From the NCBI GenBank assembly GCA_020055645.1, contig CM034549.1, positions 11,869,501 through 11,933,500 of the forward strand: 64,000 bases of DNA. Reading direction: 5' to 3'. Both the position numbers and the translations under genes were made by a program. The DNA comes from Tomocerus qinae. Lineage: Eukaryota > Arthropoda > Collembola > Entomobryomorpha > Tomoceridae. Under the pieces are notes generated by a model. It made no database searches. It was not told the origin of the DNA and worked only from the letters and a program-made list of their open reading frames with translations. This document shows positions 1 through 64,000 of the stretch, piece after piece (within the stretch, counting starts at the first letter, position 1; each line of letters opens with the position of its first letter).

Positions 1-39
1 TTTCAAATGTTTTCTAATCACATGTTTTATTAAAATTAG

Positions 40-2131
40 CCCTACCTGGTCTCTCTACAATATTTTGGAAGGTAACAATTTGTAAAATTGTCAAAATCTT
101 TGTTAATTGTGCATAATTTAAAATTAGCCCTATATGATCGGATAATTTATGGAATCTTGTTTATAATTTTTAAGCCATGTGTGCGGAGGAACAATAATTC
201 GGGGTAAGCTATTTTTAAATAATAAATTGAAAAAGTGAAGAATTTGAAATATGATTTATTATTGATTAATTAATTAAATTAAAATGCAATTCTCAGGTGA
301 TGCCGTTCTGACCTGCGCTCACTGCATCGTATGATACGTTTATTTAGCTTAATATTTAATACAGATATCTTAGTATTCATTTTTATTTGGTTGATTGCAT
401 AACTGATATCTTTTGTCTACTTAAAATAGGTCGGTGAACCAAATTCTTTGTCAATCAAGGCAGGTAAGGAGTAAAAACATTAGAAAATTTTATTACTCGT
501 CAAAAAATAAAATTGAAGTTCTGAAACCATTTTTCTTTTGTACAGGAAAGCATAACATCCGGTAACCTTCCACAAAGAGTCGTAGAATTACGGATAACAT
601 TTAAAACTTAATCATGAAATTAATTATTAGTTTATTTATTTTTATTTTTAATTTGTTTCATGTAAATTCTTCTGTTCAGTGAGCAGGAAGCCTCAGAGCA
701 AACACGATATGTCACCAGCGTTCATGTGCATCCTGGGTAAGTTTCTTCATTTTCTATTTTTATTGTATTGAAAACGCAGCCCTCTGTTGATATAATATTT
801 AAATTTAACCGGGTATTTTGGGGCTTCTGAATAAAATTCCCCAATAGATTAATAAATAGTTTTTAAGGGGCATTTGCATATTTTTTGACTTATTTTTAAA
901 AGATACCCTGGAGAGAGTTCTGGATTCTCAAATGATATCGCTGTAGTAAGAGTGCAGCCTCCATTCACTATGACTGCTCAAGGTATATTATGGACTCATC
1001 TTTCATCTGCTGAACAACATTATTTTATAACTAAAATAATTAAAAATACTATTACTATAAAAAAAATTCTTTTACAGTTGCTCCCATTCCAATCGCTCCC
1101 CCAGGACATTTAGCTACAGGTAAATTAATCATAATTTTATGTATTTATTATATTGAAATAAATTATATGCGAATATTATTGTCATAGGTTGGGCACAAAT
1201 CAGCGGATGGGGAGCACTAAGAGAAGGTAATTAACTATTTAGCAATGACGCAATACACAGATAGCTAGAAAACTTAATTTACCACATTTTCATTTCAAAT
1301 CAATCGTTCACGTTAACTTTTTAAATTACTTATTTTTTTTTCTAATTAATTTTACTTATTATATTCTTTTAGAGGGAACACTTCCAGATTTTGTTTACAA
1401 AGCCGAAGTTCCCTTAGTCTCTGACACACAATGCCGAGCTGCGTATGGAGCTGCTGTTGAAGATTCGATGATTTGTGCAGGTATTATTCTTAAGAATCTA
1501 ATAAATTGCCTCAAATTAGAGATTCCTACTCTAATAAGTCTTTTAAATCAAGAAAACACAGTAACCAGCTTATTAACTGGCTTTCCAATTAAATTTTAGG
1601 TCTTCCAAATGGAGGAGTAGATGCCTGTACTGGAGATTCAGGTATATATACATTTTTATAAAATTGGATTTAGTCATGAACACGTTTTGTTTGGTAATTA
1701 CAAATTTTTTCTGGATTAATAATATCATTTGTAAGTTTTTTGAAATTTTAGTAAAACCTATGTTTATTATTTCCTGATTTAGGTGGCCCACTTACAGCCA
1801 ATGATCGTCATTACACATATCTTGCCGGTCTTATGTCGTGGGTATGTCTCCGTTTTGCTACACCATTTGCATTTATAAACCTTCATCTTTTTTGAAAAAT
1901 AATCTTGATTCATTCGCTAATTGTTTTTATTTTGTTTATTAAAGGGATATGGATGTGGTAAGGATGGGCTAATTCTCAAATACTTATTATTGCGAATTCA
2001 TATAAACAATTTCATTAATTTTATCACAACTTTAATACGATTATATTTATATTACAGCTCGCCCTGGATATCCCTCAGTGTACACCGAAATTTCACATTT
2101 CAACGACTTTATCAATACTCATGCTAGTTAA
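40..2131 (+). CDS. Trypsin-like serine protease 1 (S1 family), 5' end outside window
   Basis: This is a secreted digestive or extracellular S1 endopeptidase, incomplete on the left. Exons read by phase: 40-71, 175-203, 297-328, 430-463, 546-561, 680-736, 903-982, 1078-1119, 1188-1226, 1373-1480, 1600-1641, 1783-1841, 1945-1957 and 2058-2131. The catalytic His lies in LTCAHC (exon 297-328), the Asp in FSNDIAV (exon 903-982), and the Ser in GDSGGP, split over exons 1600-1641 and 1783-1841. The Asp six residues before the catalytic Ser (DACTGDSGGP) is the position-189 residue that gives trypsin specificity for Arg/Lys. The signal peptide and IVGG activation exon are not in the window. The exon layout and sequence match the next gene, so the two are tandem paralogues. 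The stop is TAA at 2129-2131. Expressed peptide identity is family knowledge; the intron positions are my reading. Confidence 0.85.
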
Positions 2132-2186
2132 GCTACATGAGACAGCAAAAATTGTTATCTTTCCACTGAAATGATATTTAAAAATG

Positions 2187-2192
2187 AATAAA
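2187..2192 (+). promoter_or_regulatory. Poly(A) signal of trypsin-like gene 1
   Basis: A canonical AATAAA lies about 55 bases after the TAA of the first protease gene, a normal distance for a short 3' UTR. Confidence 0.6.
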
Positions 2193-2819
2193 TTAATGCT
2201 ATGATAATTTGCGTAAAATTAAAGCTCAGTTATTAATATTTGCTTGTGATCATTTATTGCTCCGATGGAATATTTTGTTACGCATGACACTTTATATATT
2301 ATTCTGATTAGGTTTCGATATTATGGCATAAGAAGAGAGAGAGAGTTGATTGAATTTTCGTATTTTCATGTATTTAGTTTTACTGGCAAAATTTCGTATG
2401 CAAATAATAAACCGTTATAGAAATTGTTTGCTACTTCAGATAAATGAAGCAGCATTAATTCAAGCTAGATCAACCTTTGTCGGATTAGTTTGATTAGATA
2501 TTGTTGAAATGATGTACGAGGGTACTATCACGGACACCACCTTAATATGTGGCCAACAAGATGAGATCTTATCCCAACGTCAATAGAAATTTAATCCAAA
2601 CAAACATGCAGACAGGTAAATATGATTTCAATAATTAAATTGTTTTTAATGCACTCATTAACATTATCCAGTCCAAGTACATAATAAATGAATTATCATA
2701 CATAATCCGTTACATGGTGGAAAACTGGAATTTCATTGAAGAGATATCCAGTTATAAGGTATAGGCATATGAAATAAAATGATATGGTATAATAATGGTC
2801 AAAGCATGAATAAAATCAA

Positions 2820-2862
2820 CACTTGAGCCAAAGTCAAGTGCTTTAAAATATAATAAAAGGGG
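2820..2862 (+). promoter_or_regulatory. Putative promoter of trypsin-like gene 2: inverted CACTTGA/TCAAGTG pair and TATA-like box
   Basis: A 7-base inverted repeat, CACTTGA then TCAAGTG with a 7-base spacer (2820-2840), stands just upstream of a TATA-like run (TATAATAAAAGG, about 2849-2860), some 90 bases before the start codon at 2948. TCAAGTG is the core site recognised by NK-2 class homeodomain factors. The assignment is by motif only. Confidence 0.35.
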
Positions 2863-2947
2863 ATCCAGAAGCTTAAATAAATCATTTAGCAATCTGAGGA
2901 GCGTTTATTCATTATCCAACGATTTGTTATTCCGATATTCTGTAATA

Positions 2948-5589
2948 ATGGTCAAGGTTGTTATCATTTTGGCCCTTGTGGTCGCAGCTTCCGGTAATTT
3001 AATAATTTCTATTATAGCTTAATACGCAATTCAGTTTATATAGTACTTGCATTTTCATATAATTAAAATATTCAAATTTGAAATATGAATGAATTTTAGC
3101 AATGCCCCGAAAATTCTTTGGTCGTGGAACTCCCACGAGAATTGTCGGTGGTGAGGCTGCTTCCCCTAACGAATTTGTAAGTCTCTTTTCAGTTAATAAT
3201 ATATTATAGAGTAGCCAACACAAAATTATTCAAGAAATTATTTTTTATTTTTTATTTATAGCCCTACGTTCTCTCTCTACAGGTAATATTTAAATTAATA
3301 ATAATGTTTTAATATTTTTATAATAATAATTTAATGAATTAGGAAAATAACACTCATAATTATTTTTACGTCTTTACCCTAGTACTTTGGCAGCCATTTA
3401 TGTGGTGCAGGTAATTTAAGCCTCATAAAGTTAATAAAGTTACTTCCAATTCCAAATATTTAAAATCTTTACTAATGTGAAAATGATGATTAATTTTAGC
3501 AATTATCAGAAGTTCTCATATTCTTACTGCTGCTCACTGTGCTGATAAGTTTCCCATATACATTATAATTTTATTAAATTCATTTATAAAGTTTGAATGA
3601 TACTATTTCAGGAATGTATTAGAAATTAATTTTTATACTTTGTCAACCAGCACAAGTCGGACCTGCCAACTCTTTCACTGTTAAAGCAGGTTAGTCCTAA
3701 TAATATCATGATGATTTATTTTTGAAAGCTATTAATAAAAATGGAAATTGTGGATAATGTAACGTATCCGTTACACTTACTCGAATCCCTATTTTGATTA
3801 TCCCTAAATGATAAAATGATTCCCTAACCAATCTTATGAACTTTTTGCCAGGCAAACACAATATCCGTGAAACAGAAACTACTGAACAAACAAGGGAAAT
3901 TGAGAGCATTGTTATCCATCCAGGGTAAGCAGTACATTTTACAATCAATGCTTATAGGATATTCAGAACGACAAATGAAATTACAAAAGGGTCAATTTGA
4001 TTCATTTAGATATCCAGGAGACGAATCAGGATCAGGGTTCTCTCACGATATCGCCGTTATGAAAACAAAGACTCCATTTGTGTTCAACGGTAAAAAATAT
4101 TTTATTATTCAACGAAAACCACTAAAATATAATATTATTTTACATGTAGCCAGGCTATTTGTTTAGCCCTCAAACTTAGGTAAATTACTTTACATTGTAA
4201 AGCAATCTTGCAATTAAAATTGATTTAATTAATTACATTAATTATTAATTAATTTGACAGGTTATGTAGCACCAATTCCCCTAGCGCCCAGGCAAGTAAA
4301 AAATCGATCATGATGCAATCTTATTGAAAATACTAATATCAATATCTATACCCTATTATAATTTGAAAAATAATATGAATAATAATTAATATTCATGCAG
4401 TGGCCACGTGGCAAGCGGAACTGTATCTATCCTAGGCTGGGGTACTACTAGAGAAGGTAAATAATTTACTGCTATGTTTTTAAATTCAAAACAATCGATT
4501 TAATTCGCCATATTGAAATAATTTTCCGTACGAGGAATTAAATGAATAAAATTGGCTCGCGAAATTTTTAATTTCCCGTATCGAAATAATTCCCTACTCC
4601 AATCCTTAGATGTACCACGTGATATGGTACTAGTCCTTCAAGAATTCCATTATTTATCAATCACAGTACGATGAATATTATTATTTGAAAGTAATAAAAT
4701 GAATTTTAGTAATTTTTACAAACGAAAGCCACTGCCAAATAATTAATTATTATATAGTATCATAATAATTCCCCGAATGAAAAACTATATTTTTTACACT
4801 TTTAGCTTTAAAGTGTTTTATACTAAATGTTTTACTTATCTTCAAATAATTTTGGTATATTTTTTACTTAGAATATTTTTTCATTCTTATGATTATGTGT
4901 TTGATCCTTGATATTTTTTATTTTGAATGCTTCTATTAGGAGGGTCTTATCCTGACATCCTTCAAAAGGGGGAAGTCCCTGTTGTAACTGATGCCGCATG
5001 TAGACAAGCCTATGGAGGTAATTTGATTTAATTTGATAAATGTATAAATTATTGCTAATTCTCCTATTTTTAGATACATGTTTTTAATATATTTACTTGA
5101 TTAATATTAATATTTTAGCCAATATTATCGAAGATAGCATGCTCTGTGCTGGATTACCTCAAGGTGGGGTTGATTCATGCGCTGGAGATTCTGGTACGTC
5201 CCCATTAATTACATTCTACCCATAAGTTGATGTTGGTTATTACTTATTACTAAGAAATAAATGTTTGAATAATAATTAATTTTTTCTTATTTAACTTTCA
5301 GGTGGCCCATTGACTGCTGTAAGTATTGACTTTCAAAAAATTTAGAGCCCATACTATTATTTAAAAGATGTGATAAATTATGTTTCTTTTGATAGACTGA
5401 CCGCGGATACAGATATTTGGCTGGTCTAACCTCTTTTGGATATGGATGCGCTCGTCCTGGTAAGAAAAAAATTGACGCCAACACTATAAAAAAACTTGAG
5501 TTACAAAAATTAATTTTCTTATAGGCTACCCAGGCGTCTACACTGAAATTGCAGCTCACACCGACTTCATCAACTCCAATGCCAATTAA
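2948..5589 (+). CDS. Trypsin-like serine protease 2 (S1 family), complete
   Basis: A complete secreted trypsin-type zymogen of 264 residues. Fifteen exons: 2948-2993, 3100-3176, 3262-3282, 3383-3410, 3500-3544, 3651-3689, 3852-3924, 4010-4089, 4261-4291, 4401-4456, 4940-5017, 5119-5193, 5302-5318, 5396-5459 and 5525-5589; they sum to 795 bases in frame. A hydrophobic signal peptide (residues 1 to about 15) and a short propeptide precede the cleavage point Arg29|Ile30 (IVGG). The triad is His70 (AAHC, 41 residues after Ile30 as in trypsin), Asp123 (SHDIAV) and Ser216 (GDSGGP). Asp210 is the trypsin-specificity Asp, so cleavage after Arg/Lys is expected. Two introns have unusual donors: the one at 3545 begins AT and the one at 4292 begins GC. 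The tandem neighbour is a paralogue. Confidence 0.88.
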
Positions 5590-6062
5590 CCAATGCATTT
5601 TTTCATGTAACCCATATTTTGATGTATTATTTTTTGATGTAAATTGTAATATGAAAACACGAATCCTTTGACCAAAATAAAAGTAGGAAATCCACTGAAC
5701 ATTCTCCAAAAAATTTACATTTAATAGAACATATTTTTATGCAATACAAAAATTTTAGTATCGCTTTAAGTATTGTTTACATTTAGGAAAATAGTATCCG
5801 TAAACAGCGAATATTTAATTGGGATTAGGGCCATCGGCCATTTTAATATAATATAACTATATTACATATAAATATAGACATTGCGGAAATACACTATTCG
5901 GTGGTATTTTACGATACTATACCATATACCGTCTACCACTACCGTTTTCGTATCCAGTCTGCAAAATATAAATCTAACATAAGACTGATTTTATTTTAGT
6001 CAAGTTAAAGTCTATGATAATGAAAAAGTTCATCGACTTAAATAATATTTAAAAATTAAAAA
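5590..6062. other. Short intergenic region between convergent genes
   Basis: This holds the 3' UTR of protease 2 and the 3' side of the methyltransferase gene on the other strand. Nothing else is recognisable. Confidence 0.6.
5676..5681 (+). promoter_or_regulatory. Poly(A) signal of trypsin-like gene 2
   Basis: AATAAA lies 87 bases after the stop codon of protease 2. Confidence 0.6.
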
Positions 6063-8030
6063 TCAGATAAGACTGTATTCATTTTGTTGATGAAAAGATC
6101 CACCCTTCCCTTCGTAGTCAACTTTTATGATGAAATCGATTCTTCTTTTATTTTTGGAATTCTGCATGACCTTAAAAGTGCCGGTAATTACCTCGTCCTG
6201 CAGTATGAACAAATTCAACTTTTATCAAGAGAGCTGTTGTGATAATGATAAAACAATTGGCAATGAAAAAGTTTTGTTGAGTATAATTCCTCACCTTGAA
6301 AATTGGAATGTATCCATTTAGAAAAAATGAAGTCTGTTTCCAATGTGTAATTGGTAAGCCAGGATGAGTGGATATCATACAGTTACTTTCCGGGGTAGTT
6401 GGAAATTTTACTATAAAGTACGTCGACAGCGCACTAATGTAATCTTGTCTGTTAGCCGTGAGAGTAAACTCGGCTTCAAAATTGACATCTTCCTTTTTCA
6501 TGGTATACAGATTAAATTCAACAAGAGGGACACTGTCCGTTACAACCTAAAATATTGAACATATTTATCACCTAACAAATTAGTAACGTTTCTGCAATGT
6601 ACATTTATTATTATTGAGCTAATTCTTTCTGAAATGCACTATGATAAAATAAAGTAATAGTAAAGCCAAACAAGTTACCCTTGAAGCGTAACATCTTTTA
6701 ATCACTGGAATTCCCATAGACACTTTTTTAAAATAGCTCACATCTATATCGCCAAGTTTATTGTTGTAATTGTCATATTTCCAATCATAAAATTCCAAAT
6801 CTTCGTTACCAAACAGGTACAATCCACACATTTCAGGAAACATTAGCCCTTCGGGAGCCAACCACTTATCTCTGGCATATAAGACGGACTCTACCATTGA
6901 TTCATACAACAAACTGTATCCCATCCATTCACTAATGATGGCATCTACTTGCTTACGCCAAAAAGGAAGCTCGACCTCTTCCACGGATCCTACAATTTGA
7001 GTAAAATATTCAAAAATAATTTAGCAACCACAAACTTTAGCAAGTTCCAGATGTCAAATTGAATGTACATACGTATGTAAAAACGCAAAAAGTACTTACC
7101 GTGTAACACCCTTACACGATGAAACCAATTACTTTTATTGACAATTTTTTTAGTATGTTCTGCGAAGCGGCTTCTTTCAATCGCATACACCTCCCTAGCT
7201 CCACATTGAGCAGCAAAAAGAGATAAAATTCCAGTTCCACACCCAACGTCAATAACACTTTTTCCCTACAAATAAACAGAATTAATTAAATTAAAAACCA
7301 GGTGGATATAACCAACATATAAAAACGAATGCTAAAAACATGTTATAACGATTGTGGAAAATTAGATTTGAGTAAGTATTATTGCATTTTCGAAATCAGC
7401 ATACTGAATTTAATCCTCTACTCCCGGTTGTGTCTTTTACTGTTGGTTAATATCTCACAAAAAATCACTAACCTCAAAAAAACTTCTGTGGGCTTCTATG
7501 GCATCCCGATAAGCGTCTGTTCTGACTTTGTCTCTTATCATGTTAAAATGAATATCAACCTTCTCATAAGATTCAAAATAGTCCTTATCAAATGTTTTTA
7601 TCATAGCTTCTTTTTCCTTCTCTGTAAATTCCTTCTTCTCCGAGTCCTTCAACCCAGTTATAGATTCTTGTAGTAATGAATTCTTAATAGGGTCATTACT
7701 CCCAAACTCTGAAGCTGATTTCTTCACTTCCATATCGGAATCCCCAGGAGGTTTGAAATGAATACTCCTACGCTTTTTAGACCAGCGTGGTAAGACTGCA
7801 ATCCCAGTGGGTGAGGGACTTCCCCTCAAGTTCAACTGGACTACAGAGCTTCGCATGGATGAAATCGGGGAATTACTCATTTCTGGACCCGTTGCTGGTA
7901 CCTCTGATTCCATTGTTCTTCCACTATTTCCTTCCACAGAAATATCATCTCTTTGTTTTGTAGAACAACTTGGTGGGGAATTCATCTTTTCACCTTTAAA
8001 AACATGAATATTCTTAAATTGTTTACACAT
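6063..8030 (-). CDS. Class I protein arginine N-methyltransferase (PRMT1/6/8-like)
   Basis: The enzyme transfers methyl groups from S-adenosylmethionine to arginine side chains. Exons on the minus strand: 7473-8030, 7100-7265, 6679-6989, 6295-6546 and 6063-6197, giving about 473 residues in phase. Visible family marks, in order: the YF-x-Y region (DYFESYEKVDIH) with VRTDAYRDAI at the end of exon 1; SAM motif I VIDVGCGTGILSLF near residues 188-203; the double-E loop SEWMGYSLLYE near 262-272; and the THW loop (PITHWKQT) near 410. The core looks PRMT1/8- or PRMT6-like, but residues 1 to about 150 form a Ser/Pro/charged extension that PRMT1 lacks. The start is uncertain: a second Met lies 15 codons in. 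The subfamily needs a tree, so no symbol is given. Confidence 0.85.
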
Positions 8031-8210
8031 TTCGTTCAGTAATGCATACTCTAAACCGCAATTAGTTAATTAGTAAACTTTGACAGTTATACAACAAGTA
8101 AGTTATGCATATTATATACCTATCACTATCAATGTCAGTCGTCTATATATAACTTCCTATAAGTATTTATATTCTAACAGCAACGATTCGGCTACACAAG
8201 CTCTCCTCAA

Positions 8211-8325
8211 CATGAACAAACTTCTCGCTTTCTCACTTCACGTTTCCAATCTATCGCTTTGCTGTATTCTGTTTGTGGTGATGCAGTCTTCTGGAATCCC
8301 ACTGCCCGTCCTAACGGTAAGGTAG
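8211..8325 (+). CDS. Possible first exon of a small secreted protein
   Basis: A Met codon at 8211 opens a short frame with a strongly hydrophobic start (MNKLLAFSL, then LSLCCILFVV), like a signal peptide, running to a stop at 8325. A TATATATAA run stands about 65 bases upstream (from about 8142), and a good splice donor (ACG|GTAAGG) occurs just before the stop, so the frame may continue in an exon I could not identify. There is no recognised family. It could also be chance. Confidence 0.22.
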
Positions 8326-9402
8326 GGGGAATTCGGTTCTTTCGGGTTCGTTCCACTCGTTCTACTTATTGTTTATCGGACATTTGTGAGTTGCCTGATT
8401 CCGAGAGAGGGAAACTGCACGGAAATTCAAAACCCTTAGTATTTTATACACAGTTTTTAATTCAAAATGCCTGTCATATAATTATTTTATTTCCACCGCA
8501 CCATTAGCATTGGTATGCATGTAGGACTGTGCTATGGCTGTACTACTGCATTACATTTACAATGTATTTTAAAGAAAAAGTTTACGTAATTCTGACTGTG
8601 AAGTAAATCATTCTAAAAAAAACCTTACATAAATTCATATAAACAAGTCCCTTTCTGTACTCTTAAACTGAAGTACTGCTTGTGAAAAAACACTAAAAAT
8701 TACTTGCACTTCTGGATCGAAGACATAATAATTACCCACCACACATTGACCTCATTGAATACGTTAATACTTTTCTATTTTCTTTACTTACACGCTTACA
8801 CTTTGATTAAAAAATAATTCCGAATCCGACTTTGTTACAACAGCTGCAACACTTCAAAGCTTCAAGCGATTGGCAGAGCACCGCAATTGATTCCGTTTTC
8901 TGTAAGTTTTGTTAATTCAGTATACACTCGGGTATTAGTAGGTACTTGTAGGCCAACAGGTACTTAATATGTCCGTACACTGGAATTGAAACCCACAAAT
9001 TATTAAAATTTTCATCCATTACCCATCATAATTTATTATTAAATTAAGGAATTAGCATAGATAATAGGGAACATACACTACGCATCATATATACATTAGC
9101 GCAATCACGCATACCGAAATAATGTCTTATAATTAATACGAACAACCTGAATAAGGGTGTATCTTGGAATAATACTCGGCATTTATTTTTTAAATTTATT
9201 TGTAAGCAAACTGAAAAGCCAATCGTTGCAGGTATCGCATCCGACAACCGACTTATAATTTACAAACAACTTCTCTTCCTACATAATGGAAAAAAAATTT
9301 AACAGAAACAGCATGCAACACAATGGATAGTTCAGCGAGGAGAACTTAACACCCTAACTAGATAATCCCTAGATTGGCAAAAATATATATATGAATATAG
9401 TA

Positions 9403-9433
9403 TATACATCGTATATATTATGTACGATGTATA
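9403..9433. repeat. AT-rich 11-base inverted repeat
   Basis: Arms TATACATCGTA (9403-9413) and TACGATGTATA (9423-9433) are exact reverse complements with a 9-base spacer. No function is assigned. Confidence 0.6.
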
Positions 9434-10779
9434 CTGTGTTCATATTACATAGTTTACAACTACTGAGAACAAAATGCTTGCTATAGCTTTGAATATGAAC
9501 TGCTGAAAGATTTGAAATTTGTAAAAATAGAGTTTAAGGTGGGTTTGGGAAAATGTGTACAAGACATATGTACAAACAAAAAATAATTTAGATAGACACG
9601 TCAAATTAAAAAAGGCTTTTTCAAAAAGACCAAAATGGGCTGAATTCTCAAGCATCTAAATATCAGGGTTCTGATTATTGTGTTAAAAAATCGATAATGT
9701 TTTCCTCAATTTTTCATAGTTGATAGTAATTTAAATAAACCCTTTTAGGATCCGAAAAAACCGTAGTAGAATATAATTTGAAGACCGGATGGTCACGGGT
9801 CCCCTAAATTCCCAGAAACAAAGGATTTTTTTGGTCAAAAAACGTTAAAAATCGAAAAACAAAATTCCCATGTTTGTAGCACTTAAGTTGTGATCAAATT
9901 TATCATTTAATTTTATCCTATCCTTGGTAAAATTCCTAGATACGTTCCTGTTTCATCTGACTGATTTCTTCTTACCACGAGTTCTAGTTCTGTTGTATTT
10001 TGTTTTCTTGTCCTTGTTCTTACCGCACTGGCACCATTCGGTCAGGTTTCGTTGACGTTGACACCGATATTACAACTTAGCTGATCCTGATTCACGATTA
10101 TGAGCCGCAAGCAATGGTGGCTTGGTGAGTGCGTTATTATCAGTGTTTATGACCACAGACGCCATTGAGTGAGTAATCTTTGTTTCTAATCTATGGCGCC
10201 ATCATCTCCACTTCATATAATTTATATATCAGTGTCGTAGTAACTGAACAAAAAGCGCATTCATGAGGAAATAAGTTTTTAGATATTAGGTCACAGGTCT
10301 GCGAACTTCAATGTTCGATATCAGCTTTGAAATTGCAATTTTGCATGCACTAAATTATTTACTTCCTAAGAGTGAGCCATTCACAAACGATGACAAAACA
10401 GAAAAGTAGTGTTTTGACCGCAGTATGTACACAGTTGAAGATAATAATTTTATCCAGTTTTCTTGGATTTTCCTCTGAGTGCTTTTAAAATAAATGTTTA
10501 CAATTTTTGATTTTACAGGGTGAAATACAATTTTTACTCGTATTCGACTGTGGAATATGTGTGCGAATTAAAAACCTGTAGCGCCGCCGGACAAATTTCG
10601 TCATTGCGTGTCACTCACTAGCCAGATCAAAGATTCAGTGGAGAATCCGAAGTCAACTAACAAAGGTGTAGACATAGAGTCAATTTTAGTTGTCTCTTTA
10701 GAATTAAATTTCTGTTCAGTTGTTAGTTTACATTTTTTTGTTCTTCCAAGAAAGTCAAACATATCGAAAAGCCAAAAAA

Positions 10780-11973
10780 ATGACTCTTCAAGACCCATCG
10801 GCTGCTGTGCTGTTAGTCACTGGGACCTTGATTTTCCCTGTACTGTTTTTGGTTTCAAAACTATTTTGGATGAAAACTACTGTCGGAAAAAATTGGATGA
10901 AGACACTGAATATTACAGAACCGGATGTGATCGATATTTCAAATAAGTTGGTGTATTATCATATCAATTATACAATTTTGAATATTTAATTGCATTTTCC
11001 TTTTACTCATTACTATTTATTTTTTTGTTCCAGGCTTGTGTCACTAGTGCAGTCGCTGACATGTGCTGTGGCTGGTTTCATCGTGTGTCTAAATTGCAGA
11101 CATGATGTTCTGGATGCATCTCATAGTATGACTGTTACATACGCTTATTTTGGGATCCCATATTTCTACTACGACACTTTTTCCATGTTTTATGTCTATC
11201 GGTCATGTCATGCCAAAAGTCACAATGCTTCGCTTCTCACGGATTTCATCCAGTTTTTCAAGTCATCATATGTCATGGTTCTCCACCACGTCCTACTTGT
11301 ACCAACTGGATTCTACATTGTCGCAGTAAGTACTTCAAATTAAATAGATCTGGGCATGTATAAAATATATTTGTGAATTAACTTTTATAATGGTTTTTTG
11401 TGTTTATGCAGTATGGACGTGAGGGTGGATATAATGGAGACTTCTTTGCTGGGATTGTGTATATGATGGAAGCCAGTACTCCATTTGTGTCGCTACGATC
11501 CATTCTGAGTAGATTCAAAGTAAAATAGCAATTTTCATGAAAGTTTTTTTCACTCTGTAATATGTTGAATAGTTCGTCTAGAATTTTTTGTTACTCTTTA
11601 GATGAAAACGTCAAAAGCATATCTGATAAATGGAATATGCATGCTGATAACATTCTTCTTGTTCCGGATTTTCTCCGTTCTGTGGACTGTTGGTTTGTAC
11701 AGTCAGCAAAACGATGTCGGATTCTTGCAGGTACAAACTTACAATTTTACCTTAATTCACATTTTTGTTTTCAAACTCTACATGTTTTTAACTTTGCATA
11801 CTAAACCTTAAATATTTAAATAGACGCTGCTAAATCTTCCATTCAAATGGAAGCTGGCGTTTGTTGCTGCCCTTGGTCCACAAGTTTATTGGTATATCAT
11901 AATGTGGCAAAGAGTATTCGATACGTTTGGAAAGCCCAAAGATACGAGCAAGAAAGCAAAGAAAGAAGAATAG
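10780..11973 (+). CDS. TLCD3: TLC-domain membrane protein, TLCD3/FAM57-like
   Basis: A multi-pass membrane protein of 281 residues. Exons: 10780-10946, 11034-11325, 11412-11519, 11602-11730 and 11824-11973, summing in frame. It has an N-terminal hydrophobic segment (about residues 8-27) and several more across the TLC domain, and it ends in a Lys-rich tail (KPKDTSKKAKKEE). The motifs EASTPFVSLR, followed by NGICMLITFFLFRI and then GPQVYWY, line up with the conserved C-terminal half of vertebrate TLCD3A/TLCD3B. Members of this family sit in the ER/Golgi or plasma membrane. A role in ceramide metabolism has been proposed for TLCD3B; this is family knowledge and not shown here. The start ATG at 10780 is the first in frame before the hydrophobic stretch. 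Confidence 0.82.
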
Positions 11974-13088
11974 TTTGTTGATCGATAAAAATGAAAACAT
12001 GGGATTGGGTTGCAAACCGAAATCTAACCAAATACTTACACAAGTAATTTGTTGTTGGGTTTAATTGCCTTCTCTTCACTGTTGCGTATTATATTATAAT
12101 GTCATGAATTGATTGCAAAAGTGCAGAGAATTCTTGGATTCGTATTCACTACATAGTATTGTATAAGTACCGCTTTCTACCTCAGGGTTATATTAATTGC
12201 TTAAGTAGTATTTAAAGTAGAACTAGTTTAAACATCAGTTTTTAAGGCTGAGTTATAGGGATAATTTATTGACCTACGAAACTTTACATCTTTACTCATA
12301 AACATGTATTACACGTAATACTCCCTTTCCTCTTCGAAGGTTCTAACACCTTAATTCAATGCAATTTTATCGATATCCTAGTCGCACACTCTCGTAGATT
12401 GTACTTATAGTTTGTGTGTTTACATTTACAACCTCTTTATTCTAACCTTATATGCATATGACTTTTATTTTTGTTATGCCTCGTACTGTATCCTCTCACA
12501 ATACCACCGTAATCATGTTGAACCCTTCCTTGTTCGATGCCAAATAAATTTAACCATGCAGTTATTGTCTGCCAATTTGACATCTCAATTTTTTTTGCAT
12601 AAATTCTAAAACTGCTCGTTAGGCCATCAATAATCCATAAAGCCCCAAGGCTAGTAGAAGTAAAATATAAAGCCCCATTTCAAAATCAAATTGAAATTGA
12701 TGCATGCTTTCCTAGTAATATTTTCTACATTTCCAGCAGATTCTATTATTTTTTACTTCCTTACCACGCTGAGGACATTTCCATAGAAATTAAGTTTTGC
12801 CAATCGGAAAAATCATATTCGTGAGTGTGTGGTTGCAGATGTAATTCTGTCATTCTACAATATTTTTATGTTAGTGTAATAATTTTCTTTGTCTTTCTCT
12901 CTGTAAAAACAGAAATCCAGATTCAGTGAAATGACATCGATGTATGCAAATAGTTTTTTGTTTTGATTGTTGCTGGTGTCCGTAAATACCTTGCAGCAAT
13001 TTTATAAAATATAGGACCATAACTGGGAATAGTTTTTAATACCACACATCTGCTCCATAATTTTAATACCTTAACCCTACAAGTCAAA
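11974..13088. other. Intergenic region, 3' UTR of TLC gene and upstream region of KAP3
   Basis: AT-rich, with an AATAAA near 12544. No additional gene is supported. Confidence 0.5.
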
Positions 13089-16000
13089 ATGCAAAGGACA
13101 AACAAAGGCATTCACAATCGTCATGCTCATTCCCCCAGCATGAAAAACAGATCTATAACATTGAGTCGTGTTTTTAGAGTGTTTCGATTTGAAGCTCATC
13201 CCCGGAAAAGAGTTCTGACAATAATTGGTGAAGTATGTCTCACTTCCTGTGACACTGCAAAGAAAGCCGTCGAATTTCAGCGTGTAGAAGTAAAACAAAA
13301 AATGAATGTTTTGTATCACTGCTCAGATTCTTTGCATTTCTCCTGTAAAATTGTACATTATAAATTGCATATTTGTAATTAGGAATTCAAGAAGAAGATT
13401 CATCTAGAAAATCTTGCAGAAGAAACACACACAGAGAACTTGGTTAATAAAATAATGAAATACTGTCCGTATATAGATGATGCTTTGATAGGCCAATTGA
13501 CAAGCACAGTGGAAGAACTGAAAAGTCGAAATTACGATTCCCTTGGAGTTGCTTCAGTTTCGCAAATAGCATCAGATGGGTCATTTTTGCCGAGGTTTCC
13601 TGATATGATTGAAAATTTGGAAAGTCACGGTCAACAACTTCAAGATTCTGAAAAAATTGATATAAACAATTTAGATCAATATGTTGAATTACTTTATGAA
13701 GAATACGATTCCCAAGTTAAAGGAGCATATTGCATTTCTCAATTGACGAAAGCCGAGTCAAATCTTATCATTGTTGCTACTCATGGTAATTTCTTTTTGT
13801 GAATTCAATTAAATTCTGCTTTCACTATAATTATTTGCACATTTACAGAAACGGCAATCAATGCTTTGATGAGAACTTTGCGGGAGGAGGCACAAAAATC
13901 AATTCTGTTGGCATCTATTATCCTAAATACGTGCCTTCATTTCGCACGAGTTCCTGACTTTCATGATTTGCTCTACACACACAATATTCTCACGGTTGTT
14001 GGGAGTATTATCACGGATGAACTTCAGAAAAGTGACCCAATAGCCCAACAAGCATGCAAAGATAGCAAGGAGGAGTCAAAAGAGCTGAGTCAACAGGGTC
14101 AGGGTGGACATCATCATAAATTGACTGCAAAAGCGAAAAAGGAAGCTAAATTGAAAATGGAATTATGCGAATCTGTCGTTCAACAAGATGAACTCCTTAG
14201 AAGTAAGATCGTTGCTGTATCTTATGAAATATTTTTGAGAAATACAACTTAATATTTCCTTTATTTTCTAGTTGCATTTAGCATACTGTATGAAATGGTC
14301 AACGATATTACATTGCTCCACCAATTAAGTACCCCAGAAGTAATAAAATCTCTAGTGGATTCCCTAGAGCGGGAAAATGTCGGTCTATTGGAAATTGTTC
14401 TCATGACTCTTAAAAATCTATCAATATTCAAAGAAGCGGTTGAAACCATGGCCAGTTTGAATATAATCCTCTGTTTGGCCAACTTACTCAAGTCAGGTTC
14501 TCCAATGCCAAAAAAACTCGTCGGACTTTGTTTTCACTTCCTGTTCAATTTAAGTTTTGAGTCTGAGATGCGAGATAGCATGGTTGATGTTGGGTTACTT
14601 TCTTCCTTCTCTAATTGCTTGAGTAAGTATTTCATGATGCTTTTATTCCTTTTTGTATGTAAAATAACGTGTTGACTTAAATTTTAGAGACTGATGATTT
14701 GGAAGATATAGCTGTCAAGATTTTATATAACATCTCAATGGATTCTAAAAATAGAGACAGATTTGTTTCAGTAATTCCTCATGTAAGCATTTATTAACAC
14801 ATCATTGCAATGTTAATTATTCTTCTGGAAGCATGTGGATTGTCTTATCACGAAATTCTTGATGATCAAGGTTTTAGAAAAGATTTTCGACAGCAAACAT
14901 AAGAGAATTACTATCGAGATGGGAGCTCTAATAACTAACTTGGCCAGAAATGACAGCTGTGCACAAATTCTGCGGAAAAATGATAGCCTGAATAATTTGC
15001 TTGAACAAGCTCTAAATACTGAAGATGAATTGGTGATGAAAGCGATTCGAAATGCTGCTGAAACTTTAGGGAAGCTTGAAATCTCGGCTTGTGAAATCCG
15101 GGATCTTACTTGTTCTGTAGTTACATCTAAATCTCACGAATTTGTCATTGAATGTATCGGAGCCATGTGTTATTTGAACCCGGAGAAAACAGATTTTTTC
15201 GGACTTTTTAAAATGCACGACTTGGTTCCATTTTTTAAAGTTGTGTTAACGGAAGGGATTCAATTGCTAGACAATGGAAAACGTAAGCATTCTTATTCTT
15301 AATCTGAAAAAGGTCAAAGTTCCTGTAGTATTAGCTAGTATGCAGTGTATTTGTGTATCAGGTTACCTCTTCAGGATGTTTGAGAAATGAAAATTCACTT
15401 TTTTCATTTGTGGATCTAAATTGGACGATTTAGATCCACAGCCAAATCTGCACTCAAAGCCATATAGCTGTATGTATCCAATGGCAACCAACCTTTGGGT
15501 CATAGTATTCATAAGTCAAAACTGAGAGCTGATTTGGCTGTGGATCTAAATCGTCCAATTTAGATCCACAAATGAAAAAAGTGAATTTTCATTTTTCAAA
15601 TATTCTGAAGAGGTAACCTGATACTCAAATCACTATAGCTACAGCAACTTTGGAAAAAGGTAATCCTGGATTAATAGATTATTGAATCTAAATTGTTACG
15701 CAGCTCTCAAGAGTCCGATGCTAATGGATGTAGTAAATCTAATTGGAACTTGCATTGGAAACGCTGTAGCTGCTCACATTCTGGTAGAGGAAGGAGTAAT
15801 TGAATTACTTTTGAATTTGATCTGTGCTCTTGGTGAAGACAATAAAATGCAGGAGCAAATTATGTATTCCTTCTGTAAACTGGTAGAACACGAATATACA
15901 AGGACACACATAGTCGAAAAAACCGAAGTTCCTGATGCCCTAATCTCAATGTTTCCTCATGCTAGGACAGAAGTTCAAGATAGTTGTTACGCTACCATAC

Positions 16001-16544
16001 TGACACTATCAGTAATAATTTTATTCAAAAATGCTCATGAAAAAAACTATATTATTGATTTATTTTCTATTTTTCTGATTATCTAATAATTTATATTTAT
16101 CATTTTTAGACCTACAATGAATTTTGGAACGGAAAGGTTAAAGATTCTCTTTTCGCTATGGCCAACAAAAAATGGATTGAAATGATTGAAGCCTCAGAAT
16201 ATAGAAGTCCTAAAAATCCATGTATATTCTCTCCTCCAGAAGGAGAAGATATTGAATCTTTGGGTGAATACGATGGCGAAGGATCGTTGAGTGATAAAAG
16301 TGGCGACAGTTATAGTGTTAGTGGGAGAAGTGTCCCTATTGCTCCTATCGGTGATAACAATGAGATTTCTAAAATCGTCCAAAAACAATTCTCAGAGGAA
16401 ATGGCTGCAAAGTCTGGAGTTTACAGCTTGCTCGATAGTGATAGCAGTGAAAGCGAATTAGAACTGGAAATTACAAACGCTGAAGAAGAATTATCCGACT
16501 TCACAGATACAGAACTTCACACGGATGACAGTTTCAAAAATTGA
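13089..16544 (+). CDS. KIFAP3: Kinesin-associated protein 3 (KAP3), armadillo-repeat subunit of kinesin-2
   Basis: KAP3 is the non-motor subunit of heterotrimeric kinesin-2, linking the motor to cargo such as intraflagellar-transport trains. Exons: 13089-13289, 13383-13785, 13849-14202, 14272-14622, 14688-14782, 14832-15282, 15704-16011 and 16110-16544, giving 865 residues in frame (human about 792). The block DINNLDQYVELLYEEYDSQV followed by INALMRTLREE aligns well with the corresponding KAP3 block, and the armadillo region continues through FNLSFESEMRDSMVDVGLL and IRNAAETLG. It ends with a KAP-like FWNGKVKDS...WIEMIE stretch and then a long acidic, Ser-rich tail that differs from vertebrate KAP3. 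Sequence is divergent overall. The sixth intron (15283-15703) contains a MITE. Alternative start: Met18. Confidence 0.85.
15358..15621. mobile_element. Non-autonomous Tc1/mariner-type MITE inside a KAP3 intron
   Basis: The element is 264 bases with terminal inverted repeats of about 90 bases beginning TCAGGTTACCTCTTCAG; the two arms differ at only a few positions. It is flanked by TA on both sides (15356-15357 and 15622-15623), the target duplication of Tc1/mariner elements. It has no coding capacity. Within each arm is a nested palindrome (GGATCTAAAT...ATTTAGATCC). It lies wholly in the intron and does not touch the splice sites. Confidence 0.8.
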
Positions 16545-16787
16545 TTCATCGAGACAGTTTCAAAGTGACACGACGGGAAGGAGATATACGACTAAGCTGA
16601 CTTTAGTAATGTATTTTATTGTTGCATAATCATTGCATATTGACATGATATAAATTATTATTTTCATTGTTGTAAATAGCTCATCACTCATTATATCAAT
16701 ATTCACTTTTATATCCGCTTAAAAATCCCGTACCCTTGCGCGAATAAAACATTCCCAAAATACTGTGCAAATCGTGACGTTTCCAAC
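16545..16787. other. Short gap between convergent KAP3 and F-box gene 3' ends
   Basis: Holds the two 3' UTRs; no gene seen. Confidence 0.6.
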
Positions 16788-18892
16788 TTAGTTTATATTT
16801 ATATGGTAGCCCACGGACTTTCGAAGTACTTCCTGAAATTCCTCTGTTATCTTTAAGGTAGAAAATTGGAATTATTTAGTTTCTTTGAGGGCAATTAAAA
16901 ATAGATGTATTATTCTTTACATACCTGATGATCTCCAAGAATTTCTAATTCTTTCAAGTTATTCATACCATGAAATCCTAATGAAACCGATAGATTTGTT
17001 ATTCTACTTCCCACACCACGAAGAGAGAGGTATTTCAAATCTATTGGTCAAAATTTGGAGATTTAATTTTAGAAATCGGTGAAATTTTTAAAATTCATTT
17101 TTTAACCTTTCAATCCTCTAGAAATTGGTATATCTGAATATCTGATCCCATTTTGTACTATCATTGTAAGAAACTTTTCAGCCTCTTCCCGGCAATTATT
17201 AGTTTTCCGAATTAGATCAGGACGACCACCGACAATTCCAAAATCGGTGAGAGTTTTCATATTAGCCCAAATTTTCAGTGACTGTAGTTTACTGAGTTTT
17301 TCGATGATGAATCGCATATCAACATCTGTCACGGAAGCACACGACATGCAATCATATTGTGAATTGATGCATTCTCGTTCATCGTACTCAAATCCTGGTC
17401 CATCAACAATGCTCAGAGTTGACAGGTTAAAATACTGGTGACATATTTTTGGAATACTAAAGCTCTCAAACAGTTTAGAGTGGCAAATCAGATGAAATTT
17501 TTCCAGCTTAAGATATTTACATTTCTGGGACATCAGAGAGGAATATTCTCGTATAAAAAGACGTGGGTTTTCTTGTTTTTCATTTGCTTCCATGATCTCC
17601 ACTGTCAAATTAGTCATAAATGTTTTTGGTATTTTCCACGAGAGGAGTTGACGATTTAAATCCACGATTCTTGGGTCGCCGACTTTAATAATCTTCATAG
17701 ATAAATTCATATCAAATTGTTTCATGTAGTTATCTTTATTTGAGGGAGACAGAGCTTGAAAAAGACTTCCAGGGACAAAAATCCCAGTCAGTTCTGAAAG
17801 AGTGATTTTCCTCAGAGTTTTATTGACTTGTTCATTGATGAATGGAACTAAAACAGCTGTAAAATCTGGATGTAAAGTATTTATTTCGCTTAGTTCAATC
17901 GAAAGCTCGGTCAGAGACAGAAAATTTGTGAATCGGTAGACTGTGAGCATAGGTAGGAGAGCAGCTGCTACAGAATGCAAAGAAATTGTTTTAGTGCGAT
18001 CTCTAGAGCACATTTCTGTTGTATCCCATTTTATTCGCAATTTTTTCAGAGATTTCTGCTGATTTACCACTATTGTTCTTATTTTTGATATCATCACATC
18101 AGAAAATTCGTAGGTAGTCCCGTAGCAGCTCTTTCTTAAAATATTTTCGCAATTTACGATTCGCAGACTAAATTCTAGCAAATTGCTTTGTGTACAGAAA
18201 GATGTAAAAATCCCAGGAATATTAACATCATTGTGACGATGTTCTATACCTAGACATTTTATTTGTGATGGAAGGTTTAATATATGCAAACTTTTCTCCA
18301 AACTCTCTGTTGTAAGATGGCAATATTTTACACTGAGTTTCTCGAGACTTGCAAACAAATTTAAAAAAGTAATCACAGACTGTCGGTCTTCAAATGACAT
18401 TTGTTTGATTTCTAAATGACGAACCTGATGAACTAGTTCTTTGAATTCGGTAATGTTTTTCATAAGTGGACTCTGGAAATATTTCATCCATATTTTCTCC
18501 ATTTTCATACTGGAAGCCGGAGTATAGTAATCATACATCCCTCCATGTAAATTCATACCCATGCATTGATAAAATCCTTTGTTGTGTTCTTCATCGTATT
18601 CAAAATCACCTCTTTCAGAATCTTCATTGATTCCCATGTAAATACTACTCGGATAGAGACACAGTGTCCGAATCATGAAATTCCAACGAGTACAAACCAA
18701 TCGTATTGACTTTCTATCATTTTCTCCCAGAAAACTGAACAGCTTTTTCAAAACAAGCACCTGAAAATATTAAACAGATATTTGTTGCACTTAGTTTGGC
18801 AAACGCTATGTTATTGTACATATATTTCTTACGGGTAAAGAGACTGCTATTGATACAGGCTCTTCTTCTGGAGCAATTGTGCACACATCCAT
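16788..18892 (-). CDS. F-box/leucine-rich-repeat protein 1
   Basis: A likely substrate adaptor of an SCF ubiquitin ligase. Minus-strand exons: 18833-18892, 17107-18760, 16925-17040 and 16788-16850, in frame for 630 residues. The first exon encodes an acidic start (MDVCTIAPEEEPVSIAV) and the F-box spans the first intron: SLPVLVLKKLFSFL, then RKSIRLVCTRWNFMI. The rest is irregular leucine-rich repeats (for example LEKLSVKYCHLTTESLEK and LKYLSLRGVG). Reading only the long central frame would stop at 17102; the better model uses the donor after 17107 because the next exon gives a clear LRR (LKYLSLRGVG, then LKELEILGD). No close named family was identified. Confidence 0.75.
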
Positions 18893-19247
18893 ATTAGCAG
18901 AGTATGTTAGTGTATTTATGTATTTTCAAGGTGACAAATTAAAAGAAAGCTTATGAGTCAATACTGCTAAGTGTGAAGACTTTTTCTATCAAAAGAAATT
19001 AAAATATCGCCAGTATACTTCAACTGCTAATTAAATAATGCCACTTTGTATTGCGTAATACATTCATGAAAATGCAATTTTATGAAGATGGATAGACTTC
19101 AACCGACTTGTTATATGCATGAATGTGGCATGAATGAGCATCGTCATCTGCGGAAATAAAACGTAAAACATTCTTATAGTTTATTGTTACTACGACACAG
19201 ATAACATCAGTTAAATAATTTGATCTACTGATGAAATGTATACAATT
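18893..19247. other. Gap between F-box gene and left aminopeptidase copy
   Basis: AT-rich. If the 2.25-kb duplication arose by insertion (see findings), this is the original downstream flank of the aminopeptidase O gene. No gene seen. Confidence 0.5.
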
Positions 19248-21508
19248 TTATTATGATTTCTGCCAAACAATTTTGGTAGATATTATGACTCGGAATACTA
19301 TAAATAGTAACAATAGTATAGACAACAAAAATGAACGCTCAATTTAGAGAATATCTACAAAAATAGCAAAAAATCAAGAAACTGATATGGTTTTACAGAA
19401 TTTTAGCAACATATTCACTGATGAAAAAAATCGTTGAAGAGTAATGATTAATTTAAACTATTAGAAAATCATTTCCCTTAACACTTTCAATATAGATTTC
19501 TCCAGAACATTTTCATGCTTATGATAGACCCGTTTAGCCACTTCCTGAAAAGATCTTTTCTCTGAGATCATTAGTTCGCCATACAAATACACTCCCATTG
19601 CAGGATGATCTAGCAAAAACTTTTCAATAATTAACTGCCTTTTTAGGTCTTTGATTTTAATAATGATTTCGCATAGACAGTGCAAAACTTCAGGAGTAAA
19701 ATTCTGTATGGTTTCAAAAGTCAGTCCTAAGGATTTAAACAAAGTACGACAGAATGTTTTAGTAAATGTCTCTCCAGCTTGTAATGCTATGTTTTCCAGT
19801 ACATAAACCAATTCCACGCAGGATAACGATGGGATATCTTTGAAATTGTTCTCCTCAAAACATTTTATTAAAATCTGAATTAATTTTCTCAATCGATTTT
19901 CACATTTAGGGAAGAGTTGAATCAGTTCTTTATTATCCTTTGACAATTCGAACTTATTATTTTCGAAATTTAAGAGCAATTGGACCGATTTGTATGGCTC
20001 TTCCAAAACGGCACTATTTAACCATTTGCTCTGTAGGTTTTCTACACCCACAAAGTTCTTGTTCATTAGTAAAGACGCGAAGAAATAACTTTGAAAATAA
20101 TTTAGGAACATTTGCGACGTCACTAACTGGCCATGATATTGTGTAACGTAGTTTTTGAGAAAAATAGCAAAGTTTTCGTCACCTCCAACCAGTCCACTCA
20201 AGTATTTGAGGAAAAAATAGCCTTTCAAGTAATGTATTTGCTTGAATTGCTTTTCAGGTACGAGAGCATTTTTAACACATTTTTCTTCCTTTTCCGTGGG
20301 ACTAAGAACTTGTCCGCTGTCCTGCTCCGTGTTATTCATTTCGTTCTGCAGATTCATTAGTCTCAAAATAGATCCGATACTTAATTGCTCGTCAATGTCA
20401 TTTTCACACAGTTTTTGCTGGGTGTCATTTTCCAATGAGAGTAAAGTTTTTTTGTACAAAATATCTTCCATGAAAGTAGCAAATCCTTCGCTGAGCCATT
20501 CTTCAGTCCAGTCTAAAGCTCCAATCAAGAGCCCAAACCACGAATGAGAAATTTCATGAGCAATTCGAGAACAATAAGAGTATCTCTGCAGGAATCCTCC
20601 GGCTCGACACCCATAAAATACGCTCGGTGAGAAGAAAATCATATTAGGATTAGCCATACCCATGCATGGAAAACTTTTAGGCATTATTACTAAATCCAGT
20701 CTTGAAAAGGGATGAGGTCCCAAAATAGCAAATGCTGAAGACAACAAATTGGTAATTACAATTGAGATATCTTTAACTAAAGGTGGAGTAACAACATTGT
20801 CACTGAAGGAAAACAGTCTTACAGGAATTAAATCTTCATTTGCCGCAGTCTGATGGTCTGAAGAAAGTCGGCAGGGATAGACTTCGTGATTTTTACAGGA
20901 ATTTATGCCTACATCTATTGCACTGTGTGGAAGATCACTACGGATGCTAACCAGATCTTCAATTCCATTAAAAATAGTCCCTACAGCAATAGCAAATGTA
21001 GACATCGGTAAGACCATCGAACATTGGAAATAATACGTTGATAAATCAGGAAAATCACAGCTGATAGACTGAAAAAGACAACCAGGTTCGTCTGAAGCTA
21101 ATAAAGCTGTGTAATTTTTGAAGGAATCTAATTCAACGAAGCATTCCCATGTTGACATAGCGGAAGGAGGTTCTTGACATGGAAATAAACCTCGATTATT
21201 TACTGGAGACGCTGGTGTATAAACACAACATTCTGCATTGTCTGAAATCCGCCAGTGCAAAGAAGGAGTTGAAGGCAAAGTCTCATACTGTATGCGGACA
21301 ATTGTTTGTTTGTTTGAATTTCGTTTTCTGGCCACCCGTGAATATTCAATGACCACTTTGTTGTTACAAACTTTAATTCATTTAATTCCGGTGCAGTGAA
21401 CCAATTGATTTTCTTCGGTTTAATATTCTCCTGGTTTTCAGAATCAACCGCACATTTCAGACATGAAACATTGTGAACTTTTATAGAACAACAGTCTAAT
21501 ATCACTTT
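19248..21508 (-). repeat. Left copy of 2.25-kb direct repeat flanking the retroelement
   Basis: This segment repeats at 24191-26443. By eye the two are identical base for base except for one difference: the left copy has TTGTTTGTTT (21306-21315) where the right copy has CG, a net gain of 8 bases. The left boundary is at TTATTATGATTTC and the right boundary at ATATCACTTT. Confidence 0.9.
19461..21508 (-). pseudogene. AOPEP: Truncated copy of aminopeptidase O
   Basis: This copy lacks the first 93 codons of the intact gene at 24404-26722, because homology stops at 21508 where the retroelement side begins. It also carries a net +8-base change near 21310 that shifts the frame. The downstream frame, 19461 to about 21310, remains open and still contains the M1 zinc site (HEISH with the later WLSEGFA glutamate). 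An apparent Met at 21356 lies in the shifted frame and gives a short non-native N-terminus. No promoter is evident. It is best read as a non-functional fragment, unless the arrangement is an assembly artefact. Confidence 0.8.
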
Positions 21509-21589
21509 TGACGGAAAAATTCTCATCATCCCCCCAAGCACACTGCTGGAACTGATAACTGACAAGTTGCCATTAGTAGAAATGACAGT

Positions 21590-23677
21590 ATGACATCTGA
21601 CTCTTACACAACTGCAACAAGTGATAATGATTCACAAATATTTTATACTCCCAATACAACCTTAAATACAACTAAAAAGAGAAATAGGAGATTTTATAAC
21701 ATGAATAGAGTTTTTGATGTGAAAGAATTGAATGGTGAAAATTACAATAGATTATACAAATTATTCTGTTCAGTTCGACAAACACAAAACACAATACACA
21801 ATCTGACTACAATTAAAATTCCTGATAAGTTTAAAGCACTGTTAAGTTTAGGTCTTAAATTCTCTGTACCTACCTTTCCTAATTTTAATAACATAAAGAA
21901 AGCTTTTTGTGAAGGTATTCGAAAAGTAGCTTGGAATGCTTACTTCTCAATTTTAAGTGACACGAGCGAAACGAATAACGATTTACAAAAATTTATAATT
22001 AATTGTAAAAAACACAAACAAAAGGTAGAACGAACAGAAAAGGTACATTGCGAGGACGAATATGTTATGTTCCCTGACAAAAATCTGTATGACAATCTTA
22101 TTAGCGAAATCAAAAAATGTTCATCTAGGCCTAAGCTATTACCCCCTAATTTATGTAAAGACTTTAGTAAATACTGTAACGATAATAATATTATAGTGAA
22201 AGAGTCGGACAAAAATGCAGGTATTTGTTTCATGGAAGAGGGTCTATACGATCAAGAAATATTTAATCAATTATATGATGAAAATGTATATTACCCGAGT
22301 ACTGAAATGCATTACAATTTAGATGTACTTACATTTAGGGATCAGGTTTGTATTCTAGAGAAAACATTTCCACCCAATTGTAAATTATCAAAATTAATAC
22401 CAAATAATTATAAACCTGCGAATTTCTATATTTTACCAAAGATCCATAAGCCATTTGAAATATTTCCAAAGGGGAGACCCATCAGTTCTACTATTTACAC
22501 AGTCAATAGAAACATAAGTAAACTACTGGATTTATTTTTGCAACCTATAATGAATTTTGTACCCGATTTAATTCTAGACACTACGCATTTGCTAATTTTA
22601 CTTGATAATTTAACGCTAGATTCTAATCGTACCTACAAACTAATCACTATAGACATTGTATCTTTATATACAAATCTACCACTTAAGTCATGTAAAACTC
22701 ACTGCTGTAATATGTATGAGGAATTTCATAACAAAATTAATGTACCTTTTGATATCACCACCATACAGATGCGTAAACTTTTAGATTTAAGCTTAGATCA
22801 TAGTTTTGTAAAGTATAAAAGGGAATATTTCTACCAATTTAAAGGTATCCAGATGGGAGGATCTAGCTCTCCTTCTATCGCAAATATTACTGTATACAAG
22901 GAAATTGAAAATTTGTTTACTGATAAGAAGGAGATAACTTTTCGTAAACGATTTCTAGACGATATTTTTATAATTTTGGATACCACAGATTTATCTAATC
23001 CAAATGAATGGTTATCTGATACACTTACACATAATTTCCTAGAATTTACCTTTGATATCCAGGATACACGTACATCATTTCTAGATTTAGACATTACTTT
23101 AACATCCGACAATACTATAATAACAAAACTGTATCGTAAACCGATGTCAAAAGCCCAACCACTCCACTACTATTCGAACCACAGTAAAAGTTTACTTAAA
23201 TCCATCCCATATGCACAAGGCTTAAGGGTAATAAGAACATGTAGTAGTTTTACTGACAGAAATGATGAATTAGATAATTTATTCCATAAATTCAAATTGC
23301 GAATGTACCCCGATAACCTATTAGAGGAAACACGTTATAAATTGAACACGATCAATAGATCGGAATTATTAACACCTAAAAAACATCTTTTAATTACGAA
23401 CTTATCTATTCATAACCCGGAAATTTTATCAAAGTTAGAAATTACACCTGTAAATGTAATTAAGTACGATCAGAGTTTTAATAACACCTGTTATTTTGTC
23501 ATGCCTTTTTATAAGAATATTAAGAATTATAAACGTATTATATTAGATACTATAATGAAAGAGTCTCTTAAATGTGAAAATTATGAATATAAATTAGCTG
23601 TAAATAGCCTACAGATAATTGTCTCATTCTCCAAAGTAAATGGTCTCACTACTATGATTGTCAAGGATTACACTTAG
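21590..23677 (+). CDS. Reverse transcriptase of a Penelope-like element
   Basis: An uninterrupted 695-residue frame. Reverse-transcriptase marks: motif A ITIDIVSLYTNLP (Asp near residue 355), motif B GIQMGGSSSPSIANI (about 419-433), and motif C FLDDIFII (about 456-463, with the Asp pair). The later KLYRKP and HYYSNHSKSLLKSIPYAQGL blocks are typical of Penelope-like reverse transcriptases, as is the upstream SDKNAGICFM block. No GIY-YIG endonuclease is recognisable in the last 100 residues or before the polymerase, so it may belong to an endonuclease-lacking group or be a shortened copy. The intact frame suggests a recent insertion. Assignment to Penelope-like elements over other arthropod reverse transcriptases is by motif only. 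Confidence 0.75.
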   Translation: MTSDSYTTATSDNDSQIFYTPNTTLNTTKKRNRRFYNMNRVFDVKELNGENYNRLYKLFCSVRQTQNTIHNLTTIKIPDKFKALLSLGLKFSVPTFPNFNNIKKAFCEGIRKVAWNAYFSILSDTSETNNDLQKFIINCKKHKQKVERTEKVHCEDEYVMFPDKNLYDNLISEIKKCSSRPKLLPPNLCKDFSKYCNDNNIIVKESDKNAGICFMEEGLYDQEIFNQLYDENVYYPSTEMHYNLDVLTFRDQVCILEKTFPPNCKLSKLIPNNYKPANFYILPKIHKPFEIFPKGRPISSTIYTVNRNISKLLDLFLQPIMNFVPDLILDTTHLLILLDNLTLDSNRTYKLITIDIVSLYTNLPLKSCKTHCCNMYEEFHNKINVPFDITTIQMRKLLDLSLDHSFVKYKREYFYQFKGIQMGGSSSPSIANITVYKEIENLFTDKKEITFRKRFLDDIFIILDTTDLSNPNEWLSDTLTHNFLEFTFDIQDTRTSFLDLDITLTSDNTIITKLYRKPMSKAQPLHYYSNHSKSLLKSIPYAQGLRVIRTCSSFTDRNDELDNLFHKFKLRMYPDNLLEETRYKLNTINRSELLTPKKHLLITNLSIHNPEILSKLEITPVNVIKYDQSFNNTCYFVMPFYKNIKNYKRIILDTIMKESLKCENYEYKLAVNSLQIIVSFSKVNGLTTMIVKDYT

Positions 23678-24042
23678 TGATACATGATATGATTTTTGTT
23701 TATAGCTTTTATGCAATTGTCCCGCTTAATTACTTACCAATGTGAAGACAAATCAGGATGTTTGTAAGTCTAAACCTGTATTGAATTAAAATGTGAACTA
23801 AATTCTAAATTCTAAATTAACTGATGTAAGGATCTCAAAATTACTAACTACTCTTACCTCCAACATTGTTAATTTACATAATAAGGTTAGTGTTATGAGT
23901 TTTTCTACTAATGGTAATAATACATAAAAAATACAAAGTACAAGTGTAGCATATGACTGATTCGATGTTCTGATTGAACAATTATTATTCATTTATAAAA
24001 TCCTCATTTTTAATTTATGTATTATAATGTAATTATTTTCAA

Positions 24043-24077
24043 CAGTCTGATGATGCCCTATGCGAAATCGATTACTG
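24043..24077 (+). ncRNA. Hammerhead-ribozyme-like motif in retroelement 3' region
   Basis: The order fits a type I hammerhead: stem I strand CAGT (24043-24046), core CTGATGA (24047-24053), a short stem II region (24054-24063), GAA (24064-24066), stem III ATCGAT (24067-24072), cleavage-position T (24073), and the second stem I strand ACTG (24074-24077). Stem I pairs fully over 4 bases. Stem III is self-complementary, a form that works best as a dimer and is known from Penelope-like hammerheads. Stem II is weak: only two G-C pairs with an unpaired U, so activity is doubtful. Confidence 0.5.
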
Positions 24078-24190
24078 AATAAATTAAAAAAGACATGTTG
24101 ATGACTGGTTGAGTAAACAAGCTGTCGGGATTTGGATTGATTTCGGTTTTCATCTTTCATTTATTTATCTAAGGAAAACTAAAAAGCATA

Positions 24191-26443
24191 TTATTATGAT
24201 TTCTGCCAAACAATTTTGGTAGATATTATGACTCGGAATACTATAAATAGTAACAATAGTATAGACAACAAAAATGAACGCTCAATTTAGAGAATATCTA
24301 CAAAAATAGCAAAAAATCAAGAAACTGATATGGTTTTACAGAATTTTAGCAACATATTCACTGATGAAAAAAATCGTTGAAGAGTAATGATTAATTTAAA
24401 CTATTAGAAAATCATTTCCCTTAACACTTTCAATATAGATTTCTCCAGAACATTTTCATGCTTATGATAGACCCGTTTAGCCACTTCCTGAAAAGATCTT
24501 TTCTCTGAGATCATTAGTTCGCCATACAAATACACTCCCATTGCAGGATGATCTAGCAAAAACTTTTCAATAATTAACTGCCTTTTTAGGTCTTTGATTT
24601 TAATAATGATTTCGCATAGACAGTGCAAAACTTCAGGAGTAAAATTCTGTATGGTTTCAAAAGTCAGTCCTAAGGATTTAAACAAAGTACGACAGAATGT
24701 TTTAGTAAATGTCTCTCCAGCTTGTAATGCTATGTTTTCCAGTACATAAACCAATTCCACGCAGGATAACGATGGGATATCTTTGAAATTGTTCTCCTCA
24801 AAACATTTTATTAAAATCTGAATTAATTTTCTCAATCGATTTTCACATTTAGGGAAGAGTTGAATCAGTTCTTTATTATCCTTTGACAATTCGAACTTAT
24901 TATTTTCGAAATTTAAGAGCAATTGGACCGATTTGTATGGCTCTTCCAAAACGGCACTATTTAACCATTTGCTCTGTAGGTTTTCTACACCCACAAAGTT
25001 CTTGTTCATTAGTAAAGACGCGAAGAAATAACTTTGAAAATAATTTAGGAACATTTGCGACGTCACTAACTGGCCATGATATTGTGTAACGTAGTTTTTG
25101 AGAAAAATAGCAAAGTTTTCGTCACCTCCAACCAGTCCACTCAAGTATTTGAGGAAAAAATAGCCTTTCAAGTAATGTATTTGCTTGAATTGCTTTTCAG
25201 GTACGAGAGCATTTTTAACACATTTTTCTTCCTTTTCCGTGGGACTAAGAACTTGTCCGCTGTCCTGCTCCGTGTTATTCATTTCGTTCTGCAGATTCAT
25301 TAGTCTCAAAATAGATCCGATACTTAATTGCTCGTCAATGTCATTTTCACACAGTTTTTGCTGGGTGTCATTTTCCAATGAGAGTAAAGTTTTTTTGTAC
25401 AAAATATCTTCCATGAAAGTAGCAAATCCTTCGCTGAGCCATTCTTCAGTCCAGTCTAAAGCTCCAATCAAGAGCCCAAACCACGAATGAGAAATTTCAT
25501 GAGCAATTCGAGAACAATAAGAGTATCTCTGCAGGAATCCTCCGGCTCGACACCCATAAAATACGCTCGGTGAGAAGAAAATCATATTAGGATTAGCCAT
25601 ACCCATGCATGGAAAACTTTTAGGCATTATTACTAAATCCAGTCTTGAAAAGGGATGAGGTCCCAAAATAGCAAATGCTGAAGACAACAAATTGGTAATT
25701 ACAATTGAGATATCTTTAACTAAAGGTGGAGTAACAACATTGTCACTGAAGGAAAACAGTCTTACAGGAATTAAATCTTCATTTGCCGCAGTCTGATGGT
25801 CTGAAGAAAGTCGGCAGGGATAGACTTCGTGATTTTTACAGGAATTTATGCCTACATCTATTGCACTGTGTGGAAGATCACTACGGATGCTAACCAGATC
25901 TTCAATTCCATTAAAAATAGTCCCTACAGCAATAGCAAATGTAGACATCGGTAAGACCATCGAACATTGGAAATAATACGTTGATAAATCAGGAAAATCA
26001 CAGCTGATAGACTGAAAAAGACAACCAGGTTCGTCTGAAGCTAATAAAGCTGTGTAATTTTTGAAGGAATCTAATTCAACGAAGCATTCCCATGTTGACA
26101 TAGCGGAAGGAGGTTCTTGACATGGAAATAAACCTCGATTATTTACTGGAGACGCTGGTGTATAAACACAACATTCTGCATTGTCTGAAATCCGCCAGTG
26201 CAAAGAAGGAGTTGAAGGCAAAGTCTCATACTGTATGCGGACAATTGTCGGAATTTCGTTTTCTGGCCACCCGTGAATATTCAATGACCACTTTGTTGTT
26301 ACAAACTTTAATTCATTTAATTCCGGTGCAGTGAACCAATTGATTTTCTTCGGTTTAATATTCTCCTGGTTTTCAGAATCAACCGCACATTTCAGACATG
26401 AAACATTGTGAACTTTTATAGAACAACAGTCTAATATCACTTT
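24191..26443 (-). repeat. Right copy of 2.25-kb direct repeat flanking the retroelement
   Basis: Matches 19248-21508. This copy is contiguous with the 5' part of the aminopeptidase gene (26444 onward). It includes about 213 bases downstream of the stop codon, so the intact gene's 3' UTR is duplicated too. Confidence 0.9.
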
Positions 26444-26722
26444 GTCAATGTTCTTGAGTGGGCTATTCCATTGTAGAAACAATACCAAATCTCCATAAAC
26501 GATTTGATTTTCCATGTCGAATCGTAACTTCATTAAATAGTGAATTGCTTTCACCTTTTCAATGTTTGACAACAATGGTAAGTCATTTTCATGTATTTCA
26601 TCATATGAAGGCTCGTTTACAGAAGAATATTTCACGTCAAAATCTTCCTCCTCACATTCTTCATTGAATCTTTGTCTCTTTGCTTTCGAAACATTGTCTT
26701 CTCCATCTTTGACGCTTGCCAT
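24404..26722 (-). CDS. AOPEP: Aminopeptidase O (M1 family metallopeptidase)
   Basis: A zinc-dependent aminopeptidase of 772 residues encoded in one coding exon. The M1 zinc site HEISH (about residues 408-412) is followed by the second zinc-binding Glu in WTEEWLSEGFATFMED. The conserved GMANPNMIFFSPS stretch occupies the position of the exopeptidase motif and resembles aminopeptidase O. The C-terminal third is helical, as in the armadillo-like domain of the LTA4-hydrolase group. Human AOPEP is about 819 residues. The start is the ATG at 26722: just upstream a splice acceptor (TTTTCTAG) suggests a non-coding first exon, so the further in-frame Met at 26758 lies in the intron. A charged N-terminal segment contains KAKRQR, a possible nuclear/nucleolar signal. 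The 3' part is duplicated at 19461. Confidence 0.88.
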   Translation of the reverse strand: MASVKDGEDNVSKAKRQRFNEECEEEDFDVKYSSVNEPSYDEIHENDLPLLSNIEKVKAIHYLMKLRFDMENQIVYGDLVLFLQWNSPLKNIDKVILDCCSIKVHNVSCLKCAVDSENQENIKPKKINWFTAPELNELKFVTTKWSLNIHGWPENEIPTIVRIQYETLPSTPSLHWRISDNAECCVYTPASPVNNRGLFPCQEPPSAMSTWECFVELDSFKNYTALLASDEPGCLFQSISCDFPDLSTYYFQCSMVLPMSTFAIAVGTIFNGIEDLVSIRSDLPHSAIDVGINSCKNHEVYPCRLSSDHQTAANEDLIPVRLFSFSDNVVTPPLVKDISIVITNLLSSAFAILGPHPFSRLDLVIMPKSFPCMGMANPNMIFFSPSVFYGCRAGGFLQRYSYCSRIAHEISHSWFGLLIGALDWTEEWLSEGFATFMEDILYKKTLLSLENDTQQKLCENDIDEQLSIGSILRLMNLQNEMNNTEQDSGQVLSPTEKEEKCVKNALVPEKQFKQIHYLKGYFFLKYLSGLVGGDENFAIFLKNYVTQYHGQLVTSQMFLNYFQSYFFASLLMNKNFVGVENLQSKWLNSAVLEEPYKSVQLLLNFENNKFELSKDNKELIQLFPKCENRLRKLIQILIKCFEENNFKDIPSLSCVELVYVLENIALQAGETFTKTFCRTLFKSLGLTFETIQNFTPEVLHCLCEIIIKIKDLKRQLIIEKFLLDHPAMGVYLYGELMISEKRSFQEVAKRVYHKHENVLEKSILKVLREMIF

Positions 26723-28326
26723 TTCTCTTAGAGTTCCTAGAAAATACGTGAATAGCATAATATTATTAGTTTTAATTGATTCTGTCTATGATTGTGCATT
26801 CACCTTTACATACAATGCAAGTGTCTGATCCTATACAAAGTAACTTAGGTATTCCAAGCCTATTTACTAGAGGAAAGAATAATATCGTGATGTACTACTT
26901 ATAGTGCTACTAGGCATACGAGTAATTTGCAAAGCATAATAATTCTTATACAAAAGTTGATGGCAGGATAAAAAATTGCTTTTCACATCAACTACTGGAA
27001 CTAGTACTTGCTTATGAAACAAATTACCTATAGTAGTATCATGCATTCCAGGGATTTATATGTAGTATGTAGCCAAGAATGAAATTCCATTCCACCTGTA
27101 TATCAGTGGAGAAGTCAAAGTCAAGGTAAATCATTCTTACTATACAAAACAACTACAATGGACAGACGTCGCAAGACTGGACGGCAAGTTTAACAATAAT
27201 TCAAGCAATCAACAGAGTTGACTATTAAATAGAATGATGCTACTACAAACTACGGACGAATAGCAATAGCTAGTCAGTCATTTATCAGAAAAAAATCGGG
27301 ACTTGTTGGGAGTAAAGTACGAAATGAGCCCAAGGCTGTGTCTAAATGATCTACTATGGATTGCTGTGTCATGTCATCCCAAGCCAGCCTAATAAAACTT
27401 ATACTTTTCTAAAGTACCCAAGTACTCTCATGGCGCCACACTCTTCTCCAATTACATACACACCTTATACTATACGAAAATTATTTCCATCTAAATCTAC
27501 ATATATTATACAGAGTAATTTTCACATCCCAATCCCGAAGTTAGAGCCTATTTAAATGTACGCGTAGAAAATACACAAGTATTGGATATTATTGCTTTTT
27601 AAGCTGGCTTTCATAATTTTAATGTCAAGATGTGGAAAATGTTAAGCTATAACTAGTCTTTTTAAGATTCTAGTATTATATAATATTTAGTCTTGATACT
27701 GAATGGATGAATGTTCCTACAACTTTTTCTAGATGTTAACTCATAACGATACCTATACACGTTGTGATTTCTGACAAAAAGGTTGACATTGTCCGAAATC
27801 TCACTATATTTACTTAATACTGACGAAAAATAATCTGGAGATCTGATATTCAATTTTACGATCTGCTCTTGTGCCATTATCCTAAAATTATGTTCTTCAT
27901 GTTGGTACCCACAATTTTCGCTTTAGTAGTGCAACAATCCAATACAATGCAGAAATCAGTTCATATTTTGTACTATGCCGAAAAAAGCAACCTTTGTTCC
28001 TCGCTCGCTCCATTGAGCGGTGATGTCCATAGCCGGTTAGCCTGTATTCTAGGTTCTTTGGATTAGCCTAGCCCAACGGGGGTAACGGTATAAGGTACAA
28101 AGGTTTCAAAGGTACAATAAGAGATCACTTGGAGATCACTGATGAAATTATGCATTTTGGTATGGGAATAGTCTACCAAACAAACTGGGCAATTTCAAAA
28201 TATTCTCTTGTTTGACAGTCTGTTCAAAAAATATACTTTCGAAACGTTTTTGTTAATAATGTTAGTAACATTTTCTCCACAATTTAGCGGGAGTCTCTTT
28301 GAGTCGCCCTTTCCTGTTACCTCGAA
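26723..28326. other. Intergenic region between divergent aminopeptidase and Ly6 genes
   Basis: About 1.6 kb. It should hold the 5' exon and promoter of the aminopeptidase gene (minus) and the promoter of the Ly6 gene (plus). Short open frames here show no family resemblance. Confidence 0.5.
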
Positions 28327-28869
28327 ATGAAATTGGTCATCATTTTCTTGCTCGTCCTTCTTTCAACATGTTTTGGTATGAAGCAAACGTTAAAATCGAA
28401 TTTTTTTTTTAAATTCAATCGTTTAAAATAGTTATTTGATTACAAAATAGGAATCAAATGTTACAAATGTACAAGTAAGGATGCTACATGCGGCAACACG
28501 AGTAACACGACTATAGTGGATTGTCCTCCTAAGAAATTTCCAATGTGCTAGGAAGTATTTCTTACTCGGCAAGAAGATGGAGGGTTGACAATAATTAAAG
28601 ACTGTCACACCTCACTTCATGATAATAAAAACCGATGCGGACACTCCGCCCAAGGGAGGGATGAAGGACAAGCATGCTATTGCAATATGGATAAGTGTAA
28701 CAGTAAAGCTGACCTCGATAGCGCTACCCGTGCGATATCTGTTGCAATTTCAAATGAAAGAAGTGGGTGTGGAAAAATCAAGTCGATATCATTTGCACCA
28801 TGGGTTGTCGTCGTTGCTGGTTTTCTTTCTATTTTTGATGTCGTACTATCTCCGTTAAGCCAAACCTAA
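28327..28869 (+). CDS. Ly6/uPAR three-finger protein with in-frame amber codon
   Basis: Exon 1 (28327-28375) encodes a signal peptide (MKLVIIFLLVLLSTC); exon 2 starts at 28451. The mature part starts IKCYKCTSKDATCG and, further on, has CGHS and the Ly6-type ending CYCNMDKCN. A hydrophobic C-terminal tail (VVVVAGFLSIFDVVL) suggests GPI anchoring, so the product would sit on the cell surface. After FPMC the frame hits TAG (28549-28551), yet it stays open and cysteine-rich for a further 106 codons to the TAA at 28867-28869. Either this is a recently disabled gene, a polymorphic or sequencing-error stop, or stop-codon readthrough. With the stop, only the first finger would be made. Family is clear; functional state is not. 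Confidence 0.6.
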
Positions 28870-31397
28870 TAACGTAATGAACCTCGATATAACCATTCCA
28901 TATAGCTCCATTTAATTAACTAGGGTCAATAATAATTTCAAATGTGGAGTATAGGGAAATGTAAGAATTGCAAATAAAAATTATTATTAACAAATTAACA
29001 AGATACACTGAAAAGTTTTTTTTACAAGCGCCGCATGCGCATTGTAACAAAAGGCGTCCACGCGTCGTCCATGCATAGAAGATAGGTAGATAGATGACAC
29101 ACATACAATGCGACATTTATACTTTTATATACAGTAATTGCTGCATAAATTGAGTATACAATTCTGAATTACCTTCAATTACAGTTCTGCATACCTAAAA
29201 GTATTTAGCGCGAAATAAATTGTCATATTACTAATGACAATTTCTAATCTTTTGACCCTTGGAAGTTACTAATGTATATTTTTGACTTTTCATTTTTCAT
29301 CAGCATTCGAATTCACTTCCACCACTATTAAATACAGTATGAATGTAAACTGATATCAAAGCAAATCTTATGCATCGGCATTCATCATTAGTATTCACTT
29401 CACATATTTATTGCTTGATTGTTAGATTTGAAAAGTCACTGCGACTTAGTATATCAGGAATGAATCTTTAATGTTAAATGCTTAACGATGGGTATGTGAA
29501 AGAAAATAGAATTAATAGCGTGTGTAAACTGAATTATTTTTAATTGCTAAAAACGATACTCAAGAATATATAAATGTTGGGAATAGGGGATGGATTAGCA
29601 AATAATTATAGTTAAACTGGATTTACTTTCTCAAAATGAAAAGAGAATTACACACCCACAGCCAGCTGAAGAACATAAAAGCGGAGGAATTCTGTTTCAT
29701 TCCCTAAATTCCCTTTATAACAATCACAATTTTTATAGTATAGGTTTGTATGTCCATGCATAGTGGATAGATTCATTCCCCGTTGAACTGGAAAGCCTGG
29801 TTGGTCTTTAACTGAATTGTTTCATGAAAAAGTCGAATGTATGGCTTTTGTTGAGTGTTTTAATAGATCCCTGCAATTCTTACATACCTACGTTAATATA
29901 CAATACTGTGATTGTGAAATGCGAAGAAACACCTGTATATAGATGAAAGAGGGCTGTATAGCTTTAGTAACTAGATACCAGTTTATAATAGTAAGGTGGC
30001 AACAATAGGTTAAGTGCACAAAATATAAAAAGATGTGTGTATAAAAGAATGTATATGTGCCATGCTATGGCAGGCATCATTGTATCAAAGTATCAAACAT
30101 GTTACGTATGTATGTGTATCATCTGTGTATGTATGGGTGAATGTACAAAGTAAATGTACAAGTGTATAATAATGTAGAGACTTCTCGTCTTCCCTTCAGT
30201 CTTAAACTTGGGAATTATCTGATGTACTTACCTACAGAACACAATGCATTTACATGTAGCATTTAATAGCCCGGGGGCATATAGGTTACAAACGTAGGTA
30301 GGTATACACAAAAAGATAATAACACAATGCAGCATGAAGCAGCATAAATACAAGTTAAAACGAACGTATGCAAATCTAATAGAGCATAGCGTTTCTTTTA
30401 TATAGGACAAGATGGGTAGCTTTTGCTAATTTTTTAGTTAGCACTTAGCCATTGTGGCTTATTAGTGATAGTAACTACATCCTAACTAAAAGTAGCTCAA
30501 TTGTGTAATTCTATAAGGAAAGTTGAGATATTTTTTAACTCTGAATTTACAACCAGTCAACAAGTAGGTACACTTACACAGTTTACTTTTTTACAGATAC
30601 ACACTTGACTTAGAGGTACAGTCACACAGAATACAGAGCCATTAGAATCGAATTCAAGTTTGACTTGTGGTCTGTGAGTTTGAGTTTGTGTGAGTGGTGG
30701 ATGCAAAATTCAGTATAAGCTAGCAGTTCAGTGGCTCAGAAAAGTGATGCAGGAGTACAGTACAGTGTTCAGTCGATGCTAGATTTTCTTGAATTTTTAA
30801 TTCATAGGTAAGTTTTAATTTTCAGTTAACTAAAATTAATGCAATAATTAAAGAGTGTAAATCACGCTTTGTTTTCTTACCTTTAATTTAATACTGTGTT
30901 TTCCTTCACGTACAGTTACAGGATAATTCTGTAGAGAAAAGTCAGGCGCTCACGATTACTTCCTTAAATATATTAAAAATACCATTGTGTAGTTACATTA
31001 TTATTATTAGTAAACATAAAATGTATGATTTTTGAACTGCAAGTGTCGAAGTGTGTGTAAAATGTGCGTATCCGTGTGTAAAAGAAAAGTTAACTGCTCT
31101 ACTTTTAATTTAGTGCAATTGCACTGCTGATTGTCTGATTTGACTTAATGTTCCACTTTTTTTGAAGCTTTTGTGTAGGATAGAGGAATTAATTGTGTTG
31201 TTAATGATTTTCCTTCATTTAAACAGGATAGGACAGAAAAAGACTGACGAATTGCCAGAAGAACGGGAACACTCCTCTAGGACAAGTTTAAAGTTGACAG
31301 CTGAAAAAATATACGAGGGAAATTCGTACAGCCTTTCTATTGTTTATATGTAGTTCTACTATAAGTGACCATATTTCTGTTGACAACATTTTGAAGA
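28870..31397. other. Intergenic region and 5' untranslated exons of sosondowah
   Basis: Repetitive TATG/TGTG-rich sequence near 30080-30140. From about 30560 the sequence looks like 5' UTR exons of the next gene: a donor ATAG|GTAAGT near 30807, an acceptor before GATAATTC near 30920, and another before GATAGGACAG near 31228. No other gene seen. Confidence 0.4.
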
Positions 31398-34300
31398 ATG
31401 GCTTCAAATCAACTTATGAGTGAAGACGATGTACGCCAATATTTTATTCAGAACGGAGGAATCGTTAGAAATACGGACATCGTCACATATTTTAGGACTT
31501 ATTTGTCAAATCCTGCAATTCGTGGTACGTACATTTATTTTTCATCATACATTCTAAATATATCTAGGTCATTAAGAAAATTTTTATCATGGTTGAATAA
31601 TTAACTTAATTATTCGGAAATTCTAGATGAAGCAAGAATCCTTTTCAAAACCTATGTGAATAAACTTGCAACTGTCAAAGTAGAAAACGTAAGTTTAAAA
31701 GCTATAAATATTTGTAATTTCAAATTTCAATCAGATTGGATACAAATATTTGTTTCTACAATTGGATCTGAAACACCATTTTGGAATTAATGAATTTTGA
31801 GAACATTGAATTTAAACCGCTTTAAAAATAGGGTATCAAAAAGTTACTAATAACATTGTTGCTTTATCGTTTTGTATTTTTTGTTGTGTTTTTGTTTTGA
31901 ATACGCCTGTTTAAATTGTATATTTTTGAATTTCTCATTTTGCTGCATTGTCAGAATAACAGCACTTTTATTTTTTATTCGGGTATGAAATAGTGTTTGG
32001 TTCAGATTTTTGCACATTGCATTACCAATTACTAACTCCCAATCGCAACTTTTGAGAATCCTAATGAGTTTCCTTTTTTGCTTAAAAATTTCTCCGCTCA
32101 GGGTGACAAATTTTTAGTGCTCAAACGACAGTATTTCCCACCAATCGATGGGAACGGAAACAACGGCCTTGGCCTTCCTTCTCAATCTCAATTAGGACTA
32201 CCATTGTATCCGTCCTCTTCCTCCTATTCCAATTCTCAATTGAGTTCCCATTTATCTTCCACATCTCTTCATAGTTTACCAAACAGCAACACCAATAGTA
32301 GTTATTCATCGGGTTCAGGACCAACATCTTACAATGCTCCTCCTCCATACGGGTACCCGCCACCACCACCTCCTGGAGGAAATTCCCACCCTAGTTACCT
32401 TCGATCGAATTCTCATCCTCAACCTCAATATTATGGGTCCCAGTTTTCATTAAGTTCCAATTATGCGGATCCGTACCCAACGAATACAAATAATTATGGT
32501 GCTTCCTCTTTGTCACAACAATCGGGAAATTACTACCCACAGCAGCAACAAGCCCCTGTAAGTTCAAATCCTCAACAGTTCTACCAAAGTCAATCAAATT
32601 CAAACTATTCATCGTACCCCCCTCCACCAATTCATCATCAAAATTCCCAAGTTCCCAATTACCACCAGTACAATAACAACAGCGGTGCCACAGCTGACTA
32701 TCCTTTGGAATACGGACTCCCTCCTGTTCCATCATCAAATCATCCCGGTACTCCTCCAAGAAGATTTGTGTCCCCTCAAAATTCAGTTGGCAGTTTAAGT
32801 AGCAGTGGAAGTAGTCTTTCTCGAATTCCTCCTCCTTACAGACCACCTCCTCCTGCTCCCTATGGAAGTCCGCCTTCTGCTCCTTTTCCTCCTCCTGGAA
32901 TATCTAATGGTCGAAGAAATTCTGTGAGTTCTGGCATCACTTCTGCAGTCAATTCCAGTTCTACTGGAGGATCGCCTTATCGTGGAGGACCCTCTTCTTA
33001 TTATACCAACCATACTAATGCTATTAATAATGAACCAACATCTCCTTCATCAATGTTCCAATATCATCGTAGCTTATCAGGTTTTGTTTTGTTGCATTTT
33101 TTTTTATTTTTGCTTCTTTTTCTTTACAATTTGAGATTATGCAAATTTCCTCGTTAAATTCAATGTTGTATCACGAACGACCATTTCTCTGCGTGCTTTT
33201 GTCTTGTTTTAAATTAACTAAACGTGCATTTAAAGTGCTTTTACCTCCTGGCATGGTATACTTAAACAGCATGAGAATGTCTAATGAAATGAGTGTACCG
33301 GTACGCTGATTCATTCCCTTTTCGTTTGTGACAACCGTGGGAATTTACATAATTTACCAAGTTTCCTTCTCATGATCTTTCACTTTTGCCCTTGACAGTT
33401 TCTCTATAACCTAACGCACGATAGATTATAATGTTCTGCACTTTCAAGCACTACTATTTTAACACTGTTAATTATATAAACCATAATATTAGGGTAGTTA
33501 GGCTCGTACGAATACCTTATATAGGTATATTTATGTTATAGACTAATAGACACAGATAATTTAAAGGATAGGTGTGCAAATGAAATGTTTAGTAGTGGAA
33601 CGAATTGACAATAAACTGCCGTAACGATTGCACGATTGGAAGGTGACAATTTTGTCGCCAGCTACCTAAGTAAATGCAATTACTTAATGGAACATTAACT
33701 TTAAAACAACACGAATTCCTTTCACCAGTTTCACTGTATTAATTAGGGAGAACTACAACCATCTCGCCGTGTGTGGTTTTCTATGGTGTCTGATTTTTGT
33801 TGCTATTTGAAAAGAGTTTATCATGAATGAAAATGAAACAAAGTAACTTTTATTTTGCTAAAAGTTCATTACAGCATAGCTTTTATTTTCCCTTGATATG
33901 CATATTTTATGGCCTATTCTGGTATCAAAAGTGTCCTGATAAAAAGGTTGTATCTATGTAGACATCTTTTATAGTGTAGGCGCATATGATTAGGTATATT
34001 ACTAGAGTGTGCTGTTGTTCTCGTTCTCATAAGGTTACGTAAAAATGTCTGCATGCCTACAAGAGGAAGATAAGATTACAATTCAAATAGTGCAAAGAAC
34101 TATTCAGTATTAATGGCAAATCATGTCACGGTTTGTGCATTAAGCTTAAGCATCTATTTAAATTGCCTAAGAACGATTTGCCAATGCATCGTCTTTCTTT
34201 TAAAGTTCATTGTCATCATAAAAATGCGGAGAGGGCATCCATATCGATTACAATAGTTCTCTTTTTTCTACAAAATTTGAAGATCGTTAACAACTCCGTA

Positions 34301-37300
34301 ATTTGTTGAAGTTTTTTGCAAATTGGCAATGAAGATAACTGCCAAAATCAATTTTACAATTATTAGTAAATAGAATTTGGTAATATCCTTGGGCAAAATA
34401 AATTGTGAAGGCTTATGAAGGTAGAAAACTTGTGAATCGCATTCTTTGTCGTTGAAAGGCACTTTGTTTTCTTTGATGGCAGATTGTGCGTTTTCTGTTA
34501 ATTATATTATGTATACTATTGATGTTATTTTACTATTGATTCAATTGTACACACAAGTTAAATTGACTGATAAATCCTCACTTTCTGTGGGTTGCCACAA
34601 AGTAAATAAAAAAGCCTCAATTAAAATTTTTGGTTTTGGAACAAACTGCCTAACCGCAGATTAAAGGGTTGGGACAAGTTTGTTTGTATCTGCGGCCTAA
34701 TGCAAAGGAAAGTTTAAACCGGCCAGGCAAGACTAAAATGATGCCCGTAATGGCATTACTTAAGATAAAACTAGCAGGTAAACGATATGTGCTTGTTTAC
34801 ATTTTGTGAGTTGTCTGTCTGAAGATGAGACTGAATAGCTGTTTAAATATGCAATTGATAGTGGAAAGCTATACGTGTAATGGATACTACTACGACAAGA
34901 AAAGCAGGAACAGTTATGTAAATGAAACCCCAAAAATGCAGATAAAAAATGTGGTTAGCTATGCATACTATTAATTATTTCGCTATGATAATACTAATCT
35001 TCTCTTTCGTGTACAATTTATTAAATTTAAGTGCCTACTACTAAGATTATCTTATTCACATTCACAACTTTAGGTTAAAGCCAGAATGATGTTGACATTA
35101 GTGATGCACGTTGCTTATCGAGTGTGCATCCTACCAGTTTTTGTTTGATTTAGGATTTAGGTATAGCTATTTATTATTAAAATTGCATTAGAACAGCAAT
35201 ACAATTTGTTAAATGAGAACTACTATCTAAGGGGAGGGTATATCCTGAATCCTTGCATAACCAACCTGTCAGTGCACTAAAGCTGTTTTGTTGTCAAAAT
35301 TTATTTGACTCTTTGTACTCTGTCGAGTAAACATTGATTTACGGTGTACGTGAACTGAAGGAAAGTAGTAATAATGTTCCATTGCATTTAAAAGATTTTT
35401 AAGTATATAGCTATATGTATAATCTATGAAATTATCGTGAATATAATTTGTGTGTTCTGTGCAGGCAGAGCAATGTAATTCCTAGCACTTATATGCCAAC
35501 AACTGTTTGCAATGTGCTTTACCTTTACCTTGAGTTCGCCAACTGCAAATCGTGCATAATATTTGTTTCTTATAGGATTTACATAATATAGAAGAGTTAA
35601 ACTTGGCCTTAGGGCAGAAATAAAGGATGCTGAGATGAGATGACGATATCTCACTTGTTCGTTTTTTCCCTCTTGTCCTATTCAACTATTTTTGTGGATG
35701 CTTCAGACAGCATTTAAAATTTAAATCTCTGAATATAAACCATCACATCATCTTGTAAGCCACAAGTGTTAAAACAAAGGTTTGACATTGAACAAGTCAT
35801 TCATAATCATGAAATCTAGGTTATTGAATTATTCTGCTTAGATGTGATGTATTCTGGTTTTCATCTGCTCTTTATTATTGACGTTGGTTGCTTTATGAGA
35901 TTACTTGGCTAGATGTGTGTGACAGTCACTCCAAATTAACCTCTATATATGCATTTTGTATGCGTAGTAGTTAATGGTAGTGGGTCGGGTGCCATTAAGA
36001 GTGCAGTTGGGGTTGCAAGTTTGGAGGTTGATGTTTTAAATAATTTGGGATGCCATCAATTATCAAAGGTTGTATAGAGAGGTATAACAAAGCTTTGTAC
36101 ACCTTTGCAAAAGTGTACAGGTGCAAAATACTCTGCACACAATAAAATTGCAAGTTTATTTTTAATTATAGCCCCACCGATATAAATGCACCTTATTTAT
36201 CACCTTATTGATGTTATTAAAATTCATGATGTAGTAGTATATATAAACTAAAGATCTTTATACTATTTACTGCTTATAATAATTTATTCATGATTCAGAA
36301 TCGAATTAGATGTAGTATGCTGAACTATTTAATATGTCAGTACGAAGGTCATTGAAGCCCACGTATTTACTACATGCTCATGAACATCCCTACTACTAGT
36401 TACGTGATAATTTATTGCAATTGACATTTGAATGTATAGTAGTTTAAATGTATAATAATAAATTAGTTAGTTTTTTGATGGTGGATTTAAACTTAGGAGA
36501 TATTATACAGACAGAAAAATATTTTTGTCTCATTCATACTATTTGTCATATTATTGTAGAATTTAATTAGTTGCATAACATTTAAGTGCACATAGTATAG
36601 TGTAGGAAAGTATTTTACATATTTGTTTAATTGCCTGACTTCCCTTGCTTCTGGCAGCCAAGCCAAAATGCATTTTGTTATTTTAGAAGCGGTGATTGTA
36701 TTAGAAAAGTTAAACTAGACTAGAAACATGAAGTTAACCCTTGCTAATTAAATGTATTGATGATTGATGATAGCTAGTATCTTTTGATATTCCATTTTGT
36801 AATGCCTTTTGAAAGAGATGCCAATTTTAGCCATTGCACATAGAAAAATAAATTATGTTCTTTTATGTAATGGAGAGACCAATGCAACAGCTCAAACATA
36901 TGTCGTTCTAGTTTTGTGGTATAGGTCATAGGTAAGCTATGCCTTTTTACCTATGTATAATTATCCGGGCATAGACTTTTGCAATATCCTTTATACCGTT
37001 ATGTTAAAGAGATAGAGCTACGCTACAGATAGTTAATTTTGTTAAATTACATTATTGGGTCCGGTCGAGGGAAAAATGTGTAACGTTTTACACAAATTAT
37101 TGCTGACTGACTTTTATGGTGCTTTGCCCAAAGGATTTTGTAGTTAAAGCCGAAATAAGCCATTAAAAGGCAAGAGTTTATTTTGAAATACCTATAAAAT
37201 AGATTGGTAAGAAGGATTTTTATAGCGAGCTATCTTTATATGCAGAACACAAGCTAGTACAAATTACAATTTGTGTTCTGTCTATCACATCTGATATTGT

Positions 37301-40300
37301 GTGTTAAAAAACTGTTATTTTGTATTAAGTGATACCTATAGGAACTTGTTAGCTTTTTTATGTATATGTAGGTCCTGTTTACAGTAAGAATAATTGCATA
37401 GGAATAAAGCTGTGGTAAAGTGAAGGCACAAGTTATCGAGCTAAATAAAAAGTGTGAACTATGAATCGAAATAAAAGTAGAAAATATTCTCTCTCGGGTC
37501 TCTTGGTCTGAATTATGTAATGTCTAATAATTGCCATCAAGTTTATTTATTTGCTTTGATTCGACGCGATAGATTTTCATCGTTAGCAAATCTGTATAGG
37601 TAACAATAGGTGTCTACATACAGAAAGTACTTTCTGTGTAACCATGATTAGTATATTTGTACAGTAAGAGTAAGGTAGGATGATGTATTACAAGAATATT
37701 ATAAGCATTAGGAAAAACAACTCGTGATTTGACTACAGGCGAGTAAAGAATTAGTAATTTCTGTTGTTACCTTTACCTATAGGCGTAACTCTGTTAAGTT
37801 AGGTAATGTAATTTTATAGTTATGTGTATAGGTACGTTTATTTCATTCATTTGAGTCCTTTAGCGATGTTATGCTATCTTATGTGATAGACTAAGAGGTA
37901 GAATATGTTTTGTGAGTAATTTACAGAGCCGCTGAATCGTATCCTGTTCGCTATTGCATCTTTATTGTAATAAGTATGAAAAATACAATCATAATATCAT
38001 ATCACCTTAAATGTTAGGTATATACATACTTAGTAGTCACATAATACACACAAACATCAGATGGATTTACCATAATGTAGTTATATACAGCGATTAATGC
38101 ATCCACGTATCTCCTAAGTGCAATTCTGGCAGCTTTTCGCATGTATAGACAATTTAGCGTTACATGAACAAGAATAATTTCTGCTGCTTACCTAAATGAC
38201 TTAACATCTATGAAATGTTTAGTGGTTCTTATTGTTAGACTGCCAGCATAACAAAACAGTTAGTCTCCTTCGTTCTTTAATTTTACTTGATCTGACTCGT
38301 TGGTCTCTATTTTCTTGTTCTCGCTGGCCTGTATGACTTGTCCTGCATTGTCATACTGAGCTACACAAGAAACTCAATATTACTCTTTAGTACTAAAATT
38401 ATACTATGTGGTTTTCTTTCTCTAATCTCTAATCTATCTTTTAGGTGCTTGCATAATAATAGAGTTAAATTATATAAGACAAAGATCAACTTTATAATTC
38501 AACACGGACTCACTGAGCATAATACTGTTGACGAAAGTGCTCTGACTAAATTCTATACAATTTAAACAGTTTCTAATTTAAATGATAACCACGTTCAGAA
38601 CACAGTGACTATACTAAACGTCTTAAAAATATAACAGCCTTCACATTTCTGCAGTGTTTGTGGTTTAAAACTAATTTTAAAACGTGTCTTTTGATGGAGT
38701 GTATCCGTGAGACAACATTTAATTCTGTTATAAGTAAGATTATTTTCCCTAAATGCTAATCCATGTCTGTGCAATTTATTTCTCTGCCATTCACTCTACT
38801 CAATTTTTTCAGGGCAATGTTAGTATTCGTTTAGTCTCATTCTGTTTGCAGCATCTGTCGACTTTGTTTGTTGTTGCATTTGTAAAATGCGATTTTATTT
38901 ATTTGTCCATACAGATAAGAATAGTATTCCGTGTTTTTGTGTATACTTTTGTATATTATGTAGTGGTGTCCTTTTGTCCAACCGGTGTGGCCCAACAAAG
39001 TTTTAATTTTGACTTGTTACGCAAATTAATATTTGACATGTAATGGAGAAATAATAGCCTTTGCCATGTAATATGTCTGTCCAACTCTTCTCCATGTCAT
39101 ATTGGGAATGCAAATAAATAGATAAAGGCCTGTCTGGTTAAAGTATGTTAAAGATAGTGAATCACGTTAAGGTCAGGACGATATACATAGCAGTGACACC
39201 ATAACTCGTGGATATCTAATCTACAATAGTGTCCGTAGTACTATATATGGTTATATTATTAAGCGCATTGCATTGATTTAAATAAAATCGGTATTATATT
39301 ATGTAGATAGATTCTTGTATACGTGCAGTACCCAGAAAATAGTATGATTAGGTATGTTGAAAACATTTGCAAAGATTAGTATACGTTTCAATTTCAAGCC
39401 TGAGTAATTTAATTGCTATTTTCTGTTCTATGCGAGAGGTAAAATTGCTAGTTTTCTAGGGTTAGAAACAAATAAAGTGCTTTTCTACTCTTTTCTATTA
39501 TTCTGGACTATTCTTAATCTAAACATTTTGTTCCAAATTGTGATTAATTTTGTTTTATTTGTTTTACAGTGAATGGTTTATCGAGTGCGGTGAATAGTTC
39601 AGTAACAGCAGGAGGAGAGACGAAGTATTTTGAAAATTACGGTTCGCCACCGAGTTCTGGAGGAAATCCTCCTCCACCAGTTCCACCACGTGCTAAGCGT
39701 TCTTCAGTAGAGAGATCTCCAAGTGCAGTAGTGACCCGCAGTAGTAGTAGCACGACTGGATCAAATAGTACAAGTAGAAGATCTAGAAACACGAATACAA
39801 ATAGTATGATGGAAGAGGAACGATTGAGCGTTGCTGACCGGAGAGAAAACCGACACGGTGACAATAATATTAGTCGGAGAAGTAGAAGTAATAGTTTACA
39901 CGGAACTGTAGATTTAATTAAAGAAAATGGCGGGGGACATGAACGTGAACGAAGTTTGTCTGTGGGGTTGGGTATAGATAATGACAATGAAAAAGAAAAT
40001 ATAAATGTAATGATGGGGGGCAGTGGCAGTTTTAGCAGTGGTAGTTTGAATAGAATAAATTCAAATGGTAATTACAATCAACATGAAAATAGTTTTGAGG
40101 AGGGGGATGGGAGTGTTAGCAATGAAAATGGAAATTCGGAAGTGGAGCAGAAAATCAGCGTTAAGGAGCGGATGCAAAAGTTTAATCGCATTGCGTCCGA
40201 GAGTGAGCTCACAGCTGCGTCTAAAATGCCGTCTGCAAGAAATCGCAAAGAAATTGCTGTCAAGGTACACTTTGCCGATATTATAGTCAAAACTTTTAAC

Positions 40301-43300
40301 GAACTCTATACTTACATTTTTTGTTGTCTTAATTTTTATCTTGACACATTACAGTAATTGCAGTAATGCTACGCGAGTAGATCGTGTTGCGCACTTATCT
40401 ATTGTTCTATTATTTCGTTGTGGCTTTAACAAGCGAAAGTTTTTGCATGTACCAAATCACTAATAATGTTGTTATGTCTATTTCAGCACGAGTCAGTGGA
40501 CTACGATACGGCCTCTCTGTCATCCGTAAGTTTTCAGAATTTTTGGCATTTTTAAATCATTTTTTACTTGCAAGTAGACATAGTAAGTAAAATGTTCTGA
40601 ATTTTTGGTTTACTGTGTTTTTGCTTTAATATCAAATGGCAATACCCATATTGATACATATATCCGCATTTTTAAATTGAGTTTTGCAATTGCATGATTG
40701 TTTAAGTATCCGTAAATTAAATTTTATCATACATATTACTCAGTCACAATATAAATGTGAACTGCAAAATTTTCTTGAAAAAGAAAGTTGTAGTTTTTGC
40801 ATTTTAAAACTAACTTTAAAATTGTAGTGGGTCTGAATTTAAGTTTGTGCTGCATGGTTTGGATTTTAACTAACGTGTGCTATTAAATTTCATGGAAATA
40901 GTTTGGCTATGGATTTTCCCACGTACAGTTTGAACCAAGAGCTAAGGAATGGTTATTGAAAGCTGCAAAATGCGATTATCATGCGCTGAACAAAATGGCT
41001 CAAGAAAATTCAAGTTTAGTTAAACGAAAGGACATGAATGTAAGTAAATACTAAAATGTTTTTACGTACTAGGAGCTTCTGTTTCCTATTAGAAATTTGC
41101 TATTTTGTGAGTATGTAAACTAAAGTAATTTATTGTTTTTTATCATTTATGATTTCGTCTGGCTCGGTTGGGAAATTTTAGGGCGTAAGTGCATTTGCAA
41201 TATTTAAATTTCTTAATGATTTATTGTAAGTATTTATTTTTATAAAGTTTTTGTATTTTTTTAAATCTCGAATGGATTTGGTCTATACAATTCAATGGAT
41301 TATTCAGTATGTAAGTGAATTTCTAATTGCTTTCTATGAAATTTATTTAATATCTTAATGAAATTATATTTTATCTCGTAATTTTATTTTCAAGACTGCA
41401 CTTCATTGGGCATGTAAAGCTGGCCATGTTGAGTTAGTAAAATTATTAGCTGGAACGTTCAAATCTGATGTCAATGCAAAATCGGTAATTTCAATTTTTA
41501 TGTTTTCTTTAGAATTCATTATTTCCAATGATAAATTATTATGCTGGTCAATTACAAAAGCAAAAATAATGATATTATATCTTGTGCATTGTTTTCGTTA
41601 TCTTCATTTCCGCTCTGGTGGATTACTACTTTCTTCTACTCTACTCATTTGACTGCTGTCTACTCTGGATTCACTCTTCTGTAGAATGGAGTAAGTTAAC
41701 CAGACACGGTTGTTTTATCTAATTTGTGATTAAAAATTCCTACGCTACTGCAAACCACTTACTTAATAAGCATTATAAAAGATTGTACCTCAACTTAAAT
41801 TGTTTTATAACCCATAATATAAGTAGATATAATTAATAGAACCTATTACAGAAATTCCTAGCTTGCTTGTAACACTATACGAAGAAATCATTTATTCGCT
41901 CAACTGAACGATTATGATAAATAACTCCAATTATTTGTTTTGCAGGGATATACACCATTACATTTAAGTTATCAATTTGCTAGGCAAGATGTGATTGATA
42001 TTCTGACTAAAACGTATAGTAAGTACCACAATAAACTTTATCATTAACCAAAATTACGCTGTTATAAAACTTCCTTGAAACAGTAATCATGTTTTTTGAA
42101 TTCAGCGAATGTGTCGGCTGAACAGGATATTATTATAATAAAATTAATTATTTATTTAGTGTATTGTACCATTGTATACAAAGTAAAATTTTAATTTCCT
42201 GTTGTTATTACTAATTTAGACGCTGACCCAAATGTCAGAGATCATAGTGGGAAGAAGCCAATGCAGTGGCTAGTTCGACAAGACACTGCAGTTTCAATGG
42301 ATACTTTCAAAAGTGAGTCTTTAGCTCCACAGTCCTCCGCCTCCGAGTCGCTTCGTCGCCGCCTCTCAAGCGCTTCCAATTATGCCCACACACTTAATCG
42401 CACTCGCACTAACATTCCGAATCAGTATAAAGAGCAGCCCTCAATCACTATTTCTTTGCCCACTTGTAACACCAATAATTCTGCTGCAGAACAAAATGTT
42501 CCTCAACCCAATGTTCCCCCAAACCCTAAATCTAAGCGTAAACAGATAACTCCAAGAATTGAATTGAAGTCTTACGTGAATCGAAACCCGAGCAATGTTT
42601 CATCTCTAGGAGAAATTAATTATCATGCCAAGCGTCTTCTTCCCACAGTTCCTGCCTCTCCGCCCACTCCCGATCCCAATGCCTCTTCTCAATCTCCATT
42701 AAGTCGTGCTCAGTCCCAATCCACTATATCCATGCACTCCACAGTATCTTCCAACTCAAATCGGTCTTTTATGCGTCAAAGCTCCCGAAATAGCGTATTT
42801 GACGTGGATGATTTTAGACGCAGTTTTCGTCATGGAGTTAGGAAATTACTTAATGGAGCCCCTAAAAAAGAGAGAAATAGTACAATACCCCCACCCTTAA
42901 ATTAAAATCCCATTCTTGTTTTGCAGCAGCTACTTATTCTTTTTACGTGCAGCTGTGTGACATTCTTTAATCATTGTTTACTTTTTAACCACACACTTAC
43001 TGCTTAACTACACATTTTACTCTTACTGGTTTTAAACATTGTGTAACTTTCGGTAGTAACAATTTTCTTCACTACTTACTATTAAACCGACTTGTAACCA
43101 ACTTCTATCTCCTTGGAATGCGGAATGCTACTAATGTAAGTTAATATGCAACTGAACGACCCTAATAACGACTCGGCTATCAATAATAAGGTCCACTTAA
43201 ATAACACTGAATGTGATTTACCATTGCAGGATATAATATGAATGCGAAAAGAAAGACTGCAATGCTCCATTTTAGTAATTAATTGTAATATATATTATAT

Positions 43301-44904
43301 TTGTGTAGATTAGTAGTTTTTGGAATGTTTGGTAGCTCTGTTATAGTATAAATAGGTAACTATTAATCGAACGTTAGTAATTCAGAGTTTAGAAATGTTT
43401 AAGATGCACGAAATACTAGTCCTCTGTTAGTTTTAATTTTATTTTTTGAATAAAACTTGAGTTTGCATGTGTCACTTTTGCTGCTGTTGCTTTAACTTTC
43501 CGTTCTTCCCTGTACTTGATTTGATGTATTTTTTAGTTACAATTTTAAGTAAGAACATTGAGATTGTAAAATCAATGGATGCTGTGCTTGACTTGACGAT
43601 TTGATAATGATTCTCGTGTAGATTACATTTTTACGAGGTTGCGGCGCCGCCGGGACTCGTACTAGCTTCTATAAAGCAACAATTTGTAAATATCAAAATA
43701 TGCCAAATGCCATGCCATTGCCTCTGTAAGCTGCATGACTGTAAATAATGAACAAACAGGTGGGTTGGTCGGTTGGTTCATGGTGAATGGTGAAGGTACA
43801 TTGATTGTCAGGTGAAACATTTTACTGTCACGGGTAAGGATCATTTTTATCTCTTCTACGTCTCTTGTATACTGCTATTACAATACCTACTAAAGTTACG
43901 CCTGAGGAAACATATCTTATTAGTACAACAAATGATATGGAAACTTTTGCACTCTTCTCCTATAGGGACAAATTAACATACAATGAATTGGATCAGTACA
44001 TAATGATAGTACTTATAGAATTGGATGTTGTTCTACTCAATCGTACATATTATATACTCACTCAACCTTCTGTAGCATACACTGTTATTACGTCATTGTA
44101 GTGTTAAGCCCCTAATCTGTAATTTACGTGCAAGTGTGTCATTACAAACATTTACTCAGAATACCAATTTTCGTCTTTTCTCCACACATGTTATCATTTT
44201 TCTTATACATTTTGTGTAAACTATGTGATATTTTAATCCGAATGCTTTCTGCACAAACGCTGCGTAATTTTACACGATTTATTCTATTCACTTTTCATCT
44301 TTCACTAATTTTTGTACTCCTACTTTAAGTGTTACTATTATTTGTATCCAGATTTCTATGTAGGGCATTAACATTTTTGTCAATTTAATTTTTGGAGAAA
44401 AATTAATGAATTGATGTTTTGATATTTAGAATTAAAAGAAAAGAGAAGAAGTACGGAACAACAGAGGGAACGTGATAGCAATAGTTTTCTACGGATAGGA
44501 TCTTTAAATGTAAGAGTTAAGAAAACGACGGAAGCTTTTGGAAACTTTTTAGGCAAATCTAATTCCTCGTCAAATATAGAAAGAATGTTACATAAAACTT
44601 GGGGATCTGCAGATAATATCCCAGAGGCTGAAGTAAGACAAATGAATAATTCGAAAATTGATAGAGAATTTTCTGTGAATAACAATATTTTATTTTTATG
44701 AAGTGTGCCGAGAAAGACAAGCAAGTGATGCCACCTCCTACTGGACCAACCGTCCCTAGAACACATAGCGTACCAAAATCAGCGAAACGAAGACCTCGGA
44801 GACCTCCATCTCAACATGATTCACTAACGATCAAAGAAACACGATCTGATTCGGATTCTGACACAGCCTGTGGTTTTGGCACAGATTGGAAAAGTCCCAC
44901 TTGA
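31398..44904 (+). CDS. sowah: Sosondowah (SOWAH) ankyrin-repeat protein, long isoform
   Basis: Exons: 31398-31524, 31627-31688, 32102-33080, 39570-40264, 40487-40525, 40929-41039, microexons 41182-41184 and 41308-41310, 41395-41484, 41946-42018, 42220-42312, 44430-44632 and 44704-44904; 892 residues. The N-terminus has the SOWAH winged-helix-like domain (DVRQYFIQNGGIVRNTDIV, then KTYVNKLATVKVENGDKFLV). A long disordered Ser/Pro/Tyr/Asn region follows (exon 3), then a Ser/Arg-rich region containing PPPPVPPRAKR, a likely SH3-binding stretch. FEPRAKEWLLKAAKCDY leads into two ankyrin repeats (TALHWACKAGHVELVKLL; GYTPLHLSYQF). The tail is basic and Ser-rich. The family is conserved in animals, with a neuronal/sleep-related role reported in flies. 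The 6.5-kb intron 33081-39569 holds nothing I recognise. An alternative end is given separately. Confidence 0.85.
33081..39569. other. Long intron of sosondowah
   Basis: A 6.5-kb AT-rich intron. Short frames on either strand have no family resemblance. No clear transposon or RNA gene was seen. Confidence 0.5.
41182..41184 (+). other. sowah: Candidate 3-base microexon GGC (Gly) in sosondowah
   Basis: TTTTAG|GGC|GTAAGTG: a pyrimidine-rich acceptor and a full-consensus donor enclose exactly one codon. Flanking introns would be 142 and 123 bases. It is phase 0, between DMN and the next microexon. Confidence 0.55.
41308..41310 (+). other. sowah: Candidate 3-base microexon TAT (Tyr) in sosondowah
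   Basis: ATTCAG|TAT|GTAAGTG: acceptor and full-consensus donor around one codon, 84 bases before the exon encoding TALHWACKAGH. With the preceding GGC it supplies the Gly-Tyr that normally begins this ankyrin motif. Confidence 0.55.
42220..42905 (+). CDS. sowah: Alternative terminal exon of sosondowah (short 3' isoform)
   Basis: If the donor at 42313 (AAAA|GTGAGT) is not used, the frame runs on for 198 codons to a TAA at 42903-42905. The extension is Ser/Pro/Asn-rich and ends in a basic NSTIPPPLN tail; total length would be 955 residues. An AATAAA at 43449-43454 could end this transcript. Codon usage in the extension looks coding (long open frame with Ser/Arg-rich motifs such as SRAQSQSTISMHS). 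Which form dominates cannot be told from DNA. Confidence 0.6.
43449..43454 (+). promoter_or_regulatory. Poly(A) signal for the short sosondowah isoform
   Basis: AATAAA in the right position to end the transcript that reads through to the TAA at 42905. Confidence 0.4.
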
Positions 44905-46060
44905 GTATTAATCTTTTAATAGTTTAAGTATTTTTATTTATTAGACTTTTTCAGAGAGGTAATATTATTTTGTATAATCAAGTTTAGGAAATATAGTGTC
45001 ACTACAATATTATCCATATATTCAGTACCTTATTATTAGTTTTTTGGATATAAAATTTTTGTTACTACCGCTGGCATGACTTAATGACTTTTGGAAAGGG
45101 AAATGTTTGTACTGCACTTAGAATTAGTTGGTCTGTACATTCTAAATTTATACCTTACTTTAGACTGAACTGATAAACCAAATATTTTATGCTACTTAAC
45201 TGTGAATAAAAAATACTCTATTTAAAATTTGTGGTTTTAGCATTAAATGACAATGCTGGTTATTTTAATTCCCTTTATTTGAATAGTTTTGAATGTTGCA
45301 TTTTATATTATTTTGCATCAAGCATTCCTTATTATGTATAAATACTGTATTTACATTGTTGACTTTGACATCTTATTAAAATTCTATTAATAATCATAAT
45401 AAGTACCACCCCAATTTTAAGAGTATCGTACAAACGTAGTCTGAAACTTAATTCTAAAAATTTGCACTGCGTCACAAGTAATTCACGTTCACGTCATTTA
45501 TGTTAATGCACCCCCACCTTTACGTGAACTTCTATCACTTAATTATCTCCAAACGATTGTTTGTTTTGTTGAAAAGTTGATGTTACATTTATACATAATG
45601 TGGTCGTTGAATTGGTATAAGCATTACATTATTTTGCATGTAGTTTTGGCATCTTTGAAATACTGTGGCTGTTGGTACAACTGACCACGCATTAACAATT
45701 AGATATTCAGCATTCAGCGTCCTAAAGTTAAGCTTAACCATACTTAACTGTCTTTAGAATTATGTGTATAACAATATTATGATTTAGTGTCCGCCGTCAT
45801 ATATTGATTATCCATAATCCATAATAATTTATAGATTAAGTTTACCCTGAAACATGCAACTGCTGCTGCCTAAAAAAATGTCTCATTGTACGTAAGTGAT
45901 ATATTCATAAAAGACATTTCCACTAAAACAAAACACAAACTGTTAAAAACTGTCACACAAAACAGCTGCCAATTTAAGTGGAATAAAACGGAATCAATAA
46001 ACTCCTATTTAACAAAACAGAATATATGTACAGTGAAGGAATTAATTATCAACATATTTT
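44905..46060. other. Gap between convergent sosondowah and translin genes
   Basis: Contains the sosondowah 3' UTR and the 3' side of translin. Nothing else is supported. Confidence 0.5.
45205..45210 (+). promoter_or_regulatory. Poly(A) signal for the long sosondowah isoform
   Basis: AATAAA about 300 bases after the stop at 44904. Confidence 0.45.
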
Positions 46061-47513
46061 CTACTGTGTTGCCCTTCCTTGCCCAGTATTTTCGTCCGGA
46101 ACGTTTGCAGAAGGTTCTACATTTGCTAAGCCTCGGATACTTAGGTCATAAATAACTTCTTCAACTTTCTTTAGATCCCACCTGGAATTTGAAATACATT
46201 TAATCGACTCATGAGCTAATTTAAATTATTGATTGAAATCTATCAAAAAAGCAACAAAGTGCATAATAGAAAATGCATAAGTACTTCAAGCGATCGTAAC
46301 TCTTCCTCAGGTAATCATTTTTTAAATTTAAAAGTCGAAACCCATTGTTAAGCTTATTCATAAAATTTCCGATCCTTGCTGGTCTGCTGTAATCACCTGG
46401 TTTTATTAATTCACAAAGTAAAAATAAAATCCATTTTTCTTTTATAACTCGGATTCCTTACACTTACACAGGTAACATAAATGCTCCTTACCTAGAGCAA
46501 TAAGATCAATTACCTTTTGTAACACAGTTAACAGAAAATCGACTTAATTGACTGGCCATTTCTAGCAGTCCGAAAAGATAATCTTCCATGTCCAAATACA
46601 AATTTGCATCCGTATTTTGAAGCTTCACTAAATAAGTATACATGCAAATATTCAGTAACATTTTTATATTATTATATTGACATGAAATTAAGTATTGTAC
46701 GTATATACTATATAGTACTTGTCAAGATTCAATTTTACCCAACAAAGACAAAAAGGTATCTTAAAAAATGTTAAATTAAAACTCTTTACTTTGTTTGTAT
46801 AGAACTTACATCCCATCATTTCTGCCACATACTCGTATGTTACAAGATCTTCATTCTCTAAATAATACACAAGACAACACGCTCCAGCTAGCCTTCTTGT
46901 AGTTATGCGCCAGTGTTCGTAATAAACAAGATATTTTCCTTGAGGAATTTTTGTTTCCAGTTCTGCATACAGTGGTTGCACTCTTTCGCTCATGATTTGG
47001 CGTATTGCCACATATACTTCCGAAGCTAAACATTATGGAAGTCTTAGTTAAAATAATTTCAGTGATTATATTATTATGAAAGTTTTAGAAATCTCAAAAC
47101 TAGATTTTTACTGCCAAGTGGCTCCTGATGAATCTTCAAAAGAATACTTTCAACCACTTTGGAGTGTCGATCAAGCTCCTTAACGGTTTCCCTGATTTTC
47201 TAATAATCATGAGAAAATCAGACAACCAAACAACTTATTATGACAGTGATTTCCCAGACCATGTTCATTCATAATATTATATAATCATAAAGTCAAAGGT
47301 GAACTTTGAATTTGCACATATTTAGATAATTTATCATTTATACGGGTAGTTAAACATTGGTTGAAATATAATATAGAACATAATAATATGCGAATTTCGA
47401 AAACTAAATCCTATGCAATTAAATAAATTTACCTCGCGATCTGCATTTTCAGTATCAATATGTTCCTGAAAAGATGCAAAAATAGTGGTCACAGAAGTCT
47501 GTTCATCACTCAT
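46061..47513 (-). CDS. TSN: Translin
   Basis: An RNA/DNA-binding protein that forms the C3PO endoribonuclease with TRAX. It acts in the cytoplasm, including RISC activation and tRNA processing. Six minus-strand exons: 47433-47513, 47112-47199, 46810-47025, 46514-46627, 46285-46396 and 46061-46181, giving 243 residues (human 228). Recognisable blocks: YYEHWRITTRRLAGACCLVYYLE, shortened here to its core YEHWR; then YLDMEDYLFGLLEMASQLSR; NGFRLLNLKNDYLRKSYDRL; and KVEEVIYDLSIRGL. These match translin helices closely. The last 20 residues are an unconserved polar tail. It is the first of three same-strand genes, about 1 kb from POLR1F. Confidence 0.9.
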
Positions 47514-48517
47514 AATGGATATCTTTGCACTATAAAACAATATAAAATATAGCTGCTGTCCTTTCCACTGTTTCTATTTCTGACGAAGTTTATTTGGCTA
47601 TAAAATTTTGTTGTCTTAAAGCAAAAATCATCATTTAAAACTTGTAATTTCGAAGTATAGCCGATATTGAATGTAGTGGTTCCCGCCGATATAAAGGATT
47701 TGTTTGCCAAGCTGAACACGTCGTGAAAACTACTTAGTGAAACAACTCTTCACAAGTAGTGCCAGTCCAGTTTCTCCATAATATAGGCTTCTCCAGCAAA
47801 ATCAACTTCGCACACTGTGAAGTTCAATGGCATAATACTTTGCATTTGCAGACAAATATCATTTCCATTTCTATTAACAGACTCCATGCTTTCCATTCTA
47901 AATGCAGGATAATTTTTTTGAACTATGTTTGTGAGATAAATGAGGATTGTGCAACAGCACAAGTGGATGCTGCAATTCATAATTAATTTTAGCAATAAAA
48001 ATTGATTTATGTGCATGACACTGACACGCTGACAGACATTAAATGAAAAAAATAGATTTGTATAAGAGATACTACTTATGATGATAAGAGATTAGGATCT
48101 TCATGATGATAATAAATCAGGGGATTGTAATCAAAAATAACTAAAAATAAAATGAGCTCAAGATTGTAGCCGCAACAAAATAATTATGGTTATGATGAAT
48201 TTTTAAATATGACACTATTTGAGTCTGTCTTAAGAAGAAATGGTTATTAGATAATTAAACTTGTATGCCATTTTTTACGTTTCTCAACACAGAAATGATT
48301 TGCGTTTACTTTTACAACTAACTAGCTAATAATAATAATATTTCTGTAATCAGTAATTGGCCCTATTCCTTAATCATACGAAAAACGATTAAAAGGGTAC
48401 AAACAGAACTAAATTAAGTATGTAACGATAAATATAATTTTATTACGTACTTATGCGTAATTGTATAAATTGTTTATATACATACTTAAAAATAGATTTA
48501 TATTATTCTACATTTAA
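47514..48517. other. Gap between translin and POLR1F
   Basis: Contains one hydrophobic open frame on the minus strand (listed separately), probable translin 5' UTR, and otherwise nothing recognised. Confidence 0.45.
47750..48016 (-). CDS. Hypothetical small protein with signal-like N-terminus
   Basis: An 88-codon frame starts MHINQFLLLKL and contains a hydrophobic stretch (CCCTILIYLTNIV), so it could be a secreted or membrane-anchored peptide. It resembles no family I know. It sits upstream of translin on the same strand and could be part of a 5' leader or chance. Confidence 0.2.
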   Translation of the reverse strand: MHINQFLLLKLIMNCSIHLCCCTILIYLTNIVQKNYPAFRMESMESVNRNGNDICLQMQSIMPLNFTVCEVDFAGEAYIMEKLDWHYL

Positions 48518-49723
48518 CTACTCGTACTCTTGATGTTTGTCCTTCTTCTTCTTTTTCTTCTTAGCCTTTTTTACCGCAGATTCTTCAAATTCTTCGAAAG
48601 ATTCTAATTCCAATTTAATTTTCTTGTTCATTACTATTTCTTCAGAAAGGCTTTGGTCTTCGGTGTTTTTATTCCGTTTCTTTTTCTTCTTTTTAGATGG
48701 ACTTACTTCCATTTCCTCAGTTGGGTAGGAGTATGTATTATCATTTCCGTTTTGTTCAACTTCCAAGTTTTCTTCCACCTCCTGCTTGATCGTTTGCTCA
48801 CTGGTTTGATAGTTATGACTGCATCCAAAGCTTCTGGCTCTGAGAATAGGTCCCTTTCTTCTATTTACAAAAGAGTAAATAGTGAACTCAATTTCATCGC
48901 CTACAGACCAGCTTTCCAACTATTGATGAAAGGAGAAACAAATAGTAACACATTATATGGTTGTTACAAGCAAATCCAAATTAAATTGATAGGCCAAAAT
49001 GAAGAATAAACTAGCGCAAACAAACAGTGAGCACATACCTCGTAAGAATCAGCAGCAAAAACAGTGACAGTAAATACATTGAAAACGGTGCAAATTGCTG
49101 CAGCATTGCCCTTTTTTTGAATTATTCCTATGTCAATCAATAAAGGTAATTTTTAGCATAATTTATGATATTATTTAGAACTTATTCACAAATAAGCTTA
49201 AACAGTAAACGTTTAAAAGTTTTAGCTGGTATATAATTTACTATTCGCATTATTTAATTAGAACATATAAATCACCTTTCACAACATGATCAACTTCAGG
49301 TTGATATACATAAAACGTAGCACAAATGTCAATATGGATCCATTTATGGTCTTCGTTTACAGCTCCAATCTTACTTTTCAGTTTCGGTTTTTCATATCCT
49401 ATTAAATATCCCGTGAGTCTAAACAGAATAAACCAATTATATTAGTTGTTAGTTATATTTTTCTCGGCCGATTTATAATATAATTTGATTTAAAACCAAA
49501 CATGAATTTATGCGGCTTACTTTTGATTCCACTGACCCAAACTAGAACTTAATTCTGCAGAAATTCCGGCTTTTATATCATTTAGCCAACAAGGATGAAT
49601 GGTTACGTGTTCTTCTCTATTTTTGTGTTTTTTAAAATATCCTAGTTCCACATACCGAGTTAACTCTGATTTTTCCAACTCCACAGATTTTGCCTCAATC
49701 TTTTTACTACCTTCAAAATGCAT
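48518..49723 (-). CDS. POLR1F: RNA polymerase I subunit RPA43 (POLR1F)
   Basis: A stalk subunit of RNA polymerase I that helps recruit the initiation factor RRN3/TIF-IA in the nucleolus. Four minus-strand exons: 49521-49723, 49276-49418, 49039-49127 and 48518-48919, giving 278 residues. The N-terminal part contains HPCWLNDIKAGISAELSS, and exons 2-3 the OB-fold-like region (WIHIDICATFYVYQP; KGNAAAICTVFNVF). SVGDEIEFTIYSF is the family's characteristic strand after the insertion. The C-terminus is a Lys-rich tail (PSKKKKKKRNK; KKAKKKKKKKDK), expected for nucleolar retention. Human RPA43 has a similar basic tail. Confidence 0.82.
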
Positions 49724-50538
49724 TGTTGTCCAATCTTCCTATATACTTCCTATCTAGTGATTATAATAAAATTATAATGAATGCCGATTTTGCCGATACC
49801 AGAACTCGCAGCTAATTCTGATTCTTATTCCTAAAACTAATCAAAAATCTAAATTTAAAATATTTTAAACATTACAGATATAAAATTAAAATATAAGTGT
49901 GTTTAAAAAGTGATCTTGATCTTGAACATCTGCAACTCTGCTAGTGGAGAAAAGGAAAGCATTGCATGATGTACAGGTGCAAGCAATGTGTGTGTATTAT
50001 GTATTTCAAATGCCAATATCTCGCTCCTTTCGCTGCTTTTAGGAAGCTTTAGCTTATAGCTCTCACAACTTTTCCCAAAAAACTCTTTCAAGAATTTCAA
50101 GCTGGTATTTGAAAAAGCTGCATTTTTAATGTTCATAAAATAAACATTTGCATTGTATGCATGCATTATTAAAGCTAAAGCGTTGTGTTTCAGAAAAAAT
50201 TATCATTTCTTCTTATTCGTAAACTAAAATCAATGGCCATTTATGAGTGTCACACACAATAAATATTTATTTACGTTGGAGTAATTTTGTATTACAAAAT
50301 ATTAAGAGATATTTAAAAGAAACTGGTAAAACTACGAAAATGTATGTGCTATCTAATTTGCAAGATTCGTGCACAATAAAAAACCAAGTATTATCGATAA
50401 TAAAGAATTGTAAAATATTTGTAACAAAAGTAATCGTTGAGAAAACGACAACATTTTTGTCTTTCCCATCCTCAAAAAACTTGTTGAATCTATTAACCAA
50501 TTCAGAATAAAACCACTCTACTATATGCTTAATAATAC
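49724..50538. other. Gap between POLR1F and TADA1
   Basis: About 0.8 kb. One short minus-strand frame is listed separately; no other coding signal is supported. Confidence 0.45.
49903..50166 (-). CDS. Hypothetical 87-codon open frame
   Basis: It starts MHAYNANVYF and ends at a TAA; no domain, signal peptide or membrane segment is recognised. It could be part of the TADA1 3' UTR or the POLR1F leader, and may be chance. Confidence 0.15.
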   Translation of the reverse strand: MHAYNANVYFMNIKNAAFSNTSLKFLKEFFGKSCESYKLKLPKSSERSEILAFEIHNTHTLLAPVHHAMLSFSPLAELQMFKIKITF

Positions 50539-52555
50539 TTAATAGTTGCTTCTAGGCAAAAGTTCCCCTTCTTCATCCTCAGCATCTTGGATGCCATAAC
50601 TTGGATGAAATACATTCCGCATTTGTGCGACTGGTAAGTTAATTCGGCTAGCACAGTTTAGTTTCTCCAACATTTTTGCCATTAGATTCATCCTCAATTT
50701 TGTATCAGGAATAGCCTGGGGATTGTCCTGGAAAGCATATTTTAGACACTTCATTAGCTTCCATGTGCACTAAGTCATTAGTCATTAGAAGGGTTTCGTT
50801 AGACATTTTTTCTTTCAGAAGTCCAATAAACAAACCTTTACAACAGCCAATAATTCTGAAATCGTTAAGGCCTTTCTTTGATACGGAGAAGGCTTTGGAA
50901 GAGGACATCGAGCTGCAATTCTTAGCACACCCAGCCTTTCTCTTTCATCTGTACTAGAAATATGATCTGGAACATGCATCGCCTCGCCACAAGCTATAAT
51001 TTCGGGTCTATTATAGTACAGTTAAAGTACATTAGCAAATTGAATTCATGCACGACAGTTATATCCTTTGTTATCACCAATATAAATAAATATTATGGTT
51101 TAAATAAATTGTAGAACAATTTTACCTGTTGAACGTTTCGTAAGAATGGTACCCTTGATTTAAATAAGGATTTGGGTAGGGATCTCCAAGAAGAGAATAC
51201 GTTGAATTAATTTTCGGAACGTTTCGGCGAAAAGGCTTCTTTTGTCTCACCATAGCAGAAATTATTGCTTTCAAGTGATTCTAAACAGGTAAAAAAAACT
51301 TTTCAGTCTTTAACTAGTATCATGTTAGTTATTCTGTCTAACGCTGTCCAATAATTTACTCACGTAAGTGAAGTCAGCAGCAGTATCAATGGCATCAATT
51401 TCTATTTTCTGACAGCCGACACTCCAGGCTTTTACAAAGCATTTTCCATAGTAAGTGGATTGGTAAGAAGTAAATGGCTGACCATTTTCCGGGGTAGGTA
51501 TATACGTTTTAATATCCTTATTCTCGTTTAACCGCTCTAAAAGGCAAGAGATAATACAATATTATACATCTTACTTTCAGAGGCGAATGTAATTACTATT
51601 AGGAGTACAATTACCTTCAATATCATACACATGAGTAACATTTGGGACAAAATTTGAAGATACTTTGCTGCTACCGCCAACTTTTTGATATTTCTCAGCA
51701 AATCCAACAGGAAATCGTTTCTGTCAAAGAAAAAAGTTTACTTTTCGGGAGAAATTCATAAAAAACTACAAATTATATGAAGAATTCAAATTAAAATAAA
51801 TATTTGCTATTTTTAGGAAGTCTTTTCTTGTATGCAAGGAAAACAATAAATGATAACTTTACATCTAAATCCGGGATAGGCAAATCAAGTTCTTCTCCAG
51901 GTTTTACTTCTAATAAAACTATTGGTACAATAATAGGTTTGCTTTTCACTGTTATTTCATGGCTTTCAGAAACGGGTAGTGGTATTAGCTCGTTAAAGTT
52001 TATCTCTTCTTCTATAATGGGAGACGTCTTGGCATCTTTTTCACATTTCTTCAGTATGCCAAGAATCATCAAGTTGTGAAGCACCAATGCGTCGCCATAT
52101 AGAAAGGGTGCGACGATGATATCAAATGTTTCTTTAGACAGCTGCAACAAAAACAATAAAAATATCTTCAGCCTCCATGTTTAATTTTCGTTCAATTTTT
52201 ACACCCACAACTCCCAATATACCTTTTGTCCAAATAAGTCTCTCAGCGCTTCCACGTATCTGAAAACATTATAAAAAACCATATTATTCTGTGTATAGCA
52301 AACAAAATGAATAATTATTAAAAAGGGGAAAATTGTACTGATACTAATTATCAAACTAAATTAAAGTTGAAAATTATTCTTGGTGTAAATACTAAATACA
52401 CGGTATCTTTCATGCATTTCAGCAAAACTAGTAAATTAGTTCCTAAAATTATAACTAAAAGTCAAATTAAAAAAATAAGGCACTTACACAGCATTAAAAT
52501 ACGGTCCCAACATTTCCTCCAATATGGCCTTGTACTGCGCGATATCCGACTCCAT
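50539..52555 (-). CDS. TADA1: Transcriptional adapter 1 (SAGA/STAGA subunit)
   Basis: A core-module subunit of the SAGA histone acetyltransferase coactivator (yeast Ada1/Hfi1), nuclear. Minus-strand exons: 52488-52555, 52223-52259, 51863-52141, 51615-51720, 51364-51536, 51126-51280, 50836-51007 and 50539-50757; 402 residues (human 335). The N-terminal block YVEALRDLFGQKLSKETFD with HNLMILGILKKCE aligns with the conserved TADA1 N-terminus. The LKAIIS region and the C-terminal LKYAFQDNPQAIPDTKLRMN stretch match the rest of the family, though divergently. The acceptor of the last exon is uncertain (two AG choices near 50758-50772); the one chosen keeps phase 0. Start ATG at 52555 is the first in frame. 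Confidence 0.78.
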
Positions 52556-53828
52556 TATTAAAGATTGAGTGATCAAATAATAATTTTGAGTAATAAATCA
52601 AGTTTACTGGACAGGATATTTAGAAATACGAACTATTCTTCCTTTAGCACCATCCACACAGTCAATATTCCCGTATTCTTGTACACAGATAAACTGTAAA
52701 CATTCAAAGAGAGTAGAGCTTAAAAAGCCGTATCTTAAAATAGCGCACACTTCTTATTTCACCCCATTTTGCATATACAGCACATTTTTATGTGCATAGC
52801 TGCATAATAAGTTCAGTTTTAGCCTTAGCCATGAGGAGAATACCTCATAATAGCTCCATATAGGACATTTTGGCATAAAATTGAAGTATTTTTTGGATAT
52901 TGACATAAATTCCTATAAAGAATGAAATAAATTCTATACCCACCTGGATAAAATAAAGATGTACACATCCCGAAGCTACAAGTTAGCTATTTATTATTAT
53001 TATTTTTAAAGAAATGCAACTCCGCAAATAATGCATGCTTTATTTCGAATTATTGTCTACTTTATACGAACAATATTATGTAACTGTTGCGATACAGATG
53101 TATACGTATATTTTAGACACTATTTCATAATATTCTATATATTATATAACATTCTATTATCTCTATAATTCATAAAATATAGTGTAGAAATTCAACTTAT
53201 TGCCTAATAGTTTACTTATGGTCCAATACTATTGGCTAATATAAATCAATTTCTAATAGGTTATTTATTAGGAACATTCAGAATTTATTTCTCAAATGTA
53301 TAACTAATCTCACTACCATCGCTATATTTTGTTATATAATACAGGTTGCAGCAGGGTCACTTTTATTGCAGCAGGACAATCATTAATTAATATTTACTTA
53401 CGCAAATGAATGTTTTCAGAACCCTGTAAATTTAAATTTCAAGAATTGGAAGTTGCAAATTATTTTGCTATATTTTAGCTTTTAAGATGGACTAGTTCAT
53501 ATTTTTAGTTTGGATTTGATGACTAAAGACCAAGGACGTTTGTAAGTCTACCATGTATATAATTTCTCTAAAGACGCTTCTAAACTAACTTTGCGATTTT
53601 AATATATTGTCTATATGAGCTATTCGTTTAATTGTCTTATACATTTGAAATAGAGATTAGAAAAATGACAATTTTAAAAGGATTGCATATAAGATAGTTA
53701 TAGGTACATACGAGTATCGCATAAATACAGATAGAAAAAAGGTCGGCAGTATATTAGTGAAAAGGTGAAAAGCTAGCTGCTTCTTTAAACAGCACCTTTG
53801 CAAATTTGCAAGATGATAAATCACCAAA
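52556..53828. other. Intergenic region between TADA1 and F-box gene 2
   Basis: AT-rich 1.3 kb; it should include the TADA1 promoter and the F-box gene 3' UTR. No gene supported. Confidence 0.5.
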
Positions 53829-56240
53829 TCACATCATAAATGTCTTCAGTCGTGGCAAATTTTCTCTGACTTGCATAATCATGGTTTCATCTCCAGTGAT
53901 GTGCAGACCACACTTAACAAGGTTAAGGGTCTCAATATTTTTACAATTTTTTGTAATTCGTACTACTCCAATGGTGCTTATCTGGTAAGTTGGCATTAAA
54001 AAACATGGGTAATTATATATAACATATAATGACACATTTATATAAATTGAAAATATTTCTGTTTTCTTTAACTCACCTGCGAGCAATGTGATAGATTCAA
54101 CGATACTAAATTTGGAAGCTTTAAAGCGAATTTCCACGATGCCTCACTCAAAGCTTCACAAGAAGATATGTTCAAAGTTCTAAGATCTGAAAAATGAGAA
54201 AAGTGCAAACTGAAAACCTTAATTTTCCATTAAGAATATTCTTTTAATATTACCCGTTAATCTTGACAGGCAGAAGCCAGTTGTTTGGTCCTTTAATCTT
54301 TGGAGTAAAGCTGCTCTTTTAATTTCCACAGCGCGGGGTGCCAATCTGGGATCAAACTCTTCAATTTCAGTTCCAGCTAATCCTCTGTCTGTTACTGTAG
54401 ACTTTGAAATATCCAGATGTTTCAGATGAGTCAGTTCTTTTATAATAGTTTGTACAACTTCGTCGCTAACTGCTGACCCACAAAGTCCTAAGTCTAATTT
54501 TATCAAATTTCTTAGTTTTGGAAATGACTCGCAAAGAACACAGGACAACGATGCATTTTCCGCAGATAAAAGAAACTGTAAATGAAATAACCATTCATAG
54601 CATTTGAATCACCCGCAAACTGAAAATAAATGTAAACTGATACTACAAAAATTTCCTTACGTAAAAAGGTACAATACTCTGCATCTTGAATACCTCCAAT
54701 TTCTTCATTACACTTAAATCCTCGGATTTTAAGCGTAAACCAGCACAAGTACTGATATCCAAATACATTAAATTAGAACATTTTTGTAGAAAGTCCGAGG
54801 TTGTTAGGTCAGAGCATTCTTTTAAAACTAAATGTTCCAATAGCGATAAATCTAATGGTTCGATTTGTGCATTGGTGATTTTCGAGCGTTCTGGAGTCAT
54901 TAAACAAAATATTTGAATTGCATTATTTAATCTTTACACATTGATAATATAGATATTTATGTTCAGCTGATTTTTTCAACCTATTTCCAGCCGTTTTATT
55001 TTCTTCTGGTTTGATAAGAAGTCAACTAAAAAGCTGGGCTTCAGCTCAGGACATTTATTCAATCTTAAAGACTCCCAATTATATAGATCTATCATTTTCA
55101 ATGGACAAAAATTAGAAATCATTAGAATGTTAGCATTTATTGGTTGTAGAAACTCTTAAGGAAACTACCAGGATCAGAAATCATGTATATGGATCGTCCG
55201 TCAAATCTTGTATCGTCTAAAATCAGTTCTTTCATTTGAGATCCAAGCGATGTGCTGAGAAAACCTAAATTAAGCATCTTGAAAGAAAGAATGTTGTCAC
55301 TGTACTGAGGCTGAAAAGAGTCTGAATCTGTAAACCAAAATCAGATGTTACATCTATATTTTCAATTACTAGATCTATTAACAAGATTCTCCGTCATTCC
55401 TTACGATTAGGGTAGAATCTTCGGTGTACACTGTTCATAAATACAATTGGGCAGTTCGACAGGTTCAAAGACTCCAAATTAGAAATTTTAAGTAAGATAG
55501 AAAACAAGATGTAGTCCGTTAAATACCTAAAAGATAAATCATTCATTTGCATTACCATCAAATTCTACAGATACAGGCAACGGTACTTGTTTGTAAGATT
55601 TGTTTACTTGTTATCGGAAAGATCTAAAGATTTAACAGACTGTAAATGCAAAAGGTCATGTACATGTACAAATTTTCCTCCCATCATGAAATACTTGTCA
55701 CACGCTTGTAATGCCAAGTGTCTTAAGTTCGGACATCCCATGTAAAACCTCTGTTGATAAAGAATAGATTGAATCTATAGTAAAATCATATGATTATTCA
55801 TGTTAACCAATGCTTACATCGTCCCTAGGAATAATGGAGCATTCGAAGAGAGTCAGATGCGTAACGATATCTCCGTAATTACTCCAAAAAGACAAAGAAC
55901 TCCTCGTCAGGTCAATTTTGCGTAAGACGTATTGAGACCATAAAAGTTCTAACACCGATTCCGAAAGGTCCTTTAGCGATTCATCAGAATCTTCAAAAAT
56001 TAACATAGCATTCTCTTCCACTCCTGTTGTGTTGATATGCGAGAACCAATCCCGACATACTTGACGTGCAATTATCTTATCTCTGGTAGAAAGATTTTCC
56101 ACTATTTTCTCTAAAATCTTAAGATATTTTGGGTTAAAACAATTCTTTTAGAGAAACTATTTAAATCCTTGTAATAGTACCTCTGGAGGAAATAGAAGAT
56201 TATCTTTCCGGCTATTTGGATTACTTATACAGATCCCCAT
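53829..56240 (-). CDS. F-box/leucine-rich-repeat protein 2
   Basis: A likely SCF substrate receptor. Ten minus-strand exons: 56181-56240, 55818-56117, 55608-55750, 55405-55526, 55169-55327, 54981-55088, 54661-54890, 54254-54575, 54077-54186 and 53829-53981; 568 residues in frame. The F-box spans the first intron (LFPPE, then ILEKIVENLSTRDKIIARQVCRDWF). The remainder is regular cysteine-type leucine-rich repeats: LRHLALQACDK, LESLNLSNC, LEHLVLKECSDL, LMYLDISTCAGL, LIKLDLGLCG, LKHLDISKS, LRTLNISSCEAL, LVSLNLSHCSQ and IETLNLVKCGL. This resembles FBXL-type proteins, but no single orthologue is clear. MGIC at the start could permit N-myristoylation. Confidence 0.8.
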
Positions 56241-59200
56241 CTTCTTGTGTCTAAATATTTATGTGTGAAATGTAATGGAAAACCTAATTAGATACTGATA
56301 CAATATCAAGCTACGAAATTAAGGAGGATTCATGTTGGATTATATATCTACTTACGTGCAGGGTGTACAGATTATTATTTATTTATTCTTATCCTCTTTT
56401 TTATGCATAAGACCTCATAAATAATATCTTCTCACTTAAATCTCCTGTAGGAGAACAGTTCCCGTCTTTTTATCCAAATCAATAAGACTGAATTATCTCG
56501 TGATGTTGTTTCTACTTTGAGTAAAGCGGGAATCTCCCTTCTGTCTGTTTGGCCTTCACTGGTTACAATACACACACAATAAATATTACAATTTACATAT
56601 AAATACTCAACTAAACTTGTATAATGAAATGAAGTACATTAAACCAATTCTACTGCTCTCTCTGTCAATCTGGCCAAAAAAATTACTTTTCTATTTAGTC
56701 TGAATCTGGAGTAATTCACTTGCATGATCGAACTTGCATAAAAGATATCACGCTATGCAAATTATAGTAGTACATAGTTCAGGTGCTGAAAACTACTTAT
56801 GATTAATATACTAAATAAACATTTTCTGTATTTCTACAACTGTCTATATCTATATTATTACTAACAATACATTTTCAAGGCAATCACTTACAGTCAATTT
56901 TTATCTTCAACTCTAAGCATATACAAATACATTGGGAATAGGCATTAGCAGTTACCCATCTCGATAATTTAACATTTAATCTACATCTCGAAAATAATTC
57001 AACGCACAAGTTACCTGTCCTGTCAGTAGCATTTACACTACTGCAAATTAGCTCATGAAGATGTTTAATGACTTTTTAATGGATTCGTAATAATATGCCA
57101 TTTTGTTATCTCCCCAGCATGAAAATACCTTGCGTTGAATAAAAGTGTGTGTAAATTGTGTACTAGAATCTCAAATTAGAATTGAGTCACACTTCACACA
57201 GTCACACTTTATATTGCTACGTAACATATTATTATGCTCACCTGTTAAACTCAACTCAACTACTTTAGATATTCCAATTTAAATTCTCGAATGAATTATC
57301 TCAATAATTGAGAACATGTGCATTGTGCATGGCATAAACGGAGAGCATCAACTGGCATTACTCGATAAATCGGAAGCGGTGGTTTAAGATGGTATAAGAT
57401 GTAATAAATATTTCCTGCTCTTTGAGAGTTTTATTACATTCTGTATTTTCCTATATAATAGGCTAGACACTACTATAGTTTTTGGTGCATTTTCACTCGA
57501 ACGCTATCCGTTAACCAAACTTATGTGTATTTGTATAAAATTGTATTACTTTTGACAAATTATATCTGATTAGTGATTAATAACGCAGTGTACTATATAC
57601 TACTAAATCAGTACAAGACGTTGCTATTTGTGTAAATATTTTTGTAGAATATAAGAAAATCTCAATCAACTATATGTCAATAATTCGCATAAATGCTTTC
57701 TGCTTGCATAGTCGGTTACATGAAAGTAGCATCATGGCTGCTTTTGTGACATCCGTGTATAGTAAGTGTAGGCATGTACACTTTAGAGTATGAATTTGTT
57801 CTCTACAATATTCTTACAATAGTATATTCTACGCATCAAGTATAATGTCTCCCTGTCTAAGTACCACCTACCTAGTTTGCTCGATAGAAAATATAAAAAT
57901 AAAAGCTGGCAGTTTTGTATCGGTATCTTCGGCGGTTTATGTAATTGTCGCCACATCATAAAAAAATTGTTGCTTGTGTGACAGAAGATCATTTGACAGT
58001 AGCACAAGCATGAATTGCTGTCTCGGCAGTACGAAGAAGGAGCACTCCTTCTGTACGTATGCTTGCAGCCGGCGACTTTTCCCTACATAGCAGTATGTGA
58101 GATATGAGCTGCAAAAGCCTAGCCATTAATAAATCCGACCGAGATTATAGTTATAGCTAGGATTAGCTAAATTAAGTTGAATATGAATGGGAGTAAAATG
58201 CAACTTAGCCAAAACTTTCACGGATCATAATTCTAATTAGTATAGTGACGTCCAGTGTTTATGCGTTTTATGTAGGTACCTACTAGAGTTGTATATCATC
58301 CCAGTCAAAGTACGTAGGCACTGTAAGCAATTTACTAGCACTTGTGTAAGTGTAATTTGTAGTACACTTAATGTAGTTACTAATTTTTAAGCTTAGCCAG
58401 CCTTATTACTTAGGGTGAAGATTTGTTTATATTAAGAATGTAAGTTTGTCTTTATTTAATACAATGCATCTTACGTCATTTTCTTTTAGTTAAGGACCTA
58501 CAAAAATGTAACCTGTAGGAATTAAAGAAATAGGAGCACATGTCACGTCATTCCTCTGTTCCGAGAATACAAAGTACGTACATTAGAGTTTAGCATGATT
58601 AAAAGATTGAAATATTGCAGTAGTTCTCTATCACTAGAAATGCAAGGAAATGAGGATACTAATAAGATTTCACCCAATTATTCACACCGCAGAGTTGCAG
58701 TTGCAGTAAAAGCTGAGCTAAAGACACACATTAGATTTAGTAACATGGTGACCCTTCACTCCTCACGTAGTAATCCCATCTTATCTCCACTCCACATTTC
58801 AGCTCTCGTTAGTCTGTCACCAACATTGAAACAAAGAGAGAGAAACTAAAGCCGTAGTAGGATGATGATAGAAAAGTAACGGTTAGTATTCCCATGCAGC
58901 ATCCCACATGAATCAACCTTATAGGTGCCGACACGCACAGATTTTGTCGCCTACTCTAGTAAAAACTAATGATAAGCAATCCATGTAATTATTTGTAACG
59001 ACAAACTCTTTTTGGTGAATCATACAATATCTCAACCGTTCAGAAGCTTACATAATAGACATCAATAGTGTCAAAATCTTTAGCCTGTCAAATCTATGCT
59101 GCAGAGTTTACTTGTAAAAGTACCTACACTAAATTCTTTAACAAGTGGAATGTAAAGTAAGCAGCCAACATTTGTCTCCTATTAAATTGGTCACAGCAGA

Positions 59201-62200
59201 TTATCCAAATACTGCATTGGAATATTGATATTTACAAGTGCATGCAAGTACAATACAAGTACATACTACAGAAATCATTTCATGTAGTAACTCTACTTGA
59301 TTAGCTATTTCCATCATCTCATCCTACTCATTCAGTTTGTACTTATTCAATCCAGCTGAATTGTCGCCGGTGGTTAAGAATAAAAGGGTCCAGTTTCATC
59401 ATCAACGGCTCAGTCTCTCCTAAGGAAGAGACTTGGACATCTTTCAATGATTCGAGTCTTGACTTGCTGATGAAATCGTCTCCAAGTATTTAACCGCCCA
59501 ATTGTTTGTCATTGTTTTGTATCATGAGAACCGTTGGGTGGTTGAACATTTGAAGATGCAAAATAAACGGCTCTCTCTTCACAACCCGGGACGAGATCTA
59601 CCAAAGAATTTTCCTAGACAATGAAGAAGACACTAGTGTGAGTATGATAAGTGATGTGCCCTTGGGAATTGGTATTTATTGATCCAATATCCAAGTACAT
59701 CATATATCGACTCATTCTTAAGCACCAACTTCTTCTGTCTCACCGCCTTCATCAGCAACCACGCAATCTTATTATACTATGCACTTTCCAAGTTTGCACT
59801 AAAGGTTTTTGTGATACTTAGTGGGTTGTCTAATTGTCTTGTTTATGTTCCTAGACCAAGAAATTATGTCTTATAGATACTATGTCATGTTTGTACGTTT
59901 GCTAAATATGTCATTTGTTTTAGTTAAAGAAGTGCTAGTTGTTACGAAAAAACTTTTCCTAATTTGCTGGATTAAGTGTCATATTTATTACGTAGTAGTA
60001 AGTAAGGTACTTCTACAATTATCAATTAACCAAGTTGTATCACCTAGTAGTTTTGTCTTTTACCAACTACCATTATGATTCAGTTCCAATCACCTATGAA
60101 TCGGTCTTCGATATAAATCTCTGATGTTTCGGAGCAATGCTTTTTTAATTCACAGGTTTTGCTTTTGCTTATATACCAAACGAACTTTTCGCTTCATGAA
60201 TATCGAATCGACCTTTATATTCACGTCTCACGTCCATGCTCATTTATCTACAAGCATAAGCTTATTTTTGTAACGTGCAGTAGGTCTTAGGCTGTCATAA
60301 TTCGATAAAAAAACGGCTTACTGTTATTTTTTTGTTCTAAAGTTGGAGTTTGATGAACACATAGCATTAATATGACTTCTTTGCTAGATTATCTGAAATC
60401 CCATTGTAAGACCAAGCTGAACATATTAGAATAGAGCATCTAAACCAAAGCAGTCTCACTCTAGTCTAGTCTCTACATGATATAATAAAAATTGACTTTG
60501 GGCAAGGTAAAGATATTCATGAAATGTGATACATGAGCAAAGTTTTCCTGGTAAGTATAATACAATGCATAATATATAAGAGCTATTAGATATATGTGTA
60601 GACAGACGCTATAGGTATAGAATAGTCTACAATGAAAGCGACAAAGATTAGGTAGTTCTTAAAAATAATAATAATATACAGTAGAGTTGTATATATTAAG
60701 ACAGAGTGTAATTGCAGTATAGATAATAAGTAATAGTGGATAGAGTATATAGAGAATGAGACGAGTTGGTGTAGGTGAAGACTGTGCGTCTTGATAATAA
60801 ATAGACAGAGAGCAGACAGATGAGAATTGGATGTTTTCCTGCCCATATTCTTGTCCAATAGAGCACAGGAAAGCGAGTTGTTGCAGATTGTGTAAATATG
60901 CAGTCACTGAAGGGAGTAATACATAGAGGACATAATGCTTTTAGTAGATATATTCGTGTCATGCATTTGTAGTAGTTGTATGAAGGTAATGGGTGATTAT
61001 GGGAAAGCTATCCCAGCGGCTGGGTTCGAACCATATCAAGGTTGCCCGCACTTCTGCTGGATTCCTAATGTGCAATGGACAGTCCGTCACTTTTTACCAA
61101 CTACAATTTTAATATATTTAAACATAACTCTCCCTATTTATAATCATTTTAAGGAAAACTTAAGCTACTCGCCCTACACATACTGCTAATCAACAATATC
61201 CACCCAATCTCCTTCGGCTCCAATTCTTTTACAGCCCGACTCTAAATGCAATTCTAAGGTACGTACTCTACTACACTCTCCTATACTCTATTTAACTTTC
61301 GCTACCTTCTATTTGCAATATACTTCATTCCCATACCACTCTATCATTACTATCTCTACAAGGCAACTCATCCACCAATTTTCTAAATCTGACAGTTATA
61401 CATTTCATTTTTAAATGTTTATTTATTTATGTTTCAATCATATGTACATAAAATTGTTATTTACTATTTAGGCACTATAAATTCAATATACACAACCATA
61501 CAATTTAAGTTGACATAAAATATGTGGACACATTTCCCAAAGTCAAATATTAGTCACTAATGCATATTTTACCAATTCATTTGATTTCAAAGCTTTATTG
61601 CTATACTTAGTTCAGCTATTTCTATTCTAGCTAGCCACCAAGGAGAATTTGGGATTATTGCATTACTCTGCCGATTGTAGCGAGTTTCTTGTGCTTAACC
61701 ATGTGTTTCCCAAACTTTCTGTAAGACCTGTCATTCACGTATTATAGCATAACCATCCTGGAGAGCATCCTTCTATTCATCTCTAGTCTATAGGATGAGT
61801 AAAGTTTGTGGACATGATCATAATCCGTAGTTTTATCCAATTACACGAGAAACTTAATAAAAAGCATATAATTTTTTTGGTACTGATTCAAAAGTACAGA
61901 AACAACTATTTACTATTATATAGTTAAAGTAATCTAATTATACAGTCTAAATAGTAATAATGTCCGATGCATGATTGTATGGAAGGAGTAGACGCGACGC
62001 AGGTATGTCTAAATTTTAACAGTGGGAGACTTAGGATTTAAAAAATGCTTGTTAGGTAAGTAAAGAGCAGTGTTTCCAATGTTGGCGTTGGAAGAGCTAG
62101 TTTATTGATCAAAGAGCGTCTTGTCTAGTAATCAGGCGCATGATAAATAATAGCGTTATAAATAGGAAGGAATAATCTCCAAGTGCATATTGAATACATA

Positions 62201-63940
62201 GATTGAGCGTGCCATTCGGTAGAATAGAATGATGCATGCATCTACAAAACTTTTAAGCAAATATTATAGCAAGCTACACTTATTGAGTGATTTATCACAT
62301 TTGGTTTACCGAAAATGTCGAGCTGTGTGCGAATGCTAAGTACACAATAGGTACGTGAATTAATATTGCTTCTCTGAAATATCACTTAGGATGGGATATG
62401 AAATCATATTTCTGTACAGAATCATTGTGACAGTTGTAACCAGTACTAAACATCCATAAAATCATGCGTAAAGTTAACGCATAATCTTTCAATGTTCATG
62501 TTACATAAGCAGGGAGAATGGAGTAGAAAATCACTTCGTCATTTCCAATTGCCTTGAAAATCCTATATAAAATAATACCATTTACAAAGAAGCCCAACCC
62601 CTCCCTTCCTGTGCTAAGTTTAGTACTAATAGTCCATAGGAGACATTTGTCACACAAGATGAACTTTGCCAAAGCAGGCTAAATAATAAACACTTCCATT
62701 GCACTACAAGAATCATACTGTATACATCTGCACTTGCTAAATCTGTAGAAATCAAGCACCTTCTACCCCGCTGATAGTGTCCATTGCAAATTATCATTTG
62801 GTAGTGTTCTTTGACTAGGTAATCATTTATTTTAGAATAAAATTAAATATTTACCTGTACTTAGAATGTTAGAATACGCTTTAGTATTTAGTTTAGTATT
62901 TACTTCCATCTGGAAGAACTGTTGCGTGCTTCTCCGAGTAGCAGCATCCATGTACAATAGTATAGTATAGTCAACTGTGAACTGCGCTGTGTGTGGCTTA
63001 CCCATTGAATTTTTAAACGCTTAACAAGATTAAGGGGTTAAGTGAACAGTCTAATAATTCAAGTGCTAGTAAACAAACAGTTGATTTAATTCTAAACATA
63101 TTATCATATTATTTCTAAAATTGGATAAGCAAATAAATGTCATATTGCCTATATACAATTGTATGCATGTGGAACTTGTGGAAGTCCAACTGAGATAAAG
63201 CTTAATGAACTTAGGATTAAAATATTTTATAGATTGGACAATCTGTTAAAGAGATTTCATAAAAATTCGGTTCTAATGCCATATCTCATGTTCAATCCAT
63301 CAATATTTTAATCCTACGTCAATTAGGTTAGTTTTATTAAACTGTAGGGGAATAGGCACAATAAATCGTGACATTTTAATAATTATCAATCAGTTGCAAT
63401 CAAAGATTACTCTGAGAATCTCATGATGACCGCGAGCGCGGATATAATCCATGGCAAAGGACAATTTAAACATGATAAGTATGGATATACATTAATTCGC
63501 TATACAAGATGTTCATACCCAGGCCAGGGTAATTTGTTGTCAATTCTCCATAAGTGAATAAAGAGGATCAATCAATCCGAATTTATCCCTTTCAATAGAC
63601 CATTGAACCACATGAATTTAATCATACCTTTGTAAGGAAAGTACATGAAGCTATGCGTTGGGATACATACAAAAAAATATAAACTGTCAACCTACATCAA
63701 TTCTATGGTGTAAATTACTTCCAAGCGAGAAAAAATCTCAGCCGGGCTAATTCTCACTTATTACTGTTTTAACTTTAAATTGTTGATTTCTTATTTATGC
63801 CTATGACTTCAAGAGAAAGGTGGATGAAAAGAATCGAGTAGATTAACTAGAATGTAAAATTGAATTCTGACACGAAAATAAAAAATAATTGAGGATTTCT
63901 CCTACAGGTTTATAGAGATAGTGTCAATCCCATAGCCAAG
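56241..63940. other. Long region without a supported gene
   Basis: 7.7 kb of AT-rich sequence. It has a 7-base hairpin at 59412-59433 (AGTCTCT...AGAGACT), AT/TA-rich runs near 60660-60760, and a GGTTCGAACC sequence near 61023 that does not fold as a tRNA. Short open frames on both strands show no family resemblance. It may contain 5' exons or regulatory sequence of the gene beginning at 63941. Confidence 0.5.
59412..59433. repeat. Short perfect inverted repeat
   Basis: AGTCTCT and AGAGACT separated by CCTAAGGA. Probably incidental. Confidence 0.4.
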
Positions 63941-64000
63941 ATGACTGGGCGCGCTAAGGCTAAGCAGCCTTGGGAGAAGCATCCGAAGTGGAGGAGACTT
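63941..64000 (+). CDS. 5' end of an unidentified gene cut by the right edge
   Basis: A splice acceptor (CCTACAG, ending at 63907) is followed by a short leader and an ATG in good context (CCAAG|ATGAC). The frame stays open to the edge for 20 codons and the GC content rises sharply over the flank. The peptide starts MTGRAKAKQPWEK and is strongly basic with Trp. Piwi-clade Argonautes often begin MTGR followed by basic residues, but the similarity here is too short to name it. Confidence 0.4.
   Translation, partial: MTGRAKAKQPWEKHPKWRRL

Follow-up and report, generated by a model that had tools for sequence, protein, structure and literature searches.

Two consecutive one-codon microexons may provide the first ankyrin repeat of a sowah-like gene with its Gly-Tyr

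The 355 nt that separate two coding exons of a sowah-like gene would, in the explanation preferred here, comprise three introns arranged around two one-codon exons, GGC and TAT, whose codons give the first ankyrin repeat its Gly-Tyr. Both codons are very likely to be included by splicing, and probably in succession. The initial annotation had proposed two consecutive 3-base microexons restoring this Gly-Tyr, and the proposal is supported by the uniqueness of the sites and by their order, strand, frame and codons, and further by the sizes of the introns, the domain score and the GYT of the second repeat, which stands behind an equivalent intron. The sites and their frame, order and uniqueness are read from the sequence itself, as is their fit to the domain; the inclusion of both codons in the main mRNA form and their stepwise splicing are what we infer from the genomic DNA.

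Results

The window, i.e. the whole 64-kb stretch of DNA analysed, was examined on both strands where stated, and the genome searches covered 334 Mb in 115 contigs. The sowah-like gene (Table 1) has an alternative 3' end at 44904, also in a hand-made model. Two C-termini are thus candidates, the one by read-through to the stop at 42905 and the other by use of a GTGAGT donor at 42313, which would give a C-terminus composed of 42220-42312, 44430-44632 and 44704-44904; both versions stay open. The 39-nt exon 40487-40525, directly upstream of exon 40929-41039, is another short exon of the gene. Elsewhere in the window, within 19609-26331, a 704-aa ORF (21563-23674), which we take to be reverse-transcriptase-like and, by eye, Penelope-like, is flanked by two stretches that have ORF translations in common (starting at 19609/24552, 19910/24853 and 21161/26104) and are 4,943 bases apart.

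The name sosondowah (sowah) follows the initial annotation and is assumed here from a presumed likeness of the N-terminal exons and of the alternative C-terminal exon, and the likeness of the encoded N-terminus to the SOWAH winged-helix domain is presumed in the same way. The N-terminal exons gave no match in Pfam and none in the PDB. Ankyrin repeats, which SOWAH proteins have in their C-terminal part, are present in that part of the encoded protein (Pfam Ank, Ank_2 and others). Linkage of sowah with Iroquois genes has been reported for Drosophila (PMC12311624).

Table 1. Coordinates of the sowah-like gene and of the features in and around the 355-nt gap
Feature	Position	Strand	Remarks
Sowah-like gene	31398-42905	+	Hand-made model from ORFs; frame open across all junctions, GT-AG introns
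Coding exons 1-6, long-C-terminus model	31398-31524, 31627-31688, 32102-33080, 39570-40264, 40487-40525, 40929-41039	+	
Coding exons 7-11, long-C-terminus model	41182-41184, 41308-41310, 41395-41484, 41946-42018, 42220-42905	+	
Exon before first microexon	40929-41039	+	Ends ...KRKDMN, AAT, then GTAAGT
Intron 1 of the gap	41040-41181	+	142 nt, GTAAGT...TTTTAG
Putative microexon GGC (Gly)	41182-41184	+	TTTTAG/GGC/GTAAGT; YAG-NNN-GTAAGT match
Intron 2 of the gap	41185-41307	+	123 nt, GTAAGT...TTCAG
Putative microexon TAT (Tyr)	41308-41310	+	TTCAG/TAT/GTAAGT; YAG-NNN-GTAAGT match
Intron 3 of the gap	41311-41394	+	84 nt, GTAAGT...TTTTCAAG; next exon opens with ACT at 41395
Exon after microexons	41395-41484	+	TALHWACKAGHVELVKLLAGTFKSDVNAKS; Pfam Ank; begins TALHWACKAGH
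Second ankyrin repeat exon	41946-42018	+	Starts GGATATACA = G-Y-T, right behind a phase 0 intron

The coordinates of exons and microexons, and the distance of 355 nt between the exon ending at 41039 and that starting at 41395, were re-read from the sequence and agree with the initial annotation. The gap begins with GTAAGT and ends with CAAG. When 41039 is joined directly to 41395, ...KRKDMN runs into TALHWACKAGH and, as had been noted, no Gly-X stands ahead of T-A-L-H; GGC followed by TAT, in this order, on the forward strand and in frame, gives K-D-M-N-G-Y-T-A-L-H-W-A, with the Gly-Tyr that had been described. All three implied introns are of phase 0. The GYTPLH of the second repeat does indeed lie in an ordinary exon (41946-42018). 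A microexon is taken here as an exon of at most 30 nt that is spliced into mRNA. AG and GT directly flank both 3-nt segments, and the preservation of frame and the fit of the residues to the domain, which are usual for microexons and not required of them, are found for GGC and for TAT. The motif GTAAGT occurs four times in the 355-nt gap, compared to 35 times on the whole forward strand of the window; the extra copy at 41226, in intron 2, ends none of the AG/1-6 nt/GT candidates and has no close upstream acceptor.

Other ways of filling the gap were enumerated as chains of every AG/1-6 nt/GT segment whose start keeps a distance of 45 nt or more from both ends of the gap. Four such segments exist, namely TAT at 41112 (GAG acceptor, GTAAAC donor), GGC at 41182, a 5-nt segment at 41248 and TAT at 41308. 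Three chains adding 6 nt of exon are possible (YG, YY and GY), of which only GY places the Gly as in G-X-T-A-L-H. No in-frame extension of either flanking exon within 60 nt supplies Gly-X. With the exon length widened, eight YAG/1-30 nt/GT candidates are found in the gap; among the rejected ones is a segment of 14 nt (41093-41106), which has a GTGAGT donor and looks usable, and which would break the frame. Comparison of the introns did not show that they arose from one another by duplication (p = 0.052 for the best pair, 0.61 and 0.86 for the others).

The pattern YAG-NNN-GTAAGT has two matches in the window, both strands included, and both lie inside the gap. Shuffled windows contained 0.98 such sites on average, and since at least two appeared somewhere in the window in 23 of 100 shuffles, it is the co-location in the gap, not the window total of two, that is unusual. 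When the gap, minus its first 6 nt, was shuffled with its dinucleotides preserved, one or more sites turned up in 252 of 150,604 shuffles, and two in none. Genome-wide, 8,774 sites were counted in 334 Mb (control 6,864), a density at which 0.0046 sites are expected in 349 nt and the probability of at least two is about 1e-5; this is to be multiplied by the chance of GGN as the first codon, 0.026 at the given base composition. With some 100 introns open to inspection, the sites alone would still be expected by chance in only about one case in a thousand; the fit to the coding sequence would lower the odds of a chance origin much further. Pairs of sites spaced by 100-130 nt number 137 in the genome (control 5); among the pairs listed, nearly all are in tandem repeats, and about half a dozen, including GGC/TAT, were judged by eye to lie outside them. 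Such a pair alone is unremarkable across 334 Mb; its position is what counts.

The strength of the splice sites was estimated with a rough matrix built from the 10 other introns of the gene. The initial annotation had credited both sites with a good acceptor and a full GTAAGT donor: the donors stand as described, as does the acceptor of TAT (seventh lowest among the gene's 12 by this rough matrix), but that of GGC, with its purine-rich tract, is the second lowest of the 12 on the same rough scale and was overrated. This weak GGC acceptor counts against the inclusion of both codons. Among the 348 AG-NNN-GT sites of the window, the rough matrix ranks TAT first and GGC 68th.

The fit of the codons to the ankyrin repeat was assessed by Pfam Ank scores, which are 56.2 bits with GY, 52.5 with neither residue, 50.2 with G alone and 52.2 with Y alone, i.e. 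a modest gain of 3.7 bits from both codons together, and none from either codon by itself. Among nine other two-residue inserts, those with Gly first reached 57.1 (GN) and 54.4 bits (GI), and the seven without Gly first scored 49.8-53.4. The test favours a leading Gly and does not discriminate for or against Tyr, as GN scores above GY. Glycine at this position of the ankyrin repeat is structural; the protein keeps it in repeats 2 (GYTP) and 3 (GKKP), and it is found at the equivalent position in 20 of 38 other distinct ankyrin-like motifs, gathered by a six-frame pattern search at 16 of the 59 further loci with ankyrin matches in the genome. In addition, the intron before the first microexon falls at the same point of the repeat as the phase 0 intron before the GYT of repeat 2. 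The frame is no proof of inclusion, because skipping either or both codons also keeps it.

A protein search of the gene's own genome, with E up to 1, revealed no retrocopy or paralogue with the spliced junction: of its 63 matches, four are the sowah-like gene itself, and the 59 elsewhere, being at most 48% identical, are other ankyrin proteins and thus no copies of the junction. No orthologue or relative was found in viral_contigs or genome_contigs. The homothorax gene was sought in the same genome as a positive control: Pfam Meis_PKNOX_N matched four places, and a pattern for the exon that follows the 3-bp exon, built from a presumed peptide, had no matches, an outcome that speaks neither way on the two microexons.

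Discussion

The most likely course of splicing at this locus would start from the recognition of each short intron (142, 123 and 84 nt) across the intron, by intron definition. The exon ending at 41039 would join GGC; the regenerated GGC/GTAAGT donor would then join TAT, and TAT/GTAAGT the next exon, or else the joining steps would run in the reverse order. Since 3 nt leave no room for an acceptor complex alongside U1, the exons would have to be added successively, and the full GTAAGT present at every step would offset the poor exonic pairing to U1. Inclusion is expected to be mostly constitutive, since the Gly is structural. The stronger proposition, that two adjacent codons of the domain core enter the mRNA singly, as consecutive constitutive one-codon exons under obligate stepwise splicing in which each regenerates GTAAGT, is somewhat favoured. 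Read so, and with a similar slight lean in its favour, the arrangement would amount to recursive splicing that proceeds codon by codon through short introns.

The codons GGC and TAT may also be real and yet serve as cassette microexons, included in a tissue-dependent manner so that the insert is GY, G, Y or nothing. This reading overlaps with the preferred one, the codons being spliced in under both, and it is rather unlikely in its own right: the insert-less and one-codon forms score lower as Ank, and the Gly is structural in the family. Nevertheless, both exons keep the frame and the GGC acceptor is weak, and in Drosophila, microexons in an exon-microexon-exon arrangement are reported to be alternatively spliced in 283 of 411 cases (PMC8042270). 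Against this generalization stands the small insect hth exon, which, in the words of its report, 'seems to be a constitutive exon' (PMC7392893).

Other readings dispense with one or both exons. If the sites had arisen by chance, 41039 would be joined directly to 41395 and the first ankyrin repeat would be two residues short; such a join is in frame and still matches Ank at 52.5 bits, and comparable pairs of sites exist elsewhere in the 334 Mb, but the probability of about 1e-5 for two sites, lower still with the codon fit, and the Gly of repeats 2 (GYTP) and 3 (GKKP) make this improbable. Still less credit is given to TAT as the sole exon beside a chance or decoy GGC site, with the product D-M-N-Y-T-A-L-H. 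The top rank of TAT among the 348 AG-NNN-GT sites, as against 68th for GGC, speaks for it, and N-Y does occur at the position in two of the 38 genome motifs; yet the Y-only form lies 4 bits under GY and displaces the D in D-x-x-G from its register, and the GGC site has a full GTAAGT. A special case of these two readings holds the GGC site to be a stray monomer of a satellite with the unit TAGGTTGTAAGTGCATCTTT, and no exon. Seventeen of the 19 bases around GGC match this 20-nt unit, which contains AG-GTT-GTAAGT, but an equal score was reached at two other unrelated places among 4,530 stretches scanned, and the exact 19-mer with GGC occurs a single time in the genome; a satellite origin of GGC is accordingly not supported and appears most improbable. 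The satellite itself, on C1 at about 61.02 Mb, carries AG-GTT-GTAAGT in most of its units and hence forms an array of microexon-like pairs of splice sites.

If the preferred reading of two included one-codon exons is true, the locus would represent an extreme test of the smallest exon that the spliceosome can use, with two such exons in succession, and their location in the core of a domain would render optional linker variation unlikely. A compact minigene of less than 600 nt would then allow a direct test of the sequence in which tiny exons are spliced. Codons of this kind could also be lost silently in annotation, because the neighbouring exons remain in frame when joined directly and their product still passes as an ankyrin protein.

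Single 3-nt exons are already known in insects and mammals, as are consecutive microexons that include one of 3 bp, in human RPS24; two 3-nt exons in a row were not found in the open-licence literature that was searched. According to a 2015 paper, the smallest exons known before it were of 6 nt when constitutive and 3 nt when alternative (PMC4674806). Exon 8 of insect homothorax (hth), as reported, has 3 bp and GTRAGT donors, and in the fly a change of GTAAGT to GTTAGT abolishes it (PMC7392893). It shares with the sowah-like sites the size of one codon and the AG-NNN-GTAAGT layout, it depends on GTAAGT, and its small form is the one described as seemingly constitutive; unlike the sowah-like pair, which is consecutive and inside a folded repeat, it is single and lies between two conserved domains (PMC7392893). 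Exon 4d of bee elavl2 is also an insect exon of 3 nt, for which sequential splicing is required according to its authors, but it is described as alternative, single and situated in an unstructured region (PMC8553928). The microexons of human RPS24 (3, 18 and 22 bp) are consecutive and one of them has 3 bp, whereas they are reported as alternative, at the C-terminus, and not as two 3-nt exons; transcripts with the 3-bp exon have the 22-bp exon and lack the 18-bp exon (PMC12686416).

Plants, in which microexons commonly encode conserved motifs, offer further parallels. For the 1-nt exon of Arabidopsis APC11, intron definition and stepwise (recursive) splicing have been invoked, although this is a plant gene with one single exon of 1 nt (PMC4674806). 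Adjacent microexons of 5 and 12 nt in rice likewise form a tiny pair, but a plant one and larger (PMC8831610). The ratchet points of Drosophila resemble the sowah-like sites in their tandem acceptor and donor, with a donor regenerated per step, and differ in that AG abuts GT, that normally nothing is left in the mRNA, a few expressed RS-exons being the exception, and that mostly long introns are concerned (PMC8605326). In the sowah-like gene, one codon would be left per step, in short introns. With 3 nt, not 0, between AG and GT at both, the GGC and TAT sites are not ratchet points, yet they may work in a ratchet-like way.
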